NCBI GenBank assembly: GCA_030998015.1
Contig: JARWMV010000251.1
Location: forward strand, 1-64,000
Source of the DNA: Ceratorhiza oryzae-sativae
Lineage: Eukaryota; Basidiomycota; Agaricomycetes; Cantharellales; Ceratobasidiaceae
Direction of reading: 5' to 3'
DNA length: 64,000 bases
The translations under genes were made by a program, and so were the position numbers. A model generated the notes under the pieces. That model was not told the origin of the DNA. It made no database searches and saw only the letters and a list, made by a program, of their open reading frames with translations. This document shows positions 1-64,000 of the stretch, one piece after another (positions within the stretch are counted from its first letter, which is position 1; the number at the start of each line of letters is the position of its first letter).

Positions 1-174
1 TAATACGTCCGCAGCCACCGCAGCCACAGGTATATATAAGGAGGATAAAGCAAGACTGGATGCCTCAGCTTGCTTTATCTTGTCAACCACCATAGACCAT
101 AGCAAAACACTGTAACTAGAACACTCAATACATACTGCATAGCACCAAACCGTCAACGCAGCCACTACTTAAGT
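1..174 (+). repeat. Left arm of inverted repeat
   Basis: Partner of 3222-3394 on the opposite strand. Shared blocks include CAGCCACAGGTATATA, AGCTTGCTTTATCTT, the stretch around ACCATAGACCATAGCAAA and the inner end CCACTACTTAAGTG. The inner boundary is clear; the outer boundary may lie outside the window. Confidence 0.75.
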
Positions 175-199
175 GCTCCACAAGGGAGCCTCCAGAGGG

Positions 200-562
200 T
201 CACGACAAGAAAGACCTAATAAATGTGTGTTGAACTTTTATTGGTTGTGGTTGATCAGGAAGATATTGAATATAGACTTCAAATTCAAGTCCAGCACTTA
301 GAGCACTTGATACTGAATTTATTGGAATACATGGCCTATAATTCTTAAAGGTAAATGTCAGAGTAATATGTGGTGGTGGACTGCCAATACTACCATAACC
401 TAAAACAGTAATTGTAGGGTTTGGGGCTTGAATCCAGACAGGATCTATCTCAAGAGCCCAAGATAAGTTGTTGTATTCTGTGGTAAGAAAGGTATTTCTA
501 TACACAGAGTGGTCAAAATTGAGAAATTCCATTTTGGGCAATAGATTGACCAAAAATGGCAA
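200..562 (-). CDS. Unrecognised open frame inside the inverted-repeat element
   Basis: A minus-strand frame of about 120 codons lying directly inside the left arm. The first ATG is near 530, since the 5' limit of the frame is a TTG codon. The translated sequence is rich in aromatic and beta-branched residues with several PNP and GSIGSPPP-like turns and could be a small beta-rich protein, but I recognise no family. It may be a chance open frame. Confidence 0.2.
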   Translation of the reverse strand: MPFLVNLLPKMEFLNFDHSVYRNTFLTTEYNNLSWALEIDPVWIQAPNPTITVLGYGSIGSPPPHITLTFTFKNYRPCIPINSVSSALSAGLEFEVYIQYLPDQPQPIKVQHTFIRSFLS

Positions 563-2386
563 TGTTAGTTGATAGTTACTTGATGTAAGGACCTGGGTTG
601 CTTCACCAATGTTACAGGTCAGGGTACACTTGAATATCTAGAGCTTAAGCAAATGTAGATATGTTAGTATACACTAATCGTACTCAATACTTCTTAGACT
701 AGAGTAAGAAGGCTCAAAGTAGTTGCAATGCAATCAAGTAACACTCAAGGTAGTCTTAATCTTTCACAGTGTAAACTGACTAATTTATAGGTATAAAGAG
801 CAAGACTACTATGGTCAGGTTCCCTTAGATATCTTAAATGTAGTTCAGCCCTAGTTGCTTGGACTAACTGATACTAATCTTAATACTAGACTTAAGCAAT
901 AGCTTATAGGATAGATGGTGGGCTGCCTAATGCGTGTACTTCCTCAGCTACAGGTACTTAGATTTCCTCTAATAGCTGGTACTTAATGTCATGCTCAATC
1001 AGGCAATATTGTATCCTTATATATCTCTGTATATAAGATACAATGACTCAGACAGTATATAACTAATATGGTACTATATTCCTCAGTACTAGTTATATAA
1101 GAAGTCACACACAGACAAGAGAAATAGAAAGAGAAAAAGAAACCAATAACCAGTCTGGGTTGAATAGAGGAGGGAAGGTGGTCTGGAAGGGCCTCAGAGG
1201 AGGTCCTTTTATACCCTGAGGAGGGCATTCCAGAGCCAAATAGATGCATGCATGCCAGTGCAATCATCAAAAGAGGGTACTGCTATACTTGGGGTACACC
1301 CTAGCCCAGTGTAGGATAACAGAGTAAAGACAGGGTGTGGATTGAAGGCATTGATGCATCTGAGACCTGCTATTGGCTTGTAGATCATATTATCATAGTA
1401 TATACATGTAATGAATGGAGGTTACATCTCAGTGAGTCATAAAGTGAGTCAGAAAAGCTTCTGGATCAATTTGGGAAGCTCTCCTGACTCACTGGAGTCA
1501 TTAGATCTTGATTGATGGTCCAGTAAGATTCTAATGATCTTCAGGCCATTCCAGTGCAAGGATTTGGTGGATCATGACAATCTTCGGGCAGCAGATACTG
1601 CTGAAGATTAGCTATCGATAGAGCATAAGTTCTTTTTGATAGCATAAGTGGTTGCCAAGATATGAGCAGTGCAATGTTGTAATCAATATCTCCTGATAAG
1701 AAGAAATATTGCAACCTCTGTATCTCTCTGAGATCTTATTGTAAAAACTTAATAAAATATGCGTTGGAAAGCGGGAAATTTGTACTATTTAATGGAATGG
1801 AAAATAGTACAATATGGAGTGCATACAAATTCAATTATTTCACAAATTAATTACAGAGGCATTGCTTGAGGTTGGCAGAGCAGACTAAATTAATAGAAAA
1901 ATGTTAGTGATCCATAACAATACCCAAATCAAGGTCACATATAGGCTGATACCAGAGGTTGTGCCAGTACCCCTGGGCCAGCTGGGAGCCTCAGGAGAGC
2001 CCAAGACAGACCCCTCAAGTGGTCTGAAGTGCAGACTGACAGATGAGTTGCACTCAAGCAACAGATATGTGCCCTGGGGAGGTACCAGGTTTGGTTTTGG
2101 CCACAATCATGGCAGGCAGACACTGTTCTGTTCAAAGTCCAGCTGAAGGATGGACATAGCCAGCTTCAAGGGAGGGTCCCTCAAACAAGGACCACAATGG
2201 GTGGTCAATAATAACAACCCCAAAGGGGTGGCCTTATGGCATGTGTGCAATGCACAAGAAATACACTCTGTTTTTAACAGACCATCCATGACCTGGGTTG
2301 ACATGACCCTCTTTAGCCTCCAACAAGGCCTCTCACAACAGGCACCTCTTGTGCCTCACAATTATAGGTCTGCAGCTCACTGAGAG
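563..2386. other. Interior of the element, no supported gene
   Basis: A+T-rich sequence with short overlapping open frames on both strands, the best at 1901-2146 and 2150-2383 on the plus strand. None shows a domain, a convincing intron pattern or codon bias. I see no reverse transcriptase, integrase, transposase or zinc-finger motif here. Confidence 0.4.
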
Positions 2387-2821
2387 GTGATCCTCCTGGA
2401 GCATAATTACAACCACCCTATACAGTCTTTGGATCATGTATTGCCTGGTGTGCAGATTGGTGAGCACAGAACACTTAGTAGCATCAACATGTCTGTACTG
2501 TGCTTCGCACAGGCAATCTGTCCTAATGGATGGACTTCACTTGCTCAATGCTTTGAGCAAGTTATGACTGATGTGTTTTCCTGCCTGGGAGCTTATGAGC
2601 AGGGTGTGGCTCAGCTAGATGCTACTGCATCTAGGGATATATTCAGCAATCTACTGAATGCAACTGTTATTACATATGAGACATACATTAATGTGTCATA
2701 TTTCCTGACTCTCAAGTTGGTAACTCCCCTCCAAGTCATACAATGGCTCTGGAGGACTCTCCATCTCCCCTGGTCAATTGCCCAGGTCACATTTGAGCCA
2801 TTCCATCAACAGCAGGTGTAA
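2387..2821 (+). CDS. Unrecognised open frame upstream of the solo LTR
   Basis: An open frame of about 144 codons, with the first ATG near 2489. It contains several cysteines in its first half and a leucine-rich second half, with no domain I can name. It ends 200 bp before the LTR-like sequence, so it could be the decayed tail of a retroelement ORF. This is inference from position only. Confidence 0.25.
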   Translation: MILLEHNYNHPIQSLDHVLPGVQIGEHRTLSSINMSVLCFAQAICPNGWTSLAQCFEQVMTDVFSCLGAYEQGVAQLDATASRDIFSNLLNATVITYETYINVSYFLTLKLVTPLQVIQWLWRTLHLPWSIAQVTFEPFHQQQV

Positions 2822-3020
2822 CATACTGTTGCCTAGATCCTGGAAAACACCCAGGCAATGTTCTTGATGTGTTTTACTGTGGCTCTCTCTGTCTGGGGAC
2901 AGGAGGATGTGCTGTCTGGCTCATCTACACCAGTGATTGCTGGTGCTGCTATGCCCACCTTGTTGGTACAGCCAACAGATGACTTTATGGACTCTGCCAA
3001 TCAAGTCCTGAGGGGGAGGA

Positions 3021-3212
3021 TGTAAGGATAGCAGTCACATGACTGCTTTTACTTGATATATGCATCATCTTTCCAATGTATGAGGTCTTGTCTTGTTTTT
3101 ACTACCACATTATTGTCACTTGAGTGAATACTATACTATGTATATGTGTTCTATTGCTGTGCAAAGCAATTAAGACTATTAAGTACAGTTTATTGAGGGC
3201 AAAGCCCTTACA
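3021..3212 (+). mobile_element. Solo LTR-like sequence
   Basis: A 192-bp block that begins TGTAAGG and ends CCTTACA, a perfect 7-base terminal inversion of the TG...CA type expected of LTRs. It is preceded by a purine-rich tract (AGGGGGAGGA) resembling a polypurine tract. No second copy was found in the window, so it looks like a 3' LTR of a truncated retroelement or a solo LTR. It abuts the right inverted arm. Confidence 0.5.
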
Positions 3213-3221
3213 CTTGCACAA

Positions 3222-3394
3222 CACTTAAGTAGTGGCTGCATTGATGGTTTGGTGTTATGTGGTATGTATTGAGTGTTCTAGTTACAGTGTTTGCTATGGT
3301 CTATGGTGGTTGAGAAGATAAAGCAAGCTGAGGCTTCCAGTTTTGCTTTATCCTACTTATATACCTGTGGCTGTGGTGGCTGCAGATGTCTTAT
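3222..3394 (-). repeat. Right arm of inverted repeat
   Basis: Reverse complement of 1-174 with scattered substitutions and 1-2 base indels, including the internal GATAAAGCAAG/TTGCTTTATC stem. Similarity fades after the block reading as TCTGCAGCCACC on the opposite strand. Confidence 0.75.
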
Positions 3395-3796
3395 CTAAGC
3401 ACATTCCACAGCAGGTACAGGTCATATACAGTACTATGGGTTAGGTAATTGTTTATCTTAAGTTTGTGTGGCTCCAAATCTTATAGAGCTGCACAAGGTC
3501 CCAGGGTCACATGATTTAAGTCCTGAGGTCACATGACAACTTGCTCCTCACTCCAAGTAACATGGGATAGAAATGCTGGAGTGAGTTCAGGGTAACCACC
3601 ATAAGCGCCAGGTAAGCACCAAGGTCACATGACCTTGTTTATAGCTTGTTCTGCTTCAGGAAAAATGCCATAAATCTGTAAAATATTTGGTTACTCTGTT
3701 ATGTCCATTTGACAGGTCATAACACTGGGCTGCTATCAGCCTCCCAAACTTCATGTACATTAAGGTTGTCAGCCTGAGTGCTGATACAGTTTTAAG

Positions 3797-3896
3797 GCTG
3801 GTTAGTCTAATGGGTAGAGCACCCATTCCCTCTTGCTGATGTAAGCTCATCAATCAGAGGGCACATGTTCAACTCCCCCCTTGTCCAACTTTTTTT
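3797..3896 (+). ncRNA. tRNA-like / SINE-head sequence with pol III signals
   Basis: The sequence has a box-A-like motif (TAGTCTAATGGGTAGAGC), a box-B-like motif (GTTCAACTCCC) about 60 bases downstream, and a T-run at 3889-3896 that could terminate RNA polymerase III. Between the boxes a CCCTC/GAGGG stem encloses an oversized loop with a small GATG/CATC hairpin, as in a tRNA anticodon arm with an intron. The D-stem and acceptor stem do not pair well, so this is more likely a tRNA-derived SINE head or a decayed tRNA than a working tRNA gene. Confidence 0.3.
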
Positions 3897-4022
3897 TGAG
3901 TTATTTTGAGCAGGTTTATTGATTCTAGACATTTTTCCAAAATAAGGCATATCCCAATTTGGTGCATGATTAGTTTGGGATTTGGTGTGCTTGAAGGTGA
4001 CCTGAAGTGATTTCCAGCAATG

Positions 4023-4092
4023 TGGGTGATTTGAGTGGTTTGGGTGATTTGGGTGATTTGAAGTGATTTGAAGTGATCTACAGCTTGCCTGT
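4023..4092 (+). repeat. Degenerate GTGATTTG-type short tandem repeat
   Basis: About eight imperfect copies of an 8-10 base unit built on GTGATTTG or GAAGTGATTT. It follows the tRNA-like patch and could be the tail of the same short interspersed element. Confidence 0.5.
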
Positions 4093-4399
4093 GCTGATCT
4101 AAAGTGATTTACATCCACAAAGGTAGATTTTCAATGACTTTCAGGATTTTATTGTGTTTCTGAGTTGCTCACAGTGCTGCTAAACATGGACTTGCCTTAT
4201 GTGGTACTTTGGTTTGTTTTCCTACTTACAACACCTTTCCAGGCCCCCCAAGCAAAATCCCATTTTGCTGATGTAGTCAGACATTACAAATCTCCAGTGC
4301 CTGAAAACATAATGTTTATTGTTGATCATATTACAGTTGTTGGTCCCATGGATGTACTTGACAATACTGTAGACCCAGATTAGTTTGGACCTGGCCTGG

Positions 4400-5290
4400 A
4401 ACTGGCTGTATGTACTTGTTAATCTCTCATTCACACTTCAAACCATGTAGCTTACTTGCAGTCCCCCAATGCATGCCCACACCCCTTGGCCGATTCTCAG
4501 TATCATATTGCCTTCCATAACATGATGATGCAGAACATTACTGCATTCCTTCCCATCACCCCATTGCCCCCCATCAACAAGAGCTGTGTTTATTTTTATT
4601 TCACTTATTCTATCTTAAAGTAATATAGTACCAGTTTCTTGCTCTCACCAAGTGTATGCTGTTGACGTCTTACTTATCTACTATCCTGGTAATAATACTG
4701 TGTATGCACTCAATAGGGGGTGTGGTATTGCCCACCCGGGGGTTGGAAATCTCGAACACTCATGCTACTCCGCTGGCATGGAATTAACATGCCACTGTCT
4801 CAGGTCTGGTTTTCAGAACCCGAAGCAGAGTATTCGCAAAGCACCATTATGCTTTTAGTGCGGCCGCAGTGTGAAGTGATGGTCAACCCCAATTGCGCAA
4901 ATTGTATTATAATTCAGTGCCACCAGATTGTCTCAAACCGAACCCGCGAGATCTAATTGTCACACCAGAAGCTCAGCAGCTCATATTCGATCAACCTTGG
5001 AGCTGTGAGCCCCATTTCCGTAATCTCATTTAATTAGTTCCCCTTCACTAGTTAAAGAAGCACCCCATCGGCCCTTCGATATTCTAATACCCCTAATTCG
5101 GGATTCAAATGTCGTCATAATTTACTTTGGCGCCAAGATTTACCTCCAAGCGTTTCGCGCCTCTAATGTCAGATGACATCACGTGCCCTGGATCCCCGTG
5201 TTTCCCCCAACTACACCAAACGTCAAGACAGCCCCACCACGCATCTTCTGCCCGCCATCGGCTTGAGCACGCCTGCGCTATTAATGCTCA
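4400..5290. other. Intergenic stretch, no supported gene
   Basis: Transition from A+T-rich repeat-like DNA to a composition closer to the gene-bearing parts of the window. Only short open frames without domains are present. The last few hundred bases probably hold the promoter of the gene near 5.6 kb. Confidence 0.4.
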
Positions 5291-5585
5291 ACAATGATGT
5301 TGAGGCAAATAATGGTGAGCCAGCGAGCTCTTTCCAGGTGATGCGCATTTAGGGAACAATCCTTGCAGGGGCGAACTCGTAAGTCTCCATTTTTTTTACC
5401 GTTCACGCACGCCAGTACTGACAGGCGGCAGCGGGCATATAGCGCTCGGTATCCCGCTTCGATCCTGTCTCACCCTCTCGATCCTCGCGTGTGGCGTCCC
5501 GCACTAGCATCATCGTTTGCGTTCAACCGCACAATCACCCCAAATCGTTTTGTTCAAGAGGCCTGGATCGGAGAAGCTCTGGATA

Positions 5586-6140
5586 ATGAAACATACAGCA
5601 AGGTATGTGATATATTTTTGCTCTCCCGCGTATGCTAATTTACTGCTCGCAGACTACATATATTTGACGCGCCAGGCTCGACGACCAACAACCTCCCTCC
5701 CACAGTCCTCTCTGACCCCACGAGTACACCATTTACTTCCACCCGAAATCGATACCGAGGTAAGTACAATCTGTTTGAGCCTGTCTCGTCATCGGCTAAG
5801 ACTGCGATCAGATGGTCATGCTGGACTCGTACATGCTGATGCATTCGACCCACCGCTACCGATGCATTATCTGTCAGCGGGAGATGGTGTTCCGTAACCT
5901 TATCCTACACCTCCGCTCTGGCTGCTACCACTACTGCTGGGTCCATCTGCATAACGTCATTCGACTAGAGGCGAACATGGCCAGCACGGATTCGTTGCCG
6001 GTGCATTGGATCCTTTGGTTGATGCGGCATGTGATGCTCACTCGCATTACGCGTTTGATCGTCGAGGCCGAGCAGTTCGACAACACGCTCGTGCTTGCAA
6101 GCGCGATGTCCGACCTCCAGCTCGGAGAACAGAATGCTAA
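5586..6140 (+). CDS. Unrecognised small multi-exon gene
   Basis: A consistent frame is obtained by joining exons across three introns with good GT...AG ends: near 5601-5652 (GTATGT...CTCGCAG), 5761-5811 (GTAAGT...GATCAG) and 5896-5967 (GTAACC...GACTAG). The joined product starts MKHTARLHIFDAPG and ends in an Arg/His/Cys-rich tail before a stop near 6140. No conserved domain was recognised. An alternative start exon could lie further upstream near 5295. The frame at 5812-6288 is longer but conflicts with the splice phases; it is probably a shadow or a differently spliced 3' end. Confidence 0.4.
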
Positions 6141-6289
6141 CGTCCCTCCTCCCGGGAGTCCGATGGAGATCTCGACTCCGACCAGCCCTCCAAGCACCCC
6201 AAACGAAGATCAAACCCCTGCCTTGGATGGCTCAAGCACAGCGTCCGACGATGCCACAGACGAAGAAGAGTATACCACCGGACTTTAGA

Positions 6290-7225
6290 TGTGATTCGCG
6301 CCCATACGTGGCATTGGTGGGCCTCGATTCTTTAACTTGTCACTATCGTGTTCACAAGGGCATTACCGAACCGCGCCAGTTCGAACGGACTTTAGTTTCC
6401 ACGCCTGTACATATATATCATCGATGGCACTTTTATCCCCACGCTTCTCAACTCTCGTAACCTCCACACACCCAAATGGACCTAAATCCGGGCCCTGGGC
6501 TCTTTATTTACGTTTTCCCTTCGCCACCTTTGTCTTGCTTTTTCTACGCTGTGATTCTTTTTTTAATGTATCGTAATTTCGACTCCCATGTATGGAACTC
6601 GTTCGCCACCACGGTTTGGAATTCCATACTTTTTGACTTGGCATAACGTCCAGTTATGCGTTTCGAAGTCTGACAACGGAATTTCCAAACCCCAAAGGGT
6701 ACGCAAAAACAGTGCTCTTAGGAGATGTGTGCAATTTTGAGAGCGCGGTTCTAAAATTCAGTACACGCCATTCTTACAGAGACACTTGTGCATTTGCTAA
6801 TAGCTATTCCACTCAGTTACAAAATGATGATTAACCCGCTTATAATTGATCTCTTCACATTCACTCTGTCCAGATTTTTTGGACTCATTGATCTGTATAT
6901 TTTGTTTTGACTGCTCGCCTTCCTGTATTATAGTCAATATAATTATGTACAATCATCCTTTTGTTTTTGTATCTGTCTTGAAACAACTTGTTGATTCTGT
7001 GCTTGCAAATTACATGTCTATATCTAGCTCAAGTGTACTTTTATATGTCATCTTGGTGTCCATTTAATTCTGGACGTTTAGACCATTGTTGTTTGGCCGT
7101 GGTGCTATCTTGAAATCCAAATTTCATGCTGAAGTCAAGATTCAGTAAAACGCACAGTTAAACATAAATTTAGAATTGGACAAACTGACTAACGTCCATT
7201 ATGTTTTGCCTGCATCCAATTTTTC
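6290..7225. other. Intergenic, A+T-rich
   Basis: Downstream sequence of the preceding gene followed by A+T-rich DNA. No gene, RNA or repeat structure is supported. Confidence 0.4.
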
Positions 7226-7628
7226 TGGACGTTGGAGGCGTCAAGAGTCGATCGACGCGATCTACGCCGTCAGATCACCCCGCTGTCAGCGCCACCGATT
7301 CTTGCGCACGTAGTGTGCGTCATTGCAACGATGGCGGTGACGAGATTTCCCCGAGCCGGACGGTACACCTATGATGCCCTGCCGTCGTTGATTTGGGAGC
7401 CCGGGAGGCGTGCTGCGCCGGACTTCGATCTCGCCGGAGCAGCCGGAGCCGGGTCGGAATAGGAGCTCGACCGTGACAAATCGCAAGCTCTTGCAGCCGA
7501 TTTTTACTGTGCTCATCGAGCTCTTATGAGCGCTCACAAGCGCTAACCATCCGGGCTTTCATTTCGGGGCCCTCGACCAGCTCAACGTGCTGTTTAGGGC
7601 TAGTAAGCGGCAGCACGTTTTCCTGATG
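7226..7628 (+). repeat. Decayed solo copy of a Plavaka-type terminal repeat
   Basis: This block matches the right terminal repeat of the transposon at 28.2-28.6 kb in patches, most clearly around 7411-7460 (GCTGCGCCGGACT, then CGATC and GCCG), and ends with the same signature CGTTTTCCTGATG. Its last 75 bases (7554-7628) closely match 19687-19761. No transposase accompanies it, so it is a solo end, an internally deleted copy or a MITE-like relative. Alignment was by eye. Confidence 0.5.
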
Positions 7629-9141
7629 AGAAAGAGAAATGTTTTGGTGTTTTTTTGGCATTTTCGAGATGAGAAACAGGAGCCTTGTAGATAGTAGACG
7701 TCGGAGAGCCTTCGTTGCTGAGAACAGATGAATTTGTTGCGAAGTTCGTCGCTCCAGATGCTTTGCTAGGATTGTCGGTCATAGTGGTGGTCGGCGTGTG
7801 ATTCGTATCCTTGTATTTACACATCACAGGAGGAAATTTTACACACACACACAGATTTCACCCAACCACCAGGTAGCCTGCCCACTACTTCGAAGGTGAT
7901 AAGAGCTCGCTATTGAACCCTATCCGAGTGACACTTGAAAAAAGGAAAACACTAATCGGTGAATCTCGATCGAGGAATGCGCAATGCCCCAGGAATTCGC
8001 CGAGGACTTAAGGCGCAGGTGAGTCACCCTCGTCAGATTATGTTTTGTTTTAGGTTTCGTAAGAGTTTTGGCCCGCGACGGGCAGTCATGCCAGACGCGC
8101 GGGTTTCGTGAATGATTGCATGACAAAACAGCTCGATACTCGAGGTTCCGAGTTGAACCTATTAGAGCCCGATATTCACGGATTTCAGCGGAGCCCGACT
8201 GTCCAGCGAATGGATAATCTATTTATAAAAATCAATATGAATAAAAGGCTCAATAGTCAAAGGGAGCACATAGACAAATCGCCGCCGGAGACCATTTAGA
8301 GCATGGATATCTTCATATGCACCATCGGGTGTAGTGCCGGGGACTGGGACAAAAACGAGTACCAAAACGCTGCCTGAGCATGATGGCGAACCGGAATAGT
8401 TGAAACGACCAAGAGTATATGCGCATCATTCTATATTCGTGCACCCGGGCAATATATCCAAAGCCACACAAATCCGGGACGTCAACATGTGTCAAGGCCT
8501 AGATGGGGGTGAATAATAGGTTGATAAGCGATGCAAAGTTTTCAAACCTTGCCATTCACGGGGATGCCCGAAGATATTCATTGATCATTGCGTTCTCACC
8601 CCTCACCGGCACCATCCTCGACGAATATATGATGTTTGAGCCGGCTTGGAACGCATGGGAATGAAATGTTTTATGGAAGAGAATAACGGTCGGAGGGCTT
8701 ACCGTGCTCTAAGATGTCTGTTTGATCCTTATAGTGACCCAGAATGCCTCCTTTCCAGTCCTCTCTCCCGCCTACCGGATTCAAGCCCCAGAAAAGTGAA
8801 TGGAAGACTTCAAAACACCCGCTGATAGACGAGATTCAACGCCGCCCCAGGTATCTGTCAGACAGAGAATTTCGCTGATGGCGGTGACAGTCAACGGACT
8901 GGGCTTGACAGGAGCATTCGACTATGGACAGCAGCTGCAGGGGGGAAAAAAGTCAGCATTCCTACCTTGTTCGACAATGCCTAAGGTTTGATCCCCTTCT
9001 GTCTCGTGGAGTGCGCCCTACCCTCTCTGAGGATAGAGGAATGAACGGGGTGATGGTGCAAACGGGGGAAAGAACGTCGGGTTGCGGAATAAGGCATGGC
9101 GCTTGAGAACTCACAAGCTTGCTAACAACGTAACGCAACAG
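7629..9141. other. Probable 5' region of the micro-exon kinase gene; upstream part empty
   Basis: No gene is supported at 7629-8790. From about 8790 onward AG and GT signals become frequent, and short open frames around 8800-9000 could be early exons of the gene that follows. I could not chain them reliably, so the translation start of the kinase gene is unresolved. Confidence 0.3.
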
Positions 9142-10029
9142 CTGGATCAAATACAACCTCGTGACACAGAGTGTGCCCCGCACCACGACAGGACGAGCGA
9201 CACTATGTCCGAAGGAGGGTGGAACTACGTCAACTTTGGGCAAATTGCGGTACGCACAGACTACGGCTGACCCTAGCCTGGTGAGACTGAGAGCTCTGAC
9301 TATGTTCTAGGAAGTGAGATGCATCATTACAACGGAAACCGGCGCTAACTGCGTCTTGCACAGGAGCATGACGAGATCAAGGGGCGAGTGAGTGTCCAGA
9401 CCCATGAGTCCGAGTGGGGATCTCATACGTGGTCCCATGTGGCCTCGTTCCGTGATTCATCAGTCCGAAATACGAGGGGAAATCGGACGATGGGTACGTT
9501 GCACATCTTTCAATCTACTGTGAAGCTAATGACACCCGGATTGGATGCTAGGTGGCAAGTTTGATTTCAGGGAGTCGCCATGAGGGCGCGCTGATCGAAA
9601 AATTAATTGTGCAATCTAGTTGGTGAGTGATCGAGTGGTTGTTTTGCAGTATCTTATTCCTGGATTAAACGCTTCACTGCAGAAGGTGCGCCAAAGTATC
9701 ACACAATGAAATTGGCTGAACATCTAACGATAAGCATCAAGCGGGTATGTGGGTCATTGAGCTGTGCAAATGGAGGAGCGCTGAACTAGCGGATACATGG
9801 TCGAAAAGCGGCATGTGAGTGGTGGTCATGGACACGTGAACGGAGTATTCACCCGAAGGTGAGTGTGAGCAGAGTATGAAAACCGCCTACAAAATTGTAA
9901 ACAATGAAACGGTGTTGTAGATGTGCTTATTTGCGAACTGCATGCATAACAAAATATAGCATGTAAGCAAGTGGTATTGGTTACTAGTACACTCTCTCAC
10001 ACCAACCCTCTCACTCTGTTGCATGTCAG
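9142..10029 (+). other. Upstream micro-exon chain of the kinase gene
   Basis: A phase-0 exon chain can be read. It starts with 9142-9249 (36 codons, containing MSEGGWNYVNFGQIA), then GAA 9311-9313, 9364-9387 (EHDEIKGR), 9464-9493 (SEIRGEIGRW), GTG 9552-9554, TTG 9620-9622, AAG 9683-9685, CGG 9742-9744, CGGCAT 9809-9814 and CAT 9960-9962. The separating introns are about 50-76 nt (the last but one 44 nt or longer), nearly all with GT donors, AG acceptors and CTAAC/CTGAC-like branch points. The donor after GTG is GCAAGT, the usual GC-AG variant. All exons are multiples of three and all are open in the same frame. The function of the peptide is unknown. Confidence 0.5.
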
Positions 10030-11120
10030 GATGTAAGTGAACAAGACACAGCCATGGCATACTCTGACCACACCCCTCTCACTCTGTTGCATGTCAGTGG
10101 GTGAGTGAACAAGACACAGCCATGGCATACTCTGACCACACCCCTCTCACTCTGTTGCATGTCAGATTGTAAGTGAACAAGACACAGCCATGGCATACTC
10201 TGACCACACCCCTCTCACTCTGTTGCATGTCAGTGGGTGAGTGAACAAGACACAGCCATGGCATACTCTGACCACACCCCTCTCACTCTGTTGCATGTCA
10301 GGCTGTGAGTGAACAAGACACAGCCATGGCATACTCTGACCACACCCCTCTCACTCTGTTGCATGTCAGCGGGTGAGTGAACAAGACACAGCCATGGCAT
10401 ACTCTGACCACACCCCTCTCACTCTGTTGCATGTCAGGCTGTGAGTGAACAAGACACAGCCATGGCATACTCTGACCACACCCCTCTCACTCTGTTGCAT
10501 GTCAGGCTGTGAGTGAACAAGACACAGCCATGGCATACTCTGACCACACCCCTCTCACTCTGTTGCATGTCAGCGGGTGAGTGAACAAGACACAGCCATG
10601 GCATACTCTGACCACACCCCTCTCACTCTGTTGCATGTCAGTGGGTGAGTGAACAAGACACAGCCATGGCATACTCTGACCACACCCCTCTCACTCTGTT
10701 GCATGTCAGGCTGTGAGTGAACAAGACACAGCCATGGCATACTCTGACCACACCCCTCTCACTCTGTTGCATGTCAGGCTGTGAGTGAACAAGACACAGC
10801 CATGGCATACTCTGACCACACCCCTCTCACTCTGTTGCATGTCAGCGGGTGAGTGAACAAGACACAGCCATGGCATACTCTGACCACACCCCTCTCACTC
10901 TGTTGCATGTCAGCTGGTGAGTGAACAAGACACAGCCATGGCATACTCTGACCACACCCCTCTCACTCTGTTGCATGTCAGGCTGTGAGTGAACAAGACA
11001 CAGCCATGGCATACTCTGACCACACCCCTCTCACTCTGTTGCATGTCAGCGGGTGAGTGAACAAGACACAGCCATGGCATACTCTGACCACACCCCTCTC
11101 ACTCTGTTGCATGTCAGGAT
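10030..11120 (+). repeat. Tandem array of 68-bp units: 65-nt intron plus one-codon exon
   Basis: Seventeen occurrences of GCATGTCAG-NNN-GTRAGTGAAC lie at an exact 68-bp spacing (NNN at 10030, 10098, and so on to 11118). Between them are sixteen near-identical 65-nt segments with every signal of a fungal intron: GTGAGT donor, CTCTGAC branch point 30 nt from the end, a pyrimidine tract and a CAG acceptor. The three bases between CAG and GT are, in order, GAT TGG ATT TGG GCT CGG GCT GCT CGG TGG GCT GCT CGG CTG GCT CGG GAT. The only other variation is GTAAGTG for GTGAGTG in units 1 and 3. In the phase of the neighbouring exons this reads DWIWARAARWAARLARD. The unit length is not a multiple of three and contains stops, so it can be coding only if spliced. 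The 17th unit is followed by a diverged 65-nt intron. Confidence 0.9.
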
Positions 11121-12285
11121 GTGAGTGAACAAAACACAGCCATGGCCATACTCTGACCACATCATCTCCACACTACCACATCAAGGAGGTATGTCACATA
11201 TCAAAATATTGATTCTCTCTTTTAACCTTCCACACTTTGCTTGCCTCCAGTTTGTGGGTCACTACCATATTAAATCCTATAATTGTAACTCATTACAGAT
11301 CCTTGCCCACCCTGCCTTCTAGAATGTGAGTGTTATCTAGGTTCTACCAATTTCTCTGAGCTTCTCATTCAATCTGGGCAAATAAAGCATGTATGTCCAC
11401 AATGTATGCATCTGACCAGACAGCCTGCAGCTGAATTTCTCTCAAGAAACCTGTAGGCACAGATCTTTGCAACCCAATCATTCTCACTTGGCCATTCACA
11501 CTTTACTTTCTATAATAGGTAGTGAGTGTAACACTTTTCTTACTCTTGTTCCTAATCTGCCATATCTATTCACACGCCTGTAGTGTCAGTAGGGGCTAAG
11601 GTCAGAATATCGACTCATGCCTCTACCTTGTTTCCCCTGCTCTCGTTCCTGCCACTCATCGCTTGGCAGGTAAGTCTTCTTCTCATTCTCATAGTACCCC
11701 TCGTGGTCCTCTTGTCCCTGATGCTTATTGTTGCTTCGCCTCACTGAATCCAGGTGGTTCGGATCATCCATCCACATGCATCAATCCCTAAACTAATTTC
11801 TGATAGACAGTGAGTACTCTATCGGCAATAGCTGCTTTCTAATCACGTCCTGACAGTATGTTGCCCTAGCTGGTGCGCCAAATGCCACTACAAATCGGTT
11901 GCACCTCTGATTGCGACCATTTATGAAGGCCGTAAGTAGATATCTTATCGCCATTTGACAGTCTCGTATCTCGGCGCACTAGGAGGTATGTGCGCTCAAC
12001 CCCCTCATGCTCCCACGCTCTAACCCACGTCTCACAATCTATTCAGATCGTGAGTACTCTTCTTGTCACACAGGTTTCACGTTGACATGCCTTGGCGCGC
12101 AGGAAGTAAGTACATAACGGTTATGTAGAATGAGACTCTTACCAGCCTACCATGCGCGTACATAGGTGAGTTTTAGATTTCACTCAAAGTATACCGCTTA
12201 AGTGTCTGGGGAACGAACGACAGGCAGTAAGATTTTATTAGTTTGCCTTCCATACACGATCCTGAGGCGTGCTCTTCCTTCACAG
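11121..12285 (+). other. Downstream micro-exon chain of the kinase gene
   Basis: The AG|NNN|GT pattern continues with unrelated introns of about 50-85 nt. Three-base exons are GAG 11186, TTT 11251, AAT 11323, CAT 11388, GTA 11519, ACA 11807, GAG 11983, ATC 12047, GAA 12103 and GCA 12224; AAACCT sits at 11447. Two larger exons fit: 11606-11669 (starting NIDSCLYLVSPALV) and 11857-11931 (open in one frame only, containing CAKCHYKSVAPLIATIYEG). Phase bookkeeping leaves one base over before the kinase exon. An exon 12074-12105 ending in that GAA would repair it but would require a 24-nt intron. An assembly indel is another explanation. Exact exon choice is therefore uncertain although the pattern is clear. 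Confidence 0.5.
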
Positions 12286-13721
12286 TTCTTTCATGAACAC
12301 CCTGGCCAGAAGAAACCAATCCATATCAACGCCGATACAGTAGGGTTACTGTATATTTCTTCGAAATGATTAACCTGATTTTTATCCATCGCTAATAGCC
12401 ACTTTCGACGGTCGTTCATTACCTAGCTACCCACTCACAGATTGCTGACCTCACAGAGATTCTGCCTAGCTCAGCGAGGCCCATACCTCCAGCCGTCGCA
12501 CGTACCGCTCTGTCCGACGTTTACTCCATCATGATCTCTGACGAGCGGCAAGTGGCAGTCAAGTGTCTCAGGCAACTCGACAACAAGGAAGTGATAGTAC
12601 GTACAACTAGTATCACATACGCCTACCCGGTACTATTTTACTTCTACTTGCACACAGCGCACTGCTCGTGAACTGAACGTTTGGTCAAAGATGAAGCATA
12701 GGAACATACTCGCACTCGATGGTCTAGCGATATTTCAGAACTGTCTGGCAATGGTATCTCCGTGGATGGCATATGGCAGCGTGTGCGAGGTACTTCGGAA
12801 GTGGCCGGATAGGAAGCGGTTCCCTATGGTATGGACACGAGCTCCATGCCCAATCAGCCTAGCAGCATTACGTTGACCACACTCTAGTGTCTACAACTGG
12901 CTCAGGCGATCACGTACCTGCATGGAGGGAATGTAGTAGGTTTCTATTGTCTCGCTTCACGCACCGTTGTTCCTCACGCAAAACTCGTCGAGGTTCATGG
13001 TGACATCAAAGGAGTGGGTAACGCGTGATACGATAACCGTCGGACCGGTAACACAGCGCGAACAGGCTAACCTTCTTGTGGACGGAGACGGCACGCTCAA
13101 GCTTACGGACTTTGGGCTCGCAATCATGCACGACAAGGTGTTGGAGTTTTCTCAGACCGATCCAGGAGGAGGCACGTTGCGCTGGATGGTGGGTTTAACT
13201 CGCGCAGGTACCTACGACGAGCTCAATTTTGTGCATGCGGACTCAGGCGCCAGAGCTTCATCAAGAGAAGGCTCAACGATCACGCGAGGCTGACATATAT
13301 GCGATGGGAATGGTGAGCCATTCCGGATTAGTGGCCAACATCTCCTCTGACGTGTATACAACACAATCAGACGATGTTTGTGAGAGTGTATTCGAGTGTC
13401 GCTTGTCTCAAGCTAAATCTGATGCAGGAGATTATTACGGGGGAACTTCCATTCAAGGAGATCGCCGCAGTGCACCGACTTACCGTGGAGGTCGTAGACA
13501 AACGTCGAGTCCCTCAGGTACCTACACTCGAAGGAGACACAGCCTCGCCAACAGCTACGGTTATGCTTGGTGTACTGCGGTGGTGTTGGAGCTATGAGCC
13601 GAGCGCGCGGCCAACTGCTCGGCGGGTTGCTCTGGTGGTAAGAACTACTGGCAATGGATCGCAAATTCTCTAAATGTCTATTTATCCGGTGGAATAGGTT
13701 GAGGGTATTACGCCCGAGTAG
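12286..13721 (+). CDS. TKL-like protein kinase catalytic region
   Basis: A Ser/Thr or dual-specificity kinase domain is rebuilt from exons 12286-12339, 12399-12596, 12658-12828, 12888-12935, 12993-13013, 13066-13188, 13247-13312, 13371-13379, 13427-13637 and 13698-13721. Visible motifs are VAVK (ATP-binding lysine), KHRNIL in the alpha-C region, YLH then VHGDIKGANLL as catalytic loop (HGD in place of HRD, common in fungal TKL kinases), DFGLA, APELHQ, DIYAMGM-TMF-EIITGELPF and a C-lobe ending CWSYEPSARPTARRVALV. The Gly-rich loop is degenerate (ARTALSDVYS). A 9-nt exon encodes TMF and a 21-nt exon encodes VHGDIKG. The N-terminal part is the micro-exon chain upstream. The substrate is unknown; such kinases are numerous in Agaricomycetes. 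Confidence 0.85.
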
Positions 13722-14691
13722 AGAATGAAATGGGCGTGAATAGGACCATTCAGCACAAACGAACCCAACCAAGGAAATTTGTTTTGACTCAAATGTTGAG
13801 CCTGGCGCTGAACGGATTTGGAAATATATGATTGACTGGGACAAGTGTGATGAGTCTGAAGACGATACGTCAGAGCCTTGTTGCTTGAACAACTACTGGA
13901 ATCACGTAATCATGCTAGCATATATGCGGCTGTGCCAGCGCTAATCGAGGACCGGAGAAATCCAGAGCACGGCCCCGACGAGTACCAGGGCCTTTGGAGG
14001 GGGCGCTAGGCCCATCCGGCCGAAATGTTCCTGTTTCTATGTGATTTTGATAGCACCCACCGTTTGTGGCATCCCGTAGAATTGCATTTTCGAATTCTGC
14101 ATCGTGATCTTTGGATCGCCACGAACTTCAACACGCTCAATAAACAGGAGTTGAACGCGCCCAAGCACCCAAATGCCATCATCCTGCTGATGATTACCTC
14201 GAGTCGGTAGACGACAATACAAGGCAACACTGCTAGCCTCGTGGATTTCGCTCTTGCCCGATCTGCTTCTGCCCGAGGTCCCAAACACAAAGGGTGGGAC
14301 CCTAGCTACGACTGACCTCACGGGAGCATAAGTATTGTCTCTGGCCGTCATAGCAGCCCAACACGAGGGCAGCTTTCCTTGTCCGTGTTGCTTGACGCAA
14401 ATACATAATACGCTCGTCCGAATTATTTGAGCGACTCAATCGGCGGATGCCTGCATTGGTCATCTCGTGGCCGTGCCTGTCGCCAAGAAACTTGGCGTTG
14501 GCATCAGATCGAATAACGCTCGCCGGCGACAACAAAACCCAAAAGCTGGCCCCATCCACGTTTGTCACCTCCCCCTTTGCGACGACGGTCGAGTTTATTT
14601 CCCTCCACGTCCACCTGCCTAATTGATTAGTCTTCCCTTGCATCTTTCTGGTTGTGGCCCACACTCTTTGCCTCGGAACAGAGTCAGAGCA
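13722..14691. other. Intergenic, no supported gene
   Basis: Open frames occur on both strands (for example 14302-14868 minus, overlapping the first exon of the next gene) but none has a domain or splice support. The last ~200 bases probably hold the promoter of the lyase gene. Confidence 0.4.
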
Positions 14692-16287
14692 ATGGTCAGA
14701 CATATTCAGGTCGGCCTGCTGGCTGCATTCGCCGCACCCGCCATGTCCATGACGAGCTATCCAAACTACTTTTTCGTGCCAGAGGACGTGCTTGGCTCGA
14801 GCTGGGTCGCCAACGCCAAGTGGGCGCAGGCCAACACGATTGTGGATGCCGAGTTTGTTTCTGCCCAAGGGCCTTGGTGTAAGTCCATCCGTGTTGGTTT
14901 ATTTTCCGACTTGCAAATGCTGATATGTATGTCTAGCTGTAACATCGAAGCCCATCCTTCCGCCGACCAACAGTTCCCAGTCAGTCGAGTCGGATGTCAC
15001 TTCTTGAATCGAACGCTGATGTTGTTGTGAAGTGACTACCTGAGTCTGCGCCCTTACTTCTGGCCCGACTGCTCAAATGTTGGAAATACCACCGCACTCA
15101 CGGATCAACAGAGTGAGTCTCGGCTATCTCCCTAGCTGACCAGCAGCTAATCGGTTCGCCCAGTTTACACGATGTGCAATTATACCCGACGTGATGGCGA
15201 GTTCAACCCCGATGCTCGCATGGTCAACGACACTGGCGCATTCCAAGCCCTGAGCGACAGCGTATTCTACAACGCCTTAGCCTGGTCGTACACCAAGGAC
15301 TCGAGGTACTCGTCCAACATCGCCAACCAGATCTACACCTGGTTCCTGAACCCCGATACATTCATGAACGCGAACCTGGTCTACGCCCAGCTGTTGCGAG
15401 GACCAGGAGTGCAACAAGGCAGTCATACGGGTATTCTCGACTTGAAGGGCATGGCCAAGATCACGTCGGGTATCATGACGCTGCGAAAGGGTCAAGCTCC
15501 CGAGTGGACTCAGCTGCTGGACGACGGGCTCAATGCGTGGGTCAAGGAATATCTTCGGTGGTTGACGACCAACAGCATGTCGTTGGAAGAAAAGGCTGCG
15601 CCCAAGTTTGTTCCCTCTCGTTTTGACATCCGTAAACTAACACTCACTTGGCATTCAGCAACCACGGAAGCTACTGGTTCAACCAAGTGGCGTCGCTCCA
15701 GCTCTTGGTCGGAGACACCGCCGCAGCCAAAGCGACGGTTGAAGAGTTCTTCGCCGGGATCTACCAAAACCAAATCGCCGCTAACGGACCAGCCGCTCGA
15801 GACTGACCGCACACGTCCATACCACTACCGGGCGTACAACCTGATGGCGATGGTCATCAATGCCAAGATCGGTGCCTATGTCGGGATCACCGACGCCTGG
15901 AACCGCACGACCAAGTCCGGCGCGGGGATCCAACAGGCGTGCGATTACGCCATGACGATTGCGCCGACGGGTGAAGAGGACTATACGCTCGAGTTGTTTC
16001 CTCCGTTGGCGGCTGTGGCGAGCGTGTACGGTGATCCGGACGGCAAGTACGCCAAGTGGTTGGCGAGCAAGGCCCCGGATTATCCTTCGAATGCGTGGTA
16101 TATGCTCTCGCCTGGCCTGAGTGATTCCGGGTTGACGATGCCGACGACGACTGCGAGCGCCGGTACGCCTGGATCCACTGGTGGATCTATCGGCAACACG
16201 AGCAATAACGGCGCGATCGGGCTCGAGGCAGGCAGTGTGTTGAGGGTCTTGATCGCCGCGGGGGCGGTGCTCGTTTCGATAATTTAA
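14692..16287 (+). CDS. Secreted, GPI-type alginate lyase-domain protein
   Basis: The product would be an extracellular polysaccharide lyase of the alginate-lyase (alpha/alpha-barrel) type. It begins with a signal peptide (MVRHIQVGLLAAFAAPAMS). Family signatures follow: HDYLSLRPYFWPDC, RRDGEFNPDAR, NNHGSYWFNQVASLQLLVGD, then QPLETDRTRPYHYRAYNL. It ends in a Ser/Thr/Gly-rich linker and a hydrophobic tail typical of a GPI anchor signal. Introns lie near 14879-14935, 14981-15033, 15113-15163 and 15609-15658, all GT-AG. Between the QNQIAANG and QPLETDRTR parts (about 15782-15790) the frame must shift by one base, so the copy is either broken or carries an assembly indel. Its true substrate in a soil fungus is unknown. 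Confidence 0.75.
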
Positions 16288-17900
16288 AGGGACAGTGAAG
16301 CATCGGACAAATCTGGAGTCTGTTCCGGGACGGAGTTTTGACGCTTTCTGTGCTGGGCTGTTCTTTTGTGTAGAGCTGTTATCTATGTGCAATCTCGTGT
16401 GCGACTCTTGTGACATTTTCATTTCTGTCTCGTTGTCTTCCCGAGCACGGTGTTATTCATTTGTGTGTTAGTACACGATCCATTCTCTTGTATACAAAAC
16501 ACGATGCCTTGGAGGATGACCTCCTTCAACGCCAGTTAACTTATTCCCTTCGTAGCGGCTAGATATGGTTTGATGCTGTTAGGAAATGATTGTCCGTACA
16601 TGACACGAACCCTCTAGCGGAGTGCCTGACATATATGGCCGCATCTTTCGTCCTCAATGGGGTTCTAGTACAAATTATTGGATCACTGCCGGGTACCGGA
16701 CTCTTAACAAGCCTTCCAACGCACCACAGAAACAAACCGAAAAGCGGAATAAGCCAGACGAAGAGATCATTCATACGTACCCATGTCAATGGCACTCGAG
16801 GGTGGTGTGCTGCCCTGCTGTAAATCCGCCGGCGCTTCGGTTTCATTCGACCCCACGATCTGCCGCCGGACGAGGCGCGGCGCCCCCGTAAACAACGATC
16901 TCGATCCATGATCGGCGCCGGGTCGATCAAGATTTGATACCCCTTCGGCGATGACGAATACATCTCCAGTGGCAGGCACCGAGATTCCGCGGTTGGCAAT
17001 CGCCAGCGTCAGCCTCGGTCTCCGTCTCGACTTGTTTGGACGTGCTGGTCGTGCCTAATCTGGTCAGAGTTTCTGGCGAGAGCAACCTTTCTCACGTAGG
17101 GAGGTATCTCGTGGCTAAGATACAAATCGTACTTAACTCAACTACGAAGGTAGAGAATTGTGTATATACGGTACCTAAGATACAAATCGTACTATAGAGC
17201 ACAGTAAGAATAAAATACATGAGAAGAGATGAAAATACGATACCTTAGCTCAACTACGAAGGTAGAGAACTAAGGAAGGAGAGGGGGTTCCTGCGAACTC
17301 GCGCATGATATCAGAGAGGAGGGACATGAAACAGAAACAAATATGCGCATACATGCACGCATATGATTGTAAATTCAACAACCTTGGCGTCACTTCGGAT
17401 TCTCATCACCATACCACGTCCCACATCAGCATCCTCCGAGAACACAAACGACCTCGTCAAGGACCTAACTTCCAAGACTACTCTTTTGACATTGGAGTCG
17501 GCAAATGCATCAAACAAGTATTTGGGTTGTCTTCACAAGTTATGGCAGAGGAACATGTTGAGATACTACCGGGATTGGGCATAGTACGTTCGATACTGCC
17601 ACTAGGATACGATGATTGGTGGTCGACATCGAGTCTAGTCGACTTCCGTGGTTCAATATACCATCATGATAGGCAGTGCCGCGATGCATGTAGTAAAAAT
17701 AGCAAGAGAATGGAGGGTTGATCCATTGTTAATTCGGCGGTCAATTGTTACACAGGAGGCAACCCAATGGGCGGTCCCAGCCTGACCCTATATTTTCGCC
17801 TGATGGTAAACTCCGCCATCTCCTTCTATTTTATCTTGGTGTCGTTTGTAAGAATGAGAGCGTCTTGTCCCCGAGCATGTCATGTGGGGAACCCCCCAGA
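16288..17900. other. Gene-poor stretch
   Basis: No supported gene. It contains two short direct repeats: TAAGATACAAATCGTACT at 17116 and 17176, and CTCAACTACGAAGGTAGAG at 17137 and 17249. The minus-strand frame at 16559-16999 has no recognisable domain or splice structure. Confidence 0.4.
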
Positions 17901-18470
17901 ACCCCGGATGAAATCCTTGCCTTGAAGCGTTTTTGACTTTTCCCATCATCCCGCAAAACTCGTCGCACGTAAACTCGTATGACTCACACACCCGTGGCCG
18001 GTCCAGCTTGAGCAATGCGCCAAATACTCGTGGGTCAGAGCAAAATATCTTCGAACGTGAACGGTGATCCGTCCTCCGGGATGGTCGTTCGCAATTGATT
18101 CCAGTTTGTCGTCAACGTGTATCGAGTTGGGGCAAATAATTCAAAAGGTGCATACTCACTGCTCCATGATGCAGCTATTGATCTTTGTGTCAATACGACT
18201 CGCCCCGGATGTGATCTTTTGAGACGGTTTGGGTGGAGGGTCAGGTTGAACGGTGGTTCCGGCATCAGCTACACTGCCTGCAAAGCTCTTGTCGTACTCC
18301 GAGACACTCGCCATCAGCCCTTCTATTTCAGCACCGTTATTGGAGAGTTCGAATGAATCAGGCGAAGCGAACATTTTCCGAATCGTATCCTGGGCACTGG
18401 CGAACGCGTCAAGAGTTGTCGGGCAGTCTTTGCGCTTTTGACCTTCGTCGTGGTCGCGGTATTATCAGAT
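17900..18470 (-). CDS. Possible decayed or unrecognised gene
   Basis: The minus strand has open segments that look protein-like: 18374-18156 (starting MFASPDSFELSNNGAEIEG) and 18200-18035 (ending TIPEDGSPFTFEDILL), followed by frames with FGALLKLDRPR and SPHDMLGDKTLSFLQT near 18020-17830. They lie in different frames and I could not join them with confident introns. This may be a hypothetical gene with several introns or a pseudogene. No family is recognised. Confidence 0.25.
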
Positions 18471-18479
18471 TTACTCTAT

Positions 18480-19640
18480 TTAGATTTCGGCGCGAGAGGT
18501 TAAGAGTTGCACCAACAGCGGTCTGGCATAGTAGGTGCACGGTGGTGGCGCAGAACACAAATTTGACTTGAACGAAACAGCTTGCGCTGTGGATTTGTCA
18601 CCCTGGGTTTGCTCCGTCCTATTACCAACCGTTCGTATTACAGCAATCGTGGTGCGTAGAGAATGGTAAAAGTGAATGCTTAATACGTTCACCCGGAAAG
18701 GTAATATAATTCGTTCAGATGTTTGCATAATATCCCGATGTCTGATTTCTTGACATCCCGTCAACATTCTGCGTCATAACTGCTAGCCCTGATTTCACCA
18801 ACTTCCTTTATAATATATATTATGTATAGGCAGATATCAATTAAGCGTTTTAAATAATTGAGAGACCTTGTTCAAGGCAAGTCCATTCCTCTATACATGT
18901 AACCATCTACTCCCTAAAACCTGGTGATGGTATACCCCTTTATCTCGGGAACCTGTCGTCCGTCCACCTGGAGAGTTTTATCCATCACTCCCAGAATGGC
19001 ACGGACTCGGAATAGAAACGATGTAAAATCTACGGTAACCTTTCATAGCGAGCCTACGTGCAAAATGTTATCCACCCCAAACATTTCGCACACAGGCTCC
19101 TCCAATCAATACAAGTCACGAATAAACAGATAATCTCAAATATAAGCCGATCTAATGAAATTCTCAGAGTGAAAGAATAGGTGTCTAGGCTACGACGCCA
19201 GTATTGGTCATATAGGAACATTTTTTGGACGCAGTTCATACATGCGTATTATCGCAGCCTGGCTTATCAGCTGATTGATCAGGGCTACGTATGCCTCCAC
19301 TTGCCACACCTCCTGCACTTGCTCGCTGGAGTGGGGCCGATTTGATCTGTTTGCCTCAACATAGCCATCGCACCCATGCAAAGTCACTGACGAACATGGT
19401 GCATTACGTACGACTGAGAGGCGTCTCACCTGTACGTGGACGTAGTTTTCGTTTGCGGATATACTGCAATCGAAACCGTTTCAAAACACCCCAGTAATTC
19501 CAGATATTGATGAGTAATGCGAACACCCCTTGATTCACTGCCACAACCACTTGCTAATAGCAGACTTGGACATGCATATCTGGATATCACTCAGTTTCCA
19601 ACTAACTGACATCGGAGTCCGATTCTGACCCGTGCCGGCC
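18480..19640. other. Intergenic, no supported gene
   Basis: Short open frames only. No domain, RNA gene or convincing repeat is seen until the transposon-end remnant near 19.64 kb. Confidence 0.4.
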
Positions 19641-19761
19641 GAGCTCTGACGAGCTCTGACGAGCTCTGGAAAGTCGTAACGATTGCGGCTTTCATTTCGG
19701 GGCCCTCGACCTGCTCAACGCGCTGTTTAGAGCCAATCAGACGCGGCTCGTTTTCCTGATG
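19641..19761 (+). repeat. Transposon-end remnant with GAGCTCTGAC subterminal repeats
   Basis: Three tandem copies of the 10-base unit GAGCTCTGAC (19641-19669, last copy truncated) precede a 75-bp block (19687-19761). That block closely matches 7554-7628 and finishes with the same CGTTTTCCTGATG signature. Subterminal repeats next to a conserved terminus are typical of transposase-binding ends of DNA transposons. It is only about 150 bp outside the complete Plavaka element and is oriented outward relative to it. Confidence 0.5.
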
Positions 19762-19909
19762 TATCTGGTGCATATCTTACGGCTCTTGATACAACCATCG
19801 CAAGAAACCTGGCGCACCTGGTAAGCGCAGCAACTAGTTAAAAGCTGAGCTGCGTTAATACAAAAAGTTCTGGCGAGCGGGGCGTTGGGAGCGAGGGGAC
19901 ACAACCAGC

Positions 19910-20290
19910 CATCAGGAAAACGGCCACCCGCCAACTAGGTCCCAATAGGCACGTCGAGGCAAACGGGGCAAGTCGAAAAGGTCCCCTGACAAGTAGGACC
20001 AGCGAGTGCTCGACGGTGCTCCACAAGAACCTAGGGTCTGAGCCCATTTGGGCGCATAATATGTCACGACTTGGTGGCGTTTCCGAGCCGGACTTAGACT
20101 TCGGCCGTGATCGCAGTCCGGCGCAGCCTGCATTCCGGACGTTCGAATCGGCGTTCGTCTTTTGATTTTCCGACGACTAACCAGCGGTGCGTCTTCCTCG
20201 TGGATCGGGTACCGGTTGCTGACCGTGGCACGACAGTGGCGCGCACTTTTGACGTCGTCGATCATGTCAAAATTTTGATCGATGCATTTA
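19910..20290 (-). repeat. Left terminal inverted repeat of the Plavaka element
   Basis: Reverse complement of 28203-28582. The match is almost perfect from the outer end to the GTCAAAGT/ACTTTGAC-like block, then weakens. Both copies leave the same ~120-codon frame open; its predicted products differ at one residue in the shared part (GSCGAPSS here, GSCRAPSS on the right). Confidence 0.8.
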
Positions 20291-20427
20291 ATCTCGTCCA
20301 TTCGTTCCCTACCGACGTGGTCGGATTACCACGTGTCGCAGCACAGCTGAGCCTGCGCTCCTCTTCAGTGTGTCCATTGTACAATATGTAGAGCCTAAAT
20401 ACCACCATAAATTATAGGAAATACGAG

Positions 20428-23400
20428 CTACAGAATATCAGGGGACAAGAACAAAAAATCGTCCACATTACGATACTTATTCAGATAGAAACGGCTATAC
20501 TTCTCTAATACTGTATCACGAGTGATATCCCGTGGTGCTGCTCCCTGAATAACTGGCGCCAATGGACATAATCGTAGGACATCTGAAGCAAGCACTATAC
20601 GATGCTTTCGGTGCGTGTCTGACTTGCTGACAGTGTGCATGCGTGTCAGGCGACATACTGAGCGATGAGGCGAGGTAAAGGTGCGTATGTATACCATTGC
20701 CGGGGGGTGTGGCACGAACGTGGAGGGCGTCAGCCGGAAGATCAACTGGACTTGGCCGACTGAGCAATCTAGGTACGGTGGGTCAGTGATTAATTGCAAA
20801 CTAATACAAAGATGAGATGTTCAACGCACCACTTAGTGTTATCGCTCGTGCTCTGTGTGAGCCCGATCCCACGTAGAACACTGGGTCAGTCTTGCTCGCA
20901 TGATTCTGAGTTTCGGGTCTAGCTCTAATACGTTGCATTGTTTCACCAGACTTAAATGAGGCAGATTCTATATGGGTCCGAAGCGCATGCCATGTGTCGA
21001 TTTCGGTGAATTGGTCGACAGGAATTGGGAGACCGGCCAGGTAAGCGTCGCGGTCAATTTCGTGCATGAACTGCTTGACGTCCAGGTTGTAAATCTGGCA
21101 GACCTGCTGAATCGATTTTCGCCGTAATGAAGGATCTTTGTTGAGCTTCTGGAGGTTGTTTAGGCCATGCGTATGTTGGAGACGTGGGTGTGGGCGGCAT
21201 CTGGGGTTAGGCTCGTTTCGGGGCTCCGTTGGTCGGCGCTTCCGCTTCAGGCTCTCCTTCTTGCCTGCCACGCCCGCCTGTCGCATCAGCCATCGATGGA
21301 CCTACAAAGGGGATATAGTCAGTAATTTATGCACAAGTCCGTACGTACTGATGATAATGTTGCAAAGAAAAGGTAATGCATACCTTATTGGATCCGGGGC
21401 TACTTTCCGCGCTATCGCTATCCTCCGCGTCAACCATACGTTCACCATACGCATCTGGGCTATCATAATCTCCCTCGCTCTCGGTCACTAACTGCGACTC
21501 TGTGCTGTCTGTCTCGCCGTCGTCCTTATCCCCATCCTCCTCGCTTTCGCATCCGCCCTTTGTGACCCCCACGGGAGGGTGTCAACACTAGAGTTATCGT
21601 CAGTGCTATCATCATCTAGAACCCCAGTCAGGTCTGGTTGGTTTATGGCTCTCGTGCAATCTCCTGTTCAATGGTTGGAAAGTGATTCTTACCAAACGTA
21701 GCTGGTTTTACTCACCTTGCTCGTATATCCCCTGTGATCGCTCCGCTAATCGACACCATGCCATCCATGCCTCGAAATCCCGGATAATCTCGCGTTGGTT
21801 TAAGTAACGAACGGTCTGCTGCTTCCACTCTCGACGATTAGAGGCTCTGTACGCCTCCTTAATGCCAACATGGAGATGCTCCATCGTCTCTGTGGTAAAA
21901 TTATCCGCACTTCCCTTTCTTTGAACATGAGGTATGAGATGTCGGATGACATGCATTTTGGGGATGTTGAAGTGACTAATGACACCGTTTTTTCCCCTGC
22001 GCGTGCCGTTCTCGATCCATGCTTCTCGGTTAGCCATGAACTTCGTTGTACGCTTCCTCGTACGCCTCGAGGGACGGTCCGAATGAGTCGATAGCGCGCT
22101 AGGTAAACACAATCCATAACTCCACGTGTTGCCCATGTAACCTTATCGTTAATAAGTCCAGGTGCACGTGCGACTATTGGAAGGTGGGATTGCTCGAGCA
22201 GACGGTGCTCCACACCTGGTCATCTGGGTTATGTGCGATACCCCATGCAGGAACGCTCGGTCCCCAGCAAAATGCATCTGTGATTGAGTGCGTGCGTCAT
22301 ATTCTGTAGCTCCCATGCCTGTACTATTGAACTGATAGATGTGATCATGAAACATCTTGTGGAACCCATGAAGAACGTCGGACAAAACAAAAGATGTTGA
22401 GCTGGGGTAATGACTTCCAAAAAGGTTTATTGACGCTGTTAAGATGTTGTTCTGTTGCTAGGTTTATAGACTCCTCGAGTGAAGGCGCGCAACCATGGAC
22501 AGATTTGAAGACCTTTTTCATCTTTTTGATTCTGTGCAAGATCTCGGTAGGGGTTCTAGGCAGTCCAGATTTGCTGTCGCCAAGGTGAGTGGTATCTCGC
22601 TCACAGTGAGGACAAGTCTGTCCACCTAAGCCAGCCACTACCCATTGTTCTTCAAGGTCTGCAATATACGATGAGAGCTCGTAGAGGACGGAACGAATGT
22701 TTCCTTTGGGGTCGACGACATCATGTGGTTCTGTACGGCGAAGCGGCCGTGTTATGACCTCCATGCATCGATGGAACAGGTGCCGGTTAAGCATTCTGAG
22801 GATTTTGGTTCGAACAGCTTTTGGGCGATGCTCTAGACTCGACATGGTGTGGTGGAATTTCGATTTAGGTATGTATGCAACTAAGATCCAAGCGTCCTTG
22901 CTCGTGCTTGCTCGTACTGACTTGTCAATATTAGCTAGACTCATGTATACGGCATGCGCAGCAACGTCGCCTGAATGCGTTGACAACTGGGTGGCATTGC
23001 TTGCGAGAAGGATCCCACCAAACGTTGTGCCTGCTGGTAACGTGTTCTGATTTTATGTCAGTAGCTGGTCGATTTCCACGACTTCTACTCACTTGCCGTT
23101 CATTCCAATCTCTGGCGGTCCAGGGGTTTTCATATAGTTGTGCGGTCTCATTGGCATTGTAATGCATCTCTGGCGCATATGCAATCTTGCCAGCAAACCG
23201 TGGGTGTCCCAAGATGAAATCGGCTGTATCTTGCAGGTCTCGCCAAAAAAGGGTAACCTTGTCCCTCAAATCTGTGTCCGACAGCGCTATATCCTCCGAA
23301 TGCCACTCTGGTCCACCAAAGCCCTTCATCTCGTTCCGGATCTTCTTGAACAGGTCTTTTGCTGATTTGAACAAGTACTTTGCACCACAGTACTAGCCAT

Positions 23401-24442
23401 AAGGTTAGTTAATGTATAACATTGGGTGAAAGCTCGCTTACCCTTTCGGTTTTCAGTAACTTATTAATGCTCCTCTGTGATATATTTGTCGTTGCCATCC
23501 ATTTGACGGCTTCCCATTCATCCTGCAACCCCCACATCACCCATTCGTTTCCTCCACGAAGCGTGTTGTTCTTTACACGCTCAGCCTCCCATCTTGTCTG
23601 CCCCTTTCCATAAGTCTGGCCAGCGGTTGGATGCTGGTAGATGACTTGATTCTTGCTGACTATCCGGATGTAGGGATGTCCCAAGGTCAGACAGTGTCAA
23701 ATGTTGTTGATCGGCTCTGGCTCGGCTTGGACTGATTGCGGTGCAGCTTGAGCGACTTCTGGTTCGACTTCCGGGGATGTATGCAGTATGTCTCCAAATG
23801 GCTGTTGGGCTATACGACCAGCTTGTAAGTAAAACTCTTCATGTATGTGTGGCATTGTAAACTAACCTAAATCATACTGAACTCCACTTCCGTTTTCAGC
23901 CCAGGGATTCAACAGAAGGTCCGAATCAAACATGCCACCAAAAACGAGGCCGCTTGAGCTGTTTTGGCTAAAGTCGAGTGAGTTTAAGGAGTTGGTGGGT
24001 TCGTTGACGTGGGGGTCAAGGATAGAGTCTGGGTGAGTAGTCAACCCGAACTTGTTGAGATATGTAAAATTCAACTGAGAATGCGTAGTATCTATCTCTG
24101 TGGCGATTCGTGCATTTTGATTTGCTTGGGGCGGAGAGGAGTTAGGGCCATGAGTTGGATACGGTGCTGTGCATGAACGTGCATCAGCATCAAAAGCTAA
24201 ATCCGAATAAGTACATTTTGTAAGTTGCTTTTCAGTGCAATGTTAACTTTATAGAACTAACCTTGGGCTCGCAGTAGCTTGTTGTATTCAGTTCGCAACA
24301 TAGTTTTTTGACCTCGACATTGCTGCAGTCCTCGTTGAGTGTGTGAGAGTGTGCCAGATATGGTGCGAAACGTTTTGTGACATTTTATGCAGATATAAGG
24401 GTGTGCACCAATTGATGGTACGTGAGTGGTATAAACTGGCAT
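20428..24442 (-). pseudogene. Plavaka transposase (frameshifted copy)
   Basis: The protein starts with a C2H2 zinc finger (YICIKCHKTF...LSHTQRGLQQC, 24442-24257). It continues with the Plavaka core: KYLFKSAKDLFKKIRNEM, IAYAPEMHYNANETAQLYEN, GDVAAHAVYMSLANIDKSVR, LNRHLFHRCMEVITRPL, SSYIADLEEQWVVAG-CPHC, HGVSHITQMT, FNIPKMHVIRHLIPHVQ and TETMEHLHVGIKEAYRASNRREW. It ends with the usual C-terminal VQLIFRL...SRFYLNKYRNVDDFLFL block (stop at 20428-20430). Several introns separate these parts. Around 22214, 22080 and 22035 the reading frame changes three times inside what should be one exon, so as given the gene cannot encode a full transposase. It would act in the nucleus on the element's own ends. 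Confidence 0.8.
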
Positions 24443-25092
24443 TGATGAGAGGCGAATGAGAAGGGGGGGAGGTACTTTGACTAATTTTGTTCATGCAACT
24501 TAGAACGCCTGCATATCTTTGCGTTGGCCTCCGACAAGTCTTGCAACTTTTTTCACTATCGGAACCCGAGTTTACGGTATCCCGTAGGTCTCAGTCAGGT
24601 AGGTATTGGTTATGGATAAAGAACCTACTGATCTATTTTGGATAGTCTCTTGTCCGGTGATTTGTTTTTTTCCCTCCATATACTACCGGCCGGACTTTGT
24701 TTTCTGCAGATCCCCCCCCCCCACAGACATGCCCCCTTTTACAATGCTGTACGCCAGCACCACCTTTGTGCCAACCGTGCAAGACACCAGCACAACCTGT
24801 ATACTCAACCAGGGACTGCGCACCAGGGATGCCATTTGCCTAAGTGCTGTGGCATGCCAGTTGTGCCAAACTCCATGATGGCAGCAAATCTATAAATCAA
24901 CAACACAACCCCAAGCCATCCTACAGCTCACTCCACCTTTGTATTCCGCAGCTTAACTACTTGCGCACTTGCTGGTCAATTGCACTCTCCCTCGCTATTT
25001 TCCTACTACTTGATTGTAAGTACTTGTCGATTTCTGACCTTACTACATGCATGCTGAGCACCTTTATCTTATGTTATAGACTCTGCTCAGTT
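24443..25092. promoter_or_regulatory. Divergent promoter region of the Plavaka element
   Basis: The zinc-finger start of the transposase (24442, minus) and the first ATG of the DUF6532 gene (25093, plus) face away from each other. The 650-bp gap includes a run of ten C near 24712 and a likely 5'-UTR intron (donor GTAAGT at 25017, acceptor near 25079). Shared regulation of both genes is inference. Confidence 0.45.
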
Positions 25093-27930
25093 ATGCCTTG
25101 CCAACATTGCACCCAGCCTTCTGTCCTCTCCAGGCCCCCACGCAAATTGTGGGAACAGCGTCGTCGATCTAAAGCACACAAAGCAGGACTCCCTATCAAC
25201 TGCACTACCTCCTCATCCTCCACTCATCCCCCTATACCTACCTTAGCATCCACTCGTGCACATCGTACAGTACCTGAGGTTGGATACACAAGGGATAAGG
25301 ATGGTAATTACCATATCATACCTGTTCGACGCAATCCAATAGAATCTGGACCTACTCCGCCAGTTCCGTACCTCACAGGACAAGATGGTGAGTTTGATTA
25401 CAACATTTATACTTGATTAATATAATTGCTAACATATTTTGCATACATATAGACATTCCTTGGTCGGACTCAGAGTCTGATTCAGAATCTGAAGACGGCA
25501 ACTTGGATGCACCAATAACATCCAGCTCAATTTCTACTTTGCCAAATAGCCACACTAGCTGTACCTTGAGCCTCGAGGACGAATATGACCTAGTAGATGA
25601 AGATGCAGAAGGTGAAGATGAGGACATTGTTATGAAGGGTAGGTATTCGAAGCACACTATACATTACTGTGTATGATATTGACCACACGCACACACAGAA
25701 TGCGAAGACCCTGCTCCTCCAAACCAACTCCCATGCCCACACCCTCAAGTGGCACACCCATTCACCAATCCCTTGTCGGTTATCGAGAACAACTTTTGTG
25801 CGTGTATAACATGATTAGCACCCAGAGGATTCAAAACTTATTTTGATTTATGCTTTTCCGTAGTGTATCAGCCTATAGACCTTCTTTGTGGTGCAAGCGA
25901 GGAAGATATGCGTGCTCTCTTTGGTGGGCTTGATGCTCAGTCAGTCACAACTGAGGCAGATGCGGATAAAGGGCCTTTCGGATATGGCAACTGGCAATCG
26001 GAGGCAAATAACCTGGCTTCCGTCAGCTTTTGCAGGGCTTTTTCTGACCTTACGGATCCAAGTAGAGCACATGGAGAGTACGCACAGAATTCGTTTGCCA
26101 TGCACCAGATGAATGCCACGGTGCATGACATTGCACAGCCGCATCATCCTAGCCTCCCTATGCAACCATCCTGCTTCTCGCCTGCTTCTTACCCCAATAA
26201 TGGAGCTGCTTGCCAGCCACAGACAGGCCCCTTTGGTGCCCAGTCCACGCCCCCATCCCAACTGTCCGCCATGGTTGTTGCGCCACACCCCTCCTCCCAA
26301 TCTGGGCGGATTCAGTACCCACCTCTGCATGTGCCTACATCCAGGCCAGCTGATGCACATCAATCACCAACTCCCTTGTGCTCTCAACTGTCTCGCCCTG
26401 CCTTGCACCTCAGTACTCGAGAACTTGTTGCTCAGGTGCGCGCCCAAGCACGTGCCCAAGAGTTGCCTCGACCGCTTGCGCCTACTAGTCCTGTGGCACA
26501 TCCCCGACTCAACTCACCAAGGCCTATTCGCCCCACTCCTCTCCAAGAGCTGCTGGAGACGAATATCCACAGCCACACCGCAGAAACTGGTCTCAGTAAT
26601 ATAGGTGAAGAATCTGATAGGGACGATTTGCACGAGGACTCCGATCGGTCACGTCCATCAACGCCCCTTGACTTTGAGGACACAGATATTGGATTAACAG
26701 ATTCGCTCTCAGGGCCCCATGAGCGAGCAGTCCAGGCCCGCTCTCGTGCAACTCGATGGCCGAATATACATGTCCAAGAACGGCCTACTGAGGCCCGACG
26801 CACCCCTACGCTCCTAGAGATCGAGGAGAATGCTCGAAGCCTGTACCGCAAGAGTCGTCGTAGGAACCGAAGCGGGCGGGCTATTAGGGAACCGATTCGC
26901 AACCGCAACATACTCCCTGCGGGCGCGCTCACGGAGGGTCAACAAGAGGTCATGCCACCGATGGAGTACCATGTGCTGAACGATGTCTGGTGCATCAATC
27001 CCTGGCCCGAGGATCGAATGGCATACCTTCAGGACGCACGAATGTATGCAGAGAACATAACAGGTATTTCTGATGATAGTGTTTTTACCCGAGTGTTCCT
27101 TGATACTGTAAGCACAGGAATATTTTACACTTGTCTTCTTCCACACTCACTCGTTTGTCATTCCAGGTTTTTTATCGAACATCAACAAATCGTGGTAGCC
27201 CCCTAATGAAGATCTTGTGCATGATGGAGTATGCGTTCAAAGTCTCAAACGGAGACAGGAATGCAATCGCCAAGCTCGTTCACAAGAACTTGTTTCTTTA
27301 CAGTTCGATCAACCGGGTAGGTACAAATATTTGACCGTTGAACCTCACACTGAACTGTTCATTTAGAACCCAGATGAATACTTCCGTGTCGGCGCTCTTG
27401 GCGATGCGATCGAAATCATTTTATTCAAATCCCCAAAGCCCGTTGGCGTCGCGTTCTTGCACAAATTTGCTGAGCTCGATGACCCAGTGAAGTGCGCCTC
27501 TTGGCACCGGAAGGCAAAGGACAAGACAGCGCGTCGTGGAGTGCCACCTGGTCTCATCGCCCTCGCTGCAACACAGGTATGCGATCAATCAGACACCGAA
27601 ACAAAAAAGAACAAGCTCACCTTCATTTACTAGATGTACTGGGCGCTCGAGAAGATGTACTTGGGAACGACGTTACACTTTGATGAGCAACACTATCGAC
27701 AGATATGGAATCGCTATTTCCGCGATTTGCTTAACCTTCAACACCTTGGGAAGCTGCGCACCGATCTGCTTCATCGGCTCCAGTGAGTGAATAGGGTTTA
27801 TATGCTATGGGAACATTATTAACGTTTTGCATAAAATAGGGACTACTACATGGATCATTTCTCCGCTGAAGAGGAGGATTACAATACAGATTCGGACGAG
27901 GCAAGCATGGTCCGATTCCCTGCGTGGTAA
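25093..27930 (+). CDS. DUF6532 protein carried by the Plavaka element
   Basis: The exons join cleanly without frame breaks. Introns lie at about 25388-25452, 25639-25699, 25798-25862, 27109-27166, 27318-27366, 27577-27633 and 27784-27839. The product has a basic Cys-containing N-terminus (MPCQHCTQPS), an acidic Ser/Asp/Glu-rich linker (SDSESDSESED) and a long low-complexity Pro/Gln/Ser region. Its C-terminal domain matches fungal DUF6532 (from PLMKILCMMEYAFKVSNGD through GVPPGLIALAATQMYWALE to YYMDHFSAEEEDY). The function of DUF6532 is not known; association with Plavaka suggests a mobilisation or host-interaction role, which is inference. The gene looks intact while the partner transposase does not. 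Confidence 0.8.
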
Positions 27931-28202
27931 ACGCAATATCAATTATATTCAACTTGTTCTACATATTCCGGTTACACTGTGCTAACGGCTCGTGTTATCC
28001 ATTCATTACATCTTCCTCTTATTTCCGATTTGTACCTGCGCTGGTTCGCAAACCCGCCACTCGTTTGTTTCTATCTCCTCTTGTCCTTAAAAGTCTTGCC
28101 CAAAATCTAATCATCTATATCTACATAACTCACATTCACTCACCGTATTTGAACGTACAGATGCCTACCTGTAGTGAGTAGACGAAATTAAACGCGTCGG
28201 AA

Positions 28203-28582
28203 TTAAACGTGTCGATCAACTTTGACATGATCGACGACGTCAAAAGTGCGCGCCACTGTCGTGCCACGGTCAGCAACCGGTACCCGATCCACGAGGAAGA
28301 CGCACCGCTGGTTAGTCGTCGGAAAATCAAAAGACGAACGCCGATTCGAACGTCCGGAATGCAGGCTGCGCCGGACTGCGATCACGGCCGAAGTCTAAGT
28401 CCGGCTCGGAAACGCCACCAAGTCGTGACATATTATGCGCCCAAATGGGCTCAGACCCTAGGTTCTTGTCGAGCACCGTCGAGCACTCGCTGGTCCTACT
28501 TGTCAGGGGACCTTTTCGACTTGCCCCGTTTGCCTCGACGTGCCTATTGGGACCTAGTTGGCGGGTGGCCGTTTTCCTGATG
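28203..28582 (+). repeat. Right terminal inverted repeat of the Plavaka element
   Basis: Partner of 19910-20290. Just inside it, ATTAAACGCGTCG and ATTAAACGTGTCG stand in tandem (28188-28213), a possible subterminal binding repeat. The outer end is GGCCGTTTTCCTGATG. A ~120-codon frame is open through the repeat (28209-28580). Confidence 0.8.
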
Positions 28583-29548
28583 AGAGGTGCTGTGAGTGTA
28601 GCACATTGGCATGCACACTTCATCAGTTTTGTAAGCTAGAGTATATGCTATGCATAGACTGCCCAAAACATTGTGGATCACAAGAATCAGTAGTTTCAAA
28701 CACATAGAGAAAACATGCCGATTGTGAAACTGGGGACAAAATTGCTTGCATGTACCTTCCGTTTTGTCTTATGGTTATCCCCAAGACAACAGGATGAAAC
28801 AAGTTATATATATTGTAGCTCAGATGTATAACTATCGAATGGTACTAAATATATGCCGCCGCACACGCTGGGCTTCAAGTAATTAGCGTTCGAAATCAGA
28901 ACTTCGATCGCTGCGAGCGGATTTTCCCGACCTCTATGCTGGTCCTTTGCCCTTAAATCTGCAACGTTCTGGTCTCACCTAAACACTAATCCGGCTCCGA
29001 AGCCGCGACTCCGATTACTCACACCCGAGTCACAAGCCGGGCATCGAGGCCCGGCCAATGCACCTTATGCTCAGTCATGTTGCCTCAGGCAACATCGAAT
29101 TCACGCCTAACCTGCAAGGAGAAATGGCGAAAACCCCCTTGGTCGGATAGAAGGTCTGATCTTTACAATTGCTAGAATTGCGCAACCTACCCTTATCGGT
29201 GAGCTATCAGCATCTAGCAAGCAGTCCCTCTCATCTTCGGTACCAGGTCCTAGAAATGTGACGGTACCTAAAAGTATGTTCGCCATAGTCTATACGCATT
29301 CACTCCATGTGGCATTCTGACTTCACTTCTTATGCTGGCGAATTTTATATGGAATGGTAACTGAGGATCATATTGCAAATGAATATGCATCGGGCATGCA
29401 TACCCGAGATGCATCTATAAGAAGTCTCACTGATCGCTTGGGTCCCCGAGCTCAGATGACCGCACCATTGCGGAACGCCCGTGAACCTCCAACCCCCGCA
29501 TCACGACCAAGCACTCAGACAACACGACCTTTCCTTCCCGATCCATCA
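28583..29548. other. Intergenic, no supported gene
   Basis: Contains a small palindrome GTTGCCTCAGGCAAC near 29079. The open frame upstream of the next gene (from 29354) may be 5' leader or an N-terminal extension, but the family normally starts at the ATG used below. Confidence 0.4.
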
Positions 29549-30504
29549 ATGACCCGAACGAATACAATTATTTCGCTCACAGTTACGAGCGATGTGGTTT
29601 GGTAAGTGTTCGTTTTTCTTTTATCTTACCGACAGCAAAGTAACTACATGGTGTTTCGGACCTGTCTCAGCCCCTGGTGCTACATAGCCACACTCGAGCT
29701 CCGAAAGGCTATAGCTCGGGTATATACCAACAAACTACCTGTCACCTTCAGTGTCGAATACAAGCCATTTGAATTCTATGCTCTCGTATCTAGCATGGAA
29801 GAAGAAAAAAGAAAAGGGTTCAGCCAGCGGTGAGCAAACGGCAACCTCTGATGGCGCACCGAAGAGTGGGCTGAACCTCATTCCCTCAGCTTAGCAGGGA
29901 TATACCAAACCATGGCAGCTAGGGCATCAGATTTCGGTGTTAACCTGTAAGCACCTTCGATCGGAGCTTCGTATGTCACTTGAACGAAATGCTGAAATTG
30001 CCCTCTGGTGAGCCGGCGGCCTGGTGGCATTGTTTGGAAATCAACATCAGCTAATCGTTTGCTGTTATATGCTATCAAAGCGGAGGACAGAACGCACAAC
30101 AAAGACTACTAACCGAGTTGTTCCGCGCACACCATGAGAAGGAGGAGGACATAGAGGACTTTCTGATTCTAGCGGAGTATGCTGAAAAAACCGGATTGAT
30201 GCCCCACCAAGAGGTACGCGAGTTTTCTGTAGAAGCGAGCGGGCTCATTATTTCACAGGCGTGTATGTTTTTGGAGTCGAATGAGCTATGCGCCGAAGTG
30301 GAAGAGATGGTCGAGTCTAGCCGGACCATGGGTGTCTCGGGCATACCACTTACGATCATCAATAACAAATGGTCAATCAGAGGAGCCCAGTCATCCGATG
30401 TTTACTATCAGGTGTGCTTAGTCGTAGTAAACGGGTGCGATAAAGAGGTGACACCAGCATAACGATAGATATTTTCGAAACTAGCGCAAGGAGCCGACCT
30501 ATAA
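29549..30504 (+). CDS. DsbA-family FrnE-type thiol oxidoreductase
   Basis: A thioredoxin-fold oxidoreductase of the FrnE/2-hydroxychromene-carboxylate-isomerase-like type. The N-terminus reads ISLTVTSDVV-CPWC-YIATLELRKAI; the CPWC redox motif is completed only after removing an intron (GTAAGT...CTCAG, about 29602-29669) that splits the first Cys codon. Later parts match the family: IYQTMAARASDFGVNL, RLLLYAIKAEDRTHNKDY, ELFRAHHEKEEDIEDF, MFLESNELCAEVEEMVESSR and MGVSGIPLTIINNKW-SIRGAQSSDVYYQ, ending IFSKLAQGADL. Near 30111 a base appears to be missing (a stop in the GACTACTAACC context), and the exon junction near 29830-29890 also does not keep phase, so the copy may be broken or the assembly may contain indels. 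Confidence 0.65.
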
Positions 30505-31605
30505 AACATCCTTACAGCTCCCCGCGAGCGCTTTAACACTTGGTCATCCCTCTCCTACCATAAACCCATTTCTAAGTATCGTTACTCGCCTTCGTGTTGT
30601 AAATCAAGCTACGAGCTTATGACTTCTTGTATGTAACACTAGTTTCTGTGGTAAAACAGCACAGGAGATCAAAATGTTCGATCATTATGGGTGACCTCTT
30701 TGTTATGGGTTTTGCTGCCTCGTACTCTCCACTTGGGGACATGGTTGTAGTGCCTTGTCACCTTATCGTATTTCTACAGGTGTTTAGATGATGACAATTC
30801 CCGTTCAGGCCGCCCAAGTGAATGCTGCCGGCTGGCTCTTCACAGTTTTGTAGTGCCTAACATAAATGCACTCGAGTGGCTACTTCAAGCGGGTGATAAA
30901 AACTCCTTGAAATGGACACTAAAACGGCTAGGATCCAATCATTATTTGGCACTGTGTGGTCGCAGTAAGAGTTCTTAATGTGATCAACGAATAGAGCGAG
31001 AAAAAAGGACACGCTGAAAAGGCCTGGGATGGGCGTGTTTTCCACGTAATTTTCCCCTGTAGATCTAGGCAAGGAGACTGGGGGGCATGTGAGGAAAGGT
31101 GCTAGGAAGCTGAGTGTAAAGCCCAAGAAATAAGCACGAATGAATTCCAGCTGGTATTTATGGGTATTATCGAATGGACAAAGGTTCCTGAGTAAATGAT
31201 ACCACTGTTTCAGACGTGTGACAAGCTGTTTGAGGTCAATTTGGGCAGGTGGCGTAATTTCAGCGGCTTTGATGATGCTGCAGTTTGAGAAAGTTCGCGG
31301 TCTCGTGACCGACCCTGAGTACATACAGGAGCTCACTTTGTTCGAACTCGCCCTGTTCGCTCCTCGTCGACCGTCGCAGTCTTCGTCTACGTTCGGCTTT
31401 CGTGCTCGTCTTCTGCTCGCTCTCACTTTCTACTGTATAATTGTGTTGTCAATTCCTGTTCACTTTTTGCTTCTCGAACGAGTCGTCTGCACCAACATAC
31501 AACTCTCACAGCCGCACCCGAACACCACGCGATATTCGTTACGGCCACATCGAGAGACGAACATCACAAGCAACCAACACTTGAATCCAACAACACGAAT
31601 TAACG
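30505..31605. other. Intergenic and long 5' leader of the cyclin gene
   Basis: No supported gene. The plus-strand region from about 31330 to 31605 is rich in CT tracts and TCG triplets and probably contains the promoter and 5' UTR of the cyclin gene. The minus-strand frame at 30857-31426 shows no domain. Confidence 0.4.
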
Positions 31606-33323
31606 ATGGCACAAAATATTCGTGTATGTTGAAGCGAGCTTGTTATGTTGGATCAATCTGAACAAGGCCCATGCTAACCTACGTGTTTCTCTTGCAGACT
31701 CGTACTCGACTCGCCAACCAAACTGGCCCAATGCGCACCAAAAATGCTGACCCGGATGAGAATGCCAACCGCTTTGCGTCTGCGACAAATGCTGGCAAGG
31801 CGGCCCTTGGCGCCCAGGCGCCCTCTGCTGCCCCTCAACGCCGCGTTCTCAACGACCTCTCCAATAATGCCAAGAAGGCCAACAGTGGGAAACCCTCTGC
31901 AGGAAAGGGGACCACAAATCCCACCGCTCAGCGCGTACCTCTTCAACAAAAGGCTCTTCGTTCGACCGCCTCTGTTAACAGCAGTGTCCCCGTGGTCGCT
32001 CAGCGCGTCCAGCCGACTAGGGCTGCTTCGTACAACGAGAACGCTCGTCCTACCGTTGCTCCTCTTCCGAAGCGCGGGACGCTTCGGAGAACCCCGACTG
32101 AGGTGGTTGCTCCCACCCCGGCGCCTGTTCAGGAAGACTACGAGATGGAAGTCGAGGAGGCAATCACCATCGACACCGAGATCGAGGAAGCTCCTGTCGA
32201 GCCGGTACTTTCGCCCGTTGCTGATGAATCGTACGAGGATGAGGATACGATGGATGCTGACGAATATGACCCCGACGATTGGCTTTACCTCAGCCCCGAG
32301 AGACTTGCGCGCTCTGAGGCTCAGGTGAACGCCATTCGCGAAACTTTCAAGGATGAGGTTGATGAGTGGGATACTACCATGGTATCTGAGTATGCCGACG
32401 AGATTTTTGCATACATGGAATCCATGGAGGTAGGCTTCAACCAAGTTTCCAGGGCCACCGTTGATCCGTCCCTTAGACGCAGTGCATGCCCAACCCCGAT
32501 TACATCTCTGGCCAAACTGAGATCGAGTGGTCGATGCGTGCAACGTTAGTGGACTGGCTCATGCAGGTCCACATGCGTTACCACATGCTCCCTGAGACTC
32601 TCTGGATTGCTATCAATATCGTTGACCGTTTCCTTTCCAAGCGGGTGCGTCCGGACTGCCGTGCCTAGTTTCACTCAGTATTGACTTATTTCGCAGGTGG
32701 TCTCTCTCATTAAGCTCCAGCTCGTTGGCGTCACTGCCATGTTCATTGCCGCCAAGTACGAAGAAATCCTGGCCCCTTCTGTGGACGAGTTTGTCTTCAT
32801 GACTGAACGCGGTTACGAACGTGAAGAAATTCTAAAGGGCGAACGCATTATTCTTTCTACCCTAGACTTCAATATTTCGAGCTACTGCTCGCCCTACTCG
32901 TGGTGCCGCCGTATTAGCAAGGCGGATGATTATGACATTCAAACTCGCACCCTGAGCAAGTTTTTGATGGAGATGACACTGCTGGATCATCGCTTCTTGC
33001 GCGCAAAGCCCAGTTTGATTGCAGCCATTGGCATGTATTCGGCTCGTAAGATGCTCGGGGGTGACTGGGTGAGTATCTAATCATTTCACATATTTTGGGC
33101 TAACACCTTTGTTCAGTCTGACCCCTTCGTGTTTTACTCTGGCTTCACTGAGGAACAACTTCTGGCTGGACATGAGCTTCTGCTCGAGCGTCTCGCCGAT
33201 CCAGCCTTCGAGTCTATGTACGTCTCTCGCAAGTATGCCAACAAGAAGTTCCTCAAGGCGAGCGTTTTCGCGCGTGAATGGGCCAAGGTTAATTACAAGC
33301 CCGAGCCCGAACTTGCTGCATGA
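31606..33323 (+). CDS. B-type mitotic cyclin
   Basis: Regulatory subunit of the mitotic cyclin-dependent kinase. Exons are 31606-31623, 31698-32429, 32483-32644, 32697-33068 and 33117-33323, all with good splice sites and no frame breaks. A destruction box, RRVLNDLSN (RxxLxxxxN), lies about 60 residues from the start and is the expected APC/C degron. A basic Ala/Pro-rich stretch and an acidic stretch follow. The cyclin box begins near DYISGQTEIEWSMRATLVDWL and includes MRYHMLPETLWIAINIVDRFLS and LVGVTAMFIAAKYEEI. The C-terminal cyclin fold includes FLMEMTLLDHRFL and SLIAAIGMYSARKML. The length of about 490 residues is normal for fungal B cyclins. The first exon is only 18 nt. Confidence 0.93.
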
Positions 33324-34540
33324 ACATCACGCGCACATCATGTGACTTCTGAGACTGTTAGCTAATGGACAAGCCCAGTTTCATGTGCACTCACATACGT
33401 CCATGTTTATGCCCTTTCATGTCACTCTCTCTTGGTCTGCGACTCCTACTTTGTTACATCTGTTCTTCGCTGTACATATTCCGCTTATTTTCTATCTCGC
33501 CCATTCGCCTTGCGGACTCCTTATTTTCTTACTCGTCCCCGCGCTCTCTCTTTTGACTTGGTTTTCGGCTATTGGGCACTACCGGCGTCATTCAACTTTG
33601 GTTCTATCTGCTCCTATTTTCATTTGCATCCATACAACCACACTTGACATATCAATTGTCTTTCCGTTTCTGCTCTTAAACGCCCCTGCCTGTCAAGCAA
33701 CATTGCGAGCAGGGCGCGCGCACCCATGCGAACTACTGGTTTATTCATCGATTGATAGTGCCGAGCCCGACTAATGTATTGTGCTAGTCACTGCTACGTC
33801 CTCGTGCGAATATGCATTTTCTTTCATTGCGTTATCAAGACCTTCCGTTCGCGTGTGGATGATGTGGACTGAAGCGGTTTGCTAGGCTCTAGAGTAGTTT
33901 GCCTATAATTTGTGGAATGTGCATATGATTTCTGCAGTATGTATTGAAGGTTGGTTTAGGATTTTTGTTCGCTGACTTTGAGAAAAATGTTGATGATAAA
34001 CCCCTTATGCAAACATTAGGTGTATTCTGACACTGGGATTGTCCTTGGATCTCTCATACAATCTGCCATTATAGAACGAACTACTGTGGGTATTCGAGAA
34101 TGATGGTATCCATAATAGTCACGACGCGGATTGGATCTAATATACGTGCTACTGGATACAGCATTGGGTATATGCGAAAAGAGAAGCATTCAGCGGAACG
34201 CGGTATAAGCTAGGGTAGATAGTATCCAGTAAGCATGAGAAGAAAGGGTATATTGGGATAGCGATATCACAAATCAAGAGGTGGTATAACCTGACAATGG
34301 GAGAAATGAAAGAGCGAAGTCTGGAAGCCCAGATGGCTAAGCAGCGGCTACGTGCGCTGTAGACAGATCATCTACAAAGCCATCATTATGAGTGATCGTC
34401 GATTCAGCTTGGAGGCACATAGTTAGGATGACTTACACAAAATCCACTTTTAAACAATTGCCTGGCTGCCTCGTGTTTTGCGTCGCCGAACGTACGGCCT
34501 TGACCTTGACACTCCTTAACAGCCAAACTATCAAGTTTAG
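33324..34540. other. 3' UTR and intergenic
   Basis: T- and C-rich sequence downstream of the cyclin stop is probably the 3' UTR. The plus-strand open frames there (for example 33385-33774) have no domain. No repeat or RNA gene is recognised. Confidence 0.45.
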
Positions 34541-35247
34541 ATATGTCTAAGCCAGAGGGTTATAAACTATATCGTCGAGGTATGAGAGTAATGCTTACAC
34601 CTCGTAACCCATACAACACAGCGGTCAGTAGCGTCGTACTTTACTGCAATATCATATTCGACAAGAGTCTGCCCGTGGATTTTCATCCATTCAACCAGGA
34701 GCTGCTCGGCGACGGCTGGCGGGTCTACAGGGCCAACACACACACGTCGGAGATTGGGCATAGTTTTTTCATCCACTTCGTAATAGAGGTAAGTGGTGAC
34801 TATCGAACAGGTATATGAGCGTGAAATAGTTTTCAACACAGAGAGAGCACTTGCCCAAGGGTATAGCAGTGTGAATTATGACATTTCCGGGCAGTCGTTC
34901 AGTAAGGCTTTTCCAGCCCACTTTTGATTTAAGGACACCAGCGCCCTCCCAGTTGTTGAGTGCATCGAGTGGAAGTTGACGTGGGTTGGGCTGATATTTG
35001 GTCCAGCGATAGTTGAGCAAGCGGGTCATGGTGCAGAGGGGGGATAAGCGCAAAGGGACAACAGTTAGTGTGGGCGGAGTGAACGAATGGTGTGGCTTAC
35101 AAGGGTAGAGCGGGTGGTATAAATACCCCGACGCCCCGACGGGTGCGCTGATGTGATAACACGGGAAAGATGGGCAAGCTCTCTTAAGGATGCTTCCAGT
35201 CGGGGCATCAGCGGGAACGTCGCTCTTTCGTTGGTTCGGCTGGTCAT
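34540..35247 (-). CDS. Unrecognised multi-exon gene
   Basis: Minus-strand open segments follow one another. One starts at 35247 (MTSRTNERATFPLMPRLEAS) and may end at a GT donor near 35100. The next contains MTRLLNYRWTKYQPNPRQLP and ALNNWEGAGVLKSKVGWKSL (to about 34850). The last contains LYYEVDEKTMPNLRRVCVG and AVAEQLLVEWMKIHGQTLVEY. The segments look like ordinary fungal protein, but I recognise no family and the precise junctions, especially near 34850, are not settled. Confidence 0.4.
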
Positions 35248-35249
35248 TT

Positions 35250-36014
35250 CAGCTTCGAATGCCTACAGAAGACGCATTGTGCTTTTGTGACAGACATGGG
35301 GTCTTGATTCAGGTAAGGCATAATAATCACATGAATAGCTAGTGCAGAGTTGATTGTAACGTCGTTTGGTAGGGTTGATTTTTGTTGGGGTAAGTTACCA
35401 GGAGCTAATCTGAGGTTAGCCCAGCATAACCCGGGATTTGGAATGCCGAAACATTTGCACTGCGGCTGCGATTGGTTCCCAAGAAACAGCGACCATGCTT
35501 AGCCGTTCTGGGTTTGAGATGAGCGAATTCAGCACACCATGGGTGGGAGGGGGATGGGGGGATGGAGTGTGCACCGGAAATATGCCGATAGCCTGTGCGA
35601 CTGTGGTTATAGTCACAACATGGCGAATCATCAGCCCCTCGAATTGAATAAAGCGACGCGCGACGCTTCCAATCACTAAATGCGAACTCCAATTACCCAC
35701 AATTTAGGTAGATAGAGCAACAGGTTTATGCAGTGCTCTGTTCTAGAGTGGAGCTTTGATTCGAGGTCGAGCAACAACTCCATAAAGCTAAGGGGCTGCC
35801 CATCAACCAGACTGATACGGAAAACAGGATCGGCGGGTAATCATATGGCAAGAATACATTTCACCGCCTCGAATAAAAACATAACCGGTGTTCCAACAAT
35901 TAATGCGAAATCTTTACAGAACCTGGTCGCTGTTGCTTGGATTCTAGCGCCAGAGGTATATCCGTAGTCACATGACCAAGTCTCTGTCTAGTCAATCTTT
36001 CGATTTCCACCATT
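35250..36014. other. Intergenic, no supported gene
   Basis: Overlapping short frames occur on both strands near 35405-35700, without domain or splice support. The final part is the likely promoter of the small complex I gene. Confidence 0.4.
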
Positions 36015-36363
36015 ATGGCCGTTCTGGCAAATGTTCTAGGTTTCGGTACATTCGGGATAGCCGCTCGTGCGTGGCAGCTGGGAATTCAGAAGCGATCTAT
36101 TCTCCAATGTGCGAATAACTTGTAGCTTATGCCGTGAGATCGTATCACTCAATCCATTCCTCATTGGCAGCACCTGGATCCTATCTCCTCTCAGGGGCTA
36201 CATTTGGGGCAATCGGATACTGGCTCGTCGGTGTGGAGGAGCGACAAAACGTACTTCTTGCCCAGAAACGAAAAGTGAGTCAATTCGCCGGGGCGCGCTC
36301 CTAAACTCATCCGGTGCTGCACAGGAACTCGAGGCGAGACGAGGCATCTCTCAATCGGTGTAG
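36015..36363 (+). CDS. Small mitochondrial complex I accessory subunit (probable)
   Basis: Exons 36015-36108, 36171-36274 and 36325-36363 give a protein of about 78 residues: MAVLANVLGFGTFGIAARAW, then QLGIQKRSILQSPGSYLL, then SGATFGAIGYWLVGVEER, and a charged tail ending ARRGISQSV. The pattern of an N-terminal hydrophobic turn, a central membrane span and a charged coiled tail resembles small fungal NADH:ubiquinone oxidoreductase accessory subunits (annotated as 9.5- or 14-kDa subunits). It would sit in the inner mitochondrial membrane. The assignment to an exact subunit is uncertain. All junctions are GT-AG. Confidence 0.65.
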
Positions 36364-36617
36364 CTCTATGAATTGAATTAATCCTGTGCTTTCAACTGCT
36401 CTATTAGAATAGCGTGACTCCGCCTCCGCCTCGCTTCCAACTCTAAATCATCGCTTGGCAACCTCGTGCTGCCAATCACTTGATCGCTATTTCTCATCGC
36501 ACTTGCAATTCAAGATTACTTTCGTTCATGCTATGCTATCATACATTCTCAGGCATATTCCAAGCCCAGCATTCACAGACGTCCTTTGGCTTGTCCTACA
36601 GCATCGCCCTTGGACGG

Positions 36618-37413
36618 TCAGAGGAGCTTTTCGATTTCCGGCTGGAGAGACTCCGGTTTGGTGGTTGACGCCCAGCGGCCGACTACACGGCCTTCACGAT
36701 TAATCAGGAATTTCTGCCGGTAAAGAGGCGGTGAGTGTGGTAGACAGCCAATGAGCGGTAGACGCACCTCAAAGTTCCACTTGATGCGAGTGAGCCCTAG
36801 AAGACCTGATTTCTCGCCCTTGAGGTATTTGAAGACCTGAGAATATGTGAATTTAAATAATATGGCGAGGCGGTGGTGTAGAGGTGCATACCTCGTTGGC
36901 ATCGTCGCCATTGACATCCGATTTTTTCATCAGCGGGAAAGTGACGCCGTGGTTTAGTTGGCAGAACTAGAAATCAATGAGATCTCAAGTTCGCTCAGAT
37001 GGCTCGCCACTCACAGAGCTAATCTCATCATCTGTGCCAGGCTCCTGCCCTCCAAATTGGTTGCAGGGGAAGCCTAGGATAACGAAGCCTCGGTCTTGGT
37101 ACTTTTTATAAAGCGCCTCGAGACCTACAGATCATTTGAGTCAAAAACGTGGATCTTGATCAGAATAGATTGGGTTACCCGTATACTGAGGAGTAAAGCC
37201 ACTTTGTTCGGATCTCCTCAGTCATGCGATACTGATCACTTGGACGATCAACCTACCACTTAGACGCAACATTGACAATCAAGACTACTTTGCCCTTGAG
37301 TTGCTGAAAATCGTATTCGCCCTTGGGGGCCGCGGCCTGTTGGGCTTGCTATAGCGCTTCCGTCCCATAACGTGACGCGAGCAACCTACCTTGAGATCAT
37401 AGAACGTAGACAT
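36618..37413 (-). CDS. Glutathione peroxidase-like thiol peroxidase
   Basis: Reduces peroxides using a Cys active site, with thioredoxin as the likely reductant in fungi. The chain reads MSTFYDLK, then [19 protein letters not shown] (peroxidatic Cys in the NVASxCG motif), [20 protein letters not shown] and [20 protein letters not shown], so the Gln and Trp of the catalytic tetrad are in place. Introns are short and GT-AG; one splits the active-site TGT codon (TG|T). The same frame continues open upstream to an ATG at 37608, adding about 65 basic, Ser/Ala-rich residues (containing SSAVKTFHTTSAT). This looks like a mitochondrial presequence, so both cytosolic and mitochondrial forms are possible. 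Selenocysteine is not used. Confidence 0.88.
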
Positions 37414-38115
37414 GGTGGCGGAAGTCGTGTGAAAGGTTTTAACTGCGGACGATAATGATCTACCAGCGAGGGGAAGAGTGGAAACAGATGACGATAGAGG
37501 CCCACTCGCTCGCGCGGGTCTCTTTATAGCCGGACCCCGCGATCGCGCTACGCCGTATGACACGATTCGTAGAAAACTTCCGCCATTCGGCCTGCGTACT
37601 GCGGCCATGAACGTTGAGCGTAATTACTAAGTTACTGTTTAATCGGTTATAGATGGCCCCGAGAACCCGTGAACTCGGTCCGCGCCGGTCCCGAGCGGCC
37701 GTTGCAAATTCACGCGTATGGGTCGGACTCCGCGGCGAGCGAGTCTGGTACGGCCGCCGCGCGAGATGACGTTGTGTGCGCGCTAGGAAGTATGCGAATA
37801 CGTTCAACAGACGTGGTGTTTAGTTGTAGATCGGGTTTCCCTTTTGTAAGCAATCAGGCTTTGGTCACTTTTTGCGCAACTCGTGGCAACCTCCAGGCAG
37901 CGTCTAAGTCGATAATATCGTAAAGTCTGAAATCACGCTAGCATAAGGACAAGGAAAGCCGAGCGAAATCTGTGAAATTTGCTACACCCAAGCCTGGTCC
38001 AAAGGTGAGAATTAATAATCCGTGCTTGTCTTGGTACAAAAGATAAACGGCGAGTGGGTATTCCAAACAAATCTAAGCGGCATCGACAAATATCCCCAAA
38101 AGATGAGGGCACGAA

Positions 38116-39162
38116 TCACAATTCGGACACGCTGCGAACAGCCAAGTCCTTGGCGAATGCAGGTCGACCCTTGTCGAGGCCCGTTGCGCTCCCAAACGCT
38201 TTGACAAGAGACGCCTGATTCTCGTCCGTCCTGACGTGATCCATGAGTACGTGGTCGAGTAAAAGCTGTGCGTGAGATAGCGTACCATGTTACATTGTGG
38301 CCATTATTCTCGAGTGCGGTCTTGGAGGTGCCCCAGCTGAACCGAACGATACTCGGGAAACCAAAGGTGGGCTCGCAGATGGATTTCAACCAGGCCTTGG
38401 TGTTTGGGTCTACTTGGAGGTGAGTAGAGCTGATGCTGATGAGGATTGCGCACATACCCGAGGGATACCCGCTGCCCATGCTCTTGTCCCAGTCTCCTGG
38501 CTCTGCAAACACCCAGTTCTCGATCCAGGCATCTCTCGTGACCTTGGCCGCAACGCTCGCCGCACCAACGACCGTGTAAATGGAATCGGCCTTTGGGCAC
38601 ACCGTCACCTGGGCGGTTGGAAACAGCTGGGACAGATACTTTTGGTACGGCACGCTCGGACCGAGCGCGTCGACGTAGATCTCGGCAATGTCGATGCCAC
38701 TGGCGATGACGTCACGGATCAGGGCGACAGTCGCTGCTTGGGACTGTTGGTTGAGATTTGTGGGCGGGTGGCGGAGCATCGACGCCGAGATGTCCTGGGG
38801 CGCGAGGACGCGCACGGACCAGGCGAGGTTGTCCGGGTCCGACGTGAGCGACTTGAGCAGGGCGGCGCGTGTCGCGTGAGTCAGCGTTTTCGAGTCTGCC
38901 GCGCGAGTCAGTCTCGGCCGGCGTCGGCGTCGGCGTCGGAGAGGAGTCACTCGCCTGCGAACCCCATCGTGTCGAGCGTGTCGCGGTACTCGAGCGGGCA
39001 GTAGGCGATCCCGTACACCAGCGGCCCGAGCACAGGGCCACGACCGGCTTCGTCGACGCCGAGCACATATCGCCCAGACGCGCTCGGCTTGGGCGAGTGG
39101 TACGAGTACGACGTGCGCAGCGGGGAGAGCGGCGCGGGCAGCGATGGCGGGAGATCGTCCAT
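38116..39162 (-). CDS. RNH201: Ribonuclease H2 catalytic subunit A
   Basis: Cleaves RNA in RNA-DNA hybrids and removes single ribonucleotides from DNA in the nucleus. The start [12 protein letters not shown] is followed by the family motifs: [16 protein letters not shown] (first catalytic Asp and Glu), [15 protein letters not shown] (catalytic Asp), [23 protein letters not shown] and [14 protein letters not shown], then [17 protein letters not shown]. An intron (GTACGC...GTCAG, about 38239-38293) joins NVTW to [12 protein letters not shown], giving the natural C-terminus [14 protein letters not shown] and a stop at 38116-38118. Other introns follow the DEAGRG exon and the GSGYPS exon. The length of about 300 residues matches fungal homologues. 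Confidence 0.93.
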
Positions 39163-39329
39163 TGTTGATGGGCGCGTCACGGTCACGTGACCAGGCACGT
39201 GGTGAATGTTGGAGGGTATATGAATTTAATTAGGCAGAAGACGACCACCCCCCTGCCTTTTGATTTTCGCCGATTTCTCACTCGGACAGCTCGCATTCTC
39301 TTCGTTCTCTTTTCTGTTTGTTTACGACC

Positions 39330-40897
39330 ATGCCCATCGCGCACAGACGACCCGGGCTGCTGCATCTCGTGCTGCCCCACCCGGCGCTCGACCACCCTGC
39401 GGCGATCACGCCCGAGCCTGCAGCGTCCCCCCGCACCCCCCGAAGGACATGCCAGCCCCGCTCCTCGCTCGCCTCCGACAAGCCCCGCTCCAGCATCGAC
39501 AGCTGGAACTCGGTCGACACCAATGAGATCGCCTGGGAGTGGAAGCACGACGAGATCGAGCTGCTCTCCAAGGTAGGCCCGCCATCACCCTTTGTGCTCC
39601 CATTTACCCCTATCCGCACAGACCCTCGACAATATCCCCTCGCATCTCATGACCCCGTACGTCGGCGTCATCCCCCCACCCAACGTGCTCGACAAGCTTG
39701 CCCGCAACATTGCCCTCTCCCGCAGCGCCATGGACTGGCCGCATTCAGTCCGTGCGACCCGCGTCAAGCTCCACGAGCTCTGTCGCCGCAAGACTGTCCA
39801 AAAGGCCATCGAGCGCCATGCCACCTCCCCTCGCCCAGACTCTCAAAACTCGCCGCAGGTGACGGAGATCATGCCGCCGGCCCGCCGCCCGTTGTACCGT
39901 CAGAGTAGCATGGACTTCTTGCCAGTGAAGAACGAGTCTGCGTCTGTCACTCGGTAAGCCGCCTCCGAAACACCGCTCAAACATTTGTCTCATGCCTCAA
40001 TTTCAGCTTGTCCTCACGCCTGCAGCGAACCGACCGCTTGCTCCCGCATACTACCTTCCATCCGTACACACGTCCTTCGGGCTCCCGTAGTCCCACCCTC
40101 CCGCGACTGTCGAGGTCCTCACCCACCCACGCACCCGCTCGACCACACCCACCGAAGCTTCCGCTCACCCCCCTACACCTCGCAAGCTCTTCCGTAGCTC
40201 CGCGACACCCCCGCCGCCGCAATCTCTTAAGCGCGCACCCTCGTTCAGCGCGGCATCAATCAAGTCACGCGCTCAACACGCCCGGTCCTCTGTTCCTCCT
40301 GAAGGCTCCTATTCGTCTGATGAAGAAGAAAGGTCCCGTCAGGTCCAGGCCAAGCGGCCTCGTGTGGCTGCCCGCCGTGTCCCGAGCTTCCTGGGCGCTC
40401 CCTTGCCCCCACTTGCGCCCTCGCCGGAAGAGGAAATATTGGATCCGCTCGTCATCGTCCCTGAAGATCCTGTGTTTGCCCCGACTGTTGTCGCTTCAGC
40501 TCGTAGCCTCCCCAGGGCCAGCGCACCCAAACCTGCCGTAGCCGCTCCTGTGCCCACGACGCCCACGCCTGCCGCCTCTGCTGCCCCTCGTACTTTGCGC
40601 CGTATCGGCACCCGAACCTTCCCTGCGCCCGCCACCCCCACCGTCGCTCCTGCCACTCCAGCCCCTGCCGTTCGAATCGCTCAAGGCCACAAGCCTCGCG
40701 CTTCAGCTGCGACTACTAGTGAAGGCTTTGTCATGGTGGTCTCGGACGAGGAGCGTCGCCGCGAGAGGCGAGAGCGCAAGGAACGCCGCGAGCGCGAAAA
40801 GGAACAAGAGTCGCACTCGAGCGATGGTCAGCGCCGCTCCAAGAAGAAGCACGCGACCAAGCAATCCGCACCCTCGGTTGCTCCTATGCGGCTCTAA
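39330..40897 (+). CDS. Basic low-complexity protein of unknown function
   Basis: Exon 1 (MPIAHRRPGLLHLVLPHPAL, containing NEIAWEWKHDEIELLSK) joins exon 2 (TLDNIPSHLMTPYVGVIPPP, LARNIALSRSAMDWPHSVR) and a long Pro/Ser/Arg-rich third exon. The tail carries an acidic patch, then DEERRRERRERKERREREKE and KKKHATKQ, suggestive of nuclear localisation. The only folded-looking part is residues ~60-150. Around 40120-40150 the frame has to change by one base to link LQRTDRLLPHTTFHPYTRP with TPTEASAHPPTPRKLFRSS, so an indel is likely. No named family is recognised. Confidence 0.6.
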
Positions 40898-43099
40898 AGC
40901 TTCGAATGCCCCATGTGATCTCTAGCGGGCCGTCTGGACGGTCCCCGTCTCCACAAACCTTTTTCGATATTTCGGCTTTCGTTCTTCTTTCTTCTTCAGC
41001 GTACCATATTTATCCATTCACGATCGATGGCCCTCTTACAACTTCATCCCTTGCTGCATTGTGGGTGAATTGCATTATTTTGGAGCACTTTAAACACGGC
41101 TCATACCTATCTTTAGCTCGGCCCTCCTCTTCAAGTACGAAATAAACCCAAACGCAACTCGTATCTCTTTGACCGCCTGCTCTGTATACACCCGTCCGCC
41201 GAATTCTTCTGCTATGATCCGGTCTGCGCTTTGATTCCTTGTACACCACACTCGTTCGTTCTGTCTAGCATGGACTCGTAGCTGTTCTCGCGCCTGTGCT
41301 CCACTGTCCCTTCTTGCACATACATACGCACTCTCGTTCGACTTTCTCCCCTCGCATCTCTCAATCCGAACCGCACATTCGTTGTATCCTATGCCCTCTC
41401 TCTCTCTCTGTTCCAAAAAACTCTCAATCCGTTCGTTTTAGTTGCTTGGATCTCTCCTGTGCATAGTTTGCATCCCACCCTCTTTTCCATTTTTTTTTCT
41501 CTATTCGCTTGTGTTGCCCACTCTTTTCGTTTCAGTTCTGTTTTCGATGGATATACGCAAGTTTGTACATATCCCTTGCTTTTTTTTCCAGTCGCTGGCC
41601 GGCCGCGACGATGTGTTTGTTGTGGCCGGCTGGGCTGTGCATTTCTATCGTTTAGTTTTCGATGTTTCTGTTTCGTTGTCGTTCGATGCTAGCTTGAATA
41701 AATTACTTGCACACCAACCAGTCCGCGCGGGGGTATCATGTAAACCAAATCGCAGGGTACATGCTAGCTGTCCATGTGCATAGGCCGCTCTTGGCACTTC
41801 GTGTCCCATTGTTCACAGCCTCGAATACCCAAGATTTAAACTAGCTCAACTCCTGAAACGAGCACCCTGCAACGGTAGATAAACATCATGTTTGAAACCA
41901 CTGGTTTGCACCAAAAATGAATGCAAATCTAAAACCTGAACGGTCTGTTCAATTACAACCATTAGACGAATCGAGATCCCAGTGGTTGCTCAACGCCAGC
42001 CGTTGGAACTCGCCCCATCCGCATTTGACTAGACCAAGCAAGGCACCGTTTCACAGGTTCGACAAGCGTCCCTCCACCCCACCCAAGCCCCATACATTTA
42101 CAGAAGAATATCGTTGATCCATGAAGATCCCTCGTAACCTTGGGGAGAGTCAGTTTAAACAGGACAGACCGTGCTGCTTGCTTGTCTCGGCTACGCCGAA
42201 TCCCGCCAACTCTTCGGGGGAGAAGTCCCAGCTTCGCTCATCAGTCTAGGCGCCTCTGATAGGCCAAGGAATCGCTCACATGTCTTGAACGTGCAGGCGC
42301 CTTGGGTTGTATGACTAACACTCTCAGACTTATCTCATAATCCCCCGCTTTCCCTCCCTCTTTCTAACGTTGCTCGTCGTACTCTTTCTCTGCCACTTCG
42401 CTCTCGACGCTTTGCCATCTTACCCCCATGGTGCCATAGTTGCCGCATCCCTGTCCCCAGGAACAGGGTACCGCGTGGCTCTTTCACTTTGCGTGACAGC
42501 CCCAGATCACGAATAGGTTCTGCTCGAGCCCGTCACAAGTATACAAGCAATACATTTCGCCATCATTCGTGGATCGGCAGGTTCCCCAACCAGAATAAAT
42601 TAAGCAATAACATCAGGACTCGACTCGGTAGGGCTGTGTCGCTTGCTATCACACCCAGTGCGACGGCTGTCAACGGCACTGAGTTCGAAATGTGATGTAT
42701 ACAAAGTAAAGGAAGCGTCGCTCCCACCCAATCGGGATGATTGAGTGGGATATCAAATCGGAGCGAGGAGATCCCAACTTGTTGCCTGTCATGACTTGCT
42801 TGGGACTGTGGAATACACTTGAAACGACGGATTCAGCACGACCTCATGAACTCATCAGAAGCAACAAGTCGAGTCAACTCGAGTTGGGAAAGCATTTGAC
42901 TTTTTCTCAAGCTGCCGATTCCTAAGAGTTGAAGGTATATGCGGGCAGCAGGGGTATTTAGGGTATACAAATGAGTGTGATTCAAGTTGGACGCGATTAC
43001 AACGAATTATAACGAACATGAGCAAGCAAAGGAATGTACTCGTTCGATGCAAGTGGAAAAGATGGACTCGGTACCTATTCTAAAACAGGATGACTAGGA
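40898..43099. other. Intergenic, no supported gene
   Basis: CT-rich downstream sequence to about 41700, then mixed composition with short frames only. No domain, RNA gene or large repeat is seen. Confidence 0.4.
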
Positions 43100-43836
43100 T
43101 CAGAAACACTGGACAGTCTGTGTTTCGTGGGGAATCGTGAATACGCCCTTGTCGGGCTGTGTCGCCATCGAAGCTGCCGATCCACGTTCAATTAGTGCAG
43201 TCACAACCAGCATCATGCGCATGTTGAGCTGAAGGGCCACCTTGCCTTTCGGGGGCGGGGGAGGCGGCGTGAGTGGGACTGGAGGCGGCTCGTGCCTCCC
43301 AATCTTGTCTGTGCGAACTGCGGAGTCGAGAGCGGGCGTAAAGGCGCCTGGGGTATATGCTCGACGCTGGCCTTCGGGCGGCGGTGGGGGTGGGGTATGA
43401 GGTGGGGGCGGGGCTGGTGCTCGCCAGACAAGTTGGCCAGCTTGTGCTGGAAGTAATGGACTGTTTCAACCTTGTTCAACGACGGATGGCCTGCCACGTC
43501 GTCCTCGGGAGACTCGGGCGGGGGTGTGGTCGGCCGCGGGGGTGGTTCATGACCGTGCGTTGGCTGATTGGCACTGCACGGTTGCGGCGAGCAACGAGGA
43601 GTCGGACATCCCTCAGACTCTGGGTAACCCCGAGCCCCCTTGGGAGCTGGCTTCGGCCTGGGATGAATAGGAGGCGGAACAGGAGGTTTGCTCGGAGGGG
43701 TGTCTGACTGGTCAGCCTGGACGAGAACCTTGGTGACTTCCCGTGTCGAGCAAGGTGTGATGGCCTCCATGGCGGTCGTTTGGGAGTTAGTGTTAGAAAA
43801 CGTGGTGACGCAGAGGCGGGTGGTGCTAGTTTGCAT
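43100..43836 (-). CDS. Proline-rich protein of unknown function
   Basis: Starting MQTSTTRLCVTTFSNTNS (an internal start MEAITPCSTREV at 43770 is also possible). The protein is dominated by Pro, Arg and His with PPVPPPIHPRPKPAPKG and PPPRPTTPPPESPEDD. After NKVETVHYFQHKLANL the most natural continuation (APAPPPPHTPPPPPPEG, VPLTPPPPPPKGKVALQL) lies one base out of frame, near 43430; it would end at the stop 43100-43102. The frame as given instead ends near 43213. No domain is recognised; the calculation rests on composition continuity only. Confidence 0.45.
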
Positions 43837-45930
43837 TATTCTCGGGATCGAGTAGACAAAGGTCAATATTAGTTGAGTCCAGTGAAGGAGTAGTTGGTAG
43901 TAAACTTCACTTTAGATTGGAGTCTATATAACCTTGGCTGCGCGTATATGCGATGTCAAAATTTAGCCTCACGCTCCGTTACCGGGTGATCTGTGCTCAT
44001 GTGCATAACGCGCTCGCGCTGCGGTTTCATCACTCGACGCGTTGCGCGCCGATGTCCCGTCAGGCGTCGGCTTCTGGCCCAATCAGAACGGAGACGTGTG
44101 ATTTATTAAGGGCGCAATGGCTCTATATATTCGTTATTGCGATGAGTACATTTCAAGCAAGTGAAAAGCAGCTGTATCATATATGCGGGGAGCACTATGG
44201 AAGCCACCACCAGACAGGTTTTCGCCCAGTTTTTAACTGCCCTAGCGTACACACCTGTGCATACAGCGCCCAGCGCAACGTATTTCAACCTGTTCAAGTG
44301 CTTTTCATTACTCCCTCAGGGAAAAGGCTAAACGATCGTTTGGTGGGAACGTGCTGATCTGATAGACGTAAGTGATCACAACGAAAGCAGTTTCGCCAGG
44401 ATTTCTAGGTTTCTGCTCATCGAAGAGCTGTATAAGGCAATGACAAAGTGTATGCGGTGAATTGCAATGCACCTAAATACTCAAAGTAGCGTTGTGGACA
44501 AGAGTCGAACGATACAACTGCACATGGAAACACGTGCGTAACCCCGTGGATTAAATTTGATTATCAAAACCCCTTTTACAAGGATAGAACGAGCTCCGTT
44601 GTTCTATCTATTTTTATATTTTCTACTCATTTGTACTTTCGAGGTCATTCGCAAGGGCAAGGCGCCAGAGCTCAGGAGTCGTCAACCCACATGGATCGCG
44701 CATTGCATGTAAATAAAAGGGATCACGTGACCAGGATTTTTCTTGGGGATTTCTTTGCTTTTGCTTTTCGCTATTTGCATGATAGCGGTTGAGCTTGTAC
44801 AAGCTTGTTCCAGGGTATACGTAGCGGACAGGGACGATTGGTGTTCACCACACGTCCTACGAGTGAAATCGTCACCAATGAAATGTCGCATATCGCCATG
44901 CCACTTGGTGTTTGATGGAAAAACTATACAATTGGGCTTTACATAATTATCCTTGGGGTGAGCTCAGATGGTAGCAACACAAACAAATGGGAAATTGTTC
45001 ATTCAAGAGAGCTAAAGCCGAATAGAACTGACGTAGTTGTTAACCACGCGGTGGCGACGATCAGGCTTGGTGTTATTTTTGCACTTTTGGAACCGGTATC
45101 AGACCAACTAGACCAAACGTAAGTGCGTATGTGCTCGTAGCTTCACGATCAGTGATGGATCAATTGTCCGTTTTGATATCGGGTGACATGATACACTGAC
45201 CTGCAAACAAACTTCCCAGAAGTCCCAGAGAACTCCAACGTGCGAGTGCAGTCGCTAGGGTGGTCCATCCCGCAATTATCGTCGTCATCAATATCTTGTT
45301 CATTTTGGTTTGAGTCAAGTTGTTGAAGGTGCGTTTCGAAACTCACAGGAATCACTATCCGTAGCTCTGGAGATTGCTGCCATCTGGCATACTTGAAAAC
45401 ATATGTGTCAGTGTACCAGCCGATATCGGGAAGCTGGGTGGATTTACGTCGGGATATCGATGGCGCACACGTGGTAAGTATAGCACCAGATATAGGAACA
45501 GTGAAACGACTGCGACGAGAGAGCCTAGCGCGAGTCGAGTAAAGATACTAGTGCAAGGGTGTCAATTTGGCCCAGCGACACTAGCTGCCTCGGACGTACT
45601 ATGCATAGCCAGGCAACGCTCGTAGAGCATGGATGTTTGACGGCACGTCTAGGAACCAAACACCGAACCCTCCGGTGCCAATGTACTTGAGTTGCTTTAA
45701 CGCGTGAGTCAAGGGCTGTTGGCGGCTCATTCGGAATCTAGTTCCGACAGCAGTTGTCTGTGAAGGGGCGTAAGCAGACAGTCCTTAGCGACAGAGCGCT
45801 TGGTACAATCGGTGGGGGAAGTTTCGTGGGCGAAAATCACATGGTCGCCCCAGGACCCTGACGTCAGCAGACCGGCTCTGGCTATGCGACTGGCCCGGCC
45901 CCAACCACTCTGTCATCTGGCGACGGCATC
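43837..45930. other. Intergenic, no supported gene
   Basis: Only short open frames without domains. A box-B-like GTTCGACTC occurs on the minus strand near 44505 but has no box A partner. No repeat structure is evident. Confidence 0.4.
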
Positions 45931-45933
45931 GCC

Positions 45934-45940
45934 TATAAAA
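45934..45940 (+). promoter_or_regulatory. TATA box of the reductase gene
   Basis: TATAAAA in a GC-rich context (GCCTATAAAAGTG), 49 bases upstream of the ATG at 45989. This position suits a core promoter with a short leader. Confidence 0.6.
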
Positions 45941-45988
45941 GTGTTCTAATTGTCGCATAGCTCGCTACCAAATTCGACCACCTTCACT

Positions 45989-47273
45989 ATGCCTTTGCCA
46001 ACCGAATCCAAGCGTGTTTTCTTGTCCGAGCGTCCCAAGGGCCACATATCTGACAGGACATTCAAGAGCGAGACGGCTACGCTTTCGACTCCAACCGATA
46101 GCCAGGTGATCGTGCGAGTAGACTATGTTTCTCTCGACCCAGCCATGCGAGGGTGGCTCAACGATACGAGGTTGGCATTGAATGATCCCGATTTATTCAG
46201 AATTCTAACCCAAGATCGACCTAGGTCGTACGTTCCACCCGTGCAAATCGGCGAGACTATGCGCGCAGGAGGCATTGGGACCGTCGTCAAGGGAAATAAT
46301 ACACTCCAAGAAGGGGATATTGTACAGGGACAGCTAGGTGCGTTAACTATTGTATATGCTCGCGACCGTATTAAAATTCGGTTTCAAAGGCTGGGCGGAA
46401 CACATGGTCGTCGAGGCGAAAACTCTCCGCAAGCTCTCGTGGGTCAGCGTCAGGAACTTCAGTAGCAATAATTAACAAGTTCGCTTTAGGCCCCCAGAAG
46501 GTAGCACCGCAATCGACTACCTCGGCCCGCTAGGGATGACTGGAATGACAGCATACTTTGTACGTCGCACGCCAACGCAGCTCTGCCGTTTAACTAATAC
46601 CGACGTAGGGGTTGTTCGAAGTCGGCCAAGTAAAAGCCGGAGAGACCCTCGTGGTTTCGGGTGCGGCAGGCGCGACTGGTTCGCTCGTCTGCCAACTCGG
46701 CAAACTCAAGGGCGCCAAAGTCGTCGCCATCGCCTCGGGGTCTAAATGCGCCTACCTGACGGATGAACTCGGGGTCGACGCCGCTCTCGACTATAAATCC
46801 CCCACGTTTGTCAAGGAATTCAAGGAGAAAGTTGGATACTTGGATGTCTTTTTTGATAATGTCGGCGGCGAGATCTTGGATCTTGCTCTGACGAGGCTGA
46901 ACAAGGGCGCCAGGATTGCACTCTGCGGCGCCATCTCGGCTTACAACTCTGCCGGGCAGCCGGAAGGGATCAAGAACTATTTGACCTTGATCTCTCAGCG
47001 GGCCAGGATTGAGGGTTTCATCGTCTTTGACTACAAGGACAAGTTTGCCCAGGGCGAGGCAGACATGGCCAAGTGGATCAAGGAGGGCAAGTTGAAGCGC
47101 AGGTATCAGATCGAGGAAGGACTGGAGCAATGCCCTCAGCATCTTGGGCTGCTGTTCAGCGGCGGAAACACGGGTAAACTGTGAGCAGCTATGTAGCTCG
47201 GTGATTGTGAAGTGTAACTGACGTTTGCATTCACAGGCTCGTCAAAATCTCAAAAGAGGCCAGCAAGTATTAA
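45989..47273 (+). CDS. MDR-family NADP-dependent alkenal/quinone reductase
   Basis: A medium-chain reductase of the PTGR1/alkenal double-bond reductase type, which reduces alpha,beta-unsaturated carbonyls using NADPH in the cytosol. It reads VDYVSLDPAMRGWLND, RSYVPPVQIGETMRAGGIG and YLGPLGMTGMTAYFGLFEVG, then VVSGAAGATGSLVCQLGKLKG (the AxxGxxG nucleotide-binding loop), VFFDNVGGEILDLAL, and it ends LVKISKEASKY. There are no zinc-binding residues, as expected for this subfamily. Introns lie near 46171-46223, 46338-46388, 46436-46489, 46560-46608 and 47181-47236. The first has an unusual GTTGGC donor but a good CTAAC branch point. The length of about 340 residues is normal and there are no frame breaks. 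Confidence 0.9.
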
Positions 47274-47606
47274 ACATGTTGCACTCACAGCTTACAACTG
47301 AAAATACCTGTTACATGTATTAATATGTACGAAGCGAATGTATCGAAAAATAAACAGGATTGAGACGGAGACAATCTAGCAAGATTCAACTCTTCGTCGG
47401 AGAGGGGTCGCGAGTGAAGAAAATAGTATAGACAAAACAGGTCTGCAATACAGGATATCCGCTGTGTCAAAGGTTCCAAAGAGACCCACCAAGCATCTAA
47501 AGAAAGCACAGAGAATAATTGTACCAAAGAAAACTACAACCTAGGACCCGTAATAAAATTTACATCAACGTAAGCGGAACTGAAGGAAAGCGATTAAGAC
47601 GCGAAA

Positions 47607-50169
47607 TTAAACACGCCCCGGGCGGTGACGGGGTGGGACCTTGTCATTAGATCCTTTGATAGGAGTCAACGAGATTGGGATGCCCATTGTGTCCATCTGG
47701 AGAAGACACGGGTCAGTAATGTAACAAGTATACCAAAAGCATTCAGCTCACTTCTACCGGGCCAATGCCATTGCCCCAATCGAATTCGGTGGGATTGGTC
47801 CCAAGTAATTTACGCTTCTTCTTTTTCTTCTCTCCACCCTCTTCCGGCACCTCCGGTTCGTCATCCAAGGGTCGTTTCGGTTTTGACGCCGGACCACTTT
47901 CCTTTGACTTCCCCTTTGGTTTCTCCTTTTCCTTAGCTGAGGGCTTGTCCTTGCTACCTTTGGGTTTCCGTTGCGACAGAGATTCATCAACTCCGTCGTC
48001 ATCGTCAATGCCCCTTTGCTTGCCCTTGCTGCCTGCTTTCGCCTTGGGTGCAGAGGCGGGCTCTGAGTCGTCGTCGAGCTCAAGGGGCGGACTAGGCGCC
48101 GGCACGGGCCGCATCTTGGGTCGAGGTCGTGGTTTCTTGGCCTGCGAGGGCGGAACTGCTTCCTCTTCATCTTCAATTACCTGAGTGACCTCTTGAGGTT
48201 TAGCCTTGGGCTTTGGTTTAGGCTTGGCCCGTTCAGGGGGTGGCGATTGAGCAGGCAACGGAGATCTCGCCTTGGGAGCCTGACGCGCTTTGGGCCTTGG
48301 TTTGACAGCTTGAGAGGGAGGAGGGCGGGAAGGGACGCCAGAGGTCGAGGCTATTGATTTGGGCTTGGGTTGAGATGGTGCTGGGAGGGGGTTGTCCAAG
48401 AGCTCGACCTCGTCGTCGTCATCGGCATCACTAACACCCGGCCCGACCAGCTCTTCAACAGCCTGATCCGAACTCCTCGAATTCCCTTCTGACTCCTCAG
48501 ACACGTCCTTTGAGCGAGCATAAACCCAACGCAGTTAACGGGTAAGAAGGGACATCCACACACCTTGGCTTTCCCTTTCCCGTTTTCCTTCGGCTTTGGG
48601 AACGACTGAGTTGAAGCCGGGGAAGCCTTTATGCTAGCTAGCCTCTTCTCCAGTGCGGCTGCACGAGACTCGGCAGATTTGGCGGCTTCCCGGGCCTCCT
48701 TGGCCTGCGCCTCGGCGTCCGCCAACTTGCTCTTCATCTCCTTCAACGACCTTTTGAGCTCGCTTTCCACCTTCTTCAAGTCCTTCTCATCTTCTTGGCC
48801 CCTCTCCAGCTCCTGTATTCGCTTTTGGAGCGACTTGAGTTCAATCTCAGATTTAACCCGTTTATCCCGCTCCTTTTCCAGACCTCGAACCTGAGCTTCG
48901 AGTTCGGCGATCGTGTCCACACTCGACGAGTGTTCAGTCTTGAGCTCGGCCAGAGCAGCTGTGAGCTTCTCGATCTCGGACTCTTGTTTCGCACGAGTCT
49001 TTTCCAGGGATTTGTGGGTCGACTTGGACTCTGTGAAGCCATTCTCGAGTTCTTTGATCCGGGCTTGTGCAGTGGCAAGTTCTTGTTGAGCGCGTTCCAG
49101 GTTGGATGAGAGTTGGGCGTTGGTGTTCTCTAAATTGCCCTTGCCGCTCTAATATACGAATTAGTGGGAGCTTCTCAAGGTGGAAGAGGACGTATCTTAC
49201 CTCGGCTGAAGAGCGCACTTTGCGTTCCTTGTCGAGCTGGGATTTCAGGTCTGCAACGACCTTTTTCCGCTCAGTCTTTTCCTGCTCAAGCTCGCGGAGA
49301 TATTGCTCCGCTAAGTGCTGGGTCTCCTCCAGATCCATTTGGGTGTCTTTCAGTTGTTCCTGAAAGGGCAACAAAACGTCATGGGGATCCGACGAGTGCT
49401 AGTAAAAAAAAAGTCTTACCCGAAGCCGCACGGATTCCTTCCCAGTCTCCTCTTCGTTCACCTGGAACCTGACCAACGAATGGTCGCGCACCAGTATCCG
49501 AACATCTTGCTGGGTCGTTCGGCGCTTCAGATCCAATTCCACAATCCGCTGGTTGGCTTGTTCAATTAGATTATTCCTATGGGCGAGGTTGTGCAAGACT
49601 TGTATCTACAATACAAACCGCGATTCATGCTCAATTCCATGTCATAGTTTCAAACGAGAGAAGAACGATGCGCACCGTACGAATCGTCTCTCTCCACTCG
49701 TGCTTGTCCAACTCATGTTGGGCAGCTAGGTCCCTTATCGTTCGCTCCCGCCTGGCAACCTCGTCCTGCAGGGCCTTTCTAGCCTCGACGATTTCGAGAT
49801 TTAACCGCTTGTTCTGACCATCGACGTCGGCGAGCTGTTTCTGCAAGCTGTTGATTCGAGCGTTTTGTGGTGCATTTTCGCTGTGGAGCTGGATCGGACG
49901 AGCAGCCGCTACAGGCGTCGAGCGCGCGGCAACAACGGGGGGCGTCCGCTCGAGTGAGCTGGCTCTCCTGTCGGCACGGGCCCGAACGAAGAAGAAGAGT
50001 CGTCTTGGGGAGTCTCGTCGCTACGCACGGGCGTAAACGGCGGTTTGGCGAGTGGTCGTTGGCGGGACAGCGAGGAGAGGCTTCCGGAGCGCGGGGCCTG
50101 TTGAGTGGTGGGTGTGACAAAGTTGTTCCTCGGGTATACGATCTGGGGAGGTGTGCGGGCGAGCCCCAT
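47607..50169 (-). CDS. Long coiled-coil protein with charged tail
   Basis: The N-terminus MGLARTPPQIVYPRNNFV is followed by a Ser/Pro/Arg-rich segment. Several exons then encode a nearly continuous coiled coil (LQKQLADVDGQNKRLNLEI, QYLRELEQEKTERKKVV, IAELEAQVRGLEKERDKRV, LEKRLASIKAS). A long Pro/Lys/acidic linker follows, then KKKKKRKLLGTNPTEFDWG. The last exon reads MDTMGIPISLTPIKGSNDK and ends HRPGRV (stop at 47607-47609). In exon 1 the frame must shift once near 49985, between DDSSSSFGP and the RRASSLERTPPV segment. The architecture suggests a structural nuclear or chromosomal protein, but I recognise no family and the function is unknown. Confidence 0.7.
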
Positions 50170-50634
50170 CCTCGCACTGGTGGGTAATTAAGAAACTAAT
50201 CGAGGTGATGGAGTAGCGTAGGAGTAGTTGGTTGGAGATCACGTGATGGGATATACGCCTTATTATGGGGTTGTGCGATAAAGATGAGTGTCTGGCTGGT
50301 TGGACGAGTGCACTTGGGCGTGGAGGGGCTCGGGCGAGTCAGTGAATGGCGTGCCATTCCGCTCCCATCAAAGTGGCGTCGCGGCACCAAGCGCCACCAC
50401 TCTTCGGCATTACACAACATGTCTTAATTGGAACAAACAGACAGATATTCTAAAAGGGTTACCAATCGGGATCTTTGCACAATTGGGCACATCAGATCTA
50501 AGCGTTGTTATTTCATACAGTGATTCCTCGGTATGAGGTCACAGTTTAAGTACACAGGACGACCCCTAAACCCAAGTGGAAAGAGTGGTGCGCAAGTTTG
50601 CGAAAATAGATGCTTCGACAAATGTTTCAAGAGA

Positions 50635-51725
50635 TTAAGATGAAGCAGCCACGCCAGGAGACTTGATTTCTTCGATTTCTTCTTCGACCGCTTTCCCTTT
50701 ACCCTTTTCATCTTTAGGTGGCCGGTTGTACATCCCTAAACCATGTGACTTTTGTGGGATTTCTGTGGTAAAGAGGGGGCAGTCTATTGCACACCTTTGA
50801 ACTTGGACAGGCCCTTTTTCTCAACGGCTGCCTGGTTAGCCTTGATCTCCGCCAGGTCCTTCTTCATCGCTTCATCGTTGGGATCAGCCTTGAGCAGCTC
50901 TTCGATCATAACAATCGCCTTCTCGGTGTACCCTTGGCCGGCCAGCGCCTTTGCCTATAAAACCCACGCTAGATTCTCAATGGACGATGGCATGTATGCT
51001 CAGCTTACCTTTCGGTACTTGGCCTTGGTGTTATTTTCGTTCTAGAGGGACATGAGTGGTACCTCGAGAAACAAAGAGAGCGCACGACCTTTTTCAATGC
51101 CTTGTCGGCGAGCTCGATCACCCGTTTGTAGTTCCCTCCTTTCAGATGGCATGCTGCCATACCCAGCCTAAGATCAAGACAGGTTGATGCAATCAGCCAC
51201 ACTTACCAGCCATGTTCGTCTATTTTGAGTCAGCCATGAGACACGTAGAAGTAACGATAACGACTTGCCCAGATCTTCTCCAGCAATTCATCCGCCTGTA
51301 TGTAACATGTCAGCCGCAAGTTGACCCAAACATAGCCAGACGACCTCAAACCTCGGTTTTCGGTTGGGGTGCTCCTGGCTTGGGTGGCTCAGCTGGTGCC
51401 TCTCCGACTGCACCCGTCAATGCCCTAAAAATGAATTAATTTTGTTTGTAGCCACAATATGACAGCAACAAGCTTACGGCAAGAGCGACCTATCCAGCCC
51501 ATTCAAATATAACCCAGCCTAGTGCACGTCAATCATGACATATTTCCTCGTCAACTGCGGAGCTCTCACCTCGTGGTACTGCCTCAAAGCTGTCAACGAC
51601 GTCAGTGGCGACGCAACGCGTTGGATGAAACCGTACCCACCACCCTTGAAGTCGCCTTTGCGAAATAGATCGTCTCCAGCTGTCTTCCTGTCGCGACCAA
51701 TCTGAAGCTTTTCGGAGACGTCCAT
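50635..51725 (-). CDS. TPR protein, co-chaperone-like
   Basis: The exons spell MDVSEKLQIGRDRKTAGDDL, FRKGDFKG-ALRQYHE, AGLYLNGLDRSLLPALTG, an APAEPPKPGAPQPKTE linker and ADELLEKIW, then LGMAACHLKGGNYKRVIELA and NNTKAKYRKAKALAGQG, YTEKAIVMIEELLKADPND, ending EEIEEIKSPGVAASS. Three TPR helical pairs with typical spacing can be seen, with KAKYRKAKAL similar to the third TPR of FKBP/Cyp40-type proteins that bind Hsp90 or Hsp70 tails. No peptidyl-prolyl isomerase domain is present. The product is probably cytosolic. It is divergent from the gene at 51946 with 220 bp between starts. One or two internal junctions (near 51215-51290) are uncertain. Confidence 0.72.
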
Positions 51726-51945
51726 GGTATATAGATTGTAGTGGCCGAACTTGAACTGGGTGATGGTCGAGCGCTGAGAGTTGATCCAGGGCGATGCGCG
51801 GCGAAGGCATGATATATGTATATTGAATAAGCGGAGCGCTGGGCGCTATCACGTGATCTGACATCATCCTGGTGGGAGTGATCCATTGAATTTGACGTGG
51901 CTCCATATTTGAGGCGCCGACAGTTGACTTCAACGCATCACCAAC

Positions 51946-53275
51946 ATGAACACATTCCAGTCGCCGCCATCGCGCCCGCCGTCGTGTGAGTATATTCCGT
52001 CGATCACGATCGATGACGTCGTGCGTCTGGAGCCCTGCGCCACCCGCGTTGAAATTCGTCGTTTGAATGACATGCTAAATTGCGCTTCTTCCAGCTCTGG
52101 CCGAATCCGCATATTACTCCCTCGACTCTTCAACCCCTGTCCCCAGCAACGTCCCCACCCCCACCCAGAGCCCTCGACTGCGACCCAGCGACGCATCACA
52201 GCACACGATAGACCCCTCTGAACACACCATCACCCGAATCGACATGGCCGACAATGCAAGCGCTGCCCTGGTCCCCACTACCACAGAGCCGGCGACGACT
52301 TCAGCCTTGACCTCGACTGCTCCTGAATTGCCACCCCGTTCTCCCGCCGACACCACCGAGGCCACTGAACCTGGGCCGTCCAAGGCTGCCCATGTTGATG
52401 ACGACACCGAGGACCCCACGCCGGCGCCTCGCTACAGCGCGGGCAGCCGCCCTCCTGTCATTGATCTGAAGAAAAAAGAATCAGATGCCGAAACCAAGGA
52501 CAGCGGTGTGGTCGTCTCTTCGCCCTCGTCCCTCAAGAGCCCTGTTGGGACTATCAACCGCAGTGCGTTTGGCATGGGCCCGGGAACGAGTGGGCCGGCT
52601 CCACCAAAGGAAGAGAACGCCGAGCTCCACACCCGGGCGGCAACTGCCGAGAGCGCATTGAGTACGTCGGCGGTTCAGAAGATTACTGCAGCAGAGCGTA
52701 AGCCGATTCGATTGTGTTATTTTAGCGTGTGCTGAATATTCTATTGAACAGTCAAGGACGCCAAGCGAGTCTCCAAGATTCTGAAGAATGAGCAAAAGGC
52801 CGAAGACAGGTCTATGAAAGCCCATATTAAGGAGCTAGACAAGTTGTCGGGTGTTCAGCGTCAAGCTGCCAAGGATGAAGCCGCGGCCGTTACTGCTCAT
52901 CGAAAGGCGGTCAAGACGGAGCACAAGCTGAACATGAAGTATCTTGCTGCAAAGGCTGCTTGGGAAAAGTGAGCGATTCTATTGGCGCTTCCCCAGCACA
53001 TCCAACTGACTTGCCCTTTGTAGAGCAGCAGCTGATCTTAGGAGCAAGGCCGAGATGCTTGAGAGCACCAAGGAGCACGCACGCGTTCAAACAGAACTCT
53101 TGCAGACCAAGGCTAAGGAAGTTGACCAACTTCGTACCCAGAAGGCGACCGACGATGTATGTATCATACCCCGTGCTCCTATGCGATCCATCTTTGACAT
53201 ACAACTTCCCAGCGCGAACGCCAAGCCAAGCTTCTCGCTTTGAAGAACCCTTCTGGACGTGCAATGACCCCCTAG
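51946..53275 (+). CDS. Coiled-coil protein resembling DNA-binding protein Ncp1
   Basis: Exon 1 (MNTFQSPPSRPPS) joins across an intron (GTGAGT...TTCCAG, about 51987-52094) to LAESAYYSLDSSTPVPSNVP and continues through an acidic Ser/Thr/Pro-rich part to VIDLKKKESDAETKDSG. The C-terminal half is Ala/Lys/Glu-rich and helical: KDAKRVSKILKNEQKAED, HIKELDKLSGVQRQAAKDEA, AHRKAVKTEHKLNMKYLAAK, VDQLRTQKATDD-RERQAKLL, ending PSGRAMTP. This order matches basidiomycete proteins annotated as Ncp1, whose role is poorly defined. Introns near 52699-52751, 52970-53023 and 53157-53213 are canonical. Recognition is from memory of the family pattern. Confidence 0.65.
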
Positions 53276-53777
53276 ACGACTATCACGACGCGAACTTGAT
53301 ACCCAAATGCGTCTTTCTTGGTCATGCTATATCAGCTTCTATATTCATTTTCTGTTTTTATAGCCACTATGTACATAACGATGTGTCAACTATATTCATT
53401 TTGGATTGGATTGAACAAAAATAAAAGGGTGTGCCCTCGGCATGAAACTCCGCAACACCGTGAGCAAGCGGGTCCGGAGCGATTAAGGAGGAGTCGATTC
53501 GTCTTCAACGTTCCAACTAACACCTAAACGGTGGGTCGTGTATAGTGCACAAAACTGAGCATAGTGCACATCAACCAATGGACGTCGTTGGATCTAGGAA
53601 GAACTTTCATACCCAAAACTTTCCGCGCTTATATTCACCTCGCCACGTGACTCAGGGTGTTTAATGCCTCATAAAACAGGGGGAAATGGGCGGAGCCTGA
53701 CACGACCGACAAACGGCTCAGCCTAGAAGAATCAGCCTGAAAATAAACAAAAAGGTCACGCGGAACGTGAAAACAGG

Positions 53778-56132
53778 ATGCTGGGTCTATTCGATTTTGT
53801 ATTGCAGTGGGTCATGACCGTCACCACCGAGGCGTCGTTGCCCAAGATGCGGCTCGGTGGAGCCCAGGTTGACGAGGGTCAGAACGCGCTTATGGTACGG
53901 GCCTACTGTTCTCTCGGGTGGCTCGGGCCCTTTAATCGATCGCGTGGGTTTTTTTTTGCAGGTTCAGTTTTTCGAGTGGGATTCCAAGCCACCTGAAGGA
54001 ATCAGCTGGTGGAAACATTTCGAGAACGAGTTGCCGAGGTTGAAGGAGCTGGGCATCACCCAGGTGTGGCTCCCCCGTACGCAAAATATCCTACACTTTT
54101 TTCTTCGGCTCGGGGCTTCTTACGCATTTTATGACAGCCCCTAACAAGGCCATGCGCCCAAAGGGTCAAGGATACGACGCGTACGACCTCTGGGACCTCG
54201 GAGAGTTCAATCAAAAGGGTACTGTAGCCACGCGATGGGGAACCAAGGAAGAACTCGCGCAAGCGATTCGGGTGGCGAAGGAACATGGAATTGATGTGCT
54301 AATTGATGCGGTGTTGAATGTGAGTTTGTTACTATTTGGTCCGGCTTTTTGTCTTTGACTGGGGTCGTGGTGGGCTGTAGCACAAGTTGGGAGCGGATAG
54401 GACCGAGACGTTTAGAGCTGTCCAAGTTAACGAGAACGATAGGAGGAAGGAGGTTGGCCCGCACAAAGAAATCGAGGTAGGGCTAGATGTTCTGGTCGGT
54501 TGAAAGTGCTGCTGACTCGGCTAAAATAGGGATGGACAGCGTTCGATTTTACTGGCCGGGGTGGCAAAGTGAGCCTCTAGACAATTTTATTTTGTTGCGC
54601 CCGCTTATTCGTGCAACAGTATAGCGACCTGAAATGGTCTCATCAACATTTCACCGGTAAGAGCCTTTGCTGAAAGGGCTGAAATCGCATAACCTACCTG
54701 TATTCCAGGCGTGGAATGGGATAACCGCACCAAGAAGAAAGCCATTTACAAGGTTGTCGAGCCCGGTCACAAGGGATGGTCGAAGCACGTAGACCTCGAG
54801 CTGGGAAATTATGATTTCCTTGTGAGTCCTCTCGGTGTAATTGGAGCGGCAAATTAACCCACTGTGTCGCCTTGTTCAGCTTGGGTCCGATGTAAGTGCG
54901 TTTTGCTCCAGTTACTGGGTCCAGGCTCAACCCTTATCCATCCAGATTGATTTTCGCCATCCTGACGTCCGAAAGGATTTGCTGTCTTGGGGACCGTGGG
55001 TTCTGGAAGTATGGCACCACCCGCGCAAGATATACATGAGGCGCTAACGTGCTGTTCGTAGGAAACAGGAGCAGCAGGATTCCGGTTGGACGCATGCAAA
55101 CATATCGACCGAAAATTCCTCCGTGAATGGGTTCGTTGCGTTTACCAGATATTTCACCTCGGAGACCGAGCTCATCACTACATCCTAGCTCGCCAATGCT
55201 CGTGAAGTTCACGGCAACCGGCTCTTTGCGGTTGGCGAGGTCTGGAACAGTGATGTGCCCACGATACTTCGATATATGCGCGCCTTCCCCGGAGAAATGT
55301 GCTACTTTGACGTCCCACTGCATGCAAATTTTTTCCGAGCGAGCACCCAAGGCGCCTCGTTTGACCTTCGCACGATCCTGCGCGGATCGCTGGTCCAGGC
55401 CCGCCCGCAAGACGCATGCACATTTGTTGACAATCATGATACGCGCCCCGAAGGCTCCTTGGTTTCATGGGTGAGTAGCATCTTGTGGGTCAAGCTGTAT
55501 GTTGTGAGCTGAATGAAGAACAAAGGTCGAGGATCATATGAAACTGATTGCGTACGCGTTAATTCTCTTGAGGCCTGATGGGCACCCGTGAGTGTAGTTG
55601 CCACTAACTGAATATTGTGCCTGAATCCGACTGCTATTTCGATCCATAGCTGTGTCTATCACGGTGATATGTTCCCATCCCCTGAATCACCCATTGGACG
55701 TGATCTCCCAAAGAAGATAGAAACGTTGTGCACTGCTCGCAAACTTTATGCCTATGGTGCCTTGAGGGACTATTTTGTCGAGAAGAATCTGATTGGTTTC
55801 GTGCGTCTCGGTGATGAGAAGCACCCGGGTGGGTGTGCAGTTGTTATGTGTAACTTACCCGAAAGGTAAGCAGTGAACAATGGATTGTGGCACCACAGTA
55901 ACCTTCTCGCCCCAGCGAACGCCCTAAAGAGGTAGCCATTACTATGAACGTCGGAGCCGTAAGTTTCCCCATTCTACGGTGTGAGTAGAGCTAATAGCAC
56001 TTTGTCTAGGCCAACCATGGCTCCTGGAAAAACTTGCTTGATTCTTCCGCGTCCTCGGTTTCAGTTGGCTCAAATGGCGACGGCCGGTTCACTTGTTCTG
56101 GGCAGGTCTCCGTATGGGTCAAGAGCGCCTAA
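53778..56132 (+). CDS. GH13 alpha-amylase, intracellular type
   Basis: Hydrolyses alpha-1,4-glucans. There is no signal peptide (MLGLFDFVLQWVMTVTTEAS is not followed by a cleavage site or secretion-type chain), so it is probably cytosolic, as for GH13 subfamily 5-like enzymes. It reads VQFFEWDSKPPEGISWWKHF, LGITQVWLPP, GQGYDAYDLWDLGEF and ALDVLIDAVLNHK-like region I (actual GIDVLIDAVLN-HKLGADRTE). Then come GAAGFRLDACKHID (region II, catalytic Asp), RLFAVGEVWNSD (region III, catalytic Glu) and ACTFVDNHDTRPEGS (region IV, Asp). The C-terminal beta domain ends GQVSVWVKSA. It has about fourteen short introns and no frame breaks. Confidence 0.9.
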
Positions 56133-56275
56133 ATACCCAGTTTTGATATTCCTAAAACGGACTACAGTATTGATACACGTTGAGATAGCCATAATGCCAC
56201 GACGAATCACCAGCCACAAGTACATTCCTAAAGCCGACCCTATACAAAAAAGAGAGAGAAAAGGGGTGAAGCATC

Positions 56276-59091
56276 CTAGTACCGGTAATTGCTGTGATCG
56301 GTATATATGGAATGCTCAGATAGCCGTCGAGTCTTTCGACCGCGGGCTATTTTCCTATAGTGATTCTGCTCGCGGTCAAACTGGTCGACCTGGTGCATCT
56401 CATACACCTTGTCTTCCTCACGATCAGCGTAGACCGAGAAATAGTTGTAATGTTCATAATCCCTAGTGCGAATTTGGGTATGTCGGGCCGCATCATAACC
56501 AGCTGGATGGTGACGTTCAGCTATGGTAGCTATACTCATAATGTATATGCTTACCCTGTTGGAGGGCGTCTGCGTGATCTACCCCGTCAAACAAGGCCGC
56601 AGTTTGTTCCAAAGATCGACCTTTTGTCTCGATAACATATCGGAAGATGAAGATGAATTCAAACAGGAGCCACCCGCAATATACCAAGGCGTATCTAGTT
56701 AGAGAATGAGCAAGGTCCGGCATTAAAATGCAAGTTTGAACACGTACTTCCATCCAATTGCGTTGAGTGCGACTGGGTTTACGTATTCTGATAGACATCA
56801 AATTAGTCCAAAGTGTTTTGGCTATGATCCTAGCTACGGCAAACTTACGGTTCACGATCAAGGCCTGGAAGTACACTGTTAGCATAAACTAATCCCATAA
56901 ACAGGGTTTCAGATACTCACAATGCAAACGGAAAAGTTCATGACCGCAAATCCCTTGGCACGAATGTTGAAGGGCAGAATCTGTAAGCCGTCTTAGCTGA
57001 AATAGTCCTTTGCGTGTTGCGTGCAATCGACTTACCTCGATCGTATATGCGACAAGTAGAGGCGAGTACTATTAAACGCAACAGGTTGAATCCAGCTTTT
57101 ACAATCACAAAATGGGCATATACGCACGGCGATGTCATAGAAGCTGAAAAATATAAAGATAAGTGCGATATTGGCTGTCGATAGGCATTGTGATGAGCAA
57201 ATATAAATATGAGAATATATAAGTTTCTTTACCATTGGCAGCTGCGGTGTTCCCGAGCAGTTGATACAATGCTGCTGTGACGGTCCATACAGCGAAGGCT
57301 ACCAGAGGCAATCTACTTAATATGCGCGCTGATTCATCGCACAGGTCCCCACATACCACAAAACATCCCTGCATTGGACGTGACCTATCGTTTGTTGGAT
57401 CAGTCCCTTGTCTTTGCGCATGTATAGGCCAATCTACCCACAAAAAGTGTCCTGCGGCCCAGTCGGTCAACAAACATAGCTCCAGAAAGCGCCATGATGA
57501 AGTTCCAAATCTAGAAAACCGGCTCAGACAAAGGTAGAAAGCACTCCTAGGCAGAAACCTACTTGGAGAAGACCATTGATCAAGGTCTTCATTGCAGGAC
57601 TTGTGACACCCAATGTCTGCGATGCTCGATCAGCTGGGCCACTCTGTGTTCAAGCGCGACTATTCACCTTGAAAATCTCGTTCAAATAATAGGAGAATAG
57701 CCCATTTCCACTCCATTGTGAGAAGAAGCCCAGCGCGATGATGATACGCATACGCTTCAAGTTCCCAGATGACTTGAACAGCGACAAATACGAGGTGCTT
57801 CCCGCGATCTCCTTCTCGAGGGCCAAGGCCTCACGAATCTCCTGATATTCGAGAACGACGAGTGGATCAGAAGTGTTTCCATTGGCATGATATTTTCCCA
57901 GGGTATTGATCGCCTCGGCATCACGGTTTTGAGATAGTAGCCCTGTTGGTCAGTTCAGCGCGGTTACTGCGGCGTAGGGTGGCAAAGACGCTCACAGCGA
58001 GGAGACTCAGGAACGAACCAGAGAAGGCATAGTTGGATCAATGACGGCACACCTTGCAATAGGGATGGAATTCTATACAGGGGATCAAAACTAGAGACAA
58101 AAGTGGCGTAGTTTAAGAGGCATACCTCCACGACCAAGTCGTTCCTTCCATTCGAAAAGTACCGAAACATACCCAAGCAGCTTTGCGAATGGGTCAGCGA
58201 AATCTCTAGGCGCGCAGAAAAAATTCTTACCAACGATACTCCCTGCGTACCTAGAAGCACCGAGAGTTGTGAGTTAAACTCCTAACATTCGCCTCGCTGA
58301 CCCGACTCACCAGGAAGAATTATACCTGCTCGAAACTGAGTCATCCATGATTTGACACGGGGTAAGGAAGACTTACATGGCTGTAATTCGGCCACGCTGG
58401 GTGGGGTAAGCGAGCTCGGTAATTAACAGTGGCGCAGCATTTGTTGCGAAGCACAACCCGAAACCGACTAAATGCGAGGTTAGAATTCGATTTTCGAATA
58501 GAATACGCAGCGAGGGGTCTCACTCATGCCTCGCGCCCCGACAAAATGCCAAATATTCGTAGATGCCGTCTGAAGTGCGACTCCTCCGAGCATAATGATA
58601 GCGCCAAGTATCAAAGCCTTTTTGCGTCCAAATGTATCGCTTACGAATGGCGCAAAGGGAAGAGCAACTAATACACCGATGTTCTGGATGGCGTTGACCA
58701 TACCTGCAAGGAGTAGACGTGAGTAAGGAACAAATAACATAAGCAGACTGTGTACCCAAGGTTGAACCAGAGGGATTTCCAAAGTAGTATTGCCCTAAGT
58801 GCCGAAATGAGTGACTGTCTAGCGAGCGTAAGGGGCTATATCTTACAATCGGGTACAATTTGAAGGCCGTTCATCATCTAAGTGATGGGGTGAGTGTGAT
58901 CCGCATACGTAAATTAAGTAACCTACTGAGCTATCGAATCCGTTTGTCGAAGATGTAATCAAGGCGAGTAATAGACAGAGGTTGAGGAATAGGATTCCTA
59001 TCGAAGTCAATGTCAGCACTGCTGAGAAAGCGTAAAACCAATTTGAACTCGCCTCGATTCCTCCACCATGGACCATCGTCGACCAAGTCAT
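56276..59091 (-). CDS. MFS sugar transporter (hexose/lactose permease type)
   Basis: Plasma-membrane sugar:H+ symporter of the major facilitator superfamily. Motifs in order are ITSSTNGFDSSMMNGLQ (TM1), PFVSDTFGRKKALILGA, GRG-like loop AR...GFGLCFATNAAPLLITELAY, PTQRGRITAMYNS, LLWFVPESPRWLLSQNRDAE (PESPRWL), SQWSGNGLFSYYLN, VDRLGRRTLFL, YTIEILPFNIRAKGFAV and YVIETKGRSLEQTAALFDG (PETKG-like). The tail is polar. More than fifteen very short exons are separated by canonical introns; the start is MTWSTMVHGGGIEA at 59091. It lies next to the amylase and GH5 genes, which suggests uptake of released sugars. The substrate cannot be told from sequence. Confidence 0.88.
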
Positions 59092-60051
59092 AAAAAGACA
59101 TGTTGGTTCTATGAAATATATATACGTAAATTCGATCGAGCCACTAGGTGAAATCCCCGCCAGAGACGAGGAGAGGAGATGGAGTAGGAGTTGCTACGTT
59201 GCGCGGGGCTCCAGTCGCCGACCTTTTATCGAGAGCGAGCCCGAAGCATTGCGAAGTTACCCCACGATAGGCGATTGGATTTAAAGGTGTAAGTGTTTGC
59301 CGAAGTATAACTACTCCAATCTTTCCTTAGGTACTGAGCGGGTGTTCCGGGCATTACTCGTTCCTCGGAGAGGCTACCCACGCGGACATGCACCTGATTG
59401 ACCCTTTACATCAGGTGCTGTGCGATGGTCTCCACGAAGCCTGATCCAGCGTAACTTCCGGTAAGAATGACGGTAAAGCTCGCTTGCAGGTTGGTCACCT
59501 GAGCAGCAATCCATAACGCACCAAGCCCGTCACATGGATAAAGCCCGGAGTAACCCACCATTTCAGGATAAGGCCAGGTTCTACCGAGGGACCTGGTGAA
59601 TACCCGGTATTAACCCGAACGTAGCTCGTACTAAATTCAACGATTTGAGCTGAAGATATAGGTTAGATCCGGACTTTATAGTTTATGCTAAGAGACCGAG
59701 AACCAGATCTTCGCGCCCAAGCCAGTACAGAGCCGCTGAAACCAAAGTCACTTTCAAAATTAATTGTGGCAGTCGAATAGGATCGCTCAACTGTTTCTTC
59801 ATCGGAAGCACATAGAGTAGTCGGGTCGAGCGAATGAACAATTGAAATGACTGGAGCAAAGAGGATGCAATATTTTCACGTGACCGATCGGGATTATTAC
59901 TGAACGCGTCCTGAACCCGACTTGGCGCTTGGGATCTCTGTTCGGGCCTCAACACCTCATTTGGATCAAAGTCCGGATCTCTGTGCTCCTCAAAAAGCGC
60001 AAGGCAGAATGAAAGACTTTCAACGCACCTATTTCCTCTCACCTTCTCGAT
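59092..60051. promoter_or_regulatory. Divergent intergenic region between transporter and GH5 gene
   Basis: A 960-bp gap between the start codons of the sugar transporter (minus) and the first GH5 gene (plus), so it holds both promoters. No clear TATA box or operator was identified. A minus-strand frame at 59683-60060 overlaps the GH5 start and is not supported. Confidence 0.4.
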
Positions 60052-62146
60052 ATGCCTCACCTTCCCATCAACGTTCCTCCTGCACCAGCTCCGTCACCCC
60101 TGGGTGTGCTCAAGCTTCGCGGAACTGAGATCGTCGGCTCTGATGGAAAACCGATTCTGTTGCGTGGCGCTGGAATCGGCGGCCATTTGAACATGGAAAA
60201 TTGTCAGTCTAGGTTTCTGATGATAGCTTAGCTAGTACTGATCTTGACTGTCTGAATTAGTCGTAGGCACATATATCAATAGTAGTCCAATTGCGATTTC
60301 TCACCCGGGTTTGCATCTAGATTACTGGGTATCCCGGGCATGAATATGGAATGCGTCGCGCTCTCAAAAAGGTAGGCGATTAGATGCACACATCTGGTTG
60401 TATTGTCCTAAATTTTCGCTTTCGTAGGTTCTTGGAGAGGAGAAATACGACTTCTTTTTCGATAAATTTCTCGAATACTTCTTTACCGAAAAAGACGCAG
60501 AGTTTTTTGCCTCACTCGGCCTCAACTGTATTCGGTATATAAAACTATCGTTATTCAAGGCAGTTTTCCTGACGGATATACGTAGCGTTCCATTCAACTA
60601 TCGCCATTTCGAGGACGACATGAATCCTGGAGTCTACAATGAGCGTGGCTTCCAATGGTTGGATAGGATTATCAATATCGTGAGTGCAAGGGGTTTTCTT
60701 TTTGCTGTCTACAGTGATTCAATACTTCGTTAGCTTGGATCCTATGGGATCTATACAATTCTAGACTTACATGCTGCCCCCGGTGGCCAAAACATTGACT
60801 GGCATTGTGACACTGGCGTCCACCGTGCTTTGTTCTGGGAGTATATAGAATTCCAAAACCGAGCAATTGCTCTTTGGGAAGAACTTGCACGACGATACAA
60901 GGGAAACACTTGGGTATGTTTGTGATTGATTTGACAGAACACCAAGTATGAACCCCCGACGCGCCATAGGTTGCTGGATACAATCCACTAAACGAGCCGA
61001 CTGATGAGGAACATTACCGTGTCTTGGCATGGTATGAGCGAGCTGAGAAAGCAATTCATGCCATCGACCCTGATCACATCTTGTTCTGGGATGGCAATAC
61101 TTGGGTACATCTTTTCTTCTCTGGTAGCATCATTTAATTCTTTAATCTGACGTTCCACACTCTAGGCCGCCGACTTTTCCCAGTACGCACGCTGCTACGG
61201 GAGCGTTGATCCTCACTAACCTAATCTACAGTTTCAAGGACGCACTCCCTGGCTCCTGCTATGCAATCCATGATTATTCCAACTTTGGTTTCCCAGATGG
61301 CCAGCCTTACAAGGTGACGCTTTTCTATATTTATGCAGTGGTTTGTATCTGACGGCTCAATATAGGGAACGCCAGAGCAAAAGGCTAAGCTCGAGCGTGG
61401 CTTCCAACGGAAGATCGAGTTTCACCAGCGAGTCGGTTCCCATATCTGGAACGGCGAGTTGTGAGTAGTTTATTGTTAGTGTCCTGCAATTCGTCTCACT
61501 TATTGTCCCTAGTGGTCCTGTTTATGCGTCTCCTTCCGACGGACCAGACTGGGAGAAGGTCAACGAGGATCGATACCGTCTACTCAAGGACCAGTTAGCG
61601 CTTTACGATCTCAACAAGGTCTCATGGTCAATCTGGCTCTACAAGGTGATTATTGTTTGTCAACCCTGGCGCGCCGGAAGGCTGAGATTATTCAGGATAT
61701 TGGATTCCAAGGAATGGTTTATGCCGGCCCAGATACAGCATACATCAAGTTGTTGAAGCCCTTCCTTGAAAAGAAGAAGCGTCTTGCGGCCGACGAGTGG
61801 GGCGCGGACACCAAAGTTGTCAAAGACATCTTTGACCCTCTGCAGGAATGGTTGATCAAGGAGGCACCTGGGATTAAGAAACGCTATCCTCCTATGTGGA
61901 CTGTTACCCACCATGGTATGCACCCCCAGCATTTTCTTGATCATAAAAGAACTAACATTCTTTTTAGTTGGACGTGTGCTGAGGAACATTTTGCTTAGCG
62001 AGGAGCTGTACCCCGAGTATGCGGAGTACTTCAGCGATCTCTCATTCGAGCAGCTTGACGAGCTCGCAGCCAGCTTCAAGTTTGAAAACTGCAGCCAGCG
62101 GGAAGGTCTCAATGCCGTCCTTCGGGAACATGCCAAGTTGCACTAG
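60052..62146 (+). CDS. GH5 glycoside hydrolase, copy 1
   Basis: A family 5 glycosidase, likely acting on beta-glucans. The start is MPHLPINVPPAPAPSPLGVL. Motifs are LLRGAGIGGHLNMEN, GEEKYDFFFDKFLEYFFTEK, FFASLGLNCIRVPFNYRHFE, YTILDLHAAPGGQNIDWHC and GYNPLNEPTDEEHY (acid/base Glu in NEP), then WDGNTWAADFSQF, YAIHDYSNFGFPDGQPY, SHIWNGEFGPVYASP (nucleophile Glu in GEFGP) and VSWSIWLYKDIGFQGMVY. It ends VLREHAKLH (stop 62144-62146). There is no signal peptide, so it is probably intracellular or unconventionally exported. It has about ten introns, all GT-AG, and about 500 residues. A second copy follows 220 bp downstream. Confidence 0.88.
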
Positions 62147-62340
62147 ACGTCGGGAGTGAAAATGGGTGTTTATAGTTAAGCTGTATTTGCTTCGAAATGA
62201 AATACGTGCCTCGATGGCAACGCCTATAGACCGACGCGACCATAGAACATTTCGTAAGACCGGCAGATTTGATTCGGATCAAGCGTCCATTTGGGGAAAG
62301 CTGGCGATAGCATGACGCATATAAGCTTACCTCGCCGTCC

Positions 62341-64000
62341 ATGGGGGCTCCACCGCTATCCACCATGCCACATCAAAATATTAAAGTGCCTCCTGCTCCC
62401 GCCCCATCGCCTACAGGCATATTAAAACTTCATGGCTCAAAGATTGTTGGTGCGGATGGCGCACCGGTGTTGCTGCGAGGTGCTGGGTTAGGTGGACACC
62501 TTAATATGGAAAATTGTGAGTGACTTTTGGTGTGAGAAATTTTTTGGTTGACCAAGGTATACGCAGTCGTGCGTTGGCTCGTTTGTACCGTGCACAGTAT
62601 GACGCACTAGCTGACTTGATGATCAGATTACCGGGTATCCTGGACATGAGAAAGACATGCGTAAGGCAGTCAAAAAAGTCTTGGGAGAGGAGAAGTATGA
62701 CTTCTTCTTTGACAAATTTCTCGAGTACTTCTTTACGGAGAAAGACGCGGAATTCTTTGCCTCCCTCGGGCTGAACTGCATCCGGTAGGTGTGATACAGT
62801 TCCCATGGTTCATGCCTGACGCAATCACATAGCATACCATTTAACTATCGCCATTTCGAGGACGACCTGAACCCTGGTGTATACAATGAGCGAGGTTTCC
62901 AATGGCTAGATCGTGTTATCAATATAGTGAGCATCAAATACTAAGTAGATTTACAGTTTGTTTATTATCGGTCATTTGTAGTGTGGGCACTATGGCATAT
63001 ATACTATCCTTGACTTGCACGCTGCACCGGGGGGTATGACAGCTGACTATTATCACCGTAACCAATACTGATGTGCTGCTTACTATAGGGCAAAACATTG
63101 ATTGGCATTGTGGTAAGCTTCAATTAGTCGTGATGCGCTCGTATCTGAAGTTCCACAGACACGGGTATACACCGCGCTCTCTTTTGGGAGCACATCGAGT
63201 TTCAAAATCGCGCAATAGCACTTTGGGAAAAACTAGCAGAGCGATACAAAGGAAATACCTGGGTTGGTCTCGTTAGTAGCCCTTGGCGATCGTACTTAAT
63301 ATCGTGATGCCTAGGTTGCAGGCTACAATCCATTGAACGAGCCTACCGACGAAGAGCATACTCGAGTTCTAGACTGGTACGCTCGAGCCGAGAAAGCAAT
63401 CCATGCTGTAGACCCGGACCACATCGTGAGCCAAGTTCTTTGCTAGCGTTAAATATATTCAACACTATCTTTAGTTGTTTTGGGACGGGAACACCTTTGC
63501 TGTGAGTGCGGCTTCCGCTTTTTGATGGATTGAGACTGAAATTTCTGTATCCTAAGGCGGACCTATCTCAGTAAGTTCCAATTGCCTTGACTAACTCCCC
63601 CTACTAACCAAAGGGTTAGTTTTGGAGAGCCCCTCCCTGGTTCGGTCTACTCGGTAAGCCCCACACTGAGTTACTTGGCCTAGCATTCACACCCATTATA
63701 TATTAGATTCATGACTACTCTAACTACGGATTTCCTCAAATTACCGAGCCATACGAGGTACGCCTTCAACGTGCTTACAACTAAATGCAGTCTTGGTAAA
63801 ATGGAGGTTGTGTAGGGTACGCCTGAGCAAAAGGCGAACCTCGAGAGCGCCTTCAAGCGAAAGATCGGATACCACGAAAAAATTGGAGGTCATATCTGGA
63901 ACGGTGAATTGTACGTGTCCTAGTATACCTATTGAGCGTGTGCTAGCTCATGTTTGATCAAAGTGGACCCGTGTATGCGTCGCCGGATGACGGACCCGAA
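62341..64000 (+). CDS. GH5 glycoside hydrolase, copy 2 (cut by window end)
   Basis: Tandem paralogue of the preceding gene. Start is at 62341 (MGAPPLSTMPHQNIKVPPAP) or, matching copy 1 better, the second Met at 62365. Motifs parallel copy 1: LLRGAGLGGHLNMEN, GEEKYDFFFDKFLEYFFTEK, FNYRHFEDDLNPGVYNERGF, YTILDLHAAPGG-QNIDWHC, GYNPLNEPTDEEHTRVLDWY, DYSNYGFPQITEPYE and GGHIWNGEL. Intron positions are shared with copy 1, pointing to a gene duplication rather than retroposition. The gene runs past the window end, just after the nucleophile Glu exon. Confidence 0.85.

Follow-up and report, generated by a model that had tools for sequence, protein, structure and literature searches.

Can part of a protein be spelled out at one codon per exon, with a tandem repeat supplying both the codons and the introns between them? 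The question is raised by an array in the window, by which we mean the whole analysed stretch of 64,000 nucleotides (C251:1-64000), for which the original prediction proposed that seventeen units at an exact 68-bp pitch each consist of a near-invariant 65-nt intron and a single triplet read in the phase of the flanking exons. The genome searched for related sequences comprises 48.8 Mb in 253 contigs.

Results

The 68-bp unit

The array (10006..11161, + strand, the interval also recovered by Tandem Repeats Finder) has a 68-bp period made up of a 65-nt intron and one variable codon. CTCTGTTGCATGTCAG occurs in 17 copies between 10014 and 11102, with all 16 spacings exactly 68 bp, and the 65-base intron stretch holds a donor, a branch-like CTGAC and an acceptor. 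Seventeen predicted one-codon exons fall at 10030 + 68n (n = 0 to 16; 10030..11120, + strand) and would encode the peptide DWIWARAARWAARLARD. Read 5' to 3' after each AG, the triplets are GAT TGG ATT TGG GCT CGG GCT GCT CGG and, from the 10th to the 17th, TGG GCT GCT CGG CTG GCT CGG GAT (GCT six times, CGG four, TGG three, GAT two, ATT and CTG once each). The donors are GTGAGT in 15 of the 17 units and GTAAGT in two, and across the 16 complete intron copies one of 65 columns varies, donor position +3, with A in two copies. Pairwise diversity is 0.647 per triplet base against 0.0036 per intron base, a 180-fold ratio, so that the exact pitch, the triplet counts and the confinement of variation to the triplet were all borne out. 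The proposed phase of DWIWARAARWAARLARD, phase 0, likewise fits, as 7/7 introns in the kinase part of the same gene model are phase 0. After the 17th triplet comes a diverged intron ending in AAG, an unusual acceptor for the next predicted exon, GAG at 11186; the array itself stands as described, and the flanking GAG exon is doubtful. RNA folding of the unit is no better than that of shuffled sequences (z +1.38), and Rfam gives no match within the window at gathering scores.

The gene model around the array

A position-weight gene model was trained on 33 introns, 26 from a repeat-free run on contig C39 described below and seven from the window kinase part; the recovery of the C39 run by the model is not independent, since that run sat in the training set, and the 5' exons were absent from it. 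All exons that follow are on the + strand. With a predicted start codon, the first coding exon, MSEGGWNYVNFGQIA, is placed at 9205..9249, an alternative start at 8924 scoring nearly as well (152.2 vs 152.5). Next come a predicted one-codon exon GAA (E, 9311..9313; GAA in all four copies of the family; the C39 family encodes E there as well, as GAG), a 24-nt exon EHDEIKGR (9364..9387) and a 30-nt exon SEIRGEIGRW (9464..9493), the last two having 24-nt and 30-nt counterparts in the C39 family, GHESVKGN and RNIRPILGEW. Further predicted one-codon exons before the array are TTG (L, 9620..9622; TAT in L009 and L010), AAG (K, 9683..9685) and CGG (R, 9742..9744), both from the model and from copy comparison, and CAT (H, 9960..9962; CCT in the three other copies). 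Beyond the array the model predicts TTT (11251..11253), AAT (11323..11325; AAC, synonymous, in L009), ACA (11807..11809), CTG (11870..11872), GCC (11929..11931), GAG (11983..11985), ATC (12047..12049), GAA (12103..12105) and GCA (12224..12226, also in the chain search), with two possible one-codon exons, GAG (11186..11188), which may be part of a longer intron, and CAT (11388..11390), which has a weak acceptor. A 54-nt exon FFHEHPGQKKPIHINADT (12286..12339) closes this part; its counterparts are FFREHPDLSIVVNVTSDTP in the Ceratobasidium protein P0009 (aligned by eye) and FLRTHPVYRKPIHIPSNL, the 54-nt exon that precedes the kinase in C39. As modelled up to 12339, 33 of the 40 exons are one-codon exons, some of them doubtful. 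The model pieces at 9790-9858, 11447-11452 and 11519-11584 were not trusted and were left out.

The models of the window and C39 genes agree at the 5' side, each having a one-codon E, a 24-nt exon, a 30-nt exon and then L. Over these 20 residues, from the E to the L, nine are identical, and none of 20,000 shuffles was as good. Scanned across 16 loci (C61 and C234 lying outside the scan), the block motif is present in six, which belong without exception to the window and C39 families, and is absent from C24, C250 and C66. The model of L009 stopped short of the 5' exons, though L009 carries the 24/30-nt block. At the 3' end of the run the resemblance is weak, pairing E-I-E-A of the window with E-M-E-D of C39 before the F exon (p 0.03), and the window and C250 show no alignment beyond chance (p 0.33); the window string in these alignments held two doubtful codons. 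Searches for protein relatives of the predicted N-termini returned 17 candidates for the window, none at E 10, and one for C39, none at E 1. As the first predicted exon (9205-9249) carries several amino acid differences among copies and the following 24-nt exon is unchanged, the N-terminus of the window gene may evolve fast outside the array too.

The kinase part

A protein kinase domain follows in eight exons (12399..13637, + strand, modelled to 13637), all introns being phase 0. The translation matches PF00069 (E 1.2e-39) and PF07714 (E 1.5e-38); the Pfam scan returned three kinase-type families, with ABC1 below its cut-off. It contains VAVK, HGDIKG..N, DFG and APE, which we take to be the catalytic motifs of protein kinases. 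The best 20 of 1278 protein matches show 53-67% identity, and among these 20 all 16 with a named source come from Ceratobasidium. The nearest relatives of the kinase belong to the Ceratobasidiaceae; the fungus is probably Rhizoctonia-like. Each of the four window-family copies has an open kinase frame of 282 codons; 59/846 exon columns vary among them vs 48/393 intron columns, and the variable codons comprise 33 amino-acid-changing and 16 silent ones. The C39 kinase, whose exons were placed by homology, also has eight exons, seven of them equal in length to those of the window and the first measuring 195 nt vs 198 nt in the window. One C39 exon border departs from the window gene: at about 7058 in L016 (C39), GA stands after the kinase exon that ends in RWM, in place of the GT donor seen in the window.

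A search with one kinase exon gave 87 matching places genome-wide; upstream regions were inspected at 17 of them, a non-random choice. Runs of one-codon exons lie upstream of the kinase at four window-family loci, four C39-family loci and C250, and an array lies upstream at C66; seven of the 17 (L017, L020, L021 and L023-L026) have no chain of four or more 3-nt exons upstream.

Sister arrays and recombination

The 68-bp unit has at least 74 matches in the genome, in four places only: the window and three sister arrays found by sequence search, at C47:33095-35115, C12:43888-44992 and C12:96183-96874. The four arrays have the intron in common and differ in the number and order of their codons. 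Among 63 complete units 49 introns are identical, and 11 kinds of triplet occur; the codon/intron diversity ratios of the four arrays are 180, 159, 58 and 17. The flanks match downstream to the edge of the compared stretch (3.8 kb) and upstream over 1.1 to 4.6 kb, and the main matching pieces of window and sister copies are 92.7-98.0% identical, array parts included. The L010 array has one odd unit. In L009, at about 3840-4010, an insert with long inverted ends, resembling a small inverted-repeat transposon, sits in the donor of one array unit.

Outside the arrays, 55 of 1213 columns vary among the four copies across 11186-12398, and the sole change within the one-codon exons of that stretch is the silent AAT/AAC. 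The upstream one-codon exons change between copies as TTG/TAT, CGG/CGA/CAG and CAT/CCT, and in the 5' part as a whole exons are more variable than introns (15/114 vs 39/429 bases).

The relationships of the copies change along the locus. Between the window and L011, divergence is 1.0-1.6% over the 1 kb that precedes the array and 3-8% at more than 250 bp past it; between L009 and L010 it is 1.4% at 500-1000 bp upstream and 7.6% in the 250 bp adjoining the array, and upstream the two group together only beyond 250 bp. In the first 250 bp downstream of the array differences are 0-1.2% in 6/6 copy pairs. Copy groupings thus shift across the array, the introns being common to the copies, and this regrouping of the flanks lends support to a putative recombination step. 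The order of the codons is near random: in 18 tests the only excess of repeated codon words over shuffled orders was in L010 (p 0.004-0.007) and, with words of two codons, in the window (p 0.026). As repeated words rarely exceed chance, duplication blocks are mostly not visible, and block duplication as a visible source of codon order is mostly unsupported. We read the near-random order as a sign that units may frequently be exchanged; it would also be compatible with faster change of the triplet itself.

Two further array designs

Two arrays of unrelated sequence show the same pattern. One, located through the neighbouring 3-nt exon pattern, lies at C24:109483-114372 and combines a 59-nt intron with triplets that are mostly GAA, CGA, GCA, TTC and CTC. 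The other, found by reading upstream of another kinase exon, lies at C250:20667-24169 and C66:68764-71517 and combines a 104-nt intron with a variable triplet (CTC, CGA, GGA, TAT, GAA and TTT among others); this 104-nt unit has at least 59 genome matches, all in the two arrays. Counting in-register units and excluding those with zero bases between sites, the codon/intron diversity ratio is 22 in C24, where 61 of 78 sites give in-register units, and 60 in C250, where 19 of 32 do. The remaining units of C24, C250 and C66, many of them in the C66 array, have 0-2 bases between sites or other irregularities, and two C24 units that read TGA or TAG are among these out-of-register units, for which decay or errors of assembly may account. 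Downstream of the C24 array lie kinase-like exons, read by eye, whose assembled sequence holds an in-frame stop. The flanks of C250 and C66 differ at 3/982 and 14/1764 bases, but the two arrays carry different codon strings. Before its FLSKHP exon C250 has, in addition, a shorter run, GCT ATT GAC GCT GCT GTG CAT.

In the C250 array (L022/L027) in-register TAT and TTT codons pair with CTCAG acceptors and GTACGT donors, and the other codons with CTTAG acceptors and GTGCGT donors; codon type tracks the acceptor and donor variant, and unit types therefore carry linked flanks.

One-codon runs without a repeat

Any chance motif recurs in each unit of a perfect repeat, so the length of an array chain alone proves nothing, and the argument for one-codon exons is carried by the runs that are not repeats. 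The pattern YAG-NNN-GTRAGT-N35-65-YAG-NNN-GTRAGT was counted genome-wide with a reversed-sequence control: paired 3-nt exons occur 151 times vs four in the control, paired 4-nt exons once and paired 6-nt exons not at all. Most of the 151 pairs are array units, and 33 lie outside arrays: 28 in four near-identical copies of the C39 family (seven each), four in the window family (one each) and one in C23. With each family counted once, there are about nine non-array pairs, seven of them in one gene.

In C39 and its copies C15, C61 and C234 the chain search finds 30 3-nt exons and no repeat. The run falls into pieces of 20 and 10 in all four copies at a maximum intron of 130 nt and, in C39, forms one chain at 145 nt. 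The C39 introns measure 47-139 nt and differ in sequence, with donors including GTGAGT (7), GTAAGT (7) and GTAAGC (5) and TAG (21) and CAG (8) acceptors; a branch motif is present in 15/29 of them vs 10.5 in shuffled introns, a marginal difference (p 0.06). As modelled up to the kinase, 31 of 35 C39 exons are one-codon exons. The order of the run is identical in 4/4 copies, and over a 2.6-kb alignment 1/201 exon bases and 25 other columns vary, too few variable sites for these copies to reveal constraint.

At length 3, a chain scan of 15 loci (167,549 bases, exon lengths 0 to 12) yielded 20 places with chains of at least four exons. Chains at other lengths (1 and 10, also 6) occur only inside perfect repeats; coincidental ones, with spacings of 1, 6 and 10, lie on the opposite strand, and reversed controls also show such chains. 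The proposal that the unit is an intron plus one codon is supported by the three sister arrays and two unrelated arrays with the same pattern, and by a repeat-free family with some 30 consecutive 3-nt exons between differing introns.

Splice signals and stop codons

Donors in all three array designs score no lower than the 95th percentile among all GT. Of the acceptors, that of the window array, at -0.3 bits, is weaker than each of the 33 training acceptors and ranks at the 33rd percentile of all AG (trained on the C39 run only, the model gives it 0.5, within the 0.1-5.2 of the kinase introns), those of C250 are at the 66th and 71st percentiles, at the bottom of the training set, and that of C24 is strong (98.9th percentile). 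With acceptors this weak in the window and C250 arrays, some codons may well be skipped, which would always leave the frame intact. The 89 triplets counted as independent contain no stop (chance 0.014-0.018); in this set each array kind was counted once per triplet type and a few doubtful exons were included. An excess of amino-acid-changing over silent variation among the triplets was not demonstrated.

Discussion

Based on the sequence comparisons we propose that the array is spliced, that every segment contributes a single codon to the N-terminal region of a kinase, and that the product carries a fast-changing peptide with a likely role in recognition; we put the probability of this full explanation at roughly 0.7. 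Of the readings of the sequence, real single-codon exons are much the strongest, and they probably form a hypervariable N-terminal kinase segment whose introns are homogenised by recombination. As the codons are diverse and the introns near-identical, the codons are likely kept diverse by selection. That the variable peptide serves recognition, suggested by analogy with other systems, is likely too, and is the least certain step.

Mechanistically, the array would have originated by tandem duplication of one member of an older run of one-codon exons together with its intron. Through unequal crossing-over and conversion between identical introns, codons would then be gained, lost and reordered and the introns held uniform, and selection for peptide diversity would leave the codons different amid homogenised surroundings. 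The spliceosome would remove each intron by pairing neighbouring sites, which is usual for short fungal introns, and skipping of any array exon would keep the frame, since each exon is one whole codon. The variable peptide would set what the kinase meets, in the manner of hypervariable repeat positions in fungal self/non-self receptors. A bolder extension, which we hold tentatively and consider less than even odds, is that the locus is a codon-shuffling device, with a specificity peptide carried at one codon per exon and edited both by DNA crossing-over and by in-frame skipping, and built on at least three unrelated intron units. If so, the identical introns would be recombination handles through which a peptide is edited codon by codon, and, with each of the 17 exons open to in-frame skipping, a single gene could yield as many as 2^17 versions of the peptide.

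Several other accounts bear on the same data. The stretch from 9963 to 11185 could be removed as one intron, at once or stepwise, so that the triplets miss most mRNAs; the weak array acceptors fit this, and any donor could pair with any later acceptor. We find it rather unlikely, as nothing would then hold the triplets diverse and stop-free, as the 3-nt spacing is length-specific genome-wide (151 vs 1 for 4-nt and 0 for 6-nt), and as the C39 family shows the one-codon layout without a repeat. Moreover, the known kind of stepping-stone site, as described in the accessible part of PMC13149111, has AG|GT with zero bases between, whereas three bases separate the sites in 17/17 units. Recursive splice sites in the strict sense, AG|GT with zero bases in very long introns, were rejected on the same three-base gap and on the 1.2-kb size of the region. 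Introns might instead have been inserted repeatedly after each codon of an ordinary exon and homogenised later, with no tandem duplication. The C39 introns all differ, as such a history would allow, and some relatives seem, by eye, to have one extra residue joined to the FF exon; against it, the array ends retain partial unit homology (matches at 9994 and 11121), as tandem duplication leaves, copy number and codon order differ between copies despite few flank differences, and no array-intron copies were found outside arrays, which makes this history quite unlikely. An introner-type spread is rejected on the same distribution, intron copies having been found only in arrays (at least 74 in four, at least 59 in two).

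It is also conceivable that the genes are decaying, or that the array is a former coding part drifting as a minisatellite, and the out-of-register units of C24, C250 and C66, the inverted-end insert in one L009 unit and the stop in the C24 kinase-like exon all point that way. Drift would alter the 65 intron bases too, however, where the diversity ratio is 17 to 180, and the window-family kinase is open at full length in every copy; we judge decay distinctly improbable. A neutral minisatellite that holds splice-like sequence by chance has the perfect tandem period in its favour, as chance motifs recur in perfect repeats. It is barely credible given three unrelated arrays with a three-base gap in their in-register units, non-repeated runs besides, and matching gene models in two families; changes are not spread over the unit in any of six arrays (ratio 17-180), and chance is rejected as the source on the non-repeated runs together with the second and third arrays. 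Real single-codon exons thus remain the reading that we prefer.

The original prediction knew of no described gene part built from repeated one-codon exons. A literature search of titles and abstract openings, including few subscription papers, turned up neither a gene that contains successive one-codon exons nor an array of intron-plus-codon units, and within that scope the statement stands for repeated one-codon exons; it does not extend to isolated 3-nt exons and micro-exon genes, which are known. TAL effector repeats, which are bacterial, 34 residues long with two variable and free of introns, likewise combine a near-invariant repeat with a hypervariable part that carries information, but there the repeat is protein, whereas the window array is mostly intron. 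In venom phospholipase and conotoxin genes exons diverge faster than introns, and conserved introns surround hypervariable coding parts as they do here; those exons are of ordinary size and lack a tandem intron-codon array.

Closer in layout are the schistosome micro-exon genes, in which, according to the accessible text of PMC10526429, exon sizes vary and introns reach 5 kbp. The genes described here share with them a coding region largely of very short exons (33/40 in the window to 12339, 31/35 in C39) and differ in having short introns (47-139 nt in C39, 65 nt in the window array), exons that are mostly one codon where those of the micro-exon genes vary in size, an array that repeats one intron-codon unit in which the codon alone changes, and a predicted kinase rather than, as that text has it, a secreted product. 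Among fungi, very short exons, annotated or spliced, are reported in the available portions of papers on Dactylellina lipS (two 3-nt exons, PMC5639578), Phlebia radiata (PMC6540522) and Xlr2 (a microexon, PMC11121469); these are described there as single exons, whereas here runs of 10 to about 78 are formed, with a repeated unit. The 3-bp micro-exon of Drosophila homothorax, alternatively spliced according to the part of PMC7392893 available, is likewise exactly one codon, but is one exon in one gene.

For the mode of evolution the nearest parallel is offered by the hypervariable repeats of fungal NLR proteins, such as the WD repeats of HET-D and HET-R, which, in the available part of PMC4986451, evolve under positive selection and are reshuffled both inside one gene and among members of a family. 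Both systems have near-identical repeats with diversity at few amino acid positions; in the fungal NLRs so described the repeat is a protein module, whereas in the window it is mostly intron and only the variable residue would be kept in the predicted protein. The 68-bp unit, not being a multiple of three, encodes no WD, ANK or TPR module, and the scanned kinase part matched kinase-type families and no nucleotide-binding domain.

If spliced as predicted, the array of one-codon exons would be an extreme form of gene organisation, with long protein stretches encoded at one codon per exon. Genes of this kind would easily escape gene finders, and in them the introns, not the exons, would be the conserved repeat. 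They would be a test of how the spliceosome copes with dozens of neighbouring sites that lie three bases apart, would give fungi a frame-safe route to diversify a signalling protein, and would bear on how hypervariable recognition may evolve without folded repeat modules. The system also permits a direct test of conserved introns as recombination handles.

Two further features of the window lie outside the gene. A short 9-bp tandem repeat is found at 4023-4077, and an open frame with an alginate lyase match (15151-16287, + strand; PF05426, E 2.3e-38) lies downstream of the kinase gene.
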